Assembly: GCA_937928595.1 (NCBI GenBank)
Contig: CALGJV010000010.1
Coordinates: forward strand, 1 to 64,000
Reading direction: 5' to 3'
DNA: 64,000 bases
Source of the DNA: an uncultured Phycisphaerae bacterium
Lineage (GTDB): Bacteria > Planctomycetota > Phycisphaerae > UBA1845 > Fen-1342
Shown: positions 1 to 64,000 of the stretch, piece after piece
Layout of the letters: each line of letters starts with the position of its first letter
Position numbering within the stretch: the stretch's first letter is position 1
Translations under genes and position numbers: made by a program
Notes under the pieces: generated by a model
What the model was told of the DNA's origin: nothing
What the model saw: the letters and a program-made list of their open reading frames with translations, nothing else
Databases searched by the model: none

Positions 1-2
1 AA

Positions 3-75
<73 letters not shown>

Positions 76-195
76 GTCGCAAGGAATGAGCGTACCGCGC
101 TCCGGCCGCCTGTCAAGCTGCCCCGGCGAAATAACGGTCCGGGGGATCGCGCCGTAGAGAGACCGCAGAAAGCCAGCAGCGGCGGCTGCTCAACC

Positions 196-255
196 GCATC
201 CGCTCCCGCATCCGGCCTCGCGTCCGACCTCGCATCCGACCTCGCGTCCAGCGCC
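196..255. repeat. 12-bp minisatellite, five units
   Basis: Five head-to-tail 12-mers with the pattern GCRTCCGRCCTC: GCATCCGCTCCC, GCATCCGGCCTC, GCGTCCGACCTC, GCATCCGACCTC, GCGTCCAGCGCC, followed by a decayed sixth. The unit length is a multiple of three, so it produces low-complexity repeats in every frame without disrupting them. No function is apparent. Confidence 0.75.
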
Positions 256-494
256 GCATTCCGGCTTGCTGTCCGGTTCCCCCGTGCGCACTGCCCGCCT
301 CCCCTTTCCGGGCGTGGCTGGCCCTGCGGTCCGCTGTCCACGGGGGTGTGCACCGATCGTTGCGCCGCCCGCGCGGCGGGGCGGCCGAGCAGGCAACAAG
401 CTCGCCCGATGCCCCGCGCCCATCCCGACGTCCGCACGGCCTCGCCCGCACGGCCGATCTTGCCCGCGAGAGCACGTCCCGCCCGGCGTCGGTC

Positions 495-627
495 GAACAC
501 CGACTGCGTCCGGCTCGTTCACCGCAGAAATACGCCTGGATGGCCGACGTCTGCTGAAGCTCACCCACGCGTTCTTCGAGTGGGTCCAGTAGATCAGCTC
601 CACGCCCGCGGCCCCGATCGCGCGCAC
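495..627 (-). pseudogene. possible decayed gene fragment
   Basis: A good Shine-Dalgarno (GAGGAGG) sits five bases before a GTG codon, followed by about 25 codons that nearly all end in G or C and encode a plausible sequence containing VELIYWTHSKNAW. After that the codon bias collapses in this frame, and a short coding-like stretch (QQTSAIQAYFCG) appears in another frame. This pattern fits a frameshifted remnant. No family is recognised and chance is a real alternative. Confidence 0.2.
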
Positions 628-728
628 GGGAACCTCCTCGGCCGGGCCGGCGCCGGGGAAACAGGGAGGCCACGCCCGCTGGACGTGGCCTCCGTGACTT
701 GCGACCTCAACCGTTCGTGCGGACCACG

Positions 729-1400
729 TTACCGGCGGCGCAGCAGCGCGCCCAGGCCGAGCAGCAGCAAGCTGGCTGGCTCGGGAATCGGGCCGACGAG
801 CGCAAAGCCCAGTAGGCCAACGGTGGCCGGATTCGCGTCCGCGCCGTCCGTCATGAAACCGTACTGCGGCACGAGGCCGGGGGTGTTGTCAACGGTGAGC
901 GTCACATTGAACGGCTGTCCGGTGACGAGCGGCGCGTACGCCTGCGTCACGATCGCCCAGCCCTGCGCGGGGTCCAGGACCTTGATGAAGGCCTGCGACG
1001 TGTACCCCGCCACGAGCGAGTTCAGCAGCGTGTAGCCGGAGAACGAGATCGTCTGCCCGACGAGGGTCGTGTCCTCGACGTAGAAGTTCGCGTTCATCCA
1101 CTTGGCGCCGCTGCCGTCCGGGTTCACCCAGTACGGGGCGTTCGGGTTGTAGACGTTCGTGTTGGGGCCGAGCTTCAGGATGTTGCCGGTGAAGACCGCC
1201 AGCAGGTCCGCCGGAGCCCACGGGCTGCTCCACAGGTACGGGCCGCTGCCCATTGGCAGGTCGAACACGTTCATGTAGCCGAGCCACGGCTTGGCCGGGT
1301 TGGCCGTGACGTCGACAACGTCCGCCGCCGTCGGGACGACTCCGCAGAGCGCGCCCCGTGTCTCGCCCGTAACAAACCGACTCCCCGTGATGTGCCTCAC
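729..1400 (-). CDS. PEP-CTERM surface protein, signal peptide not evident
   Basis: A 223-residue protein ending in a typical PEP-CTERM sorting signal: [15 protein letters not shown] followed by RRR. In this family the tail is recognised by an exosortase, and the protein is exported and delivered to the cell surface or matrix. The body is Gly/Asn/Pro/aromatic-rich with alternating hydrophobic residues, consistent with a beta-sandwich. The GTG start was chosen because GGGAGGAG precedes it by about nine bases; another GTG two codons upstream is possible. Oddly, the first 30 residues (MRHITGSRFVTGETRG...) are not a classical signal peptide, although PEP-CTERM proteins normally need one. A frameshift or mutated leader is possible. 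Specific role unknown. Confidence 0.75.
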   Translation of the reverse strand: MRHITGSRFVTGETRGALCGVVPTAADVVDVTANPAKPWLGYMNVFDLPMGSGPYLWSSPWAPADLLAVFTGNILKLGPNTNVYNPNAPYWVNPDGSGAKWMNANFYVEDTTLVGQTISFSGYTLLNSLVAGYTSQAFIKVLDPAQGWAIVTQAYAPLVTGQPFNVTLTVDNTPGLVPQYGFMTDGADANPATVGLLGFALVGPIPEPASLLLLGLGALLRRR

Positions 1401-1406
1401 GGCCAC

Positions 1407-2132
1407 GCTCCTCCCGTTTCACAGCGTACGAAGCGTACGAAAGAAACGATGCGACCTCTCCGGGGCCCCCGCGGTGGCGCGCGACACCCGGGTACGGGCT
1501 GCACCGCCGGGCGGCGCGGATCTCCCGGCAGGGCTGGCTGGTCCGGCCGCGGCCCGCACAGGGCCGCCTCTCCGGTCGCCCCCCTCGCGGCCGCACGTCA
1601 GGACCGGTAACGGCGTCCCGACGACATGTGGCCGCATGCCACCTCAACCGCCCGCTGTCGCGCGACGGCCGCGCGAAATCTTCTCGGCCGCAGCGGCGGG
1701 CTCGGTGGACTGCGCTCGTCACGGCGGCGCGGCTGAGATGCTGTTCCACTTGAGGTTCGCTGTCGTGCTCCCGCACCGGCCGGCAACGGATGGTCGTGGT
1801 ACTGAGCCGGCTGCTCCGCGGTCGGCCCGTCGGGTCGGGGGGTGCTGCTCGAACGAGCGTCGGTCGATCTCCGGCTTCCGCAGGCGCCGAGCCGCCAGCC
1901 GTTCGTCGCGCAAGCGTTGTTTCTCGGCCCGCCGCGCCTGGATCGCCCTCTCCTCGAGGGCGAGCCGAAGGCGAACCTCGCAGGAGCGACGGCGATCGGC
2001 CCGCATCATCTCTAACACCGACCGGGCCCACGTGTTGGCCGGCAGACAATCACATGCCTCGCGCTCGCTTGGCGGGGGATACCGGTGGTCAGTTGAGAAG
2101 TGCAGCGCCCTGGCCGGCAGGGCCGGATCAAA
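1407..2132. other. intergenic region between PEP-CTERM gene and tRNA-Ser
   Basis: About 725 bases with no gene I can support. A tandem 9-mer (AGCGTACGA twice) lies at 1423-1440 just upstream of the PEP-CTERM ribosome binding site. A minus-strand frame starting near 2009 gives a charged coiled-coil-like stretch (LALEERAIQARRAEKQRLRD), but it has no Shine-Dalgarno and no recognisable family. Confidence 0.5.
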
Positions 2133-2219
2133 CGGAGAGGGGGGGATTCGAACCCCCGGTACGGTTACCCGTACACACGCTTTCCAAGCGTGCCCGATAG
2201 GCCACTCCGGCACCTCTCC
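2133..2219 (-). tRNA. tRNA-Ser (GGA)
   Basis: A class II tRNA on the minus strand. It has a GGAGAGG/CCTCTCC acceptor stem, G discriminator, anticodon GGA within CTTGGAAAG, a long variable arm (TGTACGGGTAACCGTAC) and a GGTTCGAATC T-loop. It reads UCC/UCU serine codons. CCA is not encoded. Confidence 0.96.
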
Positions 2220-2503
2220 CGCGATGTTCCAACCCGATTCTGACCTGAATCCGTCATTCCGCGCAACGCTCACCACCAGCAACTTCGCGTGCCGCTACCT
2301 TATTCGCCGGCGACCCGAGCGGCAAGCGCGCGTGCCCCCGCGGTTCAACCCAACGGGCCCGATGCCAAACGAGGCCGCCGGCGTCGCCCGGCCGACGATC
2401 CCTGCCCCGCGGCCGGCGCCGCGGGTATCCTGCGCCCGCCCCGGCGTCGGCCGAGGCGTCGCCGAGCCGGACGTGCCGCGCGAGCACTGCCCGAAGGGCC
2501 CCG

Positions 2504-3763
2504 ATGTTCTCATTCCTGGACGCCTGGCAGCCGACCGTCTTCCCGGCGGTATGCTTTCTCGCATGGCTGCCGGTGTTCGTGCTATGGCCGGCTCACCGCA
2601 CCCGTATCTTCTTCATCGGGACCAGCATCGCGACGATCTTCTTCGTGGCGGGGCCAATCCTCGGCCCCGGTCTGCTGCTCATCAACATCGGCGGCTACGT
2701 CGTCGTCGAGCTGGTGGCCCGCGCGCCGCTGGCACGCGGCCCGCTGTTCCTCCTCGCGCTCGCGGCACTGCACGCGGGGTACTGGGCTTGCTTCGGCCTG
2801 CTAATTCCGGCGGGCTACTGCGAACTGCTGCCGGACTATGCCGCGGGCACTTACGTTCTGTTCAGCGGCATCGGCCTCACGTTCTTCCGACTCGTGAGTT
2901 ACTTCTGGGAGCGGGTGCGGCGGCACCGGCCGGCGCTGGGCTTCGGCGACTACCTCGCATACATGCTGTTCTTCCCGCAGTTCCGGCACGGGCCGATCGA
3001 GCGGGCCCACGATTTCGTGCCCCGCCTGCGCGCGGCCCGGCGCAACTGGCAGCCGCGTGACGTCGCGGTCGGCCTCGCGCGCGTCGCGCTGGGCGCGCTC
3101 GTACTGATCGGCCTGCGCCAGGCGATTCGCCACGGCGTTCCGGCCGCGTACAAGAACAACCCGTATCGTTTGCTGATGGAGCTCTTCGAGGATCCGACGT
3201 CGCTCTCGCTGCCGGCCCTCCTCCTGCTCCTGCACGCCCCCGCCGTGGCGCTGTACGCGCTCGAGAGTGCCTCCGCCCACCTCCAGCTCGGCGTGGCGCG
3301 CGCGTTCGGCGTCCGCGGCTCGGAGAACTTCCGCTATCCCTTCCTGGCCACCAACCCGGCGGACGTCTGGCGGCGCTGGAACATCACGTTGTCGTTCTGG
3401 CTGCGCGACTACGCGTTCTTCCCGCTGTGTCGCTGGCGCGCCCTCCGGTACGTCAGTATCGTGCTGACCTTCGTGTACGCCGGGCTGCTCCACGGGCTCG
3501 CCTGGCGCCACGCCGTCTGGGGCGTGTACATGGGGCTGGCCGTACTGCTCTCCGTCGGACTGTTCCAGCGCCGGCGCGCTCCGAACGCGGGACCCGCGCC
3601 GCGACCGCCCCCGCTCCGGGCCGCGCTCGGGCGTGTGCTGGCGCGCGTGGCGACCGTTCACCTGCTCTGCATCGGCGGCCTGATCTTCTTCGACCCGCGG
3701 CACGCGGGGGCGCGCGTTCTGTACCATTACGGCCGGCTGCTCCTCGGGCTGGTCGGATTCTGA
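2504..3763 (+). CDS. MBOAT family membrane O-acyltransferase
   Basis: A 419-residue polytopic membrane protein with about nine or ten hydrophobic segments. Its C-terminal half carries the membrane-bound O-acyltransferase signature: WRRWNITLSFWLRDYAFFPL (290-308) and GLLHGLAWRHAVWG around the invariant catalytic His330. The N-terminal half has the FFPQFRHGPIER segment matching the FFPxxxxGPIxR motif of AlgI/DltB relatives. Family members transfer acyl groups onto exported polysaccharides, teichoic acids or lipids from the cytoplasmic side. The substrate cannot be told from this sequence, and no alginate-acetylation partners are adjacent. The ATG is the first that yields the N-terminal membrane segment; the Shine-Dalgarno is weak. 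It is codirectional with the phosphodiesterase that follows. Confidence 0.88.
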   Translation: MFSFLDAWQPTVFPAVCFLAWLPVFVLWPAHRTRIFFIGTSIATIFFVAGPILGPGLLLINIGGYVVVELVARAPLARGPLFLLALAALHAGYWACFGLLIPAGYCELLPDYAAGTYVLFSGIGLTFFRLVSYFWERVRRHRPALGFGDYLAYMLFFPQFRHGPIERAHDFVPRLRAARRNWQPRDVAVGLARVALGALVLIGLRQAIRHGVPAAYKNNPYRLLMELFEDPTSLSLPALLLLLHAPAVALYALESASAHLQLGVARAFGVRGSENFRYPFLATNPADVWRRWNITLSFWLRDYAFFPLCRWRALRYVSIVLTFVYAGLLHGLAWRHAVWGVYMGLAVLLSVGLFQRRRAPNAGPAPRPPPLRAALGRVLARVATVHLLCIGGLIFFDPRHAGARVLYHYGRLLLGLVGF

Positions 3764-3820
3764 AGCCGGTGGCGGCTCGATGGTGTGCCCGCTTGGCAAT
3801 CTCGCAACAGGAGTGTCGGA

Positions 3821-4957
3821 ATGGAGGCCCGTGTCTGCGCCCGTGCCACAGACCGCTGCGCGGTGCTGCATCCGCCGGATGCGATCGCCGGTCCGGCTGT
3901 GCGGCGCGCCCGCCTGTTCGCGGCAGTGCTGTTCGTTGCCGGCGCGGTCGCGGCGCGGCCGGTCGGCGCGCTGGCCGCCGAGCCGGTGCACCCGCGCGTG
4001 GTCCTGGTTTCCATCGACGGCCTGCGGGCCGACGCGGTGACGGCCGCGAGGGCACCGACGCTCGCGGCCCTCGCCGCCCGCGGCGCGGCCGGGACGGCGC
4101 TGGCCGACCGGCCGCCCGTCACGATGACCAACCACGCCTCGATGTTGACCGGCCTTTCGGCCTCGACGCACCGGGTCTACCTCGACACCGACCTGCCGGG
4201 CACGATCGCCTTCCCGACGCTCTTCGACTTTGCCCGCGCGGCCGGCCTGCGCTGCGCGTTCCTGGCCTCGAAAGACAAGCTCCGCCACTTCGCTCCGCCG
4301 GGTGCCGTCGAGACACTCGTGTTCGCGTCGGACACCGCGGGACTGATCGACACCGTGCTCCCGCTCCTGGCGCCGGACGGTCCGGACCTCGTGTTCATCC
4401 ACCTCCGCGACCCGGATTCGGCGGGTCATGCCGACGAGTGGATGTCGCCGGCGTATCTGGCGGCGGTCGCACGGGTCGACGATCACGTCGCGCGGCTGGC
4501 GGCGGCACTCGCGGGGGGCCTCCGGCCGCGGAGCGAAGCGCCGCGCGACGCTGTGCCGGCGCCGGATACCCCGGGGGCCGGTCCGCGGCCGAGTTACCTG
4601 CTCATTACGGCGGATCACGGGGGCGAGGGCCGCACGCACGTCCTCGACAACGCGGCGACGCGGCGCGTCCCCTGGATCGTCGTCGGCCCCGACATCGCCG
4701 TCGGCGACGCGCTCCCGGGCCCCATCCGCCCGGCGGACACGACGGCCACCGCGCTCTGGCTGCTCGGCGTGGCCGTGCCGGCGGGACTGGACGGACGCGC
4801 GCTGACGCTCGTCAAGGGCCGGTTCGACTTCGGGCTGCCTTCCGTTCCGGGTTCGCCATCCGCCGCCCCGCGGCCGGCGCTCGCGCCGCCGTGCTTCGCC
4901 GTCGCGGTGCCGTTGTTGGCGGCGCTGGCCGGGCGCCGGCGGCGGGGGAACGCTTGA
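3821..4957 (+). CDS. alkaline phosphatase-superfamily phosphodiesterase, exported
   Basis: A 378-residue protein of the type I phosphodiesterase/nucleotide pyrophosphatase family. Visible metal and catalytic residues are Asp66 in VLVSIDGLRAD, nucleophile Thr103 in PPVTMTNHASMLTG, Asp199 and His203 in DPDSAGHADEW, Asp265/His266 in ITADHGG, and His273. This is the two-metal site of the superfamily. A hydrophobic segment at 31-52 serves as signal peptide or anchor, so the enzyme should act outside the cytoplasm. The ATG was chosen because AGGAG stands seven to eight bases upstream; a further-upstream ATG lacks this. The C-terminus is unusual: PPCFAVAVPLLAALAGRRRR, that is Cys, hydrophobic helix, basic cluster, resembling a protein-sorting tail. 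The substrate is unknown. Confidence 0.88.
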   Translation: MEARVCARATDRCAVLHPPDAIAGPAVRRARLFAAVLFVAGAVAARPVGALAAEPVHPRVVLVSIDGLRADAVTAARAPTLAALAARGAAGTALADRPPVTMTNHASMLTGLSASTHRVYLDTDLPGTIAFPTLFDFARAAGLRCAFLASKDKLRHFAPPGAVETLVFASDTAGLIDTVLPLLAPDGPDLVFIHLRDPDSAGHADEWMSPAYLAAVARVDDHVARLAAALAGGLRPRSEAPRDAVPAPDTPGAGPRPSYLLITADHGGEGRTHVLDNAATRRVPWIVVGPDIAVGDALPGPIRPADTTATALWLLGVAVPAGLDGRALTLVKGRFDFGLPSVPGSPSAAPRPALAPPCFAVAVPLLAALAGRRRRGNA

Positions 4958-4986
4958 CCGCGCTACAGCCGCCCGCGGCGCGCAGG

Positions 4987-4992
4987 TACACT
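4987..4992 (+). promoter_or_regulatory. candidate -10 (TACACT) for the CNNM pair
   Basis: TACACT preceded by a GC pair, about 31 bases before the ATG of the first CNNM gene. It resembles the -10 elements seen across the window but has no recognisable -35, so it is tentative. Confidence 0.35.
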
Positions 4993-5023
4993 GCGGCCGG
5001 GATCCTCGAACGGGGCGCGGTGC

Positions 5024-6325
5024 ATGCTGGCGACGGTCGACACGTCCTGGACACACCTGGGGCTGAACCTCGCGGCGATTGCCGTCCTGGTGGCGCTGTC
5101 GGCCGCCTACTCCGGCAGCGAGTCCATCCTCTTCTCGCTCTCGCGGATGCAGGTGCAGCGGTTCCAGGCACGGGGCGGGGCGCTCGGACATCTGGTGGTG
5201 CATCTGCTGCGCAGTCCACAGCGTACGCTGACTGTGATCCTGCTCGGGAACACCACCGTCAATGTGCTGCTGTACGCGAACGTCTACGTCTTCTTCGAGG
5301 GGCTCGAACCGCACCTCGGGCCGGCGAAGGGCGTGGGGGCGGCGTTGTTCAGCCTGCTGGTCGTCGCGGTGTTCGGCGAGGCGCTGCCGAAGACGGTCGG
5401 CGTCGCGCTGGCGCCGCGCCTCGCGCCGCTCGTGGCGCCGCTCGTGCATTTCAGCGGGTACCTGCTCGGGCCGGTCAGCCGCGTGCTGCACGCGCTGCTG
5501 GCCGAACCGCTCAGCCGCATCCTGCTGGGGCGGCGCGCCGAGACCGTCGAGCCGATGAGCACGCCGGAGCTCAAGACGCTGCTCGAGATGAGCCGCCGCC
5601 GCGGCATGATCAACCCGGTCGAAGACGCGTTCCTGCGCGAGGTCATCGACCTCGGGCACCTGCGCGTGCGCGACGTGATGGTGCCGCGGGTGGAGGTGGT
5701 CACCTACGACCTCAACGGGGGCGCCGCAGGCCTGCGCGAGCTGATGCGCCGCACCCGCCGCAAAAAGGTGCCTGTCTACGAGGGCCACGTCGACCGGATC
5801 GTCGGCCTGGTGTACGCCAAGGTGCTCTTCCTAAATCCCGACAAGCCGCTGCGCAGCTTGGTCCAGCCGGTCCGCTTCGTGCCCGAACTGGCCCGCTGCG
5901 AGCAGCTCCTGCACCACTTCCGCACGACCCGGAGTCAGCTCGCGATCGCCGTGGACGAGTACGGCGGCATGGCCGGGCTCGTCACGCTCGAAGACGTGCT
6001 GGAGGCGATCGTCGGCGATCTGCCATCGCCCGACGAGGTCCCGGAGCAGCCGGAGATCGTCCAGGTGGCCGAAGGAGTCTTCGAGGTCAGCGGGCGGCTG
6101 AGCATCCACTACTGGTCACAGGCCTTCGCGCTCCCCCGGACGGCCGAGGGTGTGGCGACGGTCGGAGGACTCGTGACCGCCGAGCTCGGCCGCCCGGCGG
6201 TGGTCGGGGACACGATCACGCTCGGACATCTCGAGTTGCAGGTCGTGGCGGTCGGGCGACGAAGGGTCGAACGCCTGCGCGTGCGGCTGCTCGGCGCCCC
6301 GGCGCCGCAGGAGGCCCGCCCGTGA
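5024..6325 (+). CDS. CNNM/CorC-family transporter with CBS domains
   Basis: A 433-residue protein with the full hemolysin-C-like architecture. A DUF21/CNNM transmembrane domain (about 10-185) includes the SAAYSGSES and FGEALPKT segments typical of the family. A CBS-domain pair (about 215-335) includes VRDVMVPRVEV and DEYGGMAGLVTLEDVLEAIVGD. A CorC_HlyC domain (about 345-425) completes it. Characterised relatives are membrane proteins implicated in Mg2+ or Co2+ efflux and homeostasis, with CBS domains binding nucleotides; the older name hemolysin is misleading. It overlaps the next gene, a paralogue, by four bases, so the two are probably translationally coupled and may form heteromers. Confidence 0.9.
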   Translation: MLATVDTSWTHLGLNLAAIAVLVALSAAYSGSESILFSLSRMQVQRFQARGGALGHLVVHLLRSPQRTLTVILLGNTTVNVLLYANVYVFFEGLEPHLGPAKGVGAALFSLLVVAVFGEALPKTVGVALAPRLAPLVAPLVHFSGYLLGPVSRVLHALLAEPLSRILLGRRAETVEPMSTPELKTLLEMSRRRGMINPVEDAFLREVIDLGHLRVRDVMVPRVEVVTYDLNGGAAGLRELMRRTRRKKVPVYEGHVDRIVGLVYAKVLFLNPDKPLRSLVQPVRFVPELARCEQLLHHFRTTRSQLAIAVDEYGGMAGLVTLEDVLEAIVGDLPSPDEVPEQPEIVQVAEGVFEVSGRLSIHYWSQAFALPRTAEGVATVGGLVTAELGRPAVVGDTITLGHLELQVVAVGRRRVERLRVRLLGAPAPQEARP

Positions 6326-7317
6326 CGCCCGTGATCCTCCTGATCGCCGGGGCGCTGCTCGGGATCATCTTCAGCGCGTTCGCCTCGGCGGTCGAAACCG
6401 GCACCTACTGCTTGAACCGCCTGCGGCTGCGCGTGCGCGCCGAGCAGAACTACCGGGGGGCGCGGCGCCTGGCGCGCCTGTTCGAGCAGCCGGGCGACCT
6501 GGTCCTCATGGCGCTGCTGGGCTGCACGCTGGCCGACTATTTCTGCACCGCCTGCGTCACCGCGCTGTTTCTCGGGGCGCAGTTCGCACCCCCGGCCGCC
6601 GAAGGCTGGGCGACGCTCATCGTGACGCCCGCGGTGCTGGTGCTCGGCGGCGTGATCCCCAAGGACTGGTTCCGCCGCGAGGCCGACGTCTGGATGTACC
6701 GGCTGGCCTGGCCGCTCGAGCGGTGCGTCCGTCTGGCGCGCGCCACCGGCTTCCCCTGGGCCATGCGCCAGCTCACGCGGCGCCTGTTGCACCGGCTGGA
6801 CCTGCGGACCACACAGGACGCCGACCCGCATCTGCTGGCCCGCGCCAGCGTCGTCGGCATGCTCCAGGAGGGCGCCGCGCTCGGCGGCCTCTCGCGCTTC
6901 CAGCGCGAGCTGATCGAGCGTGTCATGCGGATTTCCTCGGTGCGGGCCGGCAACGTCATGATCCCGCTCAGCCGCGCGGCCCTCGTCGCCCGCACCATCC
7001 CGCGCGACGACTTCCTGCGCATCGCGCGGATGGCGCACTTCTCCCGCCTGCCCGTGCATGACGGGGATGCGCGGCGCATTGTCGGCATTGTGCATGTGTT
7101 CGACGTCCTCACCGACCCCGAGCAGCGCCCCGTCAGCGCCCACGTGCGCCCCCCGGTCGTCGTCGCGGCCCACGCCAGCGTTTCGTCCGTCCTGCTCGAG
7201 CTTCAGCGGGCCCGCCGGACCATGGCCATCGTGCAGGACCGCCGCGGTGCGCACGTCGGCCTCCTGACTCTGAAGGACCTCGTGGAGGAGATCGTAGGCG
7301 ACCTCGAAGCGTGGTAG
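6322..7317 (+). CDS. second CNNM/CorC-family transporter, lacks CorC_HlyC domain
   Basis: A 331-residue paralogue of the preceding gene. The GTG start overlaps the upstream TGA as GTGA, the classic coupling arrangement. It has an N-terminal DUF21/CNNM membrane domain (about 1-180, with FSAFASAVETGTYCLN and GGVIPKDW) and a CBS pair (about 200-325, with VRAGNVMIPLS and HVGLLTLKDLVEEIVGDLE). The protein stops straight after the second CBS domain, so the CorC_HlyC module present in its partner is missing. Sequence divergence between the two is high, pointing to an old duplication. This matches paired CNNM genes in other bacteria, which is a reasonable basis for assuming a shared divalent-cation role. 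Confidence 0.87.
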   Translation: MTPVILLIAGALLGIIFSAFASAVETGTYCLNRLRLRVRAEQNYRGARRLARLFEQPGDLVLMALLGCTLADYFCTACVTALFLGAQFAPPAAEGWATLIVTPAVLVLGGVIPKDWFRREADVWMYRLAWPLERCVRLARATGFPWAMRQLTRRLLHRLDLRTTQDADPHLLARASVVGMLQEGAALGGLSRFQRELIERVMRISSVRAGNVMIPLSRAALVARTIPRDDFLRIARMAHFSRLPVHDGDARRIVGIVHVFDVLTDPEQRPVSAHVRPPVVVAAHASVSSVLLELQRARRTMAIVQDRRGAHVGLLTLKDLVEEIVGDLEAW

Positions 7318-7865
7318 GGGGCGGTTGCGGTCCGCGGGGCGGCTGCGCGGCCGCCCGCCGGCGTTGCATTTTTGTGCCGGGGCAGTGTTCGAGACACTTG
7401 GGGCGCCATAGCATCGTAAATGACAGGTCGCCCGCGAGCGCGGGCGGATGTCGCGGGCCAACGCTGGGGCCCGCCGGCCGGAACGGGGTTCTCCCGCCCG
7501 GCCCGGTGCGCGAAGGTCGGTTCACCCCCGGGGTGGTCCGACCCGGTGGATGGGATGGGCTGAACGCGCGATGGCGTGTGCTGCACCCGTTGCGGCGTCG
7601 AGAAGTTCCATCCTCTGATTGAAATAGAGCAGACTGCGAGTCCGTGTCCTCCCGTCGTGTTGCGGCGCGCGGGGCGCCGCGCAGGGAGCCCGTGTGCACC
7701 CGCGCGCAGCACACCCGGGGCGCTGACTCACCTCGCCGAGCCGTGTCCCTCGGGCACGTCCCGCTGCGGTGCCGCGCAGGAAGCCGACGGGGTCTCGGTG
7801 CCCTCCGGAGGATGCGCGGACTCACCCCTGCAGCGGGCGTGCTTTTCTTGTGACGGCGCGCCCTG
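7318..7865. other. intergenic region
   Basis: About 550 bases without a supported gene. Just after the CNNM pair there is a GGGCGGC/GCCGCCC hairpin (7337-7356), followed some 12 bases later by a run of five T, which could be a weak terminator. Nothing else stands out. Confidence 0.5.
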
Positions 7866-7895
7866 TTGCGACCGGCCCCGCTTCTGTGGCACAAT
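7866..7895 (+). promoter_or_regulatory. candidate promoter, TTGCGA-18-CACAAT
   Basis: A TTGCGA hexamer and a CACAAT hexamer separated by 18 bases, ending about 90 bases before the oxidoreductase start. The predicted transcript start is near 7902. Confidence 0.45.
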
Positions 7896-7985
7896 GCACT
7901 CCGCCCGCCCGTTGCCGATGCGCACGGCGTGTGCCGGCGGTGTTCCCACCCGGCGGGCCGGAGCCTCGACAGCGAGCCAAACCGG

Positions 7986-9392
7986 ATGGAACTCATCGAT
8001 CTCACCACCCGCCGGGATTTCTTGCGCACCGCCGCCGCTACCGGCGCGGCCCTGTCGGTCGCGCCGCTGCTCGGCTGCGTCACCGCGCAGTCCGCGGGCG
8101 CGCCGCCTGCCGCGCCCGCCCCGGCGCCCCAGCCCACGAGCCTGCCCGCGTACCGCCACCTGCGGATCGCCTACATCGGCACCGGCGGCATCGGCGGCCA
8201 GCACCTGGAGGAAACCTCCAAGTACGGGGTCCAGTGCCCGTGCTTCTGCGACGTGGACACGACGCGCTGCGAGCAGGCCGCGAAGCTCTTTCCCGACGCG
8301 AAGCGCTACCAGGACTACCGCGAGATGTTCGACAAGGAGCACAAGAACATCGACGCGGTGATGATCGGCACGCCGGACCACCACCATTTCCCGGCCACGA
8401 TCATCGCGATGCAGCTCGGCAAGCACGTCTACACCCAGAAGCCGCTCACGCACACGGTGTGGGAGGCTCGCCAGCTCGCCGCCGCCGTGCAGAAGTACAA
8501 GGTGGCCACGCAGATGGGCAACCAGGGCCACGCCGCTGAAGGCTGGCGGCTGGTCTACGAGTTCCTCCACAGCGGGGCCATCGGCGACGTCACCGAATCG
8601 CACACCTGGACCGACCGCCCAATCTGGCCGCAGGGTATCAACCGGCCCGAGGGCGAAGACCCGGTTCCGTCCACGCTGAACTGGGACGCCTGGCTCGGGC
8701 CCGCCCCGTCCCGGCCGTACAAGGCCAAGGTCTACCATGCGTTCGCGTGGCGCGGCTGGTGGGACTTCGGGTGCGGCGCCCTCGGCGACATGGCCTGCCA
8801 CATGATGGACGGCCTGTTCTGGGCCCTCGACCCCGGTCACCCCGTCAGTGTCGAGCCCCTGGCCGCGACCGCGGTCAACAACGAGACCTTCCCCAAGGCC
8901 TCCATCGTGAAGTGGGAGTTCGCGCGCCGCGGCCGGCGGCCGGGCTTCTCCGCGTACTGGTACGACGGCGGCCTCATCCCGAAAAACCCCGCCGGCCTCG
9001 AGCCCGACCGCAAGCTGGCCGCCACCGGCAATCTGTTCATCGGCACGAAAGGCGCGTTGCTCGTGCAGGGCGACTACGGCAACAGCCCGCGCCTCATTCC
9101 CGAGACCCGCATGCGCGAGTTCGGCCGCCCGCAGCCGCTCCTCGAGCGCTCGCCCGGTCACTTCGAGGAATGGCTCATGGCGTGCGTCGGCGAAAAGCCG
9201 GTCGATTACCCGAAGTCGAACTTCGGCTACGCCGCGCCCATGACGGAGACGATCCTCCTGGGCAATATCGCCCTCCGCTGCGGCCGGCGCCTCGAGTGGG
9301 ACGGTCCGGCGTTGACGATCCGAAACTTCGCCCCGGCCAACCAGTACGTCACCAAGGAATACCGCGAGGGTTGGCGCTTCGGCGTGAGCTGA
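7986..9392 (+). CDS. Gfo/Idh/MocA oxidoreductase with Tat signal
   Basis: A 468-residue NAD(P)-dependent oxidoreductase of the Gfo/Idh/MocA family. The N-terminus is a twin-arginine signal (TRRDFLRTAAATGAALSVAP), so the folded enzyme is exported; LLGC at 29-31 could be a lipobox placing it as a Tat lipoprotein. The Rossmann dinucleotide motif is IAYIGTGGIGGQH (61-73). The usual EKP motif appears as QKP (151-153) in HVYTQKPLTHT. Planctomycetes carry large expansions of exported members with this N-terminus; most have no proven substrate, and sugars or inositols are the usual guess. The start codon is the ATG immediately before the Tat motif. The next gene, an EamA transporter, follows after 28 bases. 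Confidence 0.93.
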   Translation: MELIDLTTRRDFLRTAAATGAALSVAPLLGCVTAQSAGAPPAAPAPAPQPTSLPAYRHLRIAYIGTGGIGGQHLEETSKYGVQCPCFCDVDTTRCEQAAKLFPDAKRYQDYREMFDKEHKNIDAVMIGTPDHHHFPATIIAMQLGKHVYTQKPLTHTVWEARQLAAAVQKYKVATQMGNQGHAAEGWRLVYEFLHSGAIGDVTESHTWTDRPIWPQGINRPEGEDPVPSTLNWDAWLGPAPSRPYKAKVYHAFAWRGWWDFGCGALGDMACHMMDGLFWALDPGHPVSVEPLAATAVNNETFPKASIVKWEFARRGRRPGFSAYWYDGGLIPKNPAGLEPDRKLAATGNLFIGTKGALLVQGDYGNSPRLIPETRMREFGRPQPLLERSPGHFEEWLMACVGEKPVDYPKSNFGYAAPMTETILLGNIALRCGRRLEWDGPALTIRNFAPANQYVTKEYREGWRFGVS

Positions 9393-9420
9393 GCACCGGC
9401 CGCGAGGCGCGGAAGGCCCG

Positions 9421-10398
9421 ATGGACGCGACGACCGATGCGCGGGCGGGCGACGGCCCGGACCGGTCCGCCCGCCTCTCCTGGCTGGGGCTTTTCGCCGT
9501 CGCCGTCTGGGGGGCGTCGTTCGTCGCCACGCGCGTCGCGCTCACCGCGGTGCGGCCGTTCGGTCTGGTCGCGATCCGCCTGGCGCTGGGCGCTGCGCTG
9601 CTGCTGGCCGTCGTGGCGTGGCGCCGACGCGCGCGCCGGCGGCCGTGGCTGGGGGACCGGCGCGATGCCTGGGCCGGCGCCGGCCTGGCGCTGATCCTGA
9701 GCATGCACCTGCTGCTCCAGGCGTACGGCCTCGAGCACACGTCGGCCATCAACGCGGGTTGGATCATCAGCTTCGCCCCCGTCGCGCTGGCCGTGACAGC
9801 CCACGCGCTCGGCCGGCAGCGGCTGCGCCACCGGGGTTGGCTCGGCGTCGCGCTGGGTGCCGCCGGCGTCGCCGCGGTCACGCTTCGTGCCCCGCCCGAT
9901 CTGGCCCACGCCCGCTGGGGCGACCTGCTCCAGTTGCTGTCGTGCTTCACCTGGACCGCCTACACGCTGGCCTCCGGGCCGCTGGTCGCCCGGCACGGCG
10001 CGCTGCGCACCACCGCGCTCACGATGGCCCTCGCCGCGCTGCTCACCGCCGCCCTCGCCGCGGTGACCGGCTGGCGTCAGGCGCCCGGCCTCGCGACGGC
10101 CGGCCCGCCCGCGACTTCGCTTGAGGTCCTCGGCGCCGTGCTCTTCCTTGGCCCGGTGTGCAGCGGTCTGGCGTACTACGCCTGGTTCGCCGCAGTGGAC
10201 CGCGACGGCCCGGCCCGCGTCGGCGCGCTGCTGTACCTCGAGCCGTTCGTGACGATCGCCGTCGCGTGGGCCTGGCGCGATGAGCCGGTCTACATCAACG
10301 CGATGATCGGCGGCGTGCTCGTGCTGCTCGGCGTGCGGCTGGTCGCCCGCGGCGCGCGGCCGGCCGTGCTTGTCCCGCGACCCGCTGAGCCGCCGTAA
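9421..10398 (+). CDS. EamA/DMT-superfamily transporter
   Basis: A 325-residue inner-membrane protein with ten predicted membrane segments arranged as two five-helix EamA repeats: the first opens with WLGLFAVAVWGASFVATRVA, the second with GDLLQLLSCFTWTAYTLASG. This drug/metabolite transporter fold usually exports amino acids, nucleosides or other small metabolites. A GGAAGG Shine-Dalgarno precedes the ATG. It is probably cotranscribed with the oxidoreductase; whether they are functionally linked is not visible. The substrate is unknown. Confidence 0.9.
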   Translation: MDATTDARAGDGPDRSARLSWLGLFAVAVWGASFVATRVALTAVRPFGLVAIRLALGAALLLAVVAWRRRARRRPWLGDRRDAWAGAGLALILSMHLLLQAYGLEHTSAINAGWIISFAPVALAVTAHALGRQRLRHRGWLGVALGAAGVAAVTLRAPPDLAHARWGDLLQLLSCFTWTAYTLASGPLVARHGALRTTALTMALAALLTAALAAVTGWRQAPGLATAGPPATSLEVLGAVLFLGPVCSGLAYYAWFAAVDRDGPARVGALLYLEPFVTIAVAWAWRDEPVYINAMIGGVLVLLGVRLVARGARPAVLVPRPAEPP

Positions 10399-10766
10399 TG
10401 CGCCATGCCCGTCTGCGGCCGCGCGATCCGCATGCCCGCCGAGATGTCCTGTGAGCGGGCACGCACGGGCAGGGCCGGTTGCGGCGTTACTGGACGGCGC
10501 GCGCACGACGGTCGCTCGGTTGGTCGGCTTGTGCCCGCGGCACGCGAACCGCGCACGGCCGCTGCGGCCGCCCGTTGGTCCCTCTCACGTCGGCTTGATG
10601 AAAAGTTGTTACGAGCGTCCCGCCCGCGTTTTCACTGGCGGGACACTTCCATACCCGGCCGAGTGCTTTCTCAATCGCCTCTTATCGGCCGCGCGGCCGC
10701 GCGGCCGTCCTCGGTCCGCGAAAGGCGGCCGCTGCCCGCTCGGAACGCGCTCCCGCCACTCGGCCG
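10399..10766. other. intergenic region
   Basis: About 370 bases after the EamA gene. I see no gene, no repeat and no clear terminator here. Confidence 0.5.
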
Positions 10767-10796
10767 TTGATCCGCCCCCGTCCCCGCTCGTATAAC
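10767..10796 (+). promoter_or_regulatory. promoter, TTGATC-18-TATAAC
   Basis: TTGATC and TATAAC separated by 18 bases, in otherwise G+C-rich DNA. The predicted transcript start is near 10803, directly in front of strong hairpins and the 24-residue peptide gene. Confidence 0.6.
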
Positions 10797-10802
10797 TCAG
10801 CG

Positions 10803-10955
10803 GGAAGAAGCGGTTGTGCGAGCCGCGCGGGGTACTGACCCGCGCGGGGTTGTGTGGCTCGCCGCGGACGGCTGCTGAAAGCCGTTCCGGCCGGTCGCCC
10901 GCGACGTCCCCCGGGCGATGCCCGCGGCCGTCGCCGCCCTCGGAGGCGGAAAGAC
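10803..10955 (+). ncRNA. structured leader RNA candidate
   Basis: The predicted transcript begins with nested hairpins. CCGCGCGGG (10823-10831) pairs perfectly with CCCGCGCGG (10839-10847) over nine base pairs around a seven-base loop. An alternative outer stem, GCGAGC with GCTCGC (10818-10823 and 10857-10862), competes for its base. A further ACGGCT/AGCCGT hairpin follows. No U-tract closes any of them, so termination is not the obvious role. This could be a cis-regulatory leader for the peptide and ArfB-like genes, or a small RNA. It matches no riboswitch class I recognise. Confidence 0.4.
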
Positions 10956-11030
10956 ATGTGGTATTTCTGGACGCCCAACAGAGTCCGCATCGCGGTCTAT
11001 TTCCTGGCTGCTTACCTGGCCCTGTGCTGA
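10956..11030 (+). CDS. 24-residue hydrophobic peptide
   Basis: A 24-codon reading frame beginning MWYFWTPNRVRIAVYFL and ending in AAYLALC. A GGAGGCGG Shine-Dalgarno lies seven bases before the ATG. A short aromatic N-terminus and a few charged residues are followed by one hydrophobic helix, so the product would be a single-pass membrane peptide. The opening MWYF recalls the start of CydX, the small subunit of cytochrome bd oxidase, but no cydAB genes are nearby and the rest does not match. It could also be a leader peptide for the downstream ArfB-like gene, 54 bases away. Real translation is supported only by the ribosome binding site and the promoter upstream. Confidence 0.45.
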   Translation: MWYFWTPNRVRIAVYFLAAYLALC

Positions 11031-11084
11031 GGCCCGCCCGGGTCCGGCCGGCGGCCGCCCGCGGCCCGCTCGGAGAGGCCCGGC

Positions 11085-11504
11085 ATGGCGCACCCACCCC
11101 TCAGCGCTGACGTGCTCGCGCCCTGGTTGGAGGAGCGCTTCGACCGGGCGGCCGGCCCGGGGGGTCAGAACGTCAACAAGGTCAGCACGCGCGTCACGCT
11201 GCTGCTCGACTTCCAGGCCTGCCCGTTGTTCTCCCCGGCCCAGCGCGCCCGCATCGCTCAACATCTCGCCGCACGTCTGTCGCAGGACGGCCGCCTGCGG
11301 GTTGTCGCCCAGGAGGGCCGCAGGCAGCTCGCCAACCGCCGGACGGCCGGGGAGCGACTGGTCGCACTGCTGACCGCGGCGCTGCACGTGCCCCGCGTGC
11401 GCCGCCCGACGCGTCCGACGGCCGGCGCGCAGCGCCGCCGGCTGGCCGCGAAGCGCCGCCGGGGAGCGACCAAACGGGACCGTCGGGGCGGGGGGGAGGA
11501 GTAG
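11085..11504 (+). CDS. arfB: ArfB-like peptidyl-tRNA hydrolase (RF-1 domain)
   Basis: A 139-residue protein with an RF-1 catalytic domain. Its GGQ motif is at residues 26-28 in AGPGGQNVNKVSTRVTL, which matches the GSGGQNVNKVSTAVxL pattern of ArfB/YaeJ. The C-terminus (about 100-139) is a basic tail rich in Arg and Lys (RRRLAAKRRRGATKRDRR); in ArfB this tail enters the empty mRNA channel. The family rescues ribosomes stalled without a stop codon by hydrolysing peptidyl-tRNA. Length and architecture match the family, and there is no codon-recognition domain. It runs convergently towards the broken kinase gene. Confidence 0.88.
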   Translation: MAHPPLSADVLAPWLEERFDRAAGPGGQNVNKVSTRVTLLLDFQACPLFSPAQRARIAQHLAARLSQDGRLRVVAQEGRRQLANRRTAGERLVALLTAALHVPRVRRPTRPTAGAQRRRLAAKRRRGATKRDRRGGGEE

Positions 11505-11610
11505 GGGGCCGGAGCGCAGCCGGGCTTGCGAGCGCCCTCTCGCCAGGTTGCGAGCCCGACCGGACCTCCGTTGCGCGGCCAACGCGTCGCCGCGGCCGGT
11601 GTACGGTCGG

Positions 11611-11660
11611 TCCCTCCCTCAATCCCCCCACCCCTCAATCCCTCAGTCCCTTCCTCCGCG
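11611..11660. repeat. CCTCARTCCC microrepeat at kinase break
   Basis: A pyrimidine-only tract on the plus strand containing three copies of a decamer: CCTCAATCCC (11617-11626), CCTCAATCCC (11633-11642) and CCTCAGTCCC (11641-11650). It sits within 25 bases of the point where the kinase homology stops, so it may mark the recombination or slippage event that broke the gene. Confidence 0.6.
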
Positions 11661-11674
11661 ATTCCCCGCACCGG

Positions 11675-12346
11675 GATATTCACCGGCTTCAGGTCCCGAT
11701 GGATCACCCCCTGCTGGTGCGCGTGCTGGACCGCATCGCACGCCGGGACCATGAGCTCCAGCCGCTGCCGCACGTCCAGCCGCGCCGCGTCCGCGTACTC
11801 CGTGAGCGGCTGCGCATCCTCGATGTACTCCATCGCGAAGTACGGCAGCGTTCCCAACGGCGTCTCCGCCAGTCCCGCGTCGTAAACCTGGGCGATGTTC
11901 GGGTGCTTCAGTCGCCCGAGCAGCTCCGCCTCGAGCTCGAACCGCCGCAACGTCTCCCGCGAAGCCAGCCCCGGCCGCAGGAGCTTCAGCGCCACAGCCC
12001 GCTGCGGCCGCTCCTGCCGCGCCTCGAACACCACGCCCATACCCCCGCCCCCGATCACGCGCTCCAGCGTGAAGCGGTCGATGCGCGTGCCGATCAACCG
12101 CTCGGCCGCGTCCCAGGCGTCGTCCGGCTCATCCACGGCCCAGCTCGGTACAAGCGTCGGCGGATGTTCCGGATCCAGGAACGTCGGCGGCATCCGCTCC
12201 GCGGTCGCGAGCAACGCCTCGACTTCGGCGCGAAGGGCGGCATCGCCCGCGCACCCCGCTTCCAGGTATGCAGGCCGCTCGGCCGGCGGCCGCTCGAGCG
12301 CGGCGGCGAAGAGCGCTTGCACTTGCTCGATCCGCGTACCGGCCAT
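11675..12346 (-). pseudogene. truncated Ser/Thr protein kinase
   Basis: The first 224 residues are a bacterial Hanks-type kinase. An N-terminal helical segment (about 1-85) resembles that seen in planctomycete kinases partnered with ECF sigma factors. It is followed by the Gly-rich loop IGGGGMGVVFEA (98-109), catalytic Lys121 in VALKLL, and the catalytic loop HRDLKPVNI (216-224). Homology stops exactly there. The reading frame continues into a G/A-rich repeat and then antisense to the ArfB-like gene, with no DFG motif, activation segment or C-lobe. It cannot be an active kinase. It lies four bases after the ECF sigma gene on the same strand, the usual sigma-kinase arrangement, so the partnership has probably been lost here. 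An assembly error is the alternative. Confidence 0.8.
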
Positions 12347-12350
12347 GCCG

Positions 12351-12977
12351 CTAACCCTGCGGTTGCGCTCCGCGCGGCGTCGCGTCGGTCGCTCCGTCCT
12401 GCCCGTCGCCGAGCGTGTTCAAGAGCCACGCGCGGGCGAACTGCCAATCGAGCTCGACCGTGCGCGGCGACAGGCCCAGCATCAGCACCGTCTCCTCCAC
12501 GCTGCGGCCGGCGAAGTAGCGCAGGTCAACCACCTCGGCCAGTCGGGGTGACTGAGCGGCCAGCGGATGAAGCGCTTCGTTGACGGCGAGTACCTCCGAA
12601 GGCGCCAGCTCGGCCGGCTGCGGCACCTGCTCGACCGCGTCGAGCGAGACCCTCCGGCACCGTCCGCCGCGCTTGGCGCTCTCACGTGCCCGTGCGTAAT
12701 CCACGAGGATGCGGCGCATCGCGATTGCGACTGCGCCGAAGAAATACTTGCGACTCGGCCACGGGAGCCGAGCGTCCCCGCAGAGCCGCAGGTACGCATC
12801 GTGCGCGAGCACGGTTGTCTGAAGCGTGATCCGTCGCCGCTCGTGTCGCATCGCCGCGCGGGCCAGCGCTTTGATCTCGTCGTAAACGACCTCGTAGAGC
12901 CGTTGAGGGGCGGTCGGATCCCCGGCCTGCGCGGCGTGAATCAGGCGCGTAACTTGTCCGTACGAGTCGGCGCTCAA
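12351..12977 (-). CDS. ECF sigma-70 factor (planctomycete kinase-associated type)
   Basis: A 208-residue sigma factor. Region 2 spans about 10-95 (YEVVYDEIKALARAAMRHER and the KYFFGAVAIAMRRILVDYAR helix, where the ILVDYARAR element is typical of this subfamily). Region 4 spans about 140-200 with the helix-turn-helix VDLRYFAGRSVEETVLMLGL. No region 3 or anti-sigma gene is present. In this subfamily, activity is thought to be set by a Ser/Thr kinase encoded next door; that kinase is broken here. The 470 bases upstream hold a palindrome and the promoter of a divergent PEP-CTERM gene. Confidence 0.9.
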   Translation of the reverse strand: MSADSYGQVTRLIHAAQAGDPTAPQRLYEVVYDEIKALARAAMRHERRRITLQTTVLAHDAYLRLCGDARLPWPSRKYFFGAVAIAMRRILVDYARARESAKRGGRCRRVSLDAVEQVPQPAELAPSEVLAVNEALHPLAAQSPRLAEVVDLRYFAGRSVEETVLMLGLSPRTVELDWQFARAWLLNTLGDGQDGATDATPRGAQPQG

Positions 12978-13451
12978 GTTGACGTGCTACGCCCTCCGCC
13001 GCACAAGCCGGAGGCTGATTAGCATGCGGCTACTGCCTTCGGGTTAGAAGATCCGTCGGCGAGACGTCCGGCCGCATGTGCTGATCCGGGACGCAACCCC
13101 TGCGGTCGCCCGCTTGCCCCGCATTATCAGCCCATGCGCGCGGGGCACGGCTGCCCCGCGGGCTTCAAGCCTGTGAATCTCGATTTCTCAAGTGGCGCAA
13201 CCGGTTGCGTTAGAAAACCGCTTTTCCCGGACGCTTTCCGCATATCGGTCGCTTGACCCCGTTTCTGGGACCGGCCTAGAACCTCACGGCAGACCGCATC
13301 GTCTGCCCTTGCGGTCGTTGATCCATCGCGGACCGCTGCGTTTTCGAACGGTGCGCCGCGCACCCGCGCTCGGGCTGCGCGCCGTCTGTGGGCCGGGCGG
13401 CCGCTTTTCGCGGCGGCCCATTGGTTGCGGCTTCTTGAATGGAGGGAGTGT
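12978..13451. promoter_or_regulatory. divergent regulatory region with palindrome, hairpin and promoter
   Basis: Three elements stand out. CGCGGGGCA and TGCCCCGCG form a nine-pair hairpin with a four-base loop (13139-13160). CGCAACCGGTTGCG (13196-13209) is a perfect 14-bp palindrome. TTGACC-18-TAGAAC (13253-13282) is a candidate promoter for the plus-strand PEP-CTERM gene, with a transcript start near 13289 and a leader of about 160 bases. The palindrome lies 44 bases upstream of the -35 and could be an operator or activator site. No gene is visible in this stretch. Confidence 0.5.
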
Positions 13452-14213
13452 ATGACGCGTTGGGCTATTCTGGCAGCACTGGGGGTTTCGTCCGTGGCAC
13501 TGGCCGGGCCGCTGCTGCCGAACATCCTGGGCAACAACTTCACGTTCGACGGTTACAACAACGGCGGCGCGGCGCCGCCGTTCGAATACCAGACCAACGG
13601 AACACAGCCGGACACGCTGATCTACCAGCGGAACATCGGTGACCACGAGGTGCTGGCCTACCACCCGAATTGGCCAGCGCCCCCGCCGTACCCGATCTGG
13701 GACGAGGTGGGCGGGGTGGGCACGTTCGGCGGCGACTTCGTGCTCGCCGTGCAGTTCACCGGGCAGGACGGCCCGATCGGCTCGCTCGATGTGAGCCTGA
13801 CGGGCACCGGGCTCAACACGGCCCCGGGCGCGGCCGACCTGATGATCTACGGCACGCTCGTCGTCGGCGCCAACACGTGGCAGGGGCTGCTGTGGGCGCT
13901 GGATCTCACGAACGTGGTGCTGTACGGCCGGTCGAACAACCCCGAGGACACGTACATCGTGGAAGGGGTCGGCACGATCGTCGGTGGGCTGGTCGCCCAG
14001 GCGAACAGCCTGATCGGCACGCCCGGTGCGATGCGCGGCCACCTGAGCTTCCAGGCGCCGCCCAACGGGTGGCTGCCGCCGCTCTATGACCCGCTGAGTG
14101 CGAGCCCCGTCACCGCGGTGCGGGCGGGCTACGCCGGGGGCACCGGTGCGATTCCAGAGCCGGCCTCGCTGATTCTGATCGGACTCGGCGCGCTACTGGT
14201 CCGACGGCGGTAG
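13452..14213 (+). CDS. PEP-CTERM surface protein
   Basis: A 253-residue exported protein. It has a signal peptide (MTRWAILAALGVSSVALAG) and a C-terminal PEP-CTERM tail (PEPASLILIGLGALL plus VRRR). The middle is a low-charge, Gly/Asn/Pro-rich beta-type sequence with no family I recognise. The ATG was chosen because GGAGGGAG sits five bases upstream and because it begins a proper signal peptide; an upstream in-frame ATG would spoil it. Exosortase processing is inferred from the tail; no exosortase is in this window. It has its own long leader and candidate promoter. Confidence 0.85.
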   Translation: MTRWAILAALGVSSVALAGPLLPNILGNNFTFDGYNNGGAAPPFEYQTNGTQPDTLIYQRNIGDHEVLAYHPNWPAPPPYPIWDEVGGVGTFGGDFVLAVQFTGQDGPIGSLDVSLTGTGLNTAPGAADLMIYGTLVVGANTWQGLLWALDLTNVVLYGRSNNPEDTYIVEGVGTIVGGLVAQANSLIGTPGAMRGHLSFQAPPNGWLPPLYDPLSASPVTAVRAGYAGGTGAIPEPASLILIGLGALLVRRR

Positions 14214-14339
14214 AACTGTCCGAACCCACGGCCGCGCGGCGCCGGCAACACGCCGCGCGGCGGCGCGGTGCGGTCCGGCGTCACCACCGGCCCGTGCCGC
14301 GCGGACAAACGAAGCGTCCGGAGGGCCTGCAATCCCTGT

Positions 14340-14366
14340 GAGCCCGAGCCGCGCGCGGCCGGGCTC
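14340..14366. terminator. hairpin between convergent genes
   Basis: GAGCCCG (14340-14346) pairs with CGGGCTC (14360-14366), enclosing the palindrome GCCGCGCGCGGC. It lies between the convergent PEP-CTERM and O-antigen ligase genes. No U-tract follows on either strand, so a termination role is suggestive only. Confidence 0.4.
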
Positions 14367-14393
14367 GCAGCGCGCGCCGGCAGGCCCGCGCGT

Positions 14394-16646
14394 TCAGCGC
14401 GGCTCGAGCTCGGCCCGCAGCGCGGCGATCGTGTCCAGCTCCTCCGCCCGCAGTCGCATCACCTCCTCCGGCTTCCGCGTCGCGTCGATCGACAGGGCGG
14501 CATCGAGATGCCGTCGCGCGGCGGCGGCGGCTTCCGCTTCGCCCGTCAGGCGCCAGCGGGCGACCCACGCCCGCCCGGCGGAAATCCGCGTGCGCGGATT
14601 CGTCGGGTACAACGCCACGGCTCGGTCCCACCATTCCGTCGCCGCCACCCGTTGTGCCCGCTGCGTCGCCGCGTCCTGGCGTCTTTCCGCCACCAGGGCC
14701 CGCTGCTCCGCGATGCTGCCCGCCAGCACGGCATGGTTCGTGTCGTGTGAGTTGAGCGCGGCCGCCCGCGCCGCCGATTCCGCCGCGGCCTGCAACAGCG
14801 CGTCGCCGGCTTGCGCCGACAATCCCGGCGCCCGCGCCGCCGTCAGCAGCACCCGCGCCGCGGCCGCCGCCACATTCGGATCGCGCTGTGCGGCGCGCCC
14901 GGCGGCCGCGAGCACGGCGTCCGGCGCCGCCGCGCGGCCGGTCTGCGGCAGCGTTCGCACCAGCGCGTCGAGCCGTTCGAGCGCCGCCGTCGACGCGGCC
15001 TCGGGACGCACGACGAGGGCCGCGTACGCGGCCACGGACACGCTTGCCAGGACCCCGCTCGCCGCCGGCCGCCAGCGCCGCGCCGGACGCGCTGCGGCGT
15101 CCGGCGGCTCCGGCTGTGGGCGGAGCGCCGCGGCGGCAAGCAACACGAGAAACGCCAGTCCGCCCGGCGTCAGCGGCGTGAAGTCGAGCAACGCGTGAAT
15201 CCCGCCCGCCAGCGTCGCCGCCAGCGCGGCGCACCGCAGCGCCGCTGCACCGGCCGGCTCGGCCAGATGGCCGGTCAGCCAGAGCGCCAGCCCGAGCGCG
15301 ATAAGCCAGGGTGCGGCGATGTCGACGGCCCAGAGCAACGGCAGGGGGGCGCCGCCGGTCGCCAGCCCCTGCAAGCCGAGCACGCCCATCGCCGCCAGCG
15401 CCGCGTATCGCTCGACCGAACGGCCCGCTGGCGCGGCCGGCGGCGAGTCGTCCCCCGTCGCCCGCAGGGCCCGGACCAGCCAGGCGAGCAGCAGGATCAC
15501 CGTTCCGCACAGCGCGGCCGGGCCGAGCTCGACCAGCAGCGTCACCCACAGATTGTGCGGGTCGCGGACTTCCTCCGTGCTCTCGGGCGCTTTGTACTGC
15601 ATGTACGCGGTCGCGAAGTTGCCCCGCCCGAGGCCGGTCAGCGGCACGTCCTGCCACGCCCGCGCCGCCGCGCTCCAGTAGTACCACCGAAACGCCAGCG
15701 ACGGATGCGGCAACGTCCCGCGGGCCGCCCCGAACCCGGCCACGAGCGCGACGCTCCCGAAATACACGCCCAGCGCGACGGCCGCCGTCGCCGCGCCGTG
15801 CCGCGCGACGCGCCGGCGCAGCGTCAGCAGAGCCGCGAGCAGGCCCAGCCCGGCCGCTCCGGCCACGCCCGCGCCGAGACTGCCGGTCAGCTTGGTCGCG
15901 ACGGCCGCCAGCACCGCGGCCGCCGCAGCCACGAGTGTCGCGGCCAGCACCTGCCCGCGCCGCGGCGCCGGAGTCTTGTGGCTGGCGCGGGCCAGTGCGA
16001 GCGCCAGCCCCGTCGCCACGACGCCCCAGGTCGCGACGATCGTGCCGGTGATGTTCGGGTGCGACAGGAACCCGTACGCTTCGCCGGATTGCAGCCGCCG
16101 CTCGTAGTTCACGATCAGCGGGTCGTCGGCCGCGACGCCCTGCCGGAGCAGCGCCGGCTTGCGCTCCTGCTCCCAGAACGCGCGCGTCTCCGGCAGCTCG
16201 CGCGTGACCTGCTGCACGCACTTCACGGCCGTCAGGCCGCCCGTCGCGAGAATCACGGCCACGAGCACGCGTTGGAGCTCGGGCGAACGCGGCAGGGCCG
16301 CCAGCGCGGCCAGCGCGCCGAGACCGATGACGAAGTTGCTCCCCGCCAGCGCGGCCAGCCGGCGGTCACCCGCGGCCAGCGTCGAGACGACCAGCCCCGC
16401 GACCAACAGGGCGAATCCCACCGCCGGCCAGCCGCCGCGGCCCCGTCGCGCCAGCGCCGCGCCGGCCGCCGCGAGCGTCACGCCGTCGAGCACCGCCGTC
16501 AGTGTCGGACTTGGGCCGTCGGCTTGGGCCAGTTGCCCGATGAACGATACGGCGAACGACTCGAAGTTCTCGGAGATCAGGGGCCGCGCGCCCAGCAAAG
16601 CGACGAGCATGAGGAACAGCGCGGTGTCGAGCCGGGTGGGGATCAT
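14394..16646 (-). CDS. O-antigen ligase/Wzy-family polytopic protein with TPR-like tail
   Basis: A 750-residue membrane protein with about a dozen hydrophobic segments through residue 550. The Wzy_C/WaaL-type periplasmic region is marked by GRGNFATAYMQYKAP and DPHNLWVTLLVELGPA (about 350-390), a pattern shared by O-antigen ligases and polysaccharide polymerases. A second large loop carries SGEAYGFLSHPNITGTI. The last 150 residues are soluble and repeat-like (VALYPTNPRTRISAGRAW and similar), consistent with tetratricopeptide packing. Such enzymes join or polymerise lipid-linked glycans on the outer face of the inner membrane. No glycosyltransferase cluster is adjacent, so the glycan is unknown. 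The gene is monocistronic as far as can be seen. Confidence 0.85.
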   Translation of the reverse strand: MIPTRLDTALFLMLVALLGARPLISENFESFAVSFIGQLAQADGPSPTLTAVLDGVTLAAAGAALARRGRGGWPAVGFALLVAGLVVSTLAAGDRRLAALAGSNFVIGLGALAALAALPRSPELQRVLVAVILATGGLTAVKCVQQVTRELPETRAFWEQERKPALLRQGVAADDPLIVNYERRLQSGEAYGFLSHPNITGTIVATWGVVATGLALALARASHKTPAPRRGQVLAATLVAAAAAVLAAVATKLTGSLGAGVAGAAGLGLLAALLTLRRRVARHGAATAAVALGVYFGSVALVAGFGAARGTLPHPSLAFRWYYWSAAARAWQDVPLTGLGRGNFATAYMQYKAPESTEEVRDPHNLWVTLLVELGPAALCGTVILLLAWLVRALRATGDDSPPAAPAGRSVERYAALAAMGVLGLQGLATGGAPLPLLWAVDIAAPWLIALGLALWLTGHLAEPAGAAALRCAALAATLAGGIHALLDFTPLTPGGLAFLVLLAAAALRPQPEPPDAAARPARRWRPAASGVLASVSVAAYAALVVRPEAASTAALERLDALVRTLPQTGRAAAPDAVLAAAGRAAQRDPNVAAAAARVLLTAARAPGLSAQAGDALLQAAAESAARAAALNSHDTNHAVLAGSIAEQRALVAERRQDAATQRAQRVAATEWWDRAVALYPTNPRTRISAGRAWVARWRLTGEAEAAAAARRHLDAALSIDATRKPEEVMRLRAEELDTIAALRAELEPR

Positions 16647-16709
16647 GGCCGCGGGCGGAGCCTACGCGCTGCCGGCGGGGGCGGCAAGCAGCCCGCGCGG
16701 GGCATGGGA

Positions 16710-16946
16710 CTAGACGGCCGGCGCGTCGAGTGCGGGGGCGGGCGCGGTGCTGCGGCCGACCTCCTTCGCCAGGGCGATGAGCGCCTCTTCCATGCTGTCA
16801 CACAGGAGCGAGGCGACGGGCGGCTCCGTGCATTGCGCCCGCCATTTGCCGTGCTGGTAGACAAGCTGGGCGTGGACTTTTCGTACGGATTCCTCCGCAC
16901 TGCCCGGGCACTGCACCTCGAGTGGAAATCGCAACCGGAATTGCAT
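16710..16946 (-). CDS. small conserved-looking protein, unknown
   Basis: A 78-residue protein starting MQFRLRFPLEVQCPGSAEES and containing LCDSMEEALIALAKEVG. GGGAG lies seven bases before the ATG. The mixed-charge, well-structured sequence with strands then a helix looks like a genuine small alpha/beta protein, but I do not recognise it. It lies between the ligase gene and the divergent YkgJ-like gene. A much longer in-frame extension upstream is Arg/Pro-rich and not credible. Confidence 0.55.
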   Translation of the reverse strand: MQFRLRFPLEVQCPGSAEESVRKVHAQLVYQHGKWRAQCTEPPVASLLCDSMEEALIALAKEVGRSTAPAPALDAPAV

Positions 16947-17142
16947 CGCCGGTCTCCCGGGGCCCGCGGCGGTCGCCGGTCGCGCCGGCCGGTGGCCGCG
17001 ATTCGTCAGCGTGGGCGGCGCGTCTGGCGCGCACCAGTGCCTACGCATCTCTTCGGCTGCCGACCGGGTTGGACCTAAGCCGCGTCCGGCCGGGCGCGAC
17101 CCCCGCGCGCCGGCGGCCCCGCCGGCCTGCGCGGCGGCCGCG

Positions 17143-17148
17143 TATACT
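17143..17148 (+). promoter_or_regulatory. -10 element TATACT, predicts leaderless mRNA
   Basis: TATACT in a G+C-rich context, ending seven bases before the GTG of the YkgJ-like gene. A transcript start seven bases beyond the hexamer would fall one base before the start codon. Confidence 0.6.
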
Positions 17149-17155
17149 GCGGGTT

Positions 17156-17869
17156 GTGAGCGTGCCTTCGGATGACTTGCGCGTTGCTGCGGGCGTGGGG
17201 GCGATGGCCGCTGCGCTGGCGGACGAGTTCGCGGCCACGGCAGCGCAGCCGCTGCCGGTGCTGACGCTGGCGGAGCGCGCCGCCGCCGCGGTCGAGAAGT
17301 GGAGTGACCGGGCCCCGGATAGGAGTCGCCGGGCGTGCCGCGCCGGCTGCGCCCACTGCTGCTACATGGCGGTCTCAGTGACGGCCCTGGAGGCGCTGTG
17401 GCTGGCCGATCGGCTCCGCGCCGCCTGTGCGCCGGAAGAACTCGCCGCGAAAATCGAGCAGATTGCCGCGACCTCCGCCCGCGTTTCCAACCTGACGATC
17501 GAGGCCCGCGCCGCCGCGCGCGTCCCGTGCGCACTGCTCGGCCCGGACGGCAATTGCACCATGCATCCCTTCCGTCCGCTCGGCTGCCGCGGCTGGACGT
17601 CGTTCTCGGCCGAGCTCTGCGCCGCCGCGCTCGCCGCTGGCGAGCCGGGGCACTCCGGCCCTTGCGACCGCGTGGCGCTGGCCGCGGCCGGCAGCGTCAC
17701 GGAGGGGCTCCAACGTGGTTTCCGAGCGGCGGGCGTCGATGCGGGCCACTACGAGTTTCACGCCGCGCTGCTGCGCGCCCTGACACATCCGGACGCCGCC
17801 GCCGAGTGGTCCTGCGGTCGGCCGGTGTTCAGCGACCTGCCGCGCGTGGTGTCGGAGCGACTGCGCTGA
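17156..17869 (+). CDS. YkgJ-like Fe-S/zinc cluster protein
   Basis: A 237-residue protein of the YkgJ (CxxCxxCC) family. The cluster-binding cysteines are visible as CRAGCAHCC (Cys61, 65, 68, 69), a second group in PCALLGPDGNC, and PLGCRGW further on. Family members bind a zinc ion or iron-sulfur cluster through eight or so conserved cysteines; their biochemical role is unsettled. The N-terminal 50 residues are helical and variable. The GTG start is chosen because the -10 element TATACT is only seven bases upstream, so transcription cannot begin early enough for any start further upstream, and no Shine-Dalgarno is present; the mRNA is probably leaderless. Confidence 0.82.
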   Translation: MSVPSDDLRVAAGVGAMAAALADEFAATAAQPLPVLTLAERAAAAVEKWSDRAPDRSRRACRAGCAHCCYMAVSVTALEALWLADRLRAACAPEELAAKIEQIAATSARVSNLTIEARAAARVPCALLGPDGNCTMHPFRPLGCRGWTSFSAELCAAALAAGEPGHSGPCDRVALAAAGSVTEGLQRGFRAAGVDAGHYEFHAALLRALTHPDAAAEWSCGRPVFSDLPRVVSERLR

Positions 17870-17944
17870 CCGCGCGGCGGCGGTTCGAGGGAGTGCGGCG
17901 GCCGGCGGGCGTGCGCAGGCTGCCGGGCCGCGGCGTACCCACGC

Positions 17945-17950
17945 TATAAT
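17945..17950 (+). promoter_or_regulatory. -10 element TATAAT for the kinase-CHASE2 gene
   Basis: A perfect TATAAT surrounded by G+C. The transcript would start near 17957. It overlaps an in-frame ATG (17949), which therefore cannot be the kinase start; the next in-frame ATG at 17994 has AGGGA upstream and is preferred. Confidence 0.65.
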
Positions 17951-17993
17951 GCCCGCGCCAAGTCCATCGGTCGCGGAGTCGGCGCAGGGACGC

Positions 17994-20435
17994 ATGTCGA
18001 CACGGGCAGCACAGTGTGCACAGCATGAGGCGGTGGCGGCCTGGGCCGCGGGAACCGGCCCGCCCGAGACCGTCCCGGAGCTCGAGCAACACCTCGAACG
18101 CTGTGAGTCGTGCCGGGCGGTCTTCCGCCAGGTGACGGGCGAGCGGTTCCCGCGTTTCCGCAACTACACCGTGATCGCGGAACTGGGCCGCGGCGGCTTC
18201 GGCGTCGTGTACAAGGCCGTGCATCACGCCAAGCAGCGGATCGAAGCGCTGAAGGTGCTGTTCAGCAAGACGCCGCTGCGCGAGGCCTACTTCCAGAACG
18301 AGGTTCACCTGGTTGCGCGGCTGCGGCACCCGAACATCGCCACGCTCTACGAGGCGCACCTCGGCACGATCCCGCATTACTACACGATGGAATACGTGCC
18401 CGGGCAGCACCTGGACGAGTACCTCCGCACGCACGAGGTCTCGCTCGAGGAACGCATCGAGATCATCCGCAGGGTTGCGCTGGCGATCGACTATGCCCAC
18501 CGGGCCGGCGTGATCCATCGCGACCTGAAGCCGCAGAACATCGTCATCGACGCCGCCGGAGAGCCGCGCATCGTTGATTTCGGCATCGCCAAGCGGCTCG
18601 GCCTCGACGGCGACCCGGGCCCGGCCGCCGGCCGCACGGAGGGAGCCCTCGGAACCTACGGCTACATGTCGCCGGAGCAGCTCCGCGGAGCGCCCGTCGA
18701 CGGTCGGACCGACGTGTTCAGCCTCGGCGCGCTGCTCTTTCACGCGATTACCGGTCAGCCGGCCAGCGACGCCGCCAACCACGCGCGCCTGCTCGCGCTG
18801 CTCCGGGGGCGACATGTCAGTCGGGCCGAGGACTTGGCCGCGATCATCCGCCGCGCCGTGCAGCCGATTGCGGACGAACGCTACCCGGACGCCGCGGCGC
18901 TCGTGGCCGACCTCGACGCGTACCGGACCGGACGGCCGGTCGGCGCGCGGCCGGGGCTGTCGTTCGGGCAGCGGGCCACCCGCCTCGCGGCGCTGCTGCT
19001 GCGGAATCATCCGGCGGCGGTGCAGTTCGCGGTGCTGGCCGCGGCCGTGCTGGTGCTGGTCGCGATGCTGTGGAACGTCCGGGCGGCCGTGAAGTCGCCC
19101 GGCGTCGGGCTCGGGCGGGGCGTCGTGCTGGTCGGCGTGCTGCCCAGCACCGAACAGGCCATCCGGGAGGGACGGTTGGGGGCCGACCTGCCGGGTTTGG
19201 ACCCGCACGACCGCAAGAGCTGGCGCGTGCTGTGGGGCCATTTCATGGCCCAACTGGCCGGCTCGGGCGCCCGGGCCATCGTCTGGGACTACTACTTCCC
19301 CGACGACTTCGACGCGTTCGACGCGGCCTTTGCCGCCGGGGCACGGGCCGCCGGCGTGCCGGTCATCGTCGGAGCCGCGGAGATGGACGAGAACGCCGAA
19401 CCGGTCCTCGCGTCGCAGATCCGGGCCGCGGCCTTCGGCTGGGGTCTGCTGCTGGGTGTCAACCCGGCCGGTCGCGGACACGAGGTCAGTCTCCCGCTGG
19501 CCGTGCTCCGCGGACGCAACGCGCCCGTTCCAACATTGCCGCTGGCGGCGCTGGCGGCGGTGCGACAGCCGGAGCACCGGATGGACCTGCGGGTCGGCCG
19601 CGACGCACTCGAGCTGTGCTACCAGCGGACGGAGGTCCGGCCCGGTGAGAAGCGCTGGCTGGACACCGCGGACGTGGTGCCCTTTTTCGACGAGCACCGG
19701 CCACTGGTCGACGGTTCACACCTGCTGGCCGGCGACCGGGTCTTCTTGGCGCGCTATTCGCTGGCCGACATGGCTGCCTGGCGCGCGCGGACCATCCCCT
19801 TCGAGGAGCTGCTCGGGCTGCCGCCCGATGCCCGTCGGGCCCGCGCGGCCGGCAAGGTGGTGGTCATCGGTCGGATGGTTCCGGGGCACGATTCGTGGCC
19901 GTTGGCCGACGGCAGCCAGATGTTCGGATGCCAGGCGTTTGCCCATGCGATCGACAAGGCGCTCGCCACCGGCCGCATCGAGCGCTACCCGCGTCACTGG
20001 CTTTTTACGCAGGTGCTGCTGTGGGGGCTCATGGCGTTCGCCGGCGTTCGCTGGGTGGGCTGGTCGGCCCGCTGGCCGCTCCGGCCAGGTCTCGCGCTCG
20101 GAGCGAGCGCGTTCGTGCTGAGCCTCTTGCTGGCGGCGCTCACCGCGTTTCAGGTGCGGGCCCTCAGTGGGCTGATGGTCGGCATTGCGGCCAGCACGCT
20201 CCTGGCGGTCGGCGGGCCGGTACTGATGGTCGCCGTACTCAGTCAGCGGTATCAGCGCTTGACGCCCGCGCCCGGCTGGGTCCAGGCGAGCGAGACCGTC
20301 TCTTCGACGGTGGTCGTCACCGCGAGCGATTCGGAACCGAAGCCGGCCACGCTCGAGCCGCACCACGCGAGTACGAAGCTGGAAGCGGATGGGCGGCGGC
20401 CGAAGCGGCTTCCGGGGGCCGCCGACCGGCGTTGA
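17994..20435 (+). CDS. zinc finger-Ser/Thr kinase-CHASE2 membrane receptor
   Basis: An 813-residue sensor kinase. Residues 8-45 contain HLERCESC, an HxxxCxxC motif of the zinc anti-sigma/putative zinc-finger type. A Hanks-type kinase domain (57-330) has GRGGFGVVYK (65-74), Lys87, HRDLKPQN (175-182), DFG (195-197) and a SPE in place of APE (226-228), so all catalytic residues are present. A membrane helix at 343-361 leads to a CHASE2 extracytoplasmic sensor domain (about 376-650), followed by three membrane helices (about 660-740) and a short polar tail. CHASE2 domains sense unknown extracellular signals; here they would control Ser/Thr phosphorylation. The HxxxCxxC module before the kinase recalls sigma-factor control. 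The gene is monocistronic with its own promoter. Confidence 0.92.
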   Translation: MSTRAAQCAQHEAVAAWAAGTGPPETVPELEQHLERCESCRAVFRQVTGERFPRFRNYTVIAELGRGGFGVVYKAVHHAKQRIEALKVLFSKTPLREAYFQNEVHLVARLRHPNIATLYEAHLGTIPHYYTMEYVPGQHLDEYLRTHEVSLEERIEIIRRVALAIDYAHRAGVIHRDLKPQNIVIDAAGEPRIVDFGIAKRLGLDGDPGPAAGRTEGALGTYGYMSPEQLRGAPVDGRTDVFSLGALLFHAITGQPASDAANHARLLALLRGRHVSRAEDLAAIIRRAVQPIADERYPDAAALVADLDAYRTGRPVGARPGLSFGQRATRLAALLLRNHPAAVQFAVLAAAVLVLVAMLWNVRAAVKSPGVGLGRGVVLVGVLPSTEQAIREGRLGADLPGLDPHDRKSWRVLWGHFMAQLAGSGARAIVWDYYFPDDFDAFDAAFAAGARAAGVPVIVGAAEMDENAEPVLASQIRAAAFGWGLLLGVNPAGRGHEVSLPLAVLRGRNAPVPTLPLAALAAVRQPEHRMDLRVGRDALELCYQRTEVRPGEKRWLDTADVVPFFDEHRPLVDGSHLLAGDRVFLARYSLADMAAWRARTIPFEELLGLPPDARRARAAGKVVVIGRMVPGHDSWPLADGSQMFGCQAFAHAIDKALATGRIERYPRHWLFTQVLLWGLMAFAGVRWVGWSARWPLRPGLALGASAFVLSLLLAALTAFQVRALSGLMVGIAASTLLAVGGPVLMVAVLSQRYQRLTPAPGWVQASETVSSTVVVTASDSEPKPATLEPHHASTKLEADGRRPKRLPGAADRR

Positions 20436-20575
20436 ACCGGGCTTGTGCGCGGCGGCCGCGTGGCCCGGTCACGATGCGCGTCAGGAGCGGTGGATCAATC
20501 GCCCGCGGGCGGCGCGGGCGAGCTCTGCACGGTCCCGCGCCGCCCGCCGTGTTCCCTGGTCCGGTTGAGGGCCGC

Positions 20576-20710
20576 TCAGGCGGGGCTGAACGACCAGGCT
20601 GCCAGCATGGCCAGCGCCAGAGCCGCCAGCGTCCAGAGCCCGGCGGCCGCGAACCGGCCGAAGACCAGTTCTCCTCGGCTGTAATCGGGAGCGAGTGGGG
20701 CCGTGGCCAT
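20576..20710 (-). CDS. 44-residue single-pass membrane protein
   Basis: A 44-residue protein beginning MATAPLAPDYSRGELVFGR. A Tyr/Arg/Glu-containing amphipathic N-terminus is followed by one hydrophobic helix (AAGLWTLAALALAMLAAWSF). The ATG lies two bases after the stop of the upstream 25-residue peptide gene (TGAACATG), and GAGG in the end of that gene can serve as Shine-Dalgarno. The tight spacing and shared strand indicate one translational unit. I do not recognise the family. It resembles small accessory subunits of membrane complexes in size and layout only. Confidence 0.55.
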   Translation of the reverse strand: MATAPLAPDYSRGELVFGRFAAAGLWTLAALALAMLAAWSFSPA

Positions 20711-20712
20711 GT

Positions 20713-20790
20713 TCAGCCCTCGGCACCCATCATCACATACTGATAGACGCCCATCAGATTCCACCAGAACTCGAGAAACCACCAGGACAT
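20713..20790 (-). CDS. 25-residue aromatic membrane peptide
   Basis: A 25-codon gene whose product contains SWWFLEFWWNLMGVYQYVMM: four Trp, two Phe and two Tyr in one hydrophobic stretch with a single acidic residue. AAGGTGG stands six bases before the ATG. This composition is very unlikely from random G+C-rich DNA, which favours Arg, Ala, Pro and Gly. It would sit as one membrane helix or lie at the interface, probably next to the 44-residue product of the following gene. The function is unknown. It is convergent with the kinase-CHASE2 gene. Confidence 0.6.
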   Translation of the reverse strand: MSWWFLEFWWNLMGVYQYVMMGAEG

Positions 20791-21043
20791 TTGCAACCAC
20801 CTTTCGCTTCTTGTATTTCCCGCACCGAGTTCCGTGTTTCGAGAGCGACGCGCCCTCGTGCGCGCCTTCGTCCAAACGGGCGCTTCACTTGTGGAAAAAT
20901 CGGTTTCGCGTTCGCCGGCCGGCGATTCTTGCGCGTTCGCCGCTGCCCGCGGCGAGGAGCGAATATGCCGCCCGCGCCGGCGAATACGACGGGGCGTGAC
21001 CCGGCACGCCCTCGGCCCCGCGTCGGCGGCTGCGTCGGCGCGG

Positions 21044-21049
21044 TAGAAT
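21044..21049 (+). promoter_or_regulatory. -10 element TAGAAT
   Basis: TAGAAT in G+C-rich DNA with a predicted transcript start near 21056, only 12 bases before an ATT codon that I take as the start of the next gene. Confidence 0.5.
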
Positions 21050-21067
21050 CGGATCGCGAGGCTAAGC

Positions 21068-21559
21068 ATTTTCAGCCGCTGGTTTTACGTCCGAGTTCGG
21101 GCTGCGGAGCGGGCCCTCGAGCAGGGCCGGCTTGACGACGCCTACGCGGCCGCGCAGCAGCCCGACGTGCGCGAACACCCGCGCGCGGCGGGCCTGCTCG
21201 ACGAGCTGGCAGGCATGTTGAACGCCCGCGCCCGCCTGCACCGCCAGGCCGGGCGGCTTGCCGACGCCCTGGCGCGGGACTTCGACAAGGGCACGCAGGA
21301 GACCATCAGCCCGCCTCAGGACCCGCGGAATGACTCGGCATCGCACGCGGCCCGCGCCGAGATTCTTGTAGGCATCTCCGAGTTGTCCGCTCGCGTGGTC
21401 GAAGAGGAGCGCCGTCGCGAACTCGGTCGGGACGCGACGCTGCGGAGCGAAGCGTCTCGGATCCCGACCGTCGTCGTCAGCATCGTGGCCGTCGCGCTCG
21501 CGGCCGTCGTGCTCAAGGCGATGGCCCGGCGCACGGCCGCCGCTGCTCTGCACGACTGA
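21068..21559 (+). CDS. TPR-like membrane-anchored protein, probable ATT start
   Basis: A 163-residue protein if initiated at ATT, with N-terminus FSRWFYVRVRAAERALEQGR and then LDDAYAAAQQP. The 20-60 region has the helix pattern of a tetratricopeptide unit, a long helical stretch follows, and a hydrophobic helix (TVVVSIVAVALAAVVLKAM) ends the protein. No ATG, GTG or TTG occurs in frame between the preceding stop and codon 34. A GAGG Shine-Dalgarno lies six bases before ATT, and a -10 element sits just upstream, so ATT initiation (as in infC) is the best reading. The alternative is GTG at 21167, which has no ribosome binding site and would discard well-coded sequence. Function unknown. Confidence 0.55.
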   Translation: MFSRWFYVRVRAAERALEQGRLDDAYAAAQQPDVREHPRAAGLLDELAGMLNARARLHRQAGRLADALARDFDKGTQETISPPQDPRNDSASHAARAEILVGISELSARVVEEERRRELGRDATLRSEASRIPTVVVSIVAVALAAVVLKAMARRTAAAALHD

Positions 21560-21861
21560 CCGGGCCGGGACGGATGCAGCGACCGCGCTGCACGCAACTC
21601 CATTTGCTCAGTGTATTTGCAGCTCCAGCGATCGTCGCGGCCCGCGGTGCGCCACGCCGTGGTCAGAGCCCGGAATTCGCTCGGAGCCGATCGCCCTCAC
21701 AGTCGGCAGCCGGTGCCGCACCCGCCCCCGCCGCCGTTCGCTGCCGTTGCCGTCCCGAAACCGTGTGCCGCCCCATAAGGTCTCCCATTGAAGCTGCCGA
21801 TGGGGTGGTTGGTCGGTTGCGCGGAATCCGGCCGACTCCGCGACCGACGCGGAGGTTTGCC

Positions 21862-22083
21862 ATGCCGCCCACGACTGTCAGCCGCCCCCGCCCCGTCCGC
21901 ACCCGCAGCATGCCCGCGACCGAGATCGTCTCGCAGACGATCGAACCGACGGAGGAGCAGATCCGCCGACGGGCGCACGAAATCTACCGCCAGCGGAACG
22001 GCGCCCCCGGCAGCCCGGAGGCCGACTGGCTCCAGGCGGAGGCCGAGCTGCGGGGCCGAATCGCGTTGCTGGGCCGGGTTTGA
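21862..22083 (+). CDS. DUF2934 small protein
   Basis: A 73-residue protein whose C-terminal half, IRRRAHEIYRQRNGAPGSPE followed by ADWLQAEAELR, fits DUF2934, a short helical domain of unknown function. The N-terminal 25 residues are Pro/Arg/Thr-rich and probably disordered. GGAGG is placed about six bases before the ATG. A strong terminator follows within 100 bases, so this is a self-contained unit. Confidence 0.75.
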   Translation: MPPTTVSRPRPVRTRSMPATEIVSQTIEPTEEQIRRRAHEIYRQRNGAPGSPEADWLQAEAELRGRIALLGRV

Positions 22084-22175
22084 GAGCAGCTTGTAAGGCG
22101 GACAACCGCCCGCGGCTAACCGCCCGGCGTAGAGCACCGGCTGGAAGGCGCCGCCGTAACGCAACACGTGTCCCC

Positions 22176-22229
22176 GACGCCGAGTGTCGGGCTACCGTCC
22201 GAGTGGACGGCTCTCGGCGGCCTTTTTTT
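22176..22229 (+). terminator. branched intrinsic terminator
   Basis: GCCGAG (22179-22184) pairs with CTCGGC (22213-22218), enclosing a second hairpin CCGTCC-GAGT-GGACGG, and the structure is followed by seven T. This is a credible rho-independent terminator for the DUF2934 gene. Confidence 0.7.
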
Positions 22230-22260
22230 CGGCCTGCGGGGCCTGGCGGGCGGCTCGGGG

Positions 22261-22289
22261 TTGCATGGCCACCCGGCGAGCCGGATAAT
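22261..22289 (+). promoter_or_regulatory. promoter, TTGCAT-17-GATAAT
   Basis: TTGCAT and GATAAT separated by exactly 17 bases, immediately downstream of the terminator. The transcript start would be near 22296, giving a leader of about 130 bases for the prepilin gene. Confidence 0.6.
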
Positions 22290-22424
22290 GCCAGTGGCGG
22301 GCGGCACTCTCGTGGAAAGCGAGCGCATGCGCTTTCGACGAAACCGCGTCGCACGAACAACCGACTCGACTGCGTCCGCCCCGTCGGCTGTCGGTTCAAC
22401 GTCCCTCACGTGCAGGTGCCCCGA

Positions 22425-23468
22425 ATGAATCTGTTCCCGGCTCACCCCGACCGTGCGCGGCACGCGACCGCGCTCCCCGCGTTCACCCTGATCGAACTCC
22501 TGGCCGTCATCGCGATCATCGTGCTGCTGATCTCGATCCTCGTGCCGTCGGTCGGCCGCGCCCGCGACCAGGCGAAGAACGCCAAGACCCGCGCGATGCT
22601 CAAGGCGATCGGCGACGGGCTCGAGGCGTTCAAGGGCGAGAACGAGGACGAAGTCCGCAAGACGGGCGGTTATCCGCCGTCGTCCGCGGCCGACGACCCG
22701 ACGGAACCCGGCCAGCAGAACATCTTCGGCGCGCAGTGGCTGGTGCGCTACCTGGTCGGCAAGGATTCCAGCGGCTACGTGGCGCGCCGCAACGTGCCCC
22801 CGCCGCTGCTGGACAACCCGCAGCAGTACTGGGAGCAGCGGTATTGGTATGACACGGAAGGCGGTCCCCAGGGTGTGACGCTGCCGCTCGAGCGCGTCGG
22901 ACCGTACGTCGCGCCGGAGGGGTTGTCGCTTGTTCTGCCCGAGAAGCTGCCGAACAAGCCCGACGGGGGGCCCGGCTGCGATCCGAATACCTTCAAGCAG
23001 CCCGTGGCCCGGGACACGTTCGGCTACCCGGTTCTCTACTACGCCGCGAACGCCCGCGCCGCCGCGAAGGCAGACGCGAAGATCGCCCGCTATCGCAATG
23101 ACACTCCGGGCCAGGCGATCTACACGATGGAAGACAACGGTCTGTTCACCGGCATGTGCCAGGGCTCCACATGCCGATACCCCGCCTGGGACTTCGGCAA
23201 CCTGCTCGGCGGCGGGGCCGACGACGCGACGCGCCCGATTTACAAGCTATCGCATTTCGGCATGACCAACCCCGCCGACGCGCAGAGCTTGGCGGCCGAC
23301 ATTGCCGCCGGCAATACGGCCACGTTTCCGTACTACATTCTGAACAAGAGCGCGTTCGAGACCACCAACAAGAAGACGGCCATTCCGAACCGCAAGGACT
23401 CGTTCCTGCTTATAACTGCAGGTAAAGACGGCATTTACGGTACGGCCGACGACGTCACCAACTTCTGA
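22425..23468 (+). CDS. GspG-like prepilin/pseudopilin
   Basis: A 347-residue protein with a prepilin N-terminus, LPAFTLIELLAVIAIIVLLI, whose hydrophobic alpha-helix would form the pilus core. Cleavage by a prepilin peptidase should fall before Phe. The residue at -1 is Ala where Gly is usual; Ala is tolerated in some systems. The C-terminus (LITAGKDGIYGTADDVTNF) matches the calcium-site segment of major pseudopilins such as GspG. The protein is much longer than a typical GspG (about 140 residues), with a large soluble insert. No other pilus or type II secretion genes are nearby, so it is an orphan pseudopilin-like protein at the head of the secreted locus. Confidence 0.83.
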   Translation: MNLFPAHPDRARHATALPAFTLIELLAVIAIIVLLISILVPSVGRARDQAKNAKTRAMLKAIGDGLEAFKGENEDEVRKTGGYPPSSAADDPTEPGQQNIFGAQWLVRYLVGKDSSGYVARRNVPPPLLDNPQQYWEQRYWYDTEGGPQGVTLPLERVGPYVAPEGLSLVLPEKLPNKPDGGPGCDPNTFKQPVARDTFGYPVLYYAANARAAAKADAKIARYRNDTPGQAIYTMEDNGLFTGMCQGSTCRYPAWDFGNLLGGGADDATRPIYKLSHFGMTNPADAQSLAADIAAGNTATFPYYILNKSAFETTNKKTAIPNRKDSFLLITAGKDGIYGTADDVTNF

Positions 23469-23567
23469 TCCGGCTCTGCGGGCGACGGCGGGGGCGGACT
23501 GGCCGCCGACGGATTCGCCGGGCGATTCGGCGGAAAAATTGGCGTGCGTTCACTCGGTGCGAGCGGG

Positions 23568-23573
23568 TAGGAT
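23568..23573 (+). promoter_or_regulatory. -10 element TAGGAT
   Basis: TAGGAT about 47 bases before the ATG of the Omp28-like gene, giving a transcript start near 23580. The same hexamer and a similar leader length occur before the next gene. Confidence 0.4.
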
Positions 23574-23620
23574 GGCCGGGAGTGGAACCGGTTGTGTATG
23601 TCCCTCACGGGAGAGTGCTT

Positions 23621-24580
23621 ATGACGCGGTGGGCTGCAACCTTCGGCACGCTTCTGGTGGTCGCGGCGGGTGTTTCATTTCTGCGGCCGACGCGCGCCGT
23701 AGCGGCAGAGCGGGTCGTGATCGCGGAGGATTTCACCGCGACCTGGTGCACGTACTGTCCGTATGCGGGCCGGGCGCTGCACCGCATGTTGAACGAGCTG
23801 CCGACCACGTTCACCTGTCTTCAGATTCACGGCGCCGACGCGTACGCAATCAGTTGGGGCTCCACGCGCGAGACGTTCTACGGGGTGTCCGGCTATCCGA
23901 CCGTGTGGTTCGACGGACAGAACCGGGCCGAGGGCGCGTACACGAACGACCTGAGCCAGTACAACTGGTACATGTCGCTCTACAACACGTGCCGCGCACG
24001 CCCGACGGACGTGACGCTCGAGGTGGGCGGCGAACCGGTAAGCGGACAGACGTACCGTATCACTGCCCGCATCGCCGTCGAGCCGACCGGTACGGCCAAG
24101 ACGGTCAAGGTCTACTTCGCGCACGTGCTGGACTACTACCCGTACTCGGCCGACAACCGCTATCGCAACTGCCTGCGCACACCGGGCGTGACGACCAGCG
24201 TCGTGACGCTGGAGCCGGGGCAGCCGCAGGAAATCAGCAAGTCGTTCACGTTTGACGCGACGAGCTGGGCGAACCAGGCCAACATCAAGATCATCGTCTG
24301 GGCCCAGGTGAACAACCTGTACGCCCCGGCGGCGATTCACAACGCCTACTCGCTCAATTGGCCGTTCCACCCGTTGCCCCCGCTTTGGCAGCGCGGCGAC
24401 CTGAACTGCGACGGCGTCGTGAACTTCGATGACATCGACCCCTTCGTGCTGGCGCTGAACGGGCAGGCCGGCTACGAGGCCGCGTTCCCTAACTGCGCGT
24501 ACGCGAACGCGGACTGCAACAACGATCAGGCCGTCAACTTCGACGACATCGACGCGTTCGTGGCCCTGCTGGCCGGGTGA
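23621..24580 (+). CDS. Omp28/thioredoxin-like protein with dockerin repeats
   Basis: A 319-residue exported protein. A signal peptide (about 1-29) precedes a thioredoxin-fold domain with the redox-type motif ATWCTYCPYAG (Cys43, Cys46), in the style of Omp28-related surface proteins; GYPTVWFDGQ supplies the cis-proline strand. A beta-type domain occupies about 140-260. The C-terminus has two dockerin-type calcium loops, DLNCDGVVNFDDIDPFVLAL and ADCNNDQAVNFDDIDAFVAL. Dockerins bind cohesins in cellulosomes, but planctomycete versions often have no known partner. The ATG is supported by GGGAGAG eight bases upstream. The CxxC pair could mean extracellular disulfide chemistry, though an adhesive role is equally possible. 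Confidence 0.82.
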   Translation: MTRWAATFGTLLVVAAGVSFLRPTRAVAAERVVIAEDFTATWCTYCPYAGRALHRMLNELPTTFTCLQIHGADAYAISWGSTRETFYGVSGYPTVWFDGQNRAEGAYTNDLSQYNWYMSLYNTCRARPTDVTLEVGGEPVSGQTYRITARIAVEPTGTAKTVKVYFAHVLDYYPYSADNRYRNCLRTPGVTTSVVTLEPGQPQEISKSFTFDATSWANQANIKIIVWAQVNNLYAPAAIHNAYSLNWPFHPLPPLWQRGDLNCDGVVNFDDIDPFVLALNGQAGYEAAFPNCAYANADCNNDQAVNFDDIDAFVALLAG

Positions 24581-24670
24581 AACGGCGGCGGCCATCGAAG
24601 CTCTGTGCGGACTGCCGTCCGGGTGACCGGGCGGCAGTTTTCGGATCGGCCCGCGGCGCTGCGCACCTGA

Positions 24671-24699
24671 TTGTTTCGAATCGTCCGATTCATTAGGAT
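24671..24699 (+). promoter_or_regulatory. promoter TTGTTT-17-TAGGAT with palindrome in the spacer
   Basis: TTGTTT and TAGGAT are 17 bases apart. Inside the spacer lies GAATCG-TC-CGATTC (24678-24691), a perfect inverted repeat. A protein bound there would block RNA polymerase. The transcript start near 24706 supports the GTG at 24746 as the start of the next gene. Confidence 0.55.
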
Positions 24700-24745
24700 G
24701 TCGGTACCGCGTGGGCGACGGCCCCGCGCGAGAGGAGCGGAACAC

Positions 24746-26446
24746 GTGGCGCGAACCTGCGATTGGCCGGTGCGGCCCCGGCTATGGCCCGGCGCGGCCG
24801 CGGTGCTGTTGCTGCTGGCCGGCGGCCTGGCGCGAGCCGCCGACTCGCCCTGGCTGTACGGCATTCACTTCTACGGTGAACCCGCCGCCAGTCACGCCGA
24901 GCAGATGAGCGGGGGCAAACCGCTCTGGTCGCTCGAGTGCGTGCTGACGGACAGCGACGTGTGGTGGGGGGCGGCGTGGCAGCGGGATAACCGGTTCAAC
25001 CACATGCGGTCGCAAGGGCACACGATCATCGCCCGCATCCAGCCGCAGTGGGGCTACGCGGTGCCGCGCGAGCCGACGTACACGATGCCGGATTACCTGA
25101 CCAAGGTGCAGGCCGCGGCCTGGGAGCTGCGCGACGTTTGCCACATCTGGCAGGTCGGCAACGAGATGAACCTGTACGGCGAGTACGGCGGCGGCGTGCT
25201 GACCGCGGCCGAGTATGTGAACAAGTTCAAGCAGATCCGCGCAGCGATCCGGTCGGTGCCGAGCTCGCTGGGGCCGCAGATCGTGTTGCTCGGGCCGGTT
25301 TCTCCGGGTCCGGTGGCAGGGGGTGTGCGCCACACGGACGGCAACGTCTATTTGTCGCAGATGTGCGGGGCGCTGACCAGCGCGGACGTCGATGGTTTCG
25401 CGATTCACGCCTACGGCGCGCCGTGGCTCGGTGCGGCGGACGCCCGCAAGGACTTGCAGGCGGGCTACATCAGCCAGCTCTGCATCGTGGATCACTACGG
25501 CTTCTCGCACCTGCCGGTCTACCTGACTGAGTGGAACCGGGCGACGAACGCCGGCAGCGCCGCCGACGAGGCCCAGACCGCGCAGTTCCTGCACGGGGCC
25601 TTCGCCGATCTGGCGAGCTGGAACCAGCGCTGGCGGGCGCACCCCGTCAGCGCGGCGTGCTGGTTCATCTACGCGTACGACTCGGCCAGTTGGGCGCAGT
25701 ATTCGATCGAGTACCTCCGCACGGTGAACCCGCCGGGACCGAACAACGACCTGTTCGATGCGTTCAGCTACGCGGCCACGCTCAACTACCCGTCCGTCGC
25801 GGCGCCGCCGGGCGGCATTCCGCCGCGCATGACGGTCGGCGTTCCGCCGGGCACGAACGTCGCGCGAACGGCCACGGCGACCGCCGACTCCGCGATCACG
25901 CCGGCGAGCCGGGCGATCGACGGCGTGATCTCGTCGGGCAATAAGTGGACGAGCGACGGCATCACGCCGCTGCACTGGTTGCAGCTCGACCTCGGGGCCG
26001 TGCGGGCGGTGTCGGGCTTCGTGGTGTACCACGCCGGCGCGGGCGGCGAGACCACCGCGTACAACACGCAGTGCTTCATGTTCGAGACCGCACCGGCGGC
26101 CGGCGGCCCCTGGACCATTGAGGCGTCCATCTGGAACCAGCTCAACTTCACGACGCGCACGATGCTGGCGCCGCGGTTCGTGCGGCACGTGCGGCTCTTC
26201 ATCGCGGACCCCGGTGTGGACAACTACGCCCGGATTCCTGAGTTCGAGGTGTACGCCGTGACGCCGGGCGACCTCGATAGGGACGGGGATCGCGACCTCG
26301 TGGATGCCGCGGCGTTCCAGCGCTGCTTCACCGGTGCGGGCGGCGGGCCGACCGGTGGTGGCTGCCTCGCGGCGCAGTTTGACGAGGACGGCGACGTGGA
26401 CGCGCAAGACTGGCTCGGTTTCGCGGCGGTGCTGACCGGTCCGTGA
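24746..26446 (+). CDS. secreted glycoside hydrolase-like protein, F5/8C and dockerin domains
   Basis: A 566-residue exported protein. A signal peptide (about 1-32) leads into an (alpha/beta)8 clan-A glycoside-hydrolase-like domain (about 35-350), with the acid/base pattern HIWQVGNEMNLYG (Glu140) and the nucleophile pattern PVYLTEWNRA (Glu262). A discoidin/F5/8-type-C module follows (about 370-505, WLQLDLGAVRAVSGFVVYH), then two dockerin-type loops (DLDRDGDRDLVDAAAFQR and FDEDGDVDAQDWLGFAA). I cannot assign a GH family; catalysis is inferred from the two Glu. GTG is preferred as start because AGAGGAG is eight bases upstream and the upstream promoter would begin transcription after the other candidates. 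It is probably cotranscribed with the next hydrolase. Confidence 0.8.
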   Translation: MARTCDWPVRPRLWPGAAAVLLLLAGGLARAADSPWLYGIHFYGEPAASHAEQMSGGKPLWSLECVLTDSDVWWGAAWQRDNRFNHMRSQGHTIIARIQPQWGYAVPREPTYTMPDYLTKVQAAAWELRDVCHIWQVGNEMNLYGEYGGGVLTAAEYVNKFKQIRAAIRSVPSSLGPQIVLLGPVSPGPVAGGVRHTDGNVYLSQMCGALTSADVDGFAIHAYGAPWLGAADARKDLQAGYISQLCIVDHYGFSHLPVYLTEWNRATNAGSAADEAQTAQFLHGAFADLASWNQRWRAHPVSAACWFIYAYDSASWAQYSIEYLRTVNPPGPNNDLFDAFSYAATLNYPSVAAPPGGIPPRMTVGVPPGTNVARTATATADSAITPASRAIDGVISSGNKWTSDGITPLHWLQLDLGAVRAVSGFVVYHAGAGGETTAYNTQCFMFETAPAAGGPWTIEASIWNQLNFTTRTMLAPRFVRHVRLFIADPGVDNYARIPEFEVYAVTPGDLDRDGDRDLVDAAAFQRCFTGAGGGPTGGGCLAAQFDEDGDVDAQDWLGFAAVLTGP

Positions 26447-26548
26447 AACGGGCGCGGCGCGTTTCCGCTTGAGTCGCACCTGCGCGGCGGCGAACATGCC
26501 GTGAGGCGAGGCGCGCCGGCGGCTGAAACGCTTCAGGAGGATGGCCGA

Positions 26549-28990
26549 ATGGGCAGTGCGCGGGATACGGTCTTTGGCCTCGTGGTGTTCGCGGTCCTGG
26601 GCGCTGCGTGTGCGGCCTCCTCGGGACAGAATCGTGCCGAGCACTTCGGCATCAGCATCGGGGCGCCGGTCTGGCAGGGGCAGGTGACATTCACCGAGCA
26701 GGTCGCCAGCGACCTCACGGAACTCGGCGTGAAGTGGATCCGCGTCGAGTTCATCGCCGCGGGCGACACGATCAACTACGCCCAGTACGACGAGATCGTG
26801 AACCGGGCCAACACGTACGGTCTCCAGATTCTCGGCCTCGTGACGTACCAGACCAAGTGGTGGTCGGCGACCGGCGATTGGGCCAACGATGCCTGGCAGG
26901 ACTCCTTCCGCGATCGCGTGGTCCAGATCGTCAACCGCTACAAGAACTGGCCCGGCGGCCCCATCCGCTTCTGGGAGGTCTGGAACGAGCCGGACTCGAT
27001 GGGCTGGATGCCCGCGGAGAAGTTCGGCCGCCTGCTGTCGATCGTCTATCCGGCCATCAAGCAGGCCGATCCGCTGGCGACCGTCGTGTCCGGTGGGCTG
27101 ACGGGCTATTGGACGCCCACGTACACGTACATGAACGCCGTTTACAACTCCTCGTACTTCCAATCGTACAAGACCGCGTACGGTATCTATCCGTTCGACA
27201 TCTTCGGCCTGCACCCGTACAACTGGACCGCCAATCCGAGCACGTACCTGGCGCAGTACATGAACGGCACGTACGGCCTGCGGCGGCTGCTGAACATCAA
27301 GGGGGACGGCTACAAGCGGATGTGGTTCACGGAGTACGGCTGGAACAGTTCACCCACGGCCGATTCCAGCATCAACCCCGGCGGCAACGAGGCTGCCAAC
27401 GAGCAGTTGCAGGCGGACTACTGCGCGACGGCGTACGGCATCACGCAGTCGCTCGCGTTTCCTTCGTCCCCGTACAACAAGTTCGGTCCGTACGTCGAGA
27501 AGACGTTCCTGTTCTGCTACAAGGACTTCGACCTCGGTACGCCGCAGACGCGCGAGTTCTTCGGCACCGTGCGGATGAACTTCCAGCGTAAGCCGCTCTT
27601 TTACCGCTACCAGTCGCTGACCGCCAGTGCCCTCCAGAACGCCGCGCTGCGGGCGGCCGTGAGCGCCTCGGGACAGAACGGCCCCTTGACCGGCCCGGCC
27701 CAGGCGTGCGACGGCACGGTTTTCACCCAGTGGGCGGCGAGCGTGCCGGCCGACGCCCAGACCCTGACGCTGACGCTCGACGATTGGCACAACGTCCGGG
27801 AGTTCCGGCTCGCGCATGCCCAGCTCAACCACCAGCCCGACACCTACAACCTGGCGGCGTTCGTGATCGAGTCGAGCCCGACCGGCGGTCCGCCGTGGAC
27901 TCCCGAGTTCACCGTGACGAACACGAATCGCGAGCCGGTGAACATCCTCACGCTGCCCGCGCCCCGCCTGTTGCGGTACATCCGCCTGCGGGTCACGGAC
28001 GCCAATCTCGTCGACGGAACCGTCCGGCTGCCCGAGTTCGAGGTCTGGGGCACGCCCGCCGCGCCACCGTCGAACGCCGTCGTCGCGCATCAGTTCGGCA
28101 GCAGCCCGGCCGCCTTGGACCTGGCGCCCGCGGCGGATGACCTGCTCGCGGGAATGCTCGCGGCCTTCGAGGGCGGTGACGTCGATCCGGCCAACGGCGT
28201 GGCCGCGTTCAACCTGGCGCCCACCGCCTGTCTCGACGTGCTGGCGACGCCGGTGACGGGGTTCTGGCACGGCTACGCCGACCCGAGCCCGGGCGCGCAC
28301 CTCCCGAAGTTCACCGACGGCGACGGGCTGAACGGGGTGGTCCTTCGCGATTATGCGCGGGCCGCCTGCGTGCTTCGCTATGACCTGCCGACGCCCGCCG
28401 ACCTGCGCGAGCTGCGGGTGTTCGCCCGCAACCCCGATGCGGACAATCGCGTCCTCCAGCATTACGACGTGTTCGTGTCGAGCGACGGCGGCGCGAGCTT
28501 CGTGCCGCTCGCGACCGACGTCCGCACGGGCGCCTGGGGTCTTTCCAACCCCGGAACTTGGACGGTCAGCTACACCCGGGTCTATCCGCAATTCGACCCG
28601 CTGCTCGCCGAGGGTGTGACCAACGTGCGGTTCGTCTTCTACGCCGTGACGGCCGGCGGTCCGCTGGTTGACCCGTGGCAGGGGAACGCGAGCGAATCCT
28701 CCACCTACCGCGGCTCCTGCCCGGCCGTCGAGCCCGCCGACGGCGACGGCCTGCGCAAGGCGTTCGTCACGCCGATCATCACGGAGATTGATGTGCTGGC
28801 CCGCCAGCCGGGTGACGCCGACGTGGACGGCGACGTGGACCTGGCGGACTTCGCGGCGCTGGCCCTGTGCATGAACGGTCCGGACGTGCTCCATAGCGGC
28901 GGCGTGTGCCGCGGCGTGGACTTCGCGCCGCGTGACGAGGACGTGGATCTGGCCGACGTGGCGGCGTTCCAGCGCGCGTTCGGGCAGTAG
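26549..28990 (+). CDS. secreted glycoside hydrolase-like protein with F5/8C, novel and dockerin domains
   Basis: An 813-residue exported protein. A signal peptide (about 1-23) precedes a clan-A (alpha/beta)8 domain (about 30-370), with Glu147 in FWEVWNEPDS and Glu262 in MWFTEYGWNSS as likely acid/base and nucleophile, in the style of GH5/GH39 enzymes. A discoidin-like module follows (about 375-510, LTLDDWHNVREFRLAH). Residues about 515-750 form a domain I do not recognise, marked by FWHGYADPSPG, VLRYDLPTPADL, VLQHYDVFVS and VRFVFYAV; it recurs as the main body of two smaller proteins in this locus. Dockerin-type loops close the protein (DVDGDVDLADFAALAL and DEDVDLADVAAFQRAFG). AGGAGG lies seven bases before the ATG. 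Substrate unknown. Confidence 0.82.
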   Translation: MGSARDTVFGLVVFAVLGAACAASSGQNRAEHFGISIGAPVWQGQVTFTEQVASDLTELGVKWIRVEFIAAGDTINYAQYDEIVNRANTYGLQILGLVTYQTKWWSATGDWANDAWQDSFRDRVVQIVNRYKNWPGGPIRFWEVWNEPDSMGWMPAEKFGRLLSIVYPAIKQADPLATVVSGGLTGYWTPTYTYMNAVYNSSYFQSYKTAYGIYPFDIFGLHPYNWTANPSTYLAQYMNGTYGLRRLLNIKGDGYKRMWFTEYGWNSSPTADSSINPGGNEAANEQLQADYCATAYGITQSLAFPSSPYNKFGPYVEKTFLFCYKDFDLGTPQTREFFGTVRMNFQRKPLFYRYQSLTASALQNAALRAAVSASGQNGPLTGPAQACDGTVFTQWAASVPADAQTLTLTLDDWHNVREFRLAHAQLNHQPDTYNLAAFVIESSPTGGPPWTPEFTVTNTNREPVNILTLPAPRLLRYIRLRVTDANLVDGTVRLPEFEVWGTPAAPPSNAVVAHQFGSSPAALDLAPAADDLLAGMLAAFEGGDVDPANGVAAFNLAPTACLDVLATPVTGFWHGYADPSPGAHLPKFTDGDGLNGVVLRDYARAACVLRYDLPTPADLRELRVFARNPDADNRVLQHYDVFVSSDGGASFVPLATDVRTGAWGLSNPGTWTVSYTRVYPQFDPLLAEGVTNVRFVFYAVTAGGPLVDPWQGNASESSTYRGSCPAVEPADGDGLRKAFVTPIITEIDVLARQPGDADVDGDVDLADFAALALCMNGPDVLHSGGVCRGVDFAPRDEDVDLADVAAFQRAFGQ

Positions 28991-28997
28991 ACGGGTC

Positions 28998-29810
28998 TCA
29001 ATTCGCGCGGGAGAGCACCTGGGCGACCTCGGCGTCCCACGTGCCGTCCACGCGGACGCCGTACTCGCGGAGACCGCCGGTCGCCTGCGGGCCGGTCAGG
29101 ATCGGGTGGTACGTCCGGTCCGGCGCGCTGATGTCCGCGGGGGCGTAGTCGGCGCGCACGAAGTGGTACGCCACGGCCGCGCGATCGCGGTCGGTCGCGT
29201 TGCCCTTGGTCGCGTGCGGCGTCCCGTAGTAGAAGAAGACCACGCCGCCGGCCGGGATCTCGACCGGCACGGCTTGCTCCTCGGGCGGATAGCAGCGGAT
29301 GTGGTGGTCGCTGTACGGGTCGCGGCTGTGCGGCAGCGGCTCGCGGAAGCACCGCGGGATGACGTGCAGCGTTCCGTTCGCCACGGTCGCGTCGTCGATG
29401 GCACACCACATGGCGGTGCCCATCGTGGCGTCCCGGACCTGGAAGTAGGCGTTGTCCTGATGCCAGTTCGTCCCCGAACCGTCGCGGGCGGGTTTCAGGA
29501 AGATCTGGTCGAGCTGGAGCTGGAGCGGGTCGCCGATCAGCGCGGCGACGGACAACCGGACTTTCTCGCTGAACGGCAGTGCCCGGAACAGCGGACTGTG
29601 CTGGTACATCGGGCAGAGTTGCAGGTTGCGCTGCGCCGTGGCGGGCGTTTGCCCGTCCCCGGCCGTCGCCACGTTGCGCAGGAGACCCACTCGCAGGAAA
29701 CGGGCCACCTCGCGCCGCATCGCCGCCAGCTCGCGCGCGTCAAAAAAATCCGGCACCGCCAGATAGCCCAACTCCCGGAACTGCGCGATTTGTGGATCGG
29801 TCAGAGCCAT
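28998..29810 (-). CDS. phytanoyl-CoA dioxygenase (PhyH) family protein
   Basis: A 270-residue Fe(II)/2-oxoglutarate dioxygenase-like protein. The metal triad is visible as His117 and Asp119 in NWHQDNAYF and His199 in GTPHATKGN, with Arg210 placed to bind 2-oxoglutarate. The family hydroxylates varied small molecules and lipids; planctomycete members are numerous and mostly of unknown substrate. The gene ends seven bases from the convergent 813-residue hydrolase gene and lies 33 bases downstream of the GntR-LacI regulator on the same strand, so regulator and enzyme form an operon. A link to sugar or sugar-acid metabolism is inferred from the regulator type only. Confidence 0.88.
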   Translation of the reverse strand: MALTDPQIAQFRELGYLAVPDFFDARELAAMRREVARFLRVGLLRNVATAGDGQTPATAQRNLQLCPMYQHSPLFRALPFSEKVRLSVAALIGDPLQLQLDQIFLKPARDGSGTNWHQDNAYFQVRDATMGTAMWCAIDDATVANGTLHVIPRCFREPLPHSRDPYSDHHIRCYPPEEQAVPVEIPAGGVVFFYYGTPHATKGNATDRDRAAVAYHFVRADYAPADISAPDRTYHPILTGPQATGGLREYGVRVDGTWDAEVAQVLSRAN

Positions 29811-29843
29811 CGTAATCCCTTCTGCCCGGATCGCATGGGCCGC

Positions 29844-30989
29844 TCAGCGGGCCGCCAGGGACGCTGCCTCCGGACGCGCTGCCGACCCGACCGGCCGCAC
29901 GCCGCACGAGTTTCGAATTCGCAGGTCGCACGCGAGCCAGACATCGCGTGGCGGGCGGTCGGGCGCGGCAATCCGGCTGAGCATCGTTTCGACGGCCAGG
30001 GCGCCGATGTCGCGCGTCGGCTGGTGCAGCGTGGTCAGGGGCACCGGGAGGGCTGCGGCGAACGGCAGATCGTCAAAGCTGACGATTCGCACGTCCTCCG
30101 GCACGCGCACGCCGAGCGTGGCGAGATGCAGGAGCAGGGTGCGGGCCACGTCGTCGTTGACGCAGACGAACGCTTCGGCCCGCGCTTCGCGCATCAAGCG
30201 CCGCACGAACTCGCCGTCTTCCGCGGCATTCCAGCGGTGCACCCAGGAAGGGTCGGGCTCGATGCCGTGGTTGCGCAGCGCGTCCTGGTAGCCGGCGATC
30301 CGCGCCGTGCTGGTGCTAACCGTCAAGTCGATCGTGACGAAGTGGATGCGCCGGCAGCCGCCGGCCAGAAGGTGCTCCGTGACGACCGTGCCGTTGCGGC
30401 GGTTGTCAACTCCCACCAGGTCGTAGCGGCTGCGCTGCGGGTAGTCGACGATGTCGTGGTCGAGGAGCACGATCGCGATGCCCGCGTCGCTGAGCCGGTC
30501 CGCGATGCGGAGGTTCATGTCCATCTGCTCGCGACGCAGGATCAGCGGCAGGAAGAACACGCCGATGACGCCCCGGGAGATGAACCGCTCGCAGAACGCG
30601 TCCGCCTGCGCGGCGCTCACCGGCCCGTGGCGCGGAAGCGTGCCGCCGTAGAGCACGCTATGTCCGCCGGCGTCGGCCCGCTGCACGATCTCGGCACAGA
30701 TCGGGCCGAGGATGCCGCCCTCGGTATGGGGGACCGTCAGGCCGAAGAGGCCCCCGGACGTGCGCTGAAACTCGCGCACGAACGTGCCGGCCCCGCGCCG
30801 GCGAAGCAGGTAGCCCTGTTGTTCGAGGTCGCGCAGTGCCCGGGAGATGGTCGGACGCGAGACGCGATAGGCCGCACCGAGCTCCGCTTCCGTGGGTATT
30901 CGCTGCCCCACAGCGTACTCCCCCGAGACGATGGCCCGGTGGATCTGCTGGTAGATCTCCCGATGCTTGGCGACTTCTTTGGTCGACAC
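29844..30989 (-). CDS. GntR-type HTH / LacI-type sensor transcriptional regulator
   Basis: A 381-residue regulator with a mixed architecture. An N-terminal GntR winged helix (about 8-73, RIPTEAELGAAYRVSRPTIS then RALRDLEQQGYLLRRRGAGT) is joined to a LacI/periplasmic-binding-protein sensor domain (about 85-365, with ISRGVIGVFFLPLI, DLVGVDNRRNG and VRIVSFDDLPFA). AraR of Bacillus has this same layout and responds to a sugar, so a sugar ligand is a reasonable inference. It is transcribed divergently from the prepilin/dockerin operon, and both promoters share a motif around the -35, suggesting it regulates both directions. Start chosen as the first Met before the winged helix. Confidence 0.88.
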   Translation of the reverse strand: MSTKEVAKHREIYQQIHRAIVSGEYAVGQRIPTEAELGAAYRVSRPTISRALRDLEQQGYLLRRRGAGTFVREFQRTSGGLFGLTVPHTEGGILGPICAEIVQRADAGGHSVLYGGTLPRHGPVSAAQADAFCERFISRGVIGVFFLPLILRREQMDMNLRIADRLSDAGIAIVLLDHDIVDYPQRSRYDLVGVDNRRNGTVVTEHLLAGGCRRIHFVTIDLTVSTSTARIAGYQDALRNHGIEPDPSWVHRWNAAEDGEFVRRLMREARAEAFVCVNDDVARTLLLHLATLGVRVPEDVRIVSFDDLPFAAALPVPLTTLHQPTRDIGALAVETMLSRIAAPDRPPRDVWLACDLRIRNSCGVRPVGSAARPEAASLAAR

Positions 30990-31055
30990 GGCCCAATCCT
31001 TTGGCCGCCCGAGGGCGGCTCCGCTCTACTGCGTATCCCCAACGTTCTCAGGTGC

Positions 31056-31084
31056 ATGGTAATCGCTGGGAGTCCATATGTCAA
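31056..31084 (-). promoter_or_regulatory. promoter TTGACA-17-TACCAT for the regulator operon
   Basis: On the minus strand TTGACA (31079-31084) and TACCAT (31056-31061) are 17 bases apart, with a transcript start near 31049 and a 60-base leader. The -35 is embedded in GCATTGTATTGACA, which recurs almost unchanged at the divergent promoter. The surrounding 100 bases are unusually A+T-rich for this window. Confidence 0.75.
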
Positions 31085-31313
31085 TACAATGCTATATCAA
31101 ATGTGCGCACGGGGGCCCGCGGATCAGGCAAACGGGATCGTTTTGAGTCGATTTGATTGCAGTGCGCGACGTGCAAAAAGCCCTTGGGAGTCTCAAGTGA
31201 ATCAGGGCTCAAGCACGCGCAAGCTGTTATCCGAAAAGCAATTGAGTGGCGACATTTTCGTCGCGGCCGGGCAGCCGGTATGTCAAGCCCGTCAGCCTGT
31301 GGCGGGTATTGCA

Positions 31314-31342
31314 TTGACACCGTGTTTGTGAGTGCTTATAGT
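31314..31342 (+). promoter_or_regulatory. promoter TTGACA-17-TATAGT for the prepilin/dockerin operon
   Basis: TTGACA (31314-31319) and TATAGT (31337-31342) separated by exactly 17 bases, with a transcript start near 31349. This is one of the two best sigma-70-type promoters in the window. The upstream sequence GTATTGCATTGACA matches 12 of 14 positions with the element of the divergent regulator promoter. Confidence 0.8.
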
Positions 31343-31386
31343 GGAGCATGTCGCGACTGTCGCGACGCAGTTCTGGAGGCCCATAG

Positions 31387-32301
31387 ATGCACATCCGGCA
31401 GAAAGAGCTACGAGCGAGCGGTTTCACTCTGATCGAGCTCCTCGTAGTGGTTGCGATCATCGCGCTGTTGATTTCGATTCTGCTGCCCTCCCTCGCATCC
31501 GCCCGCAAGCAAGCCAAAGTCACGAAGTGTGCCGCCCAGCTCCACGACATCGGCGTTTCGCTGATGGCGTACAACAGCGACACGCGGCGTTTCCCGAACC
31601 AGAATGCGATGGGTGACCTGAACCGGGCGCGCAACGAGCGCGAAGGCACCGGCTTCTGGGGTTACTCCGTGCACCAGGAGCTGGCCCGCTACATGGGCGG
31701 GCTCCAGATGTCCGCGACGGACCTGAACGTGCTCTCGCGGACGCACCCGGTGTTCTACTGCCCGTTCGCGCCGCCCGAGGCGATCGATTTCGCCGACGTG
31801 CTGTCCGGCCCCGGCACGGGCTACGGCGTGCAGAACACCGAAGAAGTGTACATGCACATCAGTTACACCTACTTTGGGGCGCTGCACGAGAACGGCAACG
31901 ACCCGGCCAAGGTCACCACGGTTGGGTCGACCACGGACGAGGGGCTCGCTTCCGACATCCGCAAGAAGCGGAAGGAGTACGTCCGCAACGAGCCGGACGG
32001 CGGCAAGGTGCTGATGGCCGACACGATCATGGCCTGGTTCGGCGGCGCCCCCCCCAAGTGGCGGATCAATCACGGGGAGGGCTGGAAGCAGACGACCATC
32101 GCGGCGAGCCCCTGGCAGCCGCCGCGGATCGAGAGCGCCAACATCATGTACGGGGATGGTCACGTCGAGAAGAAGGGGTCGCGCTATTTCCGGGAGTTGA
32201 CCAGCGCGCCCACGTTGATGGATGCGCGGAGGAACGCAACACTTCGGTTCGGCGGTGGAGTGCCGGTGCCGCCGTACCAGGGCGATTGTCTGTGGTGGTA
32301 G
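31387..32301 (+). CDS. prepilin-type protein (DUF1559-like)
   Basis: A 304-residue protein with a clear prepilin signal: basic MHIRQKELRASG, cleavage after Gly12, then [20 protein letters not shown]. The soluble part ends in IMYGDGHVEKKG, matching the DG-containing segment of prepilin-type proteins abundant in planctomycetes, where they are called DUF1559 or H-X9-DG proteins. They are probably assembled or displayed through a type IV pilus-like machinery, but their function is unknown. It is the first gene of a plus-strand operon with two dockerin proteins and a PEP-CTERM protein, behind a strong promoter facing a sugar-type regulator. Confidence 0.88.
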   Translation: MHIRQKELRASGFTLIELLVVVAIIALLISILLPSLASARKQAKVTKCAAQLHDIGVSLMAYNSDTRRFPNQNAMGDLNRARNEREGTGFWGYSVHQELARYMGGLQMSATDLNVLSRTHPVFYCPFAPPEAIDFADVLSGPGTGYGVQNTEEVYMHISYTYFGALHENGNDPAKVTTVGSTTDEGLASDIRKKRKEYVRNEPDGGKVLMADTIMAWFGGAPPKWRINHGEGWKQTTIAASPWQPPRIESANIMYGDGHVEKKGSRYFRELTSAPTLMDARRNATLRFGGGVPVPPYQGDCLWW

Positions 32302-32346
32302 TTCAAGTGGTGGGGGCGTAAAGCCACGTGGCTGGAGGGTATAGAG

Positions 32347-33417
32347 ATGGTGCGCGCGCTTCGTGCCTTGACAAGCCTGGCGTTGATTCTGGCGGGCGGC
32401 GGGTCTGCTGGCGCCCAAGTGGTCGTCGAATGGAACATGGCCAACAGCGAGCCGGCCCTCGGCCGGACCATCCGGGCCGGTGATCTGATCGACGGCAAGA
32501 CCATCGATGCTGGGGCGTTCTTCGAGAGCGCTTTCGTCGATCCAGTTAACAACGTGCACGCGTTTAACTTCAAGTACTTCGGGTGCCTCGAGCAGTGGGA
32601 CGGTATCGAGAGCGCCACGTATTCCCCGCTCAACTGCTTCTGGCACGGCTACGGCGACCCGGGCGGGTGCGACCCGGTCTACCACATGCCGGACCTCACG
32701 GACGGGACGGGTGTGTTCTCGCCCGTGCTGCGGGACTTCGCCCGCGCTTGCCTCGTGGCGCGCTACGACTTCGACCAGCCGACCGACATTGGCGAGATCT
32801 TGGTCTTCGCGCACAACGAGGGCCGCGACGTCCGCGTCTTCCAGCACTATGACGTGTACGTCTCGTACGACGGCTCGCTCACCGGGATGACGCCGCTGCG
32901 ACTCGGCGCCCAGACCGCCTGGTTCGGCGCGGCCAACTCGCAGGTGACGTTCCCGGGCAGCGACGCGCCGTGGGCCTGGAGCTACACGCACATCTTCGAT
33001 TGCAGCAACCCCGTGCTGGCGACCGGCGTCCGCAAGATCCGCTTCGTCTTCTACGCGTCGGGCATCGGCGATCTGATGATGGACCCGTGGCGCGGCTACT
33101 GGAACGAGAGCGGCGCAATCCTCAACTGCCAGGCGCAGTATCCGGCCGAACCCGGCGACCTCGACGGCCGCTACAAGCCGTTCGTCGCGCCGATGATCGC
33201 GGAGATCGACGTGCTCCCGCCGCAGCCGATCACGCCTGGCGACGTGAACGCCGACGGCCTGGTCAACCTGGCGGACTTCGCGGCCTGGGGCGATGCGATG
33301 GACGGCCCGGGCGTCGGCCCGCTGGCCTACGCCGCGCGGCCGCTGGACTTCAATCCGCGCGACTGCGACGTGGACCTGGCGGACTTCGCCGCGTTTCAGC
33401 GGCTGCTCGTGCCCTGA
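32347..33417 (+). CDS. secreted dockerin protein with unrecognised FWH/RYD/QHYD domain
   Basis: A 356-residue exported protein. A signal peptide ends near SAGAQ. The main body (about 25-290) is the unrecognised domain shared with the 813-residue hydrolase and a neighbour, here with FWHGYGDPGGCDPVYHMPDL, LRDFARACLVARYDF, VFQHYDVYVSYDG, IRFVFYASG and GDLDGRYKPFV. The C-terminus carries dockerin-type loops (DVNADGLVNLADFAAWGD and CDVDLADFAAFQRLL). GGAGG precedes the ATG by about eight bases. It follows the prepilin gene by 45 bases in the same operon. The order of conserved blocks suggests a beta-sandwich with possible glycan binding, but this is inference. Confidence 0.78.
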   Translation: MVRALRALTSLALILAGGGSAGAQVVVEWNMANSEPALGRTIRAGDLIDGKTIDAGAFFESAFVDPVNNVHAFNFKYFGCLEQWDGIESATYSPLNCFWHGYGDPGGCDPVYHMPDLTDGTGVFSPVLRDFARACLVARYDFDQPTDIGEILVFAHNEGRDVRVFQHYDVYVSYDGSLTGMTPLRLGAQTAWFGAANSQVTFPGSDAPWAWSYTHIFDCSNPVLATGVRKIRFVFYASGIGDLMMDPWRGYWNESGAILNCQAQYPAEPGDLDGRYKPFVAPMIAEIDVLPPQPITPGDVNADGLVNLADFAAWGDAMDGPGVGPLAYAARPLDFNPRDCDVDLADFAAFQRLLVP

Positions 33418-33571
33418 CCCTGACGGAGGGCGCGGGTGGGCGGAGCGTATCGCCCGCGACGACTCCGCGGCGAACGGCGTTTCGCGCACCGCGGGCCGGG
33501 CGGCCCGCGGACGAGAGTGGCACGTGCCGCCCCGACGGCGGGCACGGAGAGAGAAAGAGGAGGAGCGGCTC

Positions 33572-34174
33572 ATGAGAAAGACGATTTTGATGGCGGTCCT
33601 GCTGGTCGGCGTCGCGTGGGCCCCGGCCAACCTGCTGCTCAACCCGGGTTTCGAGACTGGCGCGCCGCCGTTCGGTCCGGCCGACAACTGGGACAGCAGC
33701 GCCCGCGCAGCGCACGCGGATTTCCCGCGCCCCAACAACGGGAGCCTCGGCGGGTTTTTCGCGTTCCTGAACGGCGATCCGAACGATGGGCGCAAGTGGA
33801 CGCTCCAGATCGCGCCGGCCACGTTCGCACCCAGCACCACGTACACCTTCTCGGGCTGGGCGATCGACGGCATCGGCGACATCGGCGGCCGCATTCGTTT
33901 CCAGATCGGCTACCTGCCGAACTTCGACCTGAACTCGTTCATCCCACTGTCGACGGCGGAGTATGACACGACGCAGGAGTGGGCGCTGTACCCCGGCACC
34001 ACCTACACCCCCGGCGCCGTCGGCCCCGAGCTCGGCAAGGACATCGTGGTCAAGATCACGGCCGTCAACCTGGGTTCGCCGCCGGATGACATCTGGTTCG
34101 ACGAGATGGTGCTCACGCCCGAGCCGGCCGGCCTCGCGCTGCTGGCGCTTGCGACGCTGCTGCGGCGCCGTTAG
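33572..34174 (+). CDS. PEP-CTERM protein with carbohydrate-binding-like domain
   Basis: A 200-residue exported protein. A signal peptide (MRKTILMAVLLVGVAWAP) is followed directly by NLLLNPGFETG, the opening typical of CBM4/9-like carbohydrate-binding beta-sandwiches, with TYTFSGWAIDG and IWFDEMVLTPEP consistent with that fold. The C-terminus is a PEP-CTERM tail, PEPAGLALLALATLL plus [11 protein letters not shown] lies about six bases before the ATG. It sits between two dockerin proteins of the same operon, so one operon feeds both the PEP-CTERM and the dockerin type of surface protein. Confidence 0.82.
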   Translation: MRKTILMAVLLVGVAWAPANLLLNPGFETGAPPFGPADNWDSSARAAHADFPRPNNGSLGGFFAFLNGDPNDGRKWTLQIAPATFAPSTTYTFSGWAIDGIGDIGGRIRFQIGYLPNFDLNSFIPLSTAEYDTTQEWALYPGTTYTPGAVGPELGKDIVVKITAVNLGSPPDDIWFDEMVLTPEPAGLALLALATLLRRR

Positions 34175-34300
34175 ACCGGGCGAAGCACGCGGAATGTCCC
34201 TGGCTGCATCCCGGGGCCGCGGTACGACGTCGCTCGTCCCGCGGTCCCGGGAGCTTCTCGGCCGACCGGGCGGTTTGTGCATTCAAGGAGGCTGCGCGTG

Positions 34301-35338
34301 ATGCGAACGTCCCCATCGCGGCTGTGCCTGGCCGCGCTGCTGTTGGCGATCGTTCCTTCCGGGATCGCGGAGGTGGTCGTCGAGTACGCCTGGAGCGTGG
34401 GCGAGCGTTACGAGGGCCTGGCATTCAGCCCCGGCGACGGGGACCTGATCGCCGGGATGACGATCGGTACCGGCGCGTGGTTCGAGGGTGGGTTCGTCGA
34501 TCCCGCGAACGGGGTTGAGGCATTCAACTTCAACGGCCGGCCGGACGGCTGCCTCGAAATGTGGTACGACGATCCGCTGGACTGCTTCTGGCACGCCTAC
34601 GGCGATCCCGGCGGCTGCGAACCGGAGTGGCACATGCCGGACCTCACCGACGGCAGCACCGGCGTGTTCGCGGCGGTCCTGCGGGACTTCGCCCGGGCGA
34701 ATCTCGTAGCCCGCTATGATTTCGGCGGTCCGCGCGACGTCGACGAGGTGCGCGTCTTCAGCCGCATGGTGGGGCGCGACGTGCGCGTCTTTCAGCACTA
34801 CGACCTCTACGTTTCGTACGACAACGCTGCGACCTGGGTGCCGCTGGCCCTCGCGGTCATGAACGGAACGTACGGCGACCAGAACCCCTGGCAATACGCG
34901 ACCAGCTACACGCGGGTGCGCAACCCGACGGGTGTCCTGGCCGAGGACGCCACGAATATCCGGTTCGTTTTCTACGCGGTGGGGCTCGACCAAAACTTCA
35001 CTCTGGTCGACGTCTGGCAGGGCTACGCAAATGACGATCCGGCCTTGGCCGCGCGCTGCTCCGGGCAAGTGCCGGCCGAGTCCGGCGACCTGGACGGCCT
35101 CCGCAAGGCGTTCGTGTCCACTTTCGTCGACGAGATGGACGTCTTTGGCTGGCTTCAGGGCGACGGCGACGGCGATCTGGATAGCGACCTAGCCGACGTT
35201 CAGGCCATGCTGAGCTGCATGACCGGCCCGGACGGCGGCTCCATGGCCGCGCCGTGTCGGCCGTTCGACTTCTCGCCCAAGGATGGCGACGTGGACCTGG
35301 CCGACCTCGCGGTCATGCAGCGCCGCTGGCCGCAATAA
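34301..35338 (+). CDS. secreted dockerin protein, second FWH/RYD/QHYD domain copy
   Basis: A 345-residue exported protein, paralogous to the dockerin protein two genes upstream. A signal peptide (about 1-24) precedes the shared domain with FWHAYGDPGGCEPEWHMPDL, LRDFARANLVARYDF, VFQHYDLYVSYDN, IRFVFYAVG and GDLDGLRKAFV. The dockerin loops are DGDGDLDSDLADVQAML and KDGDVDLADLAVMQRRW. AAGGAGG precedes; a GTG one codon upstream has slightly better spacing and may be used instead of the ATG. It is probably the last gene of the operon, since a separate -10 element precedes the next gene. Confidence 0.78.
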   Translation: MRTSPSRLCLAALLLAIVPSGIAEVVVEYAWSVGERYEGLAFSPGDGDLIAGMTIGTGAWFEGGFVDPANGVEAFNFNGRPDGCLEMWYDDPLDCFWHAYGDPGGCEPEWHMPDLTDGSTGVFAAVLRDFARANLVARYDFGGPRDVDEVRVFSRMVGRDVRVFQHYDLYVSYDNAATWVPLALAVMNGTYGDQNPWQYATSYTRVRNPTGVLAEDATNIRFVFYAVGLDQNFTLVDVWQGYANDDPALAARCSGQVPAESGDLDGLRKAFVSTFVDEMDVFGWLQGDGDGDLDSDLADVQAMLSCMTGPDGGSMAAPCRPFDFSPKDGDVDLADLAVMQRRWPQ

Positions 35339-35364
35339 TGACGAGCGGGCGCCGGCCCCCGGCG

Positions 35365-35370
35365 TAGAAT
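35365..35370 (+). promoter_or_regulatory. -10 element TAGAAT, predicts leaderless mRNA
   Basis: TAGAAT ends six bases before the ATG at 35377. A start seven bases past the hexamer falls exactly on the A of the ATG. No Shine-Dalgarno lies between them. Confidence 0.65.
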
Positions 35371-35376
35371 GCGGAC

Positions 35377-37470
35377 ATGCCCGCCCGCCCCTCGTCGCCG
35401 CATGCTGCCGCGCGCCGGCTGACGCGCGCGGCCCGCGTCGTGCTCCTGGCCGTGGCGCTTGTGGTCCTGGCGGCGCCGGCGCTCCTGGTGTGCGAGCCAT
35501 CGTCGCGCGACCGCGGGGCGGTCTTGTCGCCGACGAGCGCGCTCCCGGTTCGAGCGCACGGGTGGGCCGATCTCGCGCCCCTCGCGGATGCCGCCGACGA
35601 GCGTGTGGGGACGGAGTCGGGCGACCGGCCGGGAGCGGACTCGTCGGCCGGGTTGGCGGCCGACCTCGACGTGCCGGCGCTTCCGGCCGGGACCGTGGTC
35701 GAGCGGGTTCGCGTGCAGGGCGGCGGGGCGGCGACACCGCCCATCGTTGCCGCGCGTCCGGCGACTCCCCGGGAAGACGAGTGGGATCGCTCGCCGGAGG
35801 CCCGCCAGCGCGGTGTCGCCCGCTTCGGCGGCACGCCCCAGACCGAGGACGCGGTGCAGGCCGGCCTGGCGTGGCTGGCGGCGCACCAGTCGCCCGACGG
35901 TCGCTGGAGCCGCGATGCGTTCCCCGCGCAGTGCCCGCCGCAGGATCGCTGCACGGGTGTGGCCTGCCGCCGCACCGAGTCCGCGCTGGATGCCGGTCTG
36001 ACCGCTCTCGCGCTGCTCGCGTTCCTGGGGGCGGGCTACACCGACGCGGACGGGCCGTACGCGGATGTCGTTCGCGGGGGCATCGACGCGCTGCTCGCGG
36101 CTCAGCAGCCGTCGGGCGGCTTCGAGCGTGACGAGAGCATGGCCGGGTACTGCGACTCCGTGGCGACCCTGGCGCTCGCGGAGTACACGGCCCTGACGCG
36201 GGAGCAGCGCGTCCGCGGGGCGCTGGAGCGGGCCGTCGCGCGCCTGGTCGCCGGCCAGCATCCGCTCGGCGGCTGGGACTACCTGCCCGGGCCCGTGGCG
36301 GGCCGCAACGACACCTCGATTACCGCGTGGATGGTTCAGGCGCTGCACGCCGCCGCCGCGGCGGGCGTGGTGGTGCCCGAGGAAACGCTGGTGCGGGCCG
36401 CGCTGCACTTCGTCCGGGCGACGGAGCGCGACGGCCGGGTTCGGTATGCCGACGCCGGTACGGGCTTCAAGCTCGATGACGGTCTGCGGCCGGTGTACCG
36501 CTACGGGCCGGGCATGCTGGCGGCGGGCCTGATGAGCACCCAGATGCTCGGCTGGCGGCTCGACGGCGAAATGCCGCTGCGGCAGCGGGGTCTGGTGCTG
36601 GCGGACCTGCCGTCGGAGCGCCTGGCCCGCGGCGGCGACCCGACGCACCTGCATTGCGAGTACTACTGGTACTACGGCACGCTCGCCATGTTTCAGCGCG
36701 GCGGCGACGACTGGCAGCGCTGGAACGCCCGCCTGCGGGACACGCTGTTGCCGCTCCAGGACCGCACACGGGGAGCCGGGGGGCGGAAGCGCCACAGCTT
36801 CGGCAGCTGGCCGCCCTATGGCGACAACTGGGGGCTGTGGGGTCAGATGGGCGGGCGGGTCTACACGACCGCGATCGCCACGCTCACGCTCGAGGTCTAC
36901 TACCGGCACACGCCGGCGTTTCTGACCGGCGAGCCGCTGTTCGGGCCGGCGGCGTGGCAGAGTTACGCGCGCCGCGCCGGCCCGCGTGAGCGGCGCATCG
37001 TCGTCGCGGCCCTGGGCGCACTGCGTGTCGAGATCGGCGAGCCGGTGCTGGTTGCGATGCTCGACGACGCGGACGGCGGCGTGGCGCTCGCGGCGGCGGA
37101 GGCGCTGGCGGCGCTCGACAATCCGCGCGGCCTGCCGCTGCTCGAGCGCGCGGTCGGCACGCTCCCGCCGTGGCAACGGGCGCAGGTCGAACGGGCGGCG
37201 CAGCGCGCTCGGGCGGTGGCGGCCCTGCCGCCGATCGAGGGCCGTGTTCACGAATTCGACGGCGAGAGCGGCGTGGCGACGCTCGCGTTGCCGCGTTCGT
37301 ACGCGGGGCTCGTGGTCGGTGTCGCGGACGGCGACACGGCGGACGCCGCACCGACGCGGCTGCGGGTGGTCCAGCGCTTCTCGGGCGGGACGTTGGCGCG
37401 CGCGGAACTCGTCGCATCGGATGGTGCTCAGCCGCCCCGACCGGGCGCGCGGGTATGCGAAGTGCGCTGA
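35377..37470 (+). CDS. terpene cyclase/prenyltransferase-fold protein with HEAT repeats
   Basis: A 697-residue protein with an N-terminal hydrophobic segment (about 20-38, signal or anchor). Residues about 150-520 form an alpha/alpha-toroid of the squalene-cyclase and prenyltransferase type, with repeated helix-plus-turn units marked by HQSPDGRWSRDAF, QQPSGGFERDE, QHPLGGWDYLPG and GGRVYTTAIATLTLEVYYR. The DxDD motif of true squalene-hopene cyclases is not evident, so cyclase activity should not be assumed. Residues about 530-615 look like HEAT repeats (VLVAMLDDADGGVALAAAEA), followed by a small beta domain. Exported relatives are common in planctomycetes with unknown function. The likely leaderless start argues for the ATG used. 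Confidence 0.8.
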   Translation: MPARPSSPHAAARRLTRAARVVLLAVALVVLAAPALLVCEPSSRDRGAVLSPTSALPVRAHGWADLAPLADAADERVGTESGDRPGADSSAGLAADLDVPALPAGTVVERVRVQGGGAATPPIVAARPATPREDEWDRSPEARQRGVARFGGTPQTEDAVQAGLAWLAAHQSPDGRWSRDAFPAQCPPQDRCTGVACRRTESALDAGLTALALLAFLGAGYTDADGPYADVVRGGIDALLAAQQPSGGFERDESMAGYCDSVATLALAEYTALTREQRVRGALERAVARLVAGQHPLGGWDYLPGPVAGRNDTSITAWMVQALHAAAAAGVVVPEETLVRAALHFVRATERDGRVRYADAGTGFKLDDGLRPVYRYGPGMLAAGLMSTQMLGWRLDGEMPLRQRGLVLADLPSERLARGGDPTHLHCEYYWYYGTLAMFQRGGDDWQRWNARLRDTLLPLQDRTRGAGGRKRHSFGSWPPYGDNWGLWGQMGGRVYTTAIATLTLEVYYRHTPAFLTGEPLFGPAAWQSYARRAGPRERRIVVAALGALRVEIGEPVLVAMLDDADGGVALAAAEALAALDNPRGLPLLERAVGTLPPWQRAQVERAAQRARAVAALPPIEGRVHEFDGESGVATLALPRSYAGLVVGVADGDTADAAPTRLRVVQRFSGGTLARAELVASDGAQPPRPGARVCEVR

Positions 37471-37516
37471 CGGCGTCGGCGAGCGGCCGGCCCCGTGCGG
37501 GGTGCGGCGGGAGCGG

Positions 37517-39211
37517 CTAGGGCTTTTCGCCGGATTTCGGGTCCAGGCGTTGCAGGACCGCCTCGCGCGCCGCGAGGATGTCGTGAGCGCCCGGCAGCAG
37601 GTCCTCGATCGCCTGCCACGTCACCCCGGCACCGTCGACCACGCCGATCTGACGGAGCGACTCCGCCAGGTTTGCGCGGAACGAAGCGCTGATTCCGCGG
37701 TCGGCCAGGGCCCGCTCGAATTCCTCAACGGCGAGCTCGAAGCGGTTGCGCTGCGCGAACAGCAGGCCAAGCTGGTAGTGCACGTCGGCGAAGCGCGGGT
37801 GCAGCTCCATCGCCCGCTGGAAGCAGGTAATCGCCTCCTCGGTCGCGCCGCTCTCCTTGAGGCTGATCGCGAGCTTGACGAGCGCCTTGGCGTAGTGCGG
37901 GTTGATTGCCACCGCGTGCCGGAAGGCCTGGATCGCTTCCGCGTGGCGGCCCAGTTGCCGCAGCAGCAGCCCGTGCCGGTAGTGCAGGTCGGCGTGGTTG
38001 GGCGTGTTGTGCAGCGCCTGCTCGTGGCGGCGGACCGCCTCGCGCAGGAGCGCGTCGTGGCGCAGCGCGTGGTGCGGATCGTTGTCGCCGGGCGGCCCGT
38101 CACCGGCCCGCTCTTCCGCCTGGAGCCGCAGCCGCAGCGCCTCCGAGAACAGCAGCGTGGTGCTGGGCTCGAGGCTGGCGGCCAGATCGAACGTCGCCTC
38201 CGATTCGCGGGTATGTCCGGCGGCGTGCTGGGCCACGCCCAGCCCGGCGAAGGCCGCGATCAGCCGGTCGTTCAGTTCGACGGCGCGGTTGAACGTCACG
38301 GCCGCGTCCACGAACCGTCCTTGGCGCATGTGGTGCGTGCCGAGCTTGACGGTCGCCTCCAGGAAGTTCGGCTGGGCGGCCAGCGCCGTCTGGTACTCCG
38401 CCAGCGCCCGCACGTCGTCGCCGAGCTTGACGTACAGGTCGCCGAGCTGGACCCGCAGCGGGGCCGCGCCCGGGTTTGACTCCACCAGGGTCTCGAGCTG
38501 CCGCACCGCGTCCTCGAGGGCACCCTCGGCGGCGAGCCGGTCCACGTGGCCCAGCCCGTCCTCCCCGCTGTCCGGCTCCACGAGCAGGGCTTGCTGATAG
38601 CAGTCGATGGCGTCGCGCGGCCGGCCCGCCCGCACGTACAGGTGTCCCAGCAGCGTCAGGACGTCCACGTCGTCCGGCAACTGCTCCACGAGCTCGGCGT
38701 ATTGTTCGGCAGCCGCATCCCAGTCCCCCTCGGCGACGGCCAGCGCCGCGAGCCGCTCGCGCGCGTTGCGGAGCTCCGGGCAGAGCGCGACGGCCTGCTG
38801 ATAGGCCGCGCGGGCGGCCGCGCGGGCGCCGCGGCGCTCGTGGCAGAAGGCGATTCCGAACACAATGGCCGGATCGTCCGGGTCCAGCTGTCGCGCCTGC
38901 GCGAGTAGGTCCGCGGCGCGCTCGAACTGCCCGAGCTCGTCGCACAGGCAGGCCATCCCGAGCAGGGGGCTGGGCGCGTCGGGCTGGAGAGCCCGGGCGC
39001 GCTCGAACGCCGACTGGGCATCCCGCAGCCGCGCCGCGTACAGGCACGCGGCGCCGAAGCGCATCAGCAGGTCGTAGGAGGTCGGCGAGGCGGCCAGCCG
39101 TTCGGCCAGCGCGTCGGCGTCGTCCTCGGGCAGGGCGGGCATCTGCCGGGCGTAAGCCGTCCGGAGATCCAGGAGCAGCCCGCGCCCGAGCACCTCAAGC
39201 AGGTAGCTCAT
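37517..39211 (-). CDS. TPR protein, 564 residues
   Basis: A solenoid of about 14 tetratricopeptide repeats covering almost the whole chain; clear units include RFGAACLYAARLRDAQSAFE, HLYVRAGRPRDAIDCYQQAL and HYRHGLLLRQLGRHAEAIQA. No signal peptide or enzymatic domain is seen, so it is probably a cytoplasmic scaffold. The ATG at 39211 overlaps the end of the upstream TPR gene by 17 bases, indicating translational coupling; the longer in-frame extension is out of character (Cys/Pro/Arg-rich). Partner proteins are unknown. Confidence 0.83.
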   Translation of the reverse strand: MSYLLEVLGRGLLLDLRTAYARQMPALPEDDADALAERLAASPTSYDLLMRFGAACLYAARLRDAQSAFERARALQPDAPSPLLGMACLCDELGQFERAADLLAQARQLDPDDPAIVFGIAFCHERRGARAAARAAYQQAVALCPELRNARERLAALAVAEGDWDAAAEQYAELVEQLPDDVDVLTLLGHLYVRAGRPRDAIDCYQQALLVEPDSGEDGLGHVDRLAAEGALEDAVRQLETLVESNPGAAPLRVQLGDLYVKLGDDVRALAEYQTALAAQPNFLEATVKLGTHHMRQGRFVDAAVTFNRAVELNDRLIAAFAGLGVAQHAAGHTRESEATFDLAASLEPSTTLLFSEALRLRLQAEERAGDGPPGDNDPHHALRHDALLREAVRRHEQALHNTPNHADLHYRHGLLLRQLGRHAEAIQAFRHAVAINPHYAKALVKLAISLKESGATEEAITCFQRAMELHPRFADVHYQLGLLFAQRNRFELAVEEFERALADRGISASFRANLAESLRQIGVVDGAGVTWQAIEDLLPGAHDILAAREAVLQRLDPKSGEKP

Positions 39212-39758
39212 GACTCTCCCCGCGGTCGCCGGGCGGCAGCGCAGCCAGCGCAACCCGGGCGGTGAGCATGTTCGAGTTGAGCCGCACGGCGCGCTCGTAT
39301 TCGGCCCGCGCTCGGGCGAAGTCGCCGGTCCGCCGCCACACATCGCCGCGCAGAAGATGCACGTCCGGGTAGTCCGCGCCGCCCGCCAGCGCGGTGTCCA
39401 GGAACGCCCCGGCCCGGTCCCACTGCTCCGCGTGCAGGGCGACCTTTGCCGCCAGCACGAGCGCGTCGCTGTACCGCGGATTGATCCGCAGGGCGCGGTC
39501 CAGCAGCTCGGCCGCCGCGTTCCATTCGCCGGTGCTCACCGCCGCCTGGGCCGCGTGATACAGCAGGTCCGCGTAGTTCGGGCAGCGTTGCAGCGCTGCC
39601 TGCGCGGCCTCGTAGATCAGGCGGGCGGCGGTCGGCGATTCCCGCTCCACGCCCTGGAGGCACGCTTGGACCAGTTCCGGCTCGGCGGCGAATTGCTTCG
39701 CCAGATCCGCCAGGGATCCGGGCGGCGACGCCGGTTCGGATGGATGCTCGAAGGTCAT
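39195..39758 (-). CDS. TPR protein, 187 residues
   Basis: Three to four tetratricopeptide repeats follow an N-terminal region (about 1-35) that is Pro/Ser-rich and then helical; NYADLLYHAAQAAVSTGEWN and DVHLLRGDVWRRTGDFARA are representative. The ATG overlaps the TGA of the upstream zinc-ribbon gene (ATGA), and its own 3' end overlaps the next TPR gene. The three genes are therefore one tightly coupled unit. No enzymatic function is visible. Confidence 0.8.
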   Translation of the reverse strand: MTFEHPSEPASPPGSLADLAKQFAAEPELVQACLQGVERESPTAARLIYEAAQAALQRCPNYADLLYHAAQAAVSTGEWNAAAELLDRALRINPRYSDALVLAAKVALHAEQWDRAGAFLDTALAGGADYPDVHLLRGDVWRRTGDFARARAEYERAVRLNSNMLTARVALAALPPGDRGESHELPA

Positions 39759-39961
39759 GACCGTTTGCCCTTACCCGTTCCGGTTCCGGGCTGCGTCGAG
39801 TCCACCGCCGCCGCGTCGCGCCGCTCGCTCCCGCGGGGCGCCTGCGGCACCAGGAACGCCATCTGGCAGTGGGCGCAGCGCACGACCTTGCCGCGCATGG
39901 TGTCGGCGGCCACGACCGTACGGCCGCACTTCAGATTGGGGCAGATCATGGTGACCGGCAC
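39755..39961 (-). CDS. zinc-ribbon protein
   Basis: A 68-residue protein with a four-cysteine ribbon: MICPNLKCGR and VRCAHCQMAF give CxxxxC and CxxC knuckles around 20 residues apart, as in MJ0042-type finger/zinc-ribbon N-termini. The rest is a disordered, Gly/Thr/Lys-rich tail. GTG is taken as start (AAAGG about nine bases upstream); an internal ATG four codons later is the alternative. In planctomycetes such ribbons often precede TPR or kinase domains in one polypeptide; here it is a separate gene coupled to the TPR genes. Confidence 0.72.
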   Translation of the reverse strand: MPVTMICPNLKCGRTVVAADTMRGKVVRCAHCQMAFLVPQAPRGSERRDAAAVDSTQPGTGTGKGKRS

Positions 39962-40053
39962 AGTTTGCGCCTTTCGGTGACGACCCGGGACTCGGGCTTG
40001 CTGGCGCTATCGGCAGAAGCCGGGAGGGGGATGACCAAGCGAGTCCGCCCGGC

Positions 40054-41988
<1,935 letters not shown>

Positions 41989-42073
41989 GCGCTCGGCTCG
42001 GAAACTCGCGCGGCCGCGGACGGCGCCTCAATGCGGCGCCGTCGGCGGCCACGCGGCACGACTCGTCGCCCGG

Positions 42074-42646
42074 TCAGTCGGGCAGTTCGAGGATCGACTG
42101 CGACTTCACGATCGTCCGCTCGTGCGGGAACGCGTGGAAGGCGTGGAGGTGGAACTCGCCGTCGCGGGCCTCGTGGTCGAGGTAGGAGAACGGGATCATC
42201 TCGCCGCTGACGGCGCCCTCGTACGGCACGAACCAGCCCCGCTTCTCCGCGTGCCGGACAAGGTCGTGATGGACGGACTTGTATAGCGCCTCGTCCATCG
42301 TCTCGACCTGCGTGCTGACCATGTAGCTCCATCCGTCGGGCGTCGCCTTCTCCAGGTCGCGCTCCCCCTTCAGTCGGAACCGAGAGACCACGCCCCGCGT
42401 CGGGATGATGTCGGATTGCCGCGACAACAGCTCCGTCAGCGACTTGTCGCCGCAGTTGACCGTGACGACGTGGCCGAGCCCGATAATAGAAACGTCGGCG
42501 TGGTAGCGGCACTGCTCGACACGATAGTTGGCGTAGTGACGGAACAACTCGGGATGGAGCGCACGCTCGAATACAAATAGATGCAGGTCAACGCTTTGTA
42601 GCGTTAGGCCCAGTGGCTCCGGCTTGATGCACATTTTCTCGGGCAA
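42074..42646 (-). CDS. DUF2617-like protein
   Basis: A 190-residue protein of a planctomycete family that I believe corresponds to DUF2617, recognised mainly by FHLHAFHAFPHERTIVKSQS near the C-terminus and FERALHPELF near the N-terminus. It has a mixed alpha/beta composition, no signal peptide and no obvious catalytic motif. A TTG codon is chosen as start because TGAGGA lies seven bases upstream; an ATG four codons later is possible. A TATACT element supplies the promoter. Function unknown. Confidence 0.65.
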   Translation of the reverse strand: MPEKMCIKPEPLGLTLQSVDLHLFVFERALHPELFRHYANYRVEQCRYHADVSIIGLGHVVTVNCGDKSLTELLSRQSDIIPTRGVVSRFRLKGERDLEKATPDGWSYMVSTQVETMDEALYKSVHHDLVRHAEKRGWFVPYEGAVSGEMIPFSYLDHEARDGEFHLHAFHAFPHERTIVKSQSILELPD

Positions 42647-42677
42647 GGTCTCGTCCTCACTGCTAGCTGGGTCGCTC

Positions 42678-42683
42678 AGTATA
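42678..42683 (-). promoter_or_regulatory. -10 element TATACT for the DUF2617-like gene
   Basis: TATACT on the minus strand with a transcript start near 42671, about 25 bases before the TTG start. Confidence 0.55.
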
Positions 42684-42753
42684 CCACGAACCGCGCCGTC
42701 GCGGAACTCGAAACCGCGCGTGTTGTATTGTACGCCTCGCAGTCACGCGGGGT

Positions 42754-43095
42754 TCAGCCTCTCGGCGGCCCGGCGCCGGCCGGGTCAAGTCGCCGCAGCA
42801 GTTCGTAGTCGTAAATGCCCGTATCGTGTCCGTCTTCCCAAGTGAGTCGCAGGGCGTATTGCCCCACCAGTTCAGCACTTACAGCCGTGACTTTCGCACG
42901 CTGCTCGCTGGCGGCTGCCACCACCGGCAACGCTCCCGACGTCTGTGGCTCGCGCTCACTGCGGCACGCAGCACAGGGACACTGCCTACGCAGGAGAGCG
43001 AGCGGCAGCGTCGTCGTATGCCCGTCCGCCCAGCGGATCCGTAACTCTCGCTGGCGGTCGAGCTCGAAACCGAGTGGACGCAGTGCCGGGGGCAT
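42754..43095 (-). CDS. DUF971 domain protein
   Basis: A 113-residue DUF971 (GBBH-like N-terminal) protein. The conserved core is ELRIRWADGHTTTLPLALLR, then QCPCAAC, and finally ALRLTWEDGHDTGIYDYELL with a terminal Leu-Arg. The paired W.DGH motifs and the CPCAAC cysteines fit a metal-binding fold; family members have been linked to iron-sulfur cluster handling, which is not provable here. ATG is taken as start with GGACGG just upstream; an in-frame TTG four codons earlier is possible. Confidence 0.85.
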   Translation of the reverse strand: MPPALRPLGFELDRQRELRIRWADGHTTTLPLALLRRQCPCAACRSEREPQTSGALPVVAAASEQRAKVTAVSAELVGQYALRLTWEDGHDTGIYDYELLRRLDPAGAGPPRG

Positions 43096-43177
43096 AAAAC
43101 CGTCCAAAACCTATTACGGATTCCCTCTCCCTCGCCCTGACCACGTCGCGCACGCACAGCCGGCAATGCGGCGATCG

Positions 43178-44263
43178 CTACTCGGTCGCCAGCGGTGTTG
43201 TCGCCTTCGCTCGCCGCGGCCGACTCCGGGAAGGAGCTTTTGGCTCGACTCCGGGGGCGGCGGTGCTGGTGAAGAACGCCCCGAGCTGCCGGAGCCGCTC
43301 GTAACGGCGCCGCAGCAGCGTCTCGGGCTTCAGTCGCCGCAGGTCCCGCAGCGACTTGCTGATCCAGGCCTCGAGCGCGTGCGCGGCTCCCTCCGGGTCG
43401 CGATGCGCCCCGCCCAATGGCTCGGGGATCACTTCGTCGATCAGCCCCAACTTCTTGAGATGAGACGGCGTGAGCCGCAATGACTCCGCCGCCCGACTGG
43501 CGTACTCGCCGGATTTCCACAGGATGGCCGCGCAGCCCTCGGGGCTGATAACCGAGTAGTACGCGTGCTCCATCACGGCGACCTGGTCCGCGACCGCTAT
43601 GCCGAGCGCGCCACCGCTGCCGCCCTCTCCGATCACCGCCGCCACGATCGGCGTCCCGAGCCGCGACATCTCCATGAGATTGACCGCGATCGCGCGGGCG
43701 ATCCCCCGCTCCTCCGCCTCCACGCCCGGGTAGGCGCCAGGCGTATCGACCAGGCAGACAATCGGCACGTTGAACTTGGCCGCAAGCTGCATTTTTTGAA
43801 GTGCTTTCCGGTAGCCCTCCGGATGGGCGCAGCCGAAGTTCGCCTCAATCTTCTCCCGGGTATCCCGCCCCTTCTGGTGCCCGACGAGCATCACGCGGTG
43901 CCCGCCCAGCCGAGCGAAGCCGCATACGATCGCCTTGTCGTCGCCATACAGCCGATCGCCGTGCAGTTCGCAGAAGTCCTTGGCAATCAAACGGATGTAG
44001 TCGCGCAGCAGCGGGCGCTTCGGGTGGCGGGCCACCAGCACCTTCTCCCACGCGGTCAAGTTCGCGTACGAGTCCTTCAGCGCCTTCTGAAGCTGCTCCC
44101 GGATCCCCGCAATCACCTCGCTGTAGTCCTTGCCGGACTCGGCGGCCTGGAGCGCCTCGAGACGGCGGATCTCCTGCTCCATCTTGGCGATCGATTTCTC
44201 GAACTCCAGCACGTGCGTCATGCCGCCCGCGCTGCCGTTGCCACCGCTGGAGGGATTGCTCAT
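43178..44263 (-). CDS. accA: acetyl-CoA carboxylase carboxyltransferase subunit alpha
   Basis: A 361-residue AccA. The N-terminal coiled helix (LEFEKSIAKMEQEIRRLEAL) is typical, followed by the crotonase-fold carboxyltransferase core with RDYIRLIAKDFCELHGDRLY, PEGYRKALQKMQLAAKFNVP, LVDTPGAYPGVEAEERG, and GEGGSGGALGIAVAD plus SPEGCAAILWK. With AccD it transfers the carboxyl group from biotin to acetyl-CoA in the first step of fatty-acid synthesis. Length slightly exceeds the usual 320 because of a basic C-terminal tail (APSRSRPRRAK). No acc partner is nearby. A TATCAT element about 85 bases upstream is the probable promoter. Confidence 0.96.
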   Translation of the reverse strand: MSNPSSGGNGSAGGMTHVLEFEKSIAKMEQEIRRLEALQAAESGKDYSEVIAGIREQLQKALKDSYANLTAWEKVLVARHPKRPLLRDYIRLIAKDFCELHGDRLYGDDKAIVCGFARLGGHRVMLVGHQKGRDTREKIEANFGCAHPEGYRKALQKMQLAAKFNVPIVCLVDTPGAYPGVEAEERGIARAIAVNLMEMSRLGTPIVAAVIGEGGSGGALGIAVADQVAVMEHAYYSVISPEGCAAILWKSGEYASRAAESLRLTPSHLKKLGLIDEVIPEPLGGAHRDPEGAAHALEAWISKSLRDLRRLKPETLLRRRYERLRQLGAFFTSTAAPGVEPKAPSRSRPRRAKATTPLATE

Positions 44264-44346
44264 CTGCTTCCGCTCTGACAGGCCGCGCCAAGGTCAATGG
44301 GCCACGTCGCCCATCTCTGTCCGCGCTAAGCATTTATTAGGGCAGG

Positions 44347-44352
44347 ATGATA
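44347..44352 (-). promoter_or_regulatory. -10 element TATCAT for accA
   Basis: TATCAT on the minus strand; transcript start near 44340 and a leader of about 77 bases before accA. Confidence 0.45.
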
Positions 44353-44613
44353 TGCGGATGCACCCCGGCTGGCAAGCGAAATCTCCCCCCAAGGCTCCGA
44401 GAAGCCCATGTGCTCTACGATCCGGGGCATTCTAAGTGATTTATTATTAGACGTTGCGGGCAAGGGCGTTTCGGTTCGCTCTGGCGCCGCCGAGGGAACA
44501 ACCTAAGCGTCCGTCCCTTGGCCGCCGCCCACGCACCCCGCTTGAGGACCCGACGCGGACGGGGATGGCTGCGATGACGGCAGACCGTCAGCGACGCGCG
44601 CGGCCGGCGCGGC

Positions 44614-44619
44614 TATCAT
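44614..44619 (+). promoter_or_regulatory. -10 element TATCAT for purL
   Basis: TATCAT flanked by GGC and GCG; transcript start near 44626 and a leader of about 75 bases. Confidence 0.45.
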
Positions 44620-44700
44620 GCGCGCCGCGCGGCGGCCGGGCCCTCCGCAGAACACCCGCCGGCAGATGTGTCCAGCCCCGCGCCCCGGAGTCGTGTCTTT

Positions 44701-47667
44701 ATGGCCGTCTATCGTGTCGAGGTGTCTGCGGCGCAAGGTCCCCAGTCGGAGAATGCGGAGGTCGCCGCAGCTCTCCGTGAGGTCGGACTGGCCGATGTCA
44801 CCCGCGTGCGGCTGAGCCGCCTGTTCTTCATCGAGGGCCGGCTGGACGCCGACACCGCCCGTGCAGTCGGTGAACGGTTGCTGGTTGATCCTGTCACCGA
44901 GCACCTCGCCATCTGCGGCGAATCCGATCCGGTGCCGGAGCCGGTCGGCGGGATGGTCGCGCTGGAAGTTCACCCGCGGCCGGGCGTCATGGACCCGGTG
45001 GCGGAAAGCACGCTGGCCGAGGTCCGGGCGGCCGGTTTCGCAGTCGAAGCAGTGCGAACCGCCCGGCGCTACGAACTGCTGACGCAAGCGCCGCGGGACC
45101 CGCTGCTGCGGGCCGTCGGCCGCGTGCTGGCCAACGACTGCATCGAGCAGGTGGTGGCGGGAACGGCGGGCGTGCGGCCTGCGCCCCACCCCCCGGCCGC
45201 CGACAGCCGTCTGCGGCACGTGCCCCTGACGCGCCGGACGGACGCGGATCTGCAGCGGCTCGCACGGGAGGCGCACCTGTTCCTCTCGCTCGAGGAAATG
45301 CGGGCGATCCAGGCGCACTTTCGCGCGCTGGGCCGGGAGCCGACCGACCTCGAGCTCGAGACGATCGCGCAGACCTGGTCCGAGCACTGCGTGCACAAGA
45401 CGCTCAAGAGTGCGGTGACGTATCGCGGCGCGCCGCTGCCGGGTTCCGGCGTGAGCGGCACCGAAACCCGGCGCTACGGCAACCTGCTGAAGGACACCAT
45501 TGCCCGTGTCACCGAGGAGCTCATCGCGGCCGGGCGCGGGCCGCAGTGCCTGTCGGTGTTCAAGGACAACGCCGGGGTGGTCGCCTTCGACGAGCAAACG
45601 GCGGTCGCGTTCAAGGTTGAGACACACAACCACCCGTCGGCGATCGAGCCGTACGGCGGTGCCGCGACCGGCGTCGGCGGCGTGATCCGGGACGTGATCG
45701 GCTGCGGCTTGGGGGCCCGGCCGATCGCGAACACGGACGTCTTCTGCGTGGCGCCGGCGGACTGGCCGCAGGACCCGCTGCCCAAAGGCGTGCTGCATCC
45801 GTGGCGCGTGTTGCGGGGCGTGGTGAAGGGCGTGGCGGACTACGGCAACCGCATGGGGATTCCGACGGTGAACGGGGCGGTCGTGTTCGATCCGCGCTAT
45901 CTCGGGAATCCGCTCGTGTTCTGCGGCTGCGTCGGCCTCATGCCCCGCACGGCGATCGAGAAGGGCGCTCGGCCCGGCGACCGCATCGTGGTGATCGGCG
46001 GCCGCACGGGCCGCGACGGGATCCACGGCGCGACCTTCTCGTCGGCCGAGCTGACGGACACGCACGCCGACGAGTTCTCGCACGCGGTCCAGATCGGCAA
46101 CGCGATCACGGAGCGGCGTTTCCTGGAAGCGGTGCTCCAGGCGCGCGATGCGGCGGGCGGCAGCCTGTACACCGCGATCACCGACTGCGGGGCGGGCGGG
46201 CTGAGCAGCGCGGTGGGCGAGATGGGCGCGGAGGTCGGCGCGGTCGTCGAGCTGGCGGACGTGCCCCTGAAGTACGCGGGCCTGCGCTACGACGAAATCT
46301 GGATCAGCGAAGCGCAGGAGCGGATGGTACTGGCGGTGCCGCCGGGGAACCTCGAGCGCTTCCTGGCAATCATGCGGGCCGAGGAGGTTGAGGCGACGGT
46401 CATCGGCACGTTCGGCAACCCGCCGGAGGCCGCGCCCGGCGATCCGCCGCGGCTGGTCGTGCGGTTTCGCGGCGAGACGGTCGGAACGCTCGACATGCAC
46501 TTCCTGCACCACGGCGTGCCGCGCGTGGAGCGCGTCGCGGAATGGACCGCTCCGGCCGTTGGTGCGCCCGCGACGCCCGCGCCCGCGGGGCCGGCCGCGC
46601 TCGACCGGCTGTGCGACGAGCTGCGCCGCCCGAACATCGCGTCGAAAGAGTGGATCATCCGGCAATACGACCACGAGGTGCAGGGCGGCAGCGTCATCAA
46701 GCCGCTTTGCGGGCCGGGCCGCGGACCGGCGGACGCGGCGGTGCTCCGCCCGCGGCTCGGCACGCCGCGCGGGATCGCGCTGGGCTGCGGCCTGGCGCCG
46801 CACCTGGCGGATGTGGACCCGTACTGGATGGCGGCGGCGGCGATCGACGAGGCGGTGCGGAACGTCGTGTGCGTGGGCGGAGATCCGGCCCGCACGGCGA
46901 TCCTCGACAACTTCTGCTGGGGCCGGACGGACGACCCGCAGTCGCGGGGCGCGCTGGTCCGCGCCTGCCAGGCCTGCTACGACTTCGCGTCGGTTTACGG
47001 CACGCCGTTCATCTCGGGCAAGGACTCGCTCAACAACGAGTTCGCGCTGGATGCGGCCGACGTCGAGCCGCTGATCGACGTGCTGCGGAGCCGCGCGGAG
47101 CGGCGCGACACCGACGCCGCGCACCTGCGCGCCATTTTGCCCGACCTGGCGGCCCGGCTCCGGACGCGGCGGCGGCTTGCGGTTCCGCCCACGCTGCTGA
47201 TCAGCGCGCTGAGCCTCATCGAAGACGTCGCCCGCTGCCTGACGCCGGACCTCAAGCGGCCGGGGGACTCCGTGCTGCTGGTCGGCGGCTTGCCGCCGAC
47301 GGACTTCGCGCCGGCGGCAGCCGCGGCGGTTCATGTCGCCGTCGCCGGGCTCATTCGGGCGCGGCGGGTGAATGCGTGCCACGACGTCGCCGAGGGGGGC
47401 TGGCTCGTGAGCGTCGCGGAAATGGCCCTGGCGGGCGGACGAGGCGTGCGGATCGCGTCGGCGGCAACGCCGGACCCGTTCGCCGAGCGCGCCGCGGCCT
47501 ACGTCGTCACGGCGCCGGACCCGTCCGGCGTGCTGGACCCGCTCGCGGCCGCGGGCATCACTTGCGCGGCGGTGGGCACGGTCGCGGCGGACCCGGTCCT
47601 GGCGTGGGGCGACCGGCGCGTGGCGGTTGCGGACCTCGCCGCGGCGTGGTCGCGCTCTCCGCACTGA
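44701..47667 (+). CDS. purL: phosphoribosylformylglycinamidine synthase, PurS-PurL fusion
   Basis: A 988-residue enzyme. Residues 1-75 and about 80-160 are two PurS-like ferredoxin folds in tandem (LRVEV-type start MAVYRVEVSAAQ, and LEVHPRPGVMDPVAESTL), joined to PurL. The PurL ATPase core shows WSEHCVHKTLKS, FKVETHNHPSAIEPYGGAAT, GVGGVIRDVIGCG, ITDCGAGGLSSAVGEMG and FISGKDSLNNEF. It converts FGAR to FGAM in purine synthesis using ammonia. There is no glutaminase domain, so a separate PurQ must supply ammonia. The ATG gives the proper PurS start; GGAG is ten bases upstream. It is transcribed alone, divergent from accA. Confidence 0.94.
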   Translation: MAVYRVEVSAAQGPQSENAEVAAALREVGLADVTRVRLSRLFFIEGRLDADTARAVGERLLVDPVTEHLAICGESDPVPEPVGGMVALEVHPRPGVMDPVAESTLAEVRAAGFAVEAVRTARRYELLTQAPRDPLLRAVGRVLANDCIEQVVAGTAGVRPAPHPPAADSRLRHVPLTRRTDADLQRLAREAHLFLSLEEMRAIQAHFRALGREPTDLELETIAQTWSEHCVHKTLKSAVTYRGAPLPGSGVSGTETRRYGNLLKDTIARVTEELIAAGRGPQCLSVFKDNAGVVAFDEQTAVAFKVETHNHPSAIEPYGGAATGVGGVIRDVIGCGLGARPIANTDVFCVAPADWPQDPLPKGVLHPWRVLRGVVKGVADYGNRMGIPTVNGAVVFDPRYLGNPLVFCGCVGLMPRTAIEKGARPGDRIVVIGGRTGRDGIHGATFSSAELTDTHADEFSHAVQIGNAITERRFLEAVLQARDAAGGSLYTAITDCGAGGLSSAVGEMGAEVGAVVELADVPLKYAGLRYDEIWISEAQERMVLAVPPGNLERFLAIMRAEEVEATVIGTFGNPPEAAPGDPPRLVVRFRGETVGTLDMHFLHHGVPRVERVAEWTAPAVGAPATPAPAGPAALDRLCDELRRPNIASKEWIIRQYDHEVQGGSVIKPLCGPGRGPADAAVLRPRLGTPRGIALGCGLAPHLADVDPYWMAAAAIDEAVRNVVCVGGDPARTAILDNFCWGRTDDPQSRGALVRACQACYDFASVYGTPFISGKDSLNNEFALDAADVEPLIDVLRSRAERRDTDAAHLRAILPDLAARLRTRRRLAVPPTLLISALSLIEDVARCLTPDLKRPGDSVLLVGGLPPTDFAPAAAAAVHVAVAGLIRARRVNACHDVAEGGWLVSVAEMALAGGRGVRIASAATPDPFAERAAAYVVTAPDPSGVLDPLAAAGITCAAVGTVAADPVLAWGDRRVAVADLAAAWSRSPH

Positions 47668-47737
47668 TGTCCGCGCCCCGCCGGGTGCACGGGCCGCGCC
47701 TCGTGGCCGGCGGCGTGCGTTCGCCGGCAACGGGGGC

Positions 47738-47743
47738 TAGAAT
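47738..47743 (+). promoter_or_regulatory. -10 element TAGAAT
   Basis: TAGAAT between purL and the small membrane-protein gene, with transcript start near 47750. Confidence 0.5.
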
Positions 47744-47794
47744 AGCGCCGGACACGGGCGGCAGCGCGGGTCCGTGAGATGGGGAGCAGGTCTG

Positions 47795-48316
47795 ATGGGT
47801 GGCGCAAAGCTCGAGCACGGTTCGGCGGCGGATCCGGTGGCCCGCGCCGCGCATGACACGCACGTCCGGCGCCGGCGGCGGGTGGTCCGCAATGCGGTGC
47901 TGCTACTGATCGTGACGGCGGCCCTGCTCGGCCTGATGGTGATGAACCGCGACGCGGCCGACGCGCGCGCCTGCCGTGCCCGCATGGAGTTCGCGGTCCG
48001 CGAGTTGCAGCGACTGGCGGAAGGCGGGCGTCCGGCGCCGGTGCCGCTGCCGACGATCCAGGGGGTCAGTCCGCCGGAGGCGTTTCACTTGCGCGACCAC
48101 GTCGATTGGAACGTGTTCTATGCCGAGCGCGGCGCCGGGACCGCCGTGGTGGGCGTCTGCGTGTGCCGGCGCAAGCACGATCGCTTCCTGCTGTCGGACG
48201 GGCGCTACGCGGTGGTCTGGCGACCGGCGGACAACCGCTACGAAATCGAGTGGATTCCCGAGGCCGACTACCCGGCCCGGGCCGCGGCCCTGGGCTTCAT
48301 CCCGGCGCGGCGCTGA
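47795..48316 (+). CDS. membrane-anchored protein, unknown
   Basis: A 173-residue protein. A basic cytoplasmic N-terminus (THVRRRRRVVRN, about 20-32) leads into one membrane helix (AVLLLIVTAALLGLMVM) and an extracytoplasmic domain of about 115 residues with well-defined strands (VGVCVCRRKHDRFLLSDGRY, NRYEIEWIPEADYP). No family is recognised. GGGGAGCAGG upstream of the ATG is the likely ribosome binding site. The gene lies just before lysA, which has its own promoter. Confidence 0.68.
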   Translation: MGGAKLEHGSAADPVARAAHDTHVRRRRRVVRNAVLLLIVTAALLGLMVMNRDAADARACRARMEFAVRELQRLAEGGRPAPVPLPTIQGVSPPEAFHLRDHVDWNVFYAERGAGTAVVGVCVCRRKHDRFLLSDGRYAVVWRPADNRYEIEWIPEADYPARAAALGFIPARR

Positions 48317-48332
48317 ACCGCGCTGCCGCTCC

Positions 48333-48338
48333 TATACT
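48333..48338 (+). promoter_or_regulatory. -10 element TATACT, predicts leaderless lysA mRNA
   Basis: TATACT ends six bases before the lysA ATG. A start seven bases past the hexamer is exactly the A of ATG, leaving no room for a Shine-Dalgarno. Confidence 0.65.
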
Positions 48339-48344
48339 AGCGGG

Positions 48345-49631
48345 ATGGACCTGTTCGAGTACCACGATGGGCACCTATGGTGCGAGGCGGTGCCGGTGCG
48401 CGACCTCGCGGCGCGCTACGGGACGCCGCTGTACGTGTACTCCGCGGGCACGCTGGCCGCGCACTACCACCGCATGCAGCAGGCCTTCGCGGAGCTTCAG
48501 CCGCTGATCTGCTACTCGGTCAAGTGCTGCTCGAACGTGCACATCCTGCGGCGGCTCGCGGCCCTCGGCTCCGGCTTCGACGTGGTGAGCGGTGGCGAGC
48601 TCTACCGGGCGCTGCGGGCCGGGGCCGATCCGGCGCACGTCGTCTTCGCCGGCGTGGGCAAGACGGCCCGCGAGATGCGCGAAGCCCTCGAGGCCGGCGT
48701 CGGACTGCTCAATGTTGAGTCCGCGTCCGAGCTCGAGGCGCTGGCGGCCGTCGCGGCGGAGGTCGGCGTCCGGGCCGAGGCGGCCCTCCGCGTGATCCCC
48801 GAGGTGGACGCCCGGACGCACGCGTACACCACGACCGGCACGCGCGCGAACAAGTTCGGCTTGCCGTTCGAGCAGGCCGCCGAGCTCGTGCGGGCCTTCG
48901 CGGGCTCGCCGCACGTACACATTCGCGGGCTGCACCTGCACATCGGCTCGCCCGTGTACGACCCGCAGGCCTACGCGGTCAGCATCGGCCGGGCGCTCGA
49001 GCTGCTGGACCGGCTGGCGGACGCGGGGCTCGCGCTGGACACGCTCGACATCGGCGGCGGGTACGGGGCGCATTACAAAGGGCACGAGTCCCCCGCCGCG
49101 ACCGACTATGCCGCCGCCATCGTGCCGCTCCTGCGCGACCGCAACCTGCGCGTCATACTGGAGCCGGGTCGGTCAATCGCGGCCAACGCCGGCGTGCTGG
49201 TGACGCGCGTGCTGCACACGAAGGAGACGGGCTGCCGCCGGTTCGTGATCGTCGACGCGGCCATGACCGAGCTGATCCGCCCGGCGCTGTACAGCGCGTA
49301 CCATTTCATCTGGCCGGTGGAGGCCGGCGAGCGCGTGCCGCGCGACTGGACGCCGGCGCAGCCGCTGGACGGCCTCGTGACGGTCGACCTGGTCGGGCCG
49401 GTGTGCGAGAGCGGGGACTTCCTCGCCCAGGACCGGCCGCTGCCGCCGCTGCGGCCGGGGGACCTGGTCGCGGTATTTACGGCCGGCGCGTATGGAATGG
49501 CAATGGCGAGCCAGTACAACTCGCGTCCGCGGCCGGCGGAAGTGCTGGTGGAACAGGGTGCCGCTCGGTTGATCCGGCGACGGGAGACGTACGCGGACCT
49601 GCTCCGGGCGGAAGACGACCTCGACGCCTGA
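48345..49631 (+). CDS. lysA: diaminopimelate decarboxylase
   Basis: A 428-residue fold-type III PLP enzyme. The PLP lysine is in ICYSVKCCSNVHILRRL; GFDVVSGGELYRAL, the HLHIGSPV segment, the phosphate-binding DIGGGYGAHY, and EPGRSIAANAG follow in the expected order. The C-terminal CESGDFLAQDRPLPPLRPGD segment supplies the active-site Cys of the dimer partner. It makes lysine from meso-diaminopimelate. Related arginine or carboxynorspermidine decarboxylases are less likely given CESGD and EPGR. The mRNA is probably leaderless. RibF follows after 37 bases. Confidence 0.94.
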   Translation: MDLFEYHDGHLWCEAVPVRDLAARYGTPLYVYSAGTLAAHYHRMQQAFAELQPLICYSVKCCSNVHILRRLAALGSGFDVVSGGELYRALRAGADPAHVVFAGVGKTAREMREALEAGVGLLNVESASELEALAAVAAEVGVRAEAALRVIPEVDARTHAYTTTGTRANKFGLPFEQAAELVRAFAGSPHVHIRGLHLHIGSPVYDPQAYAVSIGRALELLDRLADAGLALDTLDIGGGYGAHYKGHESPAATDYAAAIVPLLRDRNLRVILEPGRSIAANAGVLVTRVLHTKETGCRRFVIVDAAMTELIRPALYSAYHFIWPVEAGERVPRDWTPAQPLDGLVTVDLVGPVCESGDFLAQDRPLPPLRPGDLVAVFTAGAYGMAMASQYNSRPRPAEVLVEQGAARLIRRRETYADLLRAEDDLDA

Positions 49632-49668
49632 CCGCCGGCGCGCCGCGGCCGGCCGTAAGCGAGCCTCC

Positions 49669-50658
49669 ATGCGGGTGTACCACGCACTGAGCGAGTTCGT
49701 GCCGCCGGCCGGTGGGGCCGTGGTCACGATCGGCAATTTCGACGGCGTGCATCGCGGGCACGCCGCGATCCTGACCACCGCGCGGCGCTACGCCGAGCAG
49801 GCCGGGGCGGGCCTGGTCGTGCTGACGTTCGAACCGCACCCGCTGGCGGTGCTGGCGCCCGAGCGCGCGCCGGACCGCCTGACGACGCCCGCCGAGAAGC
49901 TGACGCTGCTTGAGCGGGCGGGCGTGGCCGCGACGATCGTGCTGGCCAGCGAACCGGCCCTGTTCGCGCTCGAGGCGGAGGATTTCCTGGCGTCGCTCGT
50001 CACGCACACGCGCCCGCGCGCGATCGTGGAGGGGCCGGATTTCCGCTTCGGCCGGGGCCGGCGCGGGTCGCTGGCGACGCTCACGCAGCACGCGGCCGGG
50101 TGGGGGTACGAAGTCATCACGGTGCCGGCGCTGCGGGCGACGGACCTGCCGACCGCACCGACCATCGGGAGCACGTCGATCCGGCAGGCGCTGCGCGACG
50201 GGCGGCTCGACGAGGCCAACCAGATGCTCGGGCGGCCGTACCGCGTGACGGGCGTCGTCGGCGTGGGGCACGGCCGCGGCGCGACGATCGGGTATCCGAC
50301 GGCCAACCTCGAGCAATCGCCGCACCTGCTGCCGCAGGACGCGGTGTACGCGGCCGTCGCGCAGCGCGCCGACGGCACGCTGCACCTGGCGGCGGTGAAC
50401 GTGGGTCCGCAGCCGACGTTCGGGCAGGGGGCGGCGCGGGTCGAAGCGTTTCTGCTGGATTTCCAGGGTGATCTGCGGGGGCAGCGGCTGGGTCTGCACT
50501 TCCTGGCGCGGCTGCGACCGCAGCAGCGCTTCGCGGACGTCGCGGCTCTGGTGGCCCAGATCGACGCCGACGTGGCGGCGGTGCGCTCGCACGGGGCGCG
50601 GCTGGAGGAGCTGCGCGCGGCGCTGCCGGCGCTGTGGGGGCGGCGAAGCCTCCCGTGA
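49669..50658 (+). CDS. ribF: riboflavin kinase / FAD synthetase
   Basis: A 329-residue bifunctional enzyme. The N-terminal FAD synthetase domain (about 1-185) has the nucleotidyltransferase motif TIGNFDGVHRGHAAIL and GPDFRFGRGRRGSLATL, with STSIRQALRDGRLDEA at its end. The C-terminal riboflavin kinase domain (about 190-325) has VVGVGHGRGATIGYPTANL and the core AVNVGPQPTFG. It converts riboflavin to FMN and then FAD. Length and both domains are standard. It probably shares a transcript with lysA. Confidence 0.95.
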   Translation: MRVYHALSEFVPPAGGAVVTIGNFDGVHRGHAAILTTARRYAEQAGAGLVVLTFEPHPLAVLAPERAPDRLTTPAEKLTLLERAGVAATIVLASEPALFALEAEDFLASLVTHTRPRAIVEGPDFRFGRGRRGSLATLTQHAAGWGYEVITVPALRATDLPTAPTIGSTSIRQALRDGRLDEANQMLGRPYRVTGVVGVGHGRGATIGYPTANLEQSPHLLPQDAVYAAVAQRADGTLHLAAVNVGPQPTFGQGAARVEAFLLDFQGDLRGQRLGLHFLARLRPQQRFADVAALVAQIDADVAAVRSHGARLEELRAALPALWGRRSLP

Positions 50659-50710
50659 GCCGGCGGGGCGTCGGGCGGGGCGCGGCTCCCCGCCGGGTCG
50701 TCCGCCGCGC

Positions 50711-50745
50711 AAAAAAGAGAGGAGCCGGACTTGCGTCCGGCTCCT
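50711..50745 (-). terminator. intrinsic terminator of the PEP-CTERM gene
   Basis: AGGAGCCGGAC pairs perfectly with GTCCGGCTCCT (11 pairs, four-base loop TTGC). Read on the minus strand the hairpin is followed by CTCTTTTTT. This is a textbook rho-independent terminator directly after the minus-strand PEP-CTERM gene, and its A-run on the other side could also serve ribF on the plus strand less well. Confidence 0.85.
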
Positions 50746-50779
50746 GAAAAAATCTCAGTCGGCTGTTGCGGTGGTCAGA

Positions 50780-51469
50780 TTAGCGACGACGAATCGCCAG
50801 ACCCGCCAGGCCGAGGAGCAGCAGGCTCGCCGGCTCCGGAACGAACGTCACCGTCGCGCTGTTGACGGGCGGATCCGGAATCGTGACGCCCTCCGCGTTG
50901 CGAATCGCGATGCCCAGCTGCGGGTTCAGGCTGACCGTCAGCTCCTGGCCGGCGGTCGCGTTCTCGACGCGGACGACACCGAGCAGGAACTTCGTGCCTT
51001 CGCTGCCGGTCGGCAGGGTCACCAGATCGCCCGGATTGACGTCGCTGCTCGTCCAGTTGACGATGCCTCTCGCGATCACCGCCGCCATGACGCCGTTGTG
51101 GACGTAAACCGGCTGGGCACCGTCCCACCGCTTATACGCGGGGGGGGGGGTGGTCTTGTTGTGGCGGTAGATCACGCTCTTGGTGCCGTCATACGCCGCC
51201 GTGCCCTGGATCTGGAGCTGGATGCCGTAGATCTGGTCGTAGTCGTTCTCATTGACGAACTGGCCCCACAGGAAGAGGTCGTACGAACCCTCATCCAGCG
51301 TGGGCCCGATCGGGGTGGGGCCAGTGAAGCCCGGCAAGAAGTTCGTCAGCGCGGTGCTGTACTTCAGAGCATCGGAGGACATGCCGGTCGACGAGAAAAA
51401 CAGGTTGATGTCCGCGCTCGCCGCGCTAACGCCGGCGATCAGAGCAACCGCAAGCAAAGTCTTCTTCAT
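50780..51469 (-). CDS. PEP-CTERM surface protein with poly-C tract
   Basis: A 229-residue exported protein. The signal peptide is [19 protein letters not shown]; the body is a beta-type domain with no family I know; the C-terminal tail is [16 protein letters not shown] plus RRR. A run of eleven C in the coding strand encodes Pro108-110 ([10 protein letters not shown]). Slippage there would remove the sorting tail, so expression may switch. The promoter (TTGCAA-17-TATAAC) and terminator are both strong, so this is a complete, probably well-expressed single gene. GGGAG lies about 12 bases upstream of the ATG. Confidence 0.87.
51140..51150. repeat. 11-base G/C homopolymer inside a surface-protein gene
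   Basis: Eleven consecutive G on the plus strand (C in the coding strand). It is by far the longest homopolymer of the window and lies in the middle of the PEP-CTERM coding sequence. A gain or loss of one base would frameshift the protein before its sorting tail. Confidence 0.85.
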
Positions 51470-51567
51470 GATCCCATTCTCCCATCAAAGTGCCAGTGGA
51501 GGTGCTTCCAGCCTCCCGAGACCTAAATGTTCCTGGGTGACGCTCACCCTTCCTCTCACGTCAGTAG

Positions 51568-51596
51568 GTTATACCCCGGCACATGGGCGATTGCAA
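51568..51596 (-). promoter_or_regulatory. promoter TTGCAA-17-TATAAC for the PEP-CTERM gene
   Basis: Minus-strand TTGCAA (51591-51596) and TATAAC (51568-51573) with a 17-base spacer. The transcript start near 51561 leaves a leader of about 90 bases, which contains a GGGTGA-GCG-TCACCC hairpin. Confidence 0.75.
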
Positions 51597-51846
51597 GCGA
51601 GAGTTTTGCTAAAACCACCCACCGCACCGGGTGCCGATAAGCTAGTCGGGCGCGGTTTCGGACGCGTATTTCCACCCTGCTTCGGTCCGCCAAAATCCGC
51701 TCGGAAACTCGTCCATCGCACTGACACCCGGCAACCCGGGCGACCCCCTCGCGACCGCCGAGCCGGTTCGATTCGGCCCACGCCGGAGCCGCCGCCCGGC
51801 CCACCGCCGGCGGGCCCGCGGAGGCAAGTCGGCTGCCACGATGGGC

Positions 51847-51875
51847 TTGCAAGCGAGCAGGCCTTGTGTTATCGT
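51847..51875 (+). promoter_or_regulatory. promoter TTGCAA-17-TATCGT for smc
   Basis: TTGCAA (51847-51852) and TATCGT (51870-51875) with a 17-base spacer; transcript start near 51882 and a leader of about 95 bases. The 250 bases between this and the divergent PEP-CTERM promoter hold no gene. Confidence 0.6.
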
Positions 51876-51977
51876 CCCCGCGATTGCCCAAGCGGTAGTG
51901 GTACGGCCGCTCCCGGTCGGCGCCGGGCGGGTGGCTGGACGCCCCGGGCCTGCGGCCGCGAGCCGCCGGAAGAGCCG

Positions 51978-54900
51978 GTGTTCCTTAAGAAGGTCATTTT
52001 GCAGGGGTTCAAGAGCTTCGCCGACCGGACGGAGTTCGAGTTCGGCGACGGCATTACGGGCATCGTCGGCCCGAACGGGTGCGGCAAGAGCAACATCCTG
52101 GACGCCGTGCGGTGGGTGCTGGGGGAGCAGTCCGCCCGGAGCCTGCGCGGGGGGAAGATGGCGGATGTGATCTTCGCGGGTTCGCGGTCGCGGAAGGCGG
52201 CCCATTTCGCGGAGGTCGCGCTGACGTTCGACAACCGCGCTCGCGTGCTCCACAGCGAGCACGACGAGGTGACGGTCGGCCGCATGTTGTACGCCAGCGG
52301 TGAGAGCGAATACCGCATCAACGGGAATGTTTGCCGGCTGAAGGACATCCGCGACCTGCTGCTTGACACCGGGGTCGGCGTGGACGCGTACAGCGTGATC
52401 GAGCAGGGCCGGGTGGACCAGCTCCTCCAGGCCGATCCCGTCGAGCGGCGCGAGATCTTCGAAGAAGCCGCGGGGATCAGCCGCTACAAGGTGCGGCGGG
52501 CCGAGGCGCAGCGGAAGCTGGAGCGCACGCGGGAGAACCTCGCTCGGCTCCAGGACATTCTCGATGAACTGGAGCGCCGCCTCCGCAGCGTGAAGCTGGC
52601 CGCGGGCAAGGCGCGGAGCTACCAGGAATACGACGCGCGCCTGCGCGAGCTGCGTTCCGCGTTCAGCCTCGCGGAGTACCACGAGCTGGAGCAGACGCGG
52701 CGCGCGGCACAGGCCCGGGCGGACGAGCTCGCGGCCGCGCTTCAGGCGGACCGCGGCGCGCTGGCGGCGGCGCAGGCGGACGCCGACGAGCAGCAGGGGG
52801 CGGTGCTGGCGCTCGAGCAGGCGCTGGAGGCGGCGGAGCACGCGCTCCAGGCGTTGCAGAGCGAGCTGAGCGCCTTGGTGGAGCGGATCGCTCAAGGGGA
52901 GCGGCGGCGGGCGGAGCTCCAGGCGCTGCGCGCGCGGCGCGCGGCACAGGCCGAGGAGCTGGCGCGGCAGGCGGCCGCCCTGCGGGCCGAGGCCGAGGCC
53001 GAGGAAGCCGCCCTCGCGCGGTTCTGCGCCGCGGAGCGGGCCAGCGGCGACCGCATCGCGGCGGTCCAGGGCGAACGCAATGCGGCCCAGGCGCGCACGG
53101 ACGATTCACGTCGCGCGCTGGAGCGCGAGAAGACGGCGGCGTTCGAAGCGGTGCGGCGCGCGGCGCTGCTTCAGAACGAGCAAGCGAACCTGACGCAGCA
53201 GCGCCAGCGACTCGGCGCGCAGGCCGAACGGCACGCGACGCGTCAGGCGGACCTCGCGGCGGCGCGCGACGAGGTGCAGGCCCGCGCGGCGGAGACCGCC
53301 GAGCGGCTGGCGGCGCTCGATGCCCAGGTGGCCGCCCTGGCGGACACGCTGCGCGCGGATGACGCCCGGCTCGCGGCGCTGGCCGACGAATCGGCACAGG
53401 TCGAGGCGGCGCTGGGGGCTGCCCGGGAGCAGCGCAGCGCCCTGCAATCGCGACTCGGCCTGCTCGAGGATCTCGAGCGGCGGCTCGAAGGCGTTGACGA
53501 GGGCACCCGCGCGGTGCTGGCGTGGCGGGCCGCGGGCGGCGCCGACGGCCCGGTGCTCGGACTCGTGGCCGACCTGATCCGGATCGACGACCCGCGCGTC
53601 GCGGTGCTGCAACCGGTGCTCACGACGTTCGAGAACCACGTCGTCGTGCGGGATCTGGCCGCGTTCCTGGCGTGGCGCGCGGCCCGCGGTCCGCTGGCCG
53701 GTCCGGTCCGCGTGCTGTCGGCGGCGCGGCTCGCGGAGCGCCCGGCGCTGCTCAGCTACGTCGGCGTACCGGGCGTGGTCGCGCGGGCGCTGGACTGGGT
53801 GACCGTGGCGCCGGAGCACCGCGCGCTGGCCGAGCACCTGCTGGGTCGCACGCTCGTGGTGGAGACGCTGGAGCGCGCGATCGAGTTGGCCGCGGAGGCG
53901 CCGCCGGGCTACGTGTTCGTGACGCTCGACGGGCACGCGGTCGGGGCGGACGGGCGGCTCGTGTGCGGCGCGCCGGCCGGGGCGGCGGGACTCATCAGCC
54001 GGAAGGCGGAGATCCGACAGCTTCAGGCGGAGCTGGCGGAGGTCGAGCAGCAGTTGACGACGCTCGCCCGGCAGCGGGCGGCCATCGAAGCGGCCAGCTC
54101 GGACGCCCAGCTCCAGAAGCAGGGGCGATTGCAGGAGATCGCGACGCTGCAACGCGAGCAGGTCGAGCTGCGGGGACAACGGGCGCGGCTGGCCGACGAG
54201 GGCCAGCGGTTGCAGCGCGAGTCGGGGGTCATCAACGGCGAGCTGACGGCGGTGCAGCGGGCGCTCGACGAGGTGGCGGCGCAACTGGCCCAGTTGATGG
54301 AACAGGTGGCCGCGGTCGGGGCGGCGCAGCAGGCGCACGAAACGCGCGTCGGCGAGCTGGCCGACGAGCTGGCGGCGCTCGAAGCCGTGCTGGGCGACCT
54401 GGCCCAGCAGTACACGGCGGCCGTGGTCGCGCGCGAGCGTGCGGCCGAGCAGCGCGCGGCGGCCGAGCGGGCCCTGCGGGAGCTTCGCGGTCGCGTGGCC
54501 GCGGTGGAGCGGGAGCAGGCGGAAGCGACCGCGGAAGCCGCGGGGGCCGAGTCGCAGGGGGCGGCGGCCGAGGCGGAGGTGGCTGCGGCGCGGGAGCGGC
54601 TGGCGGCGGGTCAGGCGGAGGCGGTGACGCGGCAGGCGGAGATCACCGCGCAGCGGGCGCGGCGGCAGGAGCTGCGGGCGGCGCAGGCGGAGCGGGCGAA
54701 GGCGGTCACGGCGCTGCGGACGCAGATCGAGCAGCACGAAGCGGCCTGGCACGAGGCGCAGATGGCGCTGCGTGAGACCGCGGTGCGGACGGAGACGCTC
54801 GTGGCCCGCGTGCGGGACGAGCTGGGGCTGGACCTGGCGGCGCGGTACGCGGATTACGAGGCGGCGGAGCAGGACTGGGCGGCGGTTCGTGCGGAGATCG

Positions 54901-55547
54901 AGGAGCTGCGCGGGAAGATCGCGCGGCTGGGCAACGTAAACCTCGACGCCCTAGCGGAACTCGCGGAGCTGACGCCGCGGTACGAGCACATGACGGCCCA
55001 GCGGCAGGACCTGCTGGACTCGATCGGCCAGCTCGAGGCGCTGATCGCCCAGCTGGACGAGGAGTCACGCACGCGCTTCGCGGCGGCGTTCGAGGAGATC
55101 CGCGGGCATTTCCAGGAGCTGTTCCGCAAACTTTTCGGGGGCGGAAAGGCCGATGTTCTCCTGGAGGACCCGGCGCGCCCGCTGGAGTGCGGGATCGAAA
55201 TCATCGCGCGGCCGCCGGGCAAGGAGCCGCAGTCGATCTCGCTGCTGTCGGGCGGCGAGAAGACGATGGCCGCGGTCGCGCTGCTGATGGCGGTGTTCCG
55301 CAGCCGGCCGTCGCCGTTCGCAATTCTGGATGAAGTCGATGCAGCCCTTGATGAATCGAACGTGGATTGTTTCAATAGCCTGCTGGTTGAGTTCCTGTCG
55401 TTGTCGCAGTTCGTGGTGATCACGCACAACAAGCGCACGATGGCGTGCTGCGATCGGTTGTACGGGATCACGATGGAAGAGCCGGGCGTCAGCAAACGGG
55501 TCAGCGTCCGGTTTGAAGAGCGTGTGAGCACGCCCAGTGTGGCGTGA
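51978..55547 (+). CDS. smc: chromosome segregation SMC ATPase
   Basis: A 1189-residue SMC protein of standard length. The head N-terminal part has [20 protein letters not shown] and Walker [20 protein letters not shown]; a long coiled coil rich in Ala, Arg, Glu and Gln (about 165-500) leads to the hinge (about 505-660, with [20 protein letters not shown] and [16 protein letters not shown]); a second coiled coil (about 670-1020) returns to the head with [15 protein letters not shown] and Walker [13 protein letters not shown]. With ScpA and ScpB it compacts and segregates chromosomes. GTG is the start because it gives the canonical N-terminus; GGAAG is a few bases upstream. A tiny basic protein gene follows after 34 bases. 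Confidence 0.96.
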
Positions 55548-55581
55548 GTGTTTCCTGTTCCCTTTTTTGTGAGGTTGCGCC

Positions 55582-55680
55582 ATGGCAAAGAAGAAGGCTG
55601 CGAAGAAGAAGGTCGCGAAGAAGACCGCGAAGAAGGCCAAGAAGGCCAAGCGGACTCCGCTGAGCAGCCGGAGCTGCTAG
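55582..55680 (+). CDS. 32-residue histone H1-like basic peptide
   Basis: A 32-residue protein beginning [20 protein letters not shown], with 14 Lys in the first 23 residues arranged as the AKK/TAKK repeat of eukaryotic H1 tails and bacterial Hc1/AlgR3-type proteins, then [14 protein letters not shown] lies eight bases before the ATG, and codon choice (AAG throughout, GCG/GCC) fits expressed genes here. It lies 34 bases after smc on the same strand. DNA binding is inferred from composition; a role in chromosome compaction alongside SMC is the attractive reading. Alternatively it is the basic tail of a larger protein lost by deletion. Confidence 0.7.
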
Positions 55681-55862
55681 CGCGGTCGAGTATCGGACGC
55701 GGTTGAAACAGCGCGTCCGGTCTTCGCACCGGGGCACACCTGGCGGGCGGGCCGGCCGACCTCTGGCGGACCGCCACCCCGCCGCGTGTGCCCCCTTTTT
55801 GCGCGCGGCGGCCTTCGGGCGGGCGCGGGCCGAAATCGGTCATCGTGGGAGCGGCGGGCGGG

Positions 55863-55868
55863 TATACT
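55863..55868 (+). promoter_or_regulatory. -10 element TATACT for the prepilin gene
   Basis: TATACT in G+C-rich DNA; transcript start near 55875, so the leader before the prepilin ATG is about 120 bases. Apart from this the 310 bases between the basic peptide and the prepilin gene hold nothing I can identify. Confidence 0.5.
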
Positions 55869-55993
55869 CAGGGCAGGTTTGGGTCGCGGGGCGGGCACGG
55901 TGCGGACGCCGACCGGAGCGCCGGGGCGGCGGACGCGCCCGGGCTCGACCGCGCACGTCGAGACCCGGCCCGGGAACGGTTGGAGAACCCGGC

Positions 55994-57031
55994 ATGTACA
56001 GTACCCGTGACAAGGCACGGCGGGGATTCACGCTGATCGAATTGCTCGTGGTCATCGCGATCATCGCGCTGCTGATTTCGATTCTGCTGCCGGCTCTGGC
56101 GGAGGCCCGCGAGCAGGGCAAGCGCGCCAAGTGTCTCGCGAACCTGCGGAGCATCGGCCAGGCCATGACCCAGTACGCGGGCGAGGACCGCGCCGAGCAG
56201 CTCATCCCCATTCACATGAACATGCGCCGCCAGGTAGAGTACTGGCAGTGGCGCACCGTCAACTGGTTCGCGTGGGGTGGGCGGTCCGGCCAGGAGCCGT
56301 TCCGCGCCGGCACGAGCCTCCGCTACATGCTGGCCGATGTGGGCTGGGTGCCGGGCTCCACGACGCTGCCGGAGTACGACGCCCGCCGCCGGCCGCTGAA
56401 CCTCTACGTGCTCCCGGACATCCATGGCGCCGATCAGAAGGCACTGGAGTGGTTCCACTGTCCCTCGGATCGCGGGTATCCGGATCACGAGCTGATCGAC
56501 GACTCGCCGCGCGCCAACGCGGAACGCCTCTGCTACAACACGCTCGGCAACAGCTACCGGGCCAGCATGGCGTCGTTCACGCGGCACGGCGGCGGCGTCG
56601 CCTACGGGCATTTCTCCCACGGTCCCTGGGGCCATCGCTACAGCACGCTCCCCGCGCTTGGGCAGCTCGTGCTGGCGGGCGAGCCCACCTTTTTCAACAT
56701 GATCGGCCAGGACCTCAACTCCGGGCAGACGCCCCCGGCCGTCATCCTGCGCGGCTGGCACAACCGCGAGATGCGGGACAACCTGCTGTTCTGCGACGGT
56801 TCGGCCCGCACGGCGCAGGCCACCCGACGCTTTGAGTTCGACAACGCGACGTTGGAGGCCATGAACGTCTACTCCGGCAACGGCGTGAGCATGCAGAACT
56901 TCTTCGTGCGCGGGCCGGGGTGGCGGCTCGACCACTACCCCACCCCCGGCGCGGTGATCTTCGGCGCGTGGGAGGCCGAGCGGGCGTCCGGCAAGTGGCC
57001 GTTCGTCAACGCACAGGAGAACTTCCGCTGA
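55994..57031 (+). CDS. prepilin-type protein
   Basis: A 345-residue protein with prepilin signal [11 protein letters not shown], cleavage expected after Gly11, and the helix [20 protein letters not shown]. The soluble domain is large; [17 protein letters not shown] resembles the terminal H/DG segment of planctomycete prepilin-type proteins. It contains [15 protein letters not shown], another feature of this group. Function unknown; no pilus machinery adjoins it. It is convergent with a GGQ-type gene. Confidence 0.87.
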
Positions 57032-57065
57032 CGGGGCGGCCGCAGCCCAGGCCGGAGCGGCCGGC

Positions 57066-57617
57066 TCACGGCGCCCGGAGCGGCGGTCGTCCGGCCGCGG
57101 CGCGCAGCCGGTTCGTCTCGACCCAGGCTTTCGGGTGCGCGGCCAGAAAGCGCACGAGGCTCGAGGGCGTGACCCCCAGCCGTTCGGCGGCGGCCGGGAT
57201 GTCCCCCGCCGCGGCCGCCACGCAGTCGAGTGACAGCGCCAAGACCCACCAGAACGCGACGTTCTGAGGGCTGACGCGCAGCCGCCGGTCGCGGAGCTGA
57301 ACACTGGGGGGCCATTGGATCGGATCGGGCGGCACCTGCCGCACGCCGACGGCGATGGCCTCGCGCAGCCGCATCACGGCGTTCGCGCGGTTCTCATGCT
57401 GGCCGCGGCGCTCTGCGGCGGTGACGGTGAACCCGGTGGGCCGATGCACCAGGCGCACGGCGGAGGCGACCTTGTTGCGATGCTGGCCGCCGGGACCGCC
57501 CGTGCGGTGCAGGTGCACGTCGCACTCCGCCAGCAGTCGGGCGTCGTCCCAGTCGAGGCGGGCCCGCAGGGCGGCAGCGGCCTCGTCCGGAAAACGGGGC
57601 GAATCGGCGGGCGGCAT
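57066..57617 (-). CDS. RF-1-domain (GGQ) release factor-like protein
   Basis: A 183-residue protein with an RF-1 domain: the N-terminal helix AALRARLDWDDARLLAECDV, then TGGPGGQHRNKVASAVRLVH (GGQ near residue 45) and ERRGQHENRANAVMRLREAI. It lacks the stop-codon recognition domain of true release factors. The C-terminal 80 residues include a helix-turn-helix-like stretch (AAAERLGVTPSSLVRFLAAH) found in planctomycete release-factor-like proteins. The GGQ should hydrolyse peptidyl-tRNA; whether it rescues ribosomes or acts on another target is unknown. It differs from the ArfB-like protein elsewhere in the window, which has a basic tail instead. Confidence 0.83.
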   Translation of the reverse strand: MPPADSPRFPDEAAAALRARLDWDDARLLAECDVHLHRTGGPGGQHRNKVASAVRLVHRPTGFTVTAAERRGQHENRANAVMRLREAIAVGVRQVPPDPIQWPPSVQLRDRRLRVSPQNVAFWWVLALSLDCVAAAAGDIPAAAERLGVTPSSLVRFLAAHPKAWVETNRLRAAAGRPPLRAP

Positions 57618-57686
57618 GGCGGGGCTCCGCAGCCGCAGGGCTCGGCCCGCGGCCCGGTCATGTTACCGTCGCTCCCGGGGGAGCCG

Positions 57687-57692
57687 TATAAT
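57687..57692 (+). promoter_or_regulatory. -10 element TATAAT for the prepilin-desulfurase pair
   Basis: TATAAT between the divergent GGQ gene and the prepilin gene; transcript start near 57699 and a leader of about 32 bases that still holds a GAGGG ribosome binding site. Confidence 0.6.
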
Positions 57693-57730
57693 CGAAGCGG
57701 CGGCCCCGCGGGCGCCGACGAGGGTTGCGC

Positions 57731-58477
57731 ATGGCGCGCAGGGACGTTTGCAGCCGGACTCCGGGGGGAGCGGCGGAGCGCTCGCCGGCGGCTGATCTGC
57801 GCCGAGGCGCGGAGCGGGGTTTCACGCTGATTGAGCTGTTGGTGGTCGTGTCCATCATCGCGCTGCTGATTTCCATCCTGACACCGTCGCTCTCGCGGGC
57901 GCGGCAGCAGGCGAAAGGCACGGTGTGCCTGGCGCGGCTCAGCGAGTTCATGAAGGGCATCGTGGCGTACACGCACGATAACCAGTACCAGCTGCCGCCG
58001 ATGATGTACAACGTGAACGCGTCGCCGGCCTCGCCCCGGCACGGCTGGTCGGAAGCGCTGTACATGTACCTGTACCAGGACCGGGATTTCAGTTTCGACG
58101 AGGACTTCCCCGTCCAACGGAACCGCGACGGCAAGTACGAGCTTTGGGTGTGCAAGGAAGCCATGCCGATCGCGAACACGACCGGCCATTACCGCGTGTA
58201 CGAGTACACCTGGAGCAAGGGCGCGCTGGATCAGATCAAACCCAAGCTGCCGGTGCTCATGGACGCCAACCCCCGCGTGACCGACCCGCTGGACCTGCGG
58301 CGGCCGGACATCCCCAAGGAGCACATCGCCGGTCTGGAGGGCGAGGCGTACATCGACGAGCGGCATTACGGCGGCGCGAACTACGCGTTCAACGACGGGC
58401 ACGCGGTCCGCGACACTGCGCTCAAGGAGAAGCTCGCCGAAGACTGGGACCTCGACCCGCTCACGCCGAATCGATGA
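57731..58477 (+). CDS. prepilin-type protein with H-X9-DG motif
   Basis: A 248-residue protein. A long basic leader (about 30 residues) precedes [20 protein letters not shown]; cleavage after that Gly is expected. The C-terminal HYGGANYAFNDGHAV is an exact H-X9-DG motif, placing it in the large planctomycete prepilin-associated family. GAGGG lies six bases before the ATG. Its last bases overlap the start of the cysteine desulfurase gene (ATGA), so an apparent surface protein and a cytoplasmic housekeeping enzyme are translationally coupled, which is unexpected. Confidence 0.85.
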   Translation: MARRDVCSRTPGGAAERSPAADLRRGAERGFTLIELLVVVSIIALLISILTPSLSRARQQAKGTVCLARLSEFMKGIVAYTHDNQYQLPPMMYNVNASPASPRHGWSEALYMYLYQDRDFSFDEDFPVQRNRDGKYELWVCKEAMPIANTTGHYRVYEYTWSKGALDQIKPKLPVLMDANPRVTDPLDLRRPDIPKEHIAGLEGEAYIDERHYGGANYAFNDGHAVRDTALKEKLAEDWDLDPLTPNR

Positions 58478-59622
58478 GCACGCTAACGTACCTCGACAAC
58501 AACGCCACGACCCGGCCGGACGACCGCGTGGTCGCTGCGCTGGTGCCGCTGCTGACCGAGCAGTGGGGCAACCCTTCCAGCGCGCACCGCTTCGGGGTGC
58601 AGGTGGCCGCGCTGGTCGAGCAGGCCCGCGAACACGTCGCCGGGCTGATCGGCGCGCGGGCTACCGAGATCGTGTTCACCAGCGGCGGGACCGAAGCCGA
58701 CAACACCGCCGTGCGCGGCGTGCTCGGGGCCCGGCCGGATCGGCGCCATGTCGTGATCTCGGCGGTCGAGCACCACGCGATCTTCGAGCTGGCCGAAGCG
58801 CTCGAGCACGAGGGCGTGGCGGTCACACGCGTCGGCGTGGACGCGGCCGGGCGGCTGGACGTCGCGGCGGTGACGGCGGCGCTGCGGCCCGACACGGCCC
58901 TCGTGTCGGTCATGCTGGCGAACAACGAGACGGGGGTGATCTATCCCGTGCGGGAAATCGCGGCGGCGGCGCGGGCCCGCGGCGTGCCGGTCCACACCGA
59001 CGCCGTCAACGCGCTGGGCAAGATGCCGGTCAATGTGGAGGACCTCGGCGTCGCGCTGCTGTCGCTCAGTGGGCACAAGATTCACGGGCCCAAAGGGGTC
59101 GGGGCGCTGTACGTGCGCCGGGGGACGCCGCTGCGGCCGTTCCAGGTCGGCGGGTCGCAGGAACGCCAGCGCCGCGGCGGCACGCTCAACGCGCCCGGCA
59201 TCGTGGGGCTGGGCGAGGCCTGTCGGATCCTGAGCGAGCTGAACGGGGCACATTGGCCGCGGATGCGCGCGCTGCGGGACCGGCTCGAAGCGGGGATTCG
59301 GGCCAGCGTGCCGGACGCGGTGATCGTCGGGGCCGAGAGCGAGCGGTTGCCGAACACGACCTGCGTGTGCTTTCCGGGCGTCATCTCGGAACCCGTCGTG
59401 CTGCTGCTCAGCGAGGCCGGCGTCTGCGTCTCGAGCGGGGCCGCCTGCTCGAGCGGTTCGATCGAGCCGTCGCATGTGCTACAGGCCATGCGCATTCCGC
59501 CGCACATCGCCCAGGGTGAGGTGCGCTTCTCGCTGAGCCGACAGAGCTCGGAAGCGGACGTCGATCGGGCGCTGGAGCTGCTGCCGGGCGTGCTGCGCAA
59601 GGTCGCGGCCAGCGGGGTCTGA
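58474..59622 (+). CDS. cysteine desulfurase, NifS/IscS family
   Basis: A 382-residue class V PLP enzyme. Visible are LDNNATTRPDDRVVAAL, the ATEIVFTSGGTEADN segment, AVEHHAIFE with the PLP-stacking His, NNETGVIYPV, the PLP lysine in LLSLSGHKIHGPKG, and the active-site Cys loop GVCVSSGAACSSGS. It removes sulfur from cysteine for Fe-S cluster assembly and other thiolation. The short Cys loop with SSGAACSSG is the IscS/NifS type rather than SufS. No IscU-type scaffold gene is adjacent. The ATG overlaps the prepilin stop codon. Confidence 0.94.
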   Translation: MSTLTYLDNNATTRPDDRVVAALVPLLTEQWGNPSSAHRFGVQVAALVEQAREHVAGLIGARATEIVFTSGGTEADNTAVRGVLGARPDRRHVVISAVEHHAIFELAEALEHEGVAVTRVGVDAAGRLDVAAVTAALRPDTALVSVMLANNETGVIYPVREIAAAARARGVPVHTDAVNALGKMPVNVEDLGVALLSLSGHKIHGPKGVGALYVRRGTPLRPFQVGGSQERQRRGGTLNAPGIVGLGEACRILSELNGAHWPRMRALRDRLEAGIRASVPDAVIVGAESERLPNTTCVCFPGVISEPVVLLLSEAGVCVSSGAACSSGSIEPSHVLQAMRIPPHIAQGEVRFSLSRQSSEADVDRALELLPGVLRKVAASGV

Positions 59623-59684
59623 CACGCGGCGGTGTCGCACGGGCGGGCGACTCGGTCGGCTGCGAACGCGGGGAGCGCCCGCGT

Positions 59685-59690
59685 TAGAAT
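59685..59690 (+). promoter_or_regulatory. -10 element TAGAAT, predicts leaderless rsmE mRNA
   Basis: TAGAAT ends seven bases before the GTG of rsmE, so a transcript start at the usual distance falls one base before that codon. Confidence 0.6.
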
Positions 59691-59697
59691 CCACCAC

Positions 59698-60426
59698 GTG
59701 AGGATGCCGCGGTTTCATGTCCCTGGACTGCGGGCCGGGCGACTGGCGCTCGATGCCGCCGAGAGTCGTCACGCGCTGACCGTGCTGCGGCTGTCTCCGG
59801 GGGACCGGGTGGAGCTGTTCGATGGGCAGGGCGGCCATGCGACGGCGACGCTCGTTGATGATGCAGCGCCGGGACGCCGCGCCCGCCGCGGTGGCCGCGC
59901 GTTCGTCGAAGTCGGCGAGGTGCGGGTCGAGCCGGCACCCACGCGGCGGCTGACGCTTTGCGTCGCGGCCTGCAAAGGTCCACGCCTGGACTGGCTGGTC
60001 GAGAAGTGCACGGAGTTGGGGGTGGACCGCATTCACCTTGCCGCGTTCGAGCGCTCGGTCGTTCACGTGCGCGAAGCCCACGTGACGAAGCTGCTCCGGG
60101 TGGCGACCGAGGCGTGCAAACAATGCGGGCGCAACCGCTTGCCGCTGCTCTCGGTCGGCGACCCCTGGCGGACCGTGCCGACTGCCGACGAAAGGCTGCT
60201 CGTGTGCGACCCGGAGGCACCGGCGACGACAATCGGCGACCACATCACGAGCGGGCCCGGTGCGCTGACCGCCGTCATCGGCCCGGAGGGCGGACTGACC
60301 GACGCCGAGAACGCCCATTTACGCAGCTTGTATGCCGTGCCGGTGCGGCTGGCATCGCACGTACTCAGAGTGGAGACAGCGGCGGTCGCCGTCGCCGCGA
60401 CGTGGGCGGCAGCCTCGCGGGCGTGA
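59698..60426 (+). CDS. rsmE: 16S rRNA (uracil-1498-N3) methyltransferase
   Basis: A 242-residue RsmE of the SPOUT class. The N-terminal PUA-like part has RFHVPGLRAGRLALDAAESR HALTVLRLSPGD in order; the knot domain shows CVAACKGPRLDWLVEKCTEL, ATEACKQCGRNRLP and the cofactor loops AVIGPEGGLTDAE and LRVETAAVAVAATW. It methylates U1498 near the decoding centre. GTG is chosen over the ATG two codons later because it lies directly at the predicted transcript start; both give almost the same protein. Confidence 0.94.
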   Translation: MRMPRFHVPGLRAGRLALDAAESRHALTVLRLSPGDRVELFDGQGGHATATLVDDAAPGRRARRGGRAFVEVGEVRVEPAPTRRLTLCVAACKGPRLDWLVEKCTELGVDRIHLAAFERSVVHVREAHVTKLLRVATEACKQCGRNRLPLLSVGDPWRTVPTADERLLVCDPEAPATTIGDHITSGPGALTAVIGPEGGLTDAENAHLRSLYAVPVRLASHVLRVETAAVAVAATWAAASRA

Positions 60427-60780
60427 CCTCAGGGGGGTGAGCGATCGCGGGGGCGTGTTGGGTTTATTAAGGATCGTTGAAGCTCATCTAATCGTTAAAG
60501 AGAGAAGGCGAGCTTTCTGCTCGCCACCGACTCCGAACACCCACAGTCTCCCTCGCACGCGAGTCGATCTCTCTTCCCCGCCCGTGTCCTCCCTTCCCCA
60601 ACTGTTCCACTGTAACCACATGCGTGTGACTAGGTCAACACAATTGGGATCGTATTCATCTGAAATATGTAAGCTTATTTTTATCAAATACTTATGACGT
60701 ACTTGCGGATGAAATTTGTCTTCCGTGAGCGCGCGCCGAGCACGTTGTTGGAACCCCAGAAAACGTTCGGGCCGGGCAAA
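60427..60780. other. A+T-rich intergenic region between rsmE and kdsA
   Basis: About 350 bases between convergent genes. The part from about 60600 to 60720 is far richer in A and T than anything else in the window (runs such as TTATTTTTATCAAATACTTA). It holds no open frame of interest and no tRNA or recognisable element; only the hairpin listed separately. It could be a leftover of foreign DNA or a silenced terminator zone. Confidence 0.5.
60502..60525 (-). terminator. hairpin with pyrimidine tail, probable kdsA terminator
   Basis: GGCGAGC (60507-60513) pairs with GCTCGCC (60519-60525) around a five-base loop. On the minus strand it is followed by TTCTCTCTTT, a weak U-rich tail. It lies about 255 bases after kdsA and 80 after rsmE, and might serve either. 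Confidence 0.5.
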
Positions 60781-61626
60781 TCATCCGCGCGCCGTCCGGC
60801 CGGGACGTTCCGCCGCAGCGCGAATGCCAAGCAGTGTGAGGAGCAGCGACTCAAGCTCGGCGAGCGGCCAGACCGTCGCCGCGTCGCTCCTGGCGTTCGG
60901 AGGGTCGTCGTGCACTTCCATGAAAAGCGCGTCGATCCCGGCGGCCACGGCGGCGCGGGCGAGGAGGGGGATGAACTCGCGGCGGCCGCCGGTGACGTGG
61001 CCCCCTTCGCCGGGGTACTGAACCGAGTGCGTCGCGTCGAAGACCACGGGGGCGAATGAGCGCATGACCGCGAGCCCTGTGAAGTCGTTCACAAGTCGCT
61101 CGTAGCCGAAGAAAGTGCCACGGTCGGTCACGAGCACATTCGTGTTTCCCGTCTCGCGCACCTTGGCGACGGCTAGTTCCATTTTCTCCGGCGCGAGGAA
61201 CTGCCCTTTCTTGATGTTCACCGCGCGGCCGGCCCGCCCGCAGGCCAGCAACAGGTCGGTTTGCCGACAGAGGAACGCCGGCACTTGGAGCACGTCGAGC
61301 ACCGCGCCCGCGGCCGCGGCCTGCGCGGGCTCGTGAATGTCGGACAGGACCGGCACGCCGATCTCGCGCCGCACGCGGCCGAGGATGGCCAGTCCGGCCT
61401 CGAGCCCGGGGCCGCGAAACGAGTGGCCGCTGGAGCGATTGGCCTTGTCGAAGCTGGCCTTGAAGACGTACGGAACACTCAAGCGCCGGGTCAGTGCGGC
61501 GATCTGTTCCGCCATGCGGAGTGTGTGCGTTTCGGATTCGATGACGCAGGGCCCGGCGATGAGCAGGAGGGGATGGCCGGGGCCGACGGTGTGCGGGCCG
61601 ATGACGGCAACGGGGGTCGTGGACAT
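60781..61626 (-). CDS. kdsA: 3-deoxy-8-phosphooctulonate synthase
   Basis: A 281-residue KDO-8-phosphate synthase. Motifs include LLLIAGPCVIESE, VPYVFKASFDKANRSSGHSF, GVPVLSDIHEP, VLQVPAFLCRQTDLL, VNIKKGQFLAPEKM and FDATHSVQYPG. Asn-Arg in DKANRSS identifies KdsA and not DAHP synthase. It condenses PEP with arabinose-5-phosphate for Kdo, the inner sugar of lipopolysaccharide, so the organism makes or once made an LPS-type outer membrane. The ATG lies seven bases after a TACCAT element, so the mRNA is probably leaderless; longer in-frame extensions are Arg-rich noise. Confidence 0.95.
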   Translation of the reverse strand: MSTTPVAVIGPHTVGPGHPLLLIAGPCVIESETHTLRMAEQIAALTRRLSVPYVFKASFDKANRSSGHSFRGPGLEAGLAILGRVRREIGVPVLSDIHEPAQAAAAGAVLDVLQVPAFLCRQTDLLLACGRAGRAVNIKKGQFLAPEKMELAVAKVRETGNTNVLVTDRGTFFGYERLVNDFTGLAVMRSFAPVVFDATHSVQYPGEGGHVTGGRREFIPLLARAAVAAGIDALFMEVHDDPPNARSDAATVWPLAELESLLLTLLGIRAAAERPGRTARG

Positions 61627-61633
61627 GCCGCGC

Positions 61634-61639
61634 ATGGTA
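61634..61639 (-). promoter_or_regulatory. -10 element TACCAT, predicts leaderless kdsA mRNA
   Basis: Minus-strand TACCAT ends seven bases before the kdsA ATG; the predicted start is one base before the A. Confidence 0.5.
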
Positions 61640-61682
61640 GCACGGCGCGGCGAGCCGGACAGCGTGGAATCGAAGCCGGGTG

Positions 61683-61931
61683 TTACAGGAGAGGCGTGCC
61701 CCAGCGCCGTTCGTACGCCTCGTCGTTGATGATCGCGAACAGTCCGTCGTCGTCGAGGGCTACGTCGTAAATCGCGTCGCTGATGCCGCGCGTGGCGAAG
61801 TAAAGTGTCAGCGCGTGGCGCACATCCTCCGGTTCGGCGGTCGGCGCCAGGTCGAGGTCGACCATACGCACCTCGGTGTTGTCGTAGCCGCAACGCGGCA
61901 CGCATCGCAGCATCAGAGCGGTCTTCTTCAT
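61683..61931 (-). CDS. 82-residue protein, unknown
   Basis: An 82-residue protein beginning MKKTALMLRCVPRCGYDNTE and ending EAYERRWGTPLL. It has acidic, mixed alpha/beta character (VDLDLAPTAEPEDVRHALTL; YDVALDDDGLFAIIND), no signal peptide and no membrane helix. The ATG is preferred over upstream in-frame codons because a perfect TATAAT lies within that upstream stretch. No family is recognised. kdsA follows 57 bases later but has its own -10 element. Confidence 0.65.
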   Translation of the reverse strand: MKKTALMLRCVPRCGYDNTEVRMVDLDLAPTAEPEDVRHALTLYFATRGISDAIYDVALDDDGLFAIINDEAYERRWGTPLL

Positions 61932-61976
61932 TCCGCCGGCTTCCTTGGGGCTCGCAGCCTGGCGATCGCCCTCTGG

Positions 61977-61982
61977 ATTATA
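61977..61982 (-). promoter_or_regulatory. -10 element TATAAT
   Basis: A perfect TATAAT on the minus strand, transcript start near 61970, leader about 39 bases for the 82-residue protein gene. Confidence 0.6.
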
Positions 61983-62172
61983 CGAATCAACGGGTGTCCG
62001 CATTCAGTCGCTCCGAGCACCCGACGACTTGAGCGTGCGCCGGCTGCGTGAAAAACCGGCGAAGATCGAATGAAGGCCGCGTGTGGGCCTATCCGCGAGT
62101 TATCGCGCCCTGGCGCGGCGCGAACGCGGGTTCGCGGACGACGCGGCGGCGTCGGCGGATTCTGCGGGGTCG

Positions 62173-63303
62173 TCAGGCCGCGGGCAACGCGTCGACGAGC
62201 TGCGCGATCTCCTCTTCGGTATTGTAAAAGTGTGGGCTGGCCCGCAGCCGGCCGAGGCGGCGGGAGAGCACGATCTTGAACTCGTCGCGCAGATGCCGCT
62301 TGAGCGCGGCGAGGTCGCACTTATCGGACGAGAACGTCACGATCCCGCTCCACTCGGTGGCCGTTCGCGGGCTGTGCACCGTCCAGCCCTTGCGCCGGAG
62401 CCCCTCGACGAGCAGATCCGTCAGCAGCTTCACGCGCTTCTGGATCTCCTCGATGCCGACTTCGAGCAGGAGATTCAGCGAGGCGCCCAGCGCGCAGATA
62501 CCGGCGAGGTTGTAGGCGCCGCTGTCGAAGCGCCGGGCATCACCGTGCAGGTCGATCCGGACTTCGTTCGAGTCGAACCAGTGCTTCATGCACAGGTAGC
62601 CGATCTCGCTGGGCCGCAGGTGCCCGATGAGCTCACGCCGGCAGAAGAACAGACCCGCGCCCTCCGGGCCGCAGAGCCATTTGTGGCCGTCGGCCGCGAG
62701 GAAGTCGATGTTCATCTTCCGCACGTCGATCGGGTGGACGCCGAGGGCCTGGATCGCGTCGACCAGCAGCAGTACGCCCCGCTCCTGGCACAGCTCCCCG
62801 AGCCGCGTCAGGTCGATCCGGAAGCCGTTGCTCCACTGCACGGCCGAAATGGCCACGATGCGCGTCCGGCGGTCGATGGCGGCTGCGAGCCGGTCGAACG
62901 GCAGACGGCCCTGGTCATCGGCGACGCGTTTGAGCTGGACGCCGCGCTGCTCGAGGTGCATCCACGGGTACACGTTGGCGGGGAACTCGAGCGTGTTGGA
63001 CACGACGTTGTCGCCGGTGACGAAGGGGATGCCGTTGGCGACGTAGTTGATGCCCTCGGTGGTGTTCTTGACGAACGTGATCTCGTCGGGGTCGGCGTTG
63101 ATCAGGCGGGCCACGGCCTGCCGCACATGGTCGGCGGTGCGGTAATACGTGCCGTCGAGGTAGGACGCCTGGGACATTTCGCGGGCGTAGGCGATCATGG
63201 CCTCGGCCGCGGGGCCGGACAACGGGGCGACGGCGGCGTGGTCCTGGAAGTTGAACCGCCGCGTGATCGGGAACCGTTCGCGAATGTGCTCGATGTCTCG
63301 CAT
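62173..63303 (-). CDS. class V aminotransferase, PLP-dependent
   Basis: A 376-residue fold-type I PLP enzyme of the aminotransferase V/cysteine desulfurase-like superfamily. Key parts are FVKNTTEGINYVANGI (phosphate-binding side), the LEFPANVYPW segment, VDAIQALGVHPIDVRKMNID, and the PLP lysine in FLAADGHKWLCGPEGAG. The C-terminal domain has GIVTFSSDKCDL and RLRASPHFYNTEEEI, typical of isopenicillin-N-epimerase-like and selenocysteine-lyase-like members. The active-site Cys of desulfurases is not evident, so it may be a transaminase, epimerase or lyase. ATG is chosen with GGGA a few bases upstream; a GTG ten codons earlier is too close to the -10 element. Confidence 0.85.
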   Translation of the reverse strand: MRDIEHIRERFPITRRFNFQDHAAVAPLSGPAAEAMIAYAREMSQASYLDGTYYRTADHVRQAVARLINADPDEITFVKNTTEGINYVANGIPFVTGDNVVSNTLEFPANVYPWMHLEQRGVQLKRVADDQGRLPFDRLAAAIDRRTRIVAISAVQWSNGFRIDLTRLGELCQERGVLLLVDAIQALGVHPIDVRKMNIDFLAADGHKWLCGPEGAGLFFCRRELIGHLRPSEIGYLCMKHWFDSNEVRIDLHGDARRFDSGAYNLAGICALGASLNLLLEVGIEEIQKRVKLLTDLLVEGLRRKGWTVHSPRTATEWSGIVTFSSDKCDLAALKRHLRDEFKIVLSRRLGRLRASPHFYNTEEEIAQLVDALPAA

Positions 63304-63335
63304 GGTGCATCCCGCGCAGCCGCTGCGCAGCACTT

Positions 63336-63341
63336 ATTGTA
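63336..63341 (-). promoter_or_regulatory. -10 element TACAAT for the class V aminotransferase
   Basis: TACAAT on the minus strand with transcript start near 63329, leaving a leader of about 26 bases before the ATG at 63303. Confidence 0.5.
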
Positions 63342-63414
63342 ACGGGACGGCAAGAGTCCGTCAGGTTCGGCCGGGAGCGGCCGGCGGCCGCTACTGCCGC
63401 GGTCGGGCCGGTGC

Positions 63415-63420
63415 TATCAT
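63415..63420 (+). promoter_or_regulatory. -10 element TATCAT for hslU
   Basis: TATCAT flanked by GC and CG, transcript start near 63427; the leader of about 36 bases carries AGGAAG before the ATG. Confidence 0.5.
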
Positions 63421-63462
63421 CGCGCGGCGCGGGCTGGCGGGTCCGCGCAGGAAGCGGAAGCC

Positions 63463-64000
63463 ATGACCGAGCTGACTCCCCGGGAAATCGTCCAGGCGCT
63501 GGACCGGTTCATCATCGGCCAGGAGGACGCGAAGCGCATTGTCGCGATCGCAATCCGCAACCGCTGGCGGCGGCTGCGACTGCCGCGCGAGCTGCGCGCG
63601 GACGTCGCGCCGAAGAACATCCTGATGATCGGACCGACGGGGGTCGGCAAGACAGAGATTGCGCGGCGGCTGGCGCAGCTCGTGGACGCTCCGTTCATCA
63701 AGGTCGAGGCGACCAAGTTCACCGAGGTCGGGTACGTCGGTCGTGACGTGGACAGCATCGTGCGGGACCTGGTCGAGCGGGCGGTGGCGCTGGAGCGGGA
63801 GCGGGCGGCCGTGGCGGTGCGGACGCGGGCGGTGGCGGCCGCGGAGGACCGCATCCTTGACCAGCTCTTGCCCGGGGGGGAGGCGGCCGGGCCCGACGAG
63901 GACGACGCGGAGCGCCGGCAGCGGACGCGCGAGAAGCTGCGGGGGCAGTTGCGGGCCGGCGGGTTGGCGGACCGCACGGTCGAGGTGTCGGTGCAGGAGC
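63463..64000 (+). CDS. hslU: HslU ATPase (ClpY), partial at window end
   Basis: The first 179 codons of HslU, the AAA+ unfoldase of the HslUV protease. It opens with [20 protein letters not shown] and has Walker [19 protein letters not shown] plus [20 protein letters not shown] (the GYVGRD pore loop). The intermediate I-domain begins near residue 110 and is still running at the window edge. HslU feeds unfolded proteins into HslV. hslV is not upstream here; it would have to be elsewhere or downstream. AGGAAG lies ten bases before the ATG. Confidence 0.94.

Follow-up and report, generated by a model that had tools for sequence, protein, structure and literature searches.

Phase-variation tracts are often found in surface-protein genes, and contingency tracts are subject to quick turnover. 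Deep sequencing of Neisseria meningitidis showed homopolymers of at least 8 nt to be predominantly variable (PMC5084427), and mismatch repair (MMR) made no difference to switching at G10–G13 tracts in meningococci (PMC4085013). For the PEP-CTERM/exosortase system, Haft and colleagues (PMC1569441) indicated that further PEP-CTERM regulatory motifs were still to be found, both inside and outside the Proteobacteria. Our full-text search of a literature collection turned up no paper on a phase-variable exosortase substrate in Planctomycetes. A sequence-only reading of the 64,000-nt stretch of DNA from an uncultured Phycisphaerae bacterium analysed here (the window) had proposed phase variation at a run of eleven C residues (C11) in a PEP-CTERM gene. 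We took as the marks of a contingency locus a homopolymer of at least 8 nt within the coding region or promoter, a change in expression or truncation of the product upon the gain or loss of a unit, a length that differs among cells of a population or among strains, and a tract over-represented with respect to chance or recurrent in the surface genes of the genome. We conclude that the C11 run is a real, in-frame, species-private and slip-prone site that probably arose by chance and was not selected as a switch, evolved control of the gene being more likely to reside in its 5' leader.

The features of the locus are given in Table 1. The tail of the gene product scored above the cut-offs of both Pfam PF07589 (23.8 bits, cut-off 20.7) and TIGR02595 (18.8, cut-off 16), and the assignment to the PEP-CTERM proteins made in the sequence-only reading was therefore correct. 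An exosortase gene is present in the genome (PF09721 at 173 bits, cut-off 25.7); according to the PEP-CTERM/exosortase model (PMC1569441), a protein without the tail should therefore no longer be anchored. The terminator previously ascribed to the gene was recovered, and the promoter is plausible: TTGCAA-17-TATAAC can be made out by eye, and the same layout precedes homologous genes from other genera, but a strict, simple promoter scan upstream of the gene gave no match. The neighbourhood (47976–55547) is of a housekeeping nature, with a gene for a PLP-dependent decarboxylase (lysA-like), ribF, the PEP-CTERM gene and smc, which is divergent from the PEP-CTERM gene.

Table 1. Coordinates of the features identified at the PEP-CTERM locus (positions in the window)
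Feature	Position	Strand	Remarks
Intrinsic terminator	50720..50745	-	11-bp stem-loop followed by a T-run
Gene for 229-aa PEP-CTERM protein	50780..51469	-	Carries a signal peptide (by inspection), a core that is probably cohesin-like and a PEP-CTERM tail; homologues align to either flank of the tract
PEP-CTERM sorting tail (aa 210-229)	50783..50842	-	PF07589 and TIGR02595 above cut-off; removed by any frameshift in the tract
C11 tract	51140..51150	-	Codons for Thr-Pro-Pro-Pro (aa 107-110)
Conserved 5' leader (model R1)	51470..51560	-	Likely to span the entire 5' UTR
Shine-Dalgarno-like GGGAGA before the start codon	51478..51483	-	Conserved column; position by inspection
Leader hairpin 2, GGAGG-CTGGAAGCA-CCTCC	51498..51516	-	
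Leader hairpin 1, GGGTGA-GCG-TCACCC	51535..51549	-	
Putative sigma-70-type promoter, TTGCAA-17-TATAAC	51568..51596	-	By inspection; same layout upstream of homologous genes in other genera

The AlphaFold2 model of the protein, built from seven sequences, had a mean pLDDT of 57 and a pTM of 0.63. With a model of this mean pLDDT, cohesin modules topped the Foldseek matches (E 4e-4) and led in VIA-align (Z up to 8.7, rmsd 3.5 over 127 residues). Nearly all the top structural matches were cohesins, at sequence identities of 4–16%, and a Pfam search of the protein returned no cohesin match. The core of the protein may, with low confidence, be a cohesin-like sandwich, the lead being a module of this kind anchored by exosortase.

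The tract reads as G11 on the plus strand and as C11 on the coding strand, at nt 320–330 of the coding sequence (CDS), and its mid-gene location was correctly described in the sequence-only reading. It is read in frame as ACC ACC CCC CCC CCC GCG (Thr-Thr-Pro-Pro-Pro-Ala, the first five residues corresponding to aa 106–110). The nearest homologues found, and the only matches in a homologue scan of genome contigs, were paralogues from the Phycisphaerae MAG DeMMO2_9 (41–58% identical), which align on both flanks of the tract and thereby confirm the frame, most of them with four residues fewer at that point. The tract sits within a loop preceding a conserved RWD motif that varies in both length and composition. 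In the AlphaFold2 model it lies within a low-confidence stretch (residues 102–121; loop pLDDT below 50), consistent with a variable loop. A +1 slip yields a product of 112 aa and a −1 slip one of 130 aa, the PEP-CTERM tail being lost in both cases, and this C11 run is hence a coding homopolymer of the kind in which the gain or loss of a unit truncates the product, as had been predicted. The claim that the tract is long enough to slip also finds support in the variability of meningococcal homopolymers of at least 8 nt (PMC5084427). Together with the indifference of G10–G13 switching to MMR (PMC4085013), this makes slippage at C11 physically likely; the genome encodes MutS and MutL, and for the latter reason their presence argues little against it. 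Slippage at the tract itself, leaving selection aside, is therefore plausible.

The assembly comprises 3.69 Mb in 46 contigs, and the genome has a GC content of 70%. As first stated, no other homopolymer in the window comes near the C11 run, which is the only one longer than 8 (followed by one C8 and several runs of 7). No other G/C run in the assembly is as long: among those reaching 8 or more, 49 measure 8 and six measure 9, two measure 10 and lie on contigs 4 and 22, and this one alone reaches 11. An automatic sorting of these runs into coding and non-coding was set aside, its cut-off being so strict that the C11 tract itself was classed as non-coding. For the window taken by itself, a run of this length is mildly out of the ordinary: 13% of the recodings of its genes with synonymous codons produce one of 11 or more, and Markov models of order 1 to 4 expect about 0.02–0.09 such runs. 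For the whole genome, about 50 runs of at least 11 are expected from zero-order composition, about 5 from a first-order Markov model, about 0.9 to 2.9 from models of order 2 to 4, and 0.2–0.4 from the extrapolated tail of runs of at least 8. Since the run-length tail, the Markov models and the synonymous recoding predict about one, a single C11 is unremarkable in a genome of this size. Long C runs are, moreover, ordinary in this clade, as runs of C10 or longer were present in 25 of the 27 genomes of the family, often in greater numbers than here (from 1 to several hundred overlapping windows per genome). Genome G007 (family f1) had 739 overlapping C10 windows, far above its relatives. Against a chance origin stand the probability of only about 0.006 of encoding Thr-Pro-Pro-Pro entirely in all-C codons under the codon use of this genome, the surface-protein gene that hosts the tract, and the mild excess at the level of the window.

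No C/G run longer than 4 was found in the tract loop among the relatives compared. Two more distant proteins, the paralogue from the same genome (contig 8) and the homologue from genome G089, have Thr-Pro-Pro or Thr-Ser-Pro-Pro at this position, in mixed codons. Coding homopolymers longer than 6 were found in only one of the 29 leader-bearing genes with a coding region readable at least in part, the C11 gene itself; the other 28 had none, and neither did about ten additional PEP-CTERM genes from this genome. Judging from these sequences, the tract is private to this species among the orthologues and paralogues compared, and nothing in them points to a group of contingency loci in the genome or its relatives. 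The latter result constitutes a weak negative, because contingency tracts turn over fast and the relatives from other genera are distant (at most 58% identity). The tract is thus neither over-represented, its frequency being near the genome expectation, nor recurrent in the surface genes, the runs in the other PEP-CTERM genes examined being no longer than 6.

The most likely origin of the C11 run is a chance choice of codons together with local slippage, in a C-rich stretch coding for Thr-Pro-Pro-Pro in a GC-rich genome; the run would persist as a slip-prone site, in a loop of variable length within a surface protein that is anchored by exosortase and probably cohesin-like. In a minority of cells, occasional slippage would give rise to protein that is truncated and not anchored, with no selection as a switch, and the evolved control of the gene would more likely be exerted by the 5' leader, common to the gene family across one Phycisphaerae family. 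We regard as unlikely a selected contingency locus, in which slipped-strand mispairing would leave the anchored protein ON at 11, 8 or 14 C and OFF at 10 or 12 C. The length and base type of the tract match those of known poly-C/G switches (PMC5084427), truncation removes the anchor of a surface protein in a genome with an exosortase, and no G/C run in the genome is longer. However, this tract is not common to any of the orthologues or paralogues compared, the other PEP-CTERM genes examined in this genome have no tract longer than 6, and the frequency of runs fits chance at the genome scale. The slip-prone length and the truncations of the phase variation originally proposed therefore stand, whereas its interpretation as a switch finds no echo in relatives, in the other PEP-CTERM genes or in the genome-wide frequency. 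An error of sequencing or assembly, such that the true tract length would differ, is highly improbable: homopolymers are error-prone and the genome is a 46-contig assembly, but the assembled length keeps a single open frame, with homology on both sides and through to the PEP-CTERM tail, and only C8, C14 and similar lengths would keep this frame too. Least probable of all is a function at the present length, through ribosome stalling at the encoded Pro-Pro-Pro, a type of motif with an established dependence on EF-P, or through slowing of RNA polymerase by the G11 template strand, given that the tract is absent from relatives and nothing conserved suggests a role. If the tract varied in the population, the protein would qualify as a candidate for a phase-variable substrate of exosortase in Planctomycetes; as matters stand, the C11 run is an ordinary slip-prone site, and the leader matters more.

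The stronger signal at this gene is indeed the conserved leader, which had not been listed previously, rather than the tract. This leader, of about 90 nt, lies directly upstream of the gene and is conserved far better than the protein. We built a covariance model (R1), with 17 leaders aligned. R1 has a single copy in this genome, ahead of the C11 gene (E 8e-22), and copies were found in 19 of the 27 genomes of the family, mostly 1–3 per genome and often in tandem pairs. Three further PEP-CTERM genes in the window are without the leader (ORFs starting near 13451 (+) and 33292 (+), and a third near 732–908 (−)). In DeMMO2_9, four contigs (C46, C132, C74 and C104) carry at least 8 copies of the PEP-CTERM family in tandem groups, only two of them with the leader. 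In a class sample of 298 genomes, 12 were positive, all 12 from the same family, and the leader was not found outside it, with stricter filters that may overlook weak copies. We read thirty distinct leaders (L087–L116); wherever the gene that follows is complete (26 cases), its product is a PEP-CTERM protein, the remaining four genes being incomplete in the sequence read. The leader thus occupies a fixed upstream position relative to one gene family, as is characteristic of cis-regulatory RNAs. The leader-associated proteins form two groups of one remote family (hhalign probability 94.7%, E 6e-8). Rfam matches to HgcG (in the SMC gene) and STnc450 (at 47696) were below the gathering scores and were taken as chance.

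The leader contains two hairpins. In 27 of the 30 leaders the stem of hairpin 1 measures 5 bp or more; this hairpin is lost in L100, L109 and L112, and is rebuilt from other bases (AAGGTGC/GCACCTT, AGGTGAG/CTCACCT and GGTGGG/CCCACC) in L113, L098 (two copies) and L115. Hairpin 2 is nearly invariant. In the model-fitted alignment, which leans towards structure, double changes were observed at 5 of the 10 pairs, a number reached in 0 of 500 shuffles, whereas a sequence-only alignment of the leaders displayed little covariation. Single-sequence folding of four leaders gave a stability no greater than that of shuffles. With this covariation set against the scant signal of the sequence-only alignment and the lack of an excess in folding, a small RNA element in the leader is favoured but not proven. 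The leader may possibly act instead as a DNA operator, but both arms of hairpin 1 have been replaced in some leaders, which argues against this for that hairpin. A sigma-54 site was considered, the sequence TGGCAC being present, and dropped, as inspection showed no −12 GC element at the distance required. Binding of CsrA to a GGA in the loop was likewise dropped: the conserved loop core is GAAGCA, and several members lack the GGA. Some members, but not others, could form a P1 helix (TGAGA:TCTCA) enclosing hairpin 1, and a helix shared by all is hence not claimed here.

Returning to the RNA element, the effect of this two-hairpin untranslated region is probably on how stable the mRNA is or how well it is translated. 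Two alternative pairings are conceivable for CCUCC in hairpin 2, one with the GGAGG of the opposite arm and the other with GGAG in the Shine-Dalgarno sequence. We tentatively propose, with somewhat less than even confidence, that the leader is a cis-regulatory RNA not described before, belonging to one Phycisphaerae family and controlling the expression of exosortase-anchored cohesin-like surface proteins, perhaps through this pairing of hairpin 2 with the Shine-Dalgarno sequence.

The locus resembles the poly-C/G contingency loci of Neisseria and Campylobacter in having a C/G homopolymer of comparable length inside a surface-protein gene, where single-base slips truncate the product. Unlike these loci, it offers a candidate tract, with no family of tracts in the surface genes of the genome and no counterpart in relatives. 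The predicted core resembles cellulosomal and non-cellulosomal cohesin modules in structural comparisons, but differs from them in its low sequence identity, the modest pLDDT of the model and the absence of a Pfam cohesin match. Like Rfam cis-regulatory leaders, the element combines conserved sequence with small hairpins in a 5' UTR; however, it matched no Rfam 15 family, either here or at 8 loci of relatives (E up to 1). The gene agrees with the PEP-CTERM/exosortase system (PMC1569441) in having an N-terminal signal, a C-terminal PEP-CTERM tail, an exosortase in the genome, and a single-gene arrangement with its own upstream region and terminator. The published upstream motif of that system is a proteobacterial sigma-54/PrsR site (PMC1569441), whereas here a leader with hairpins is found downstream of the promoter. 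The leader is therefore a candidate for one of the further PEP-CTERM motifs that Haft and colleagues expected, its gene set and species range being defined, and it lends itself to direct testing.
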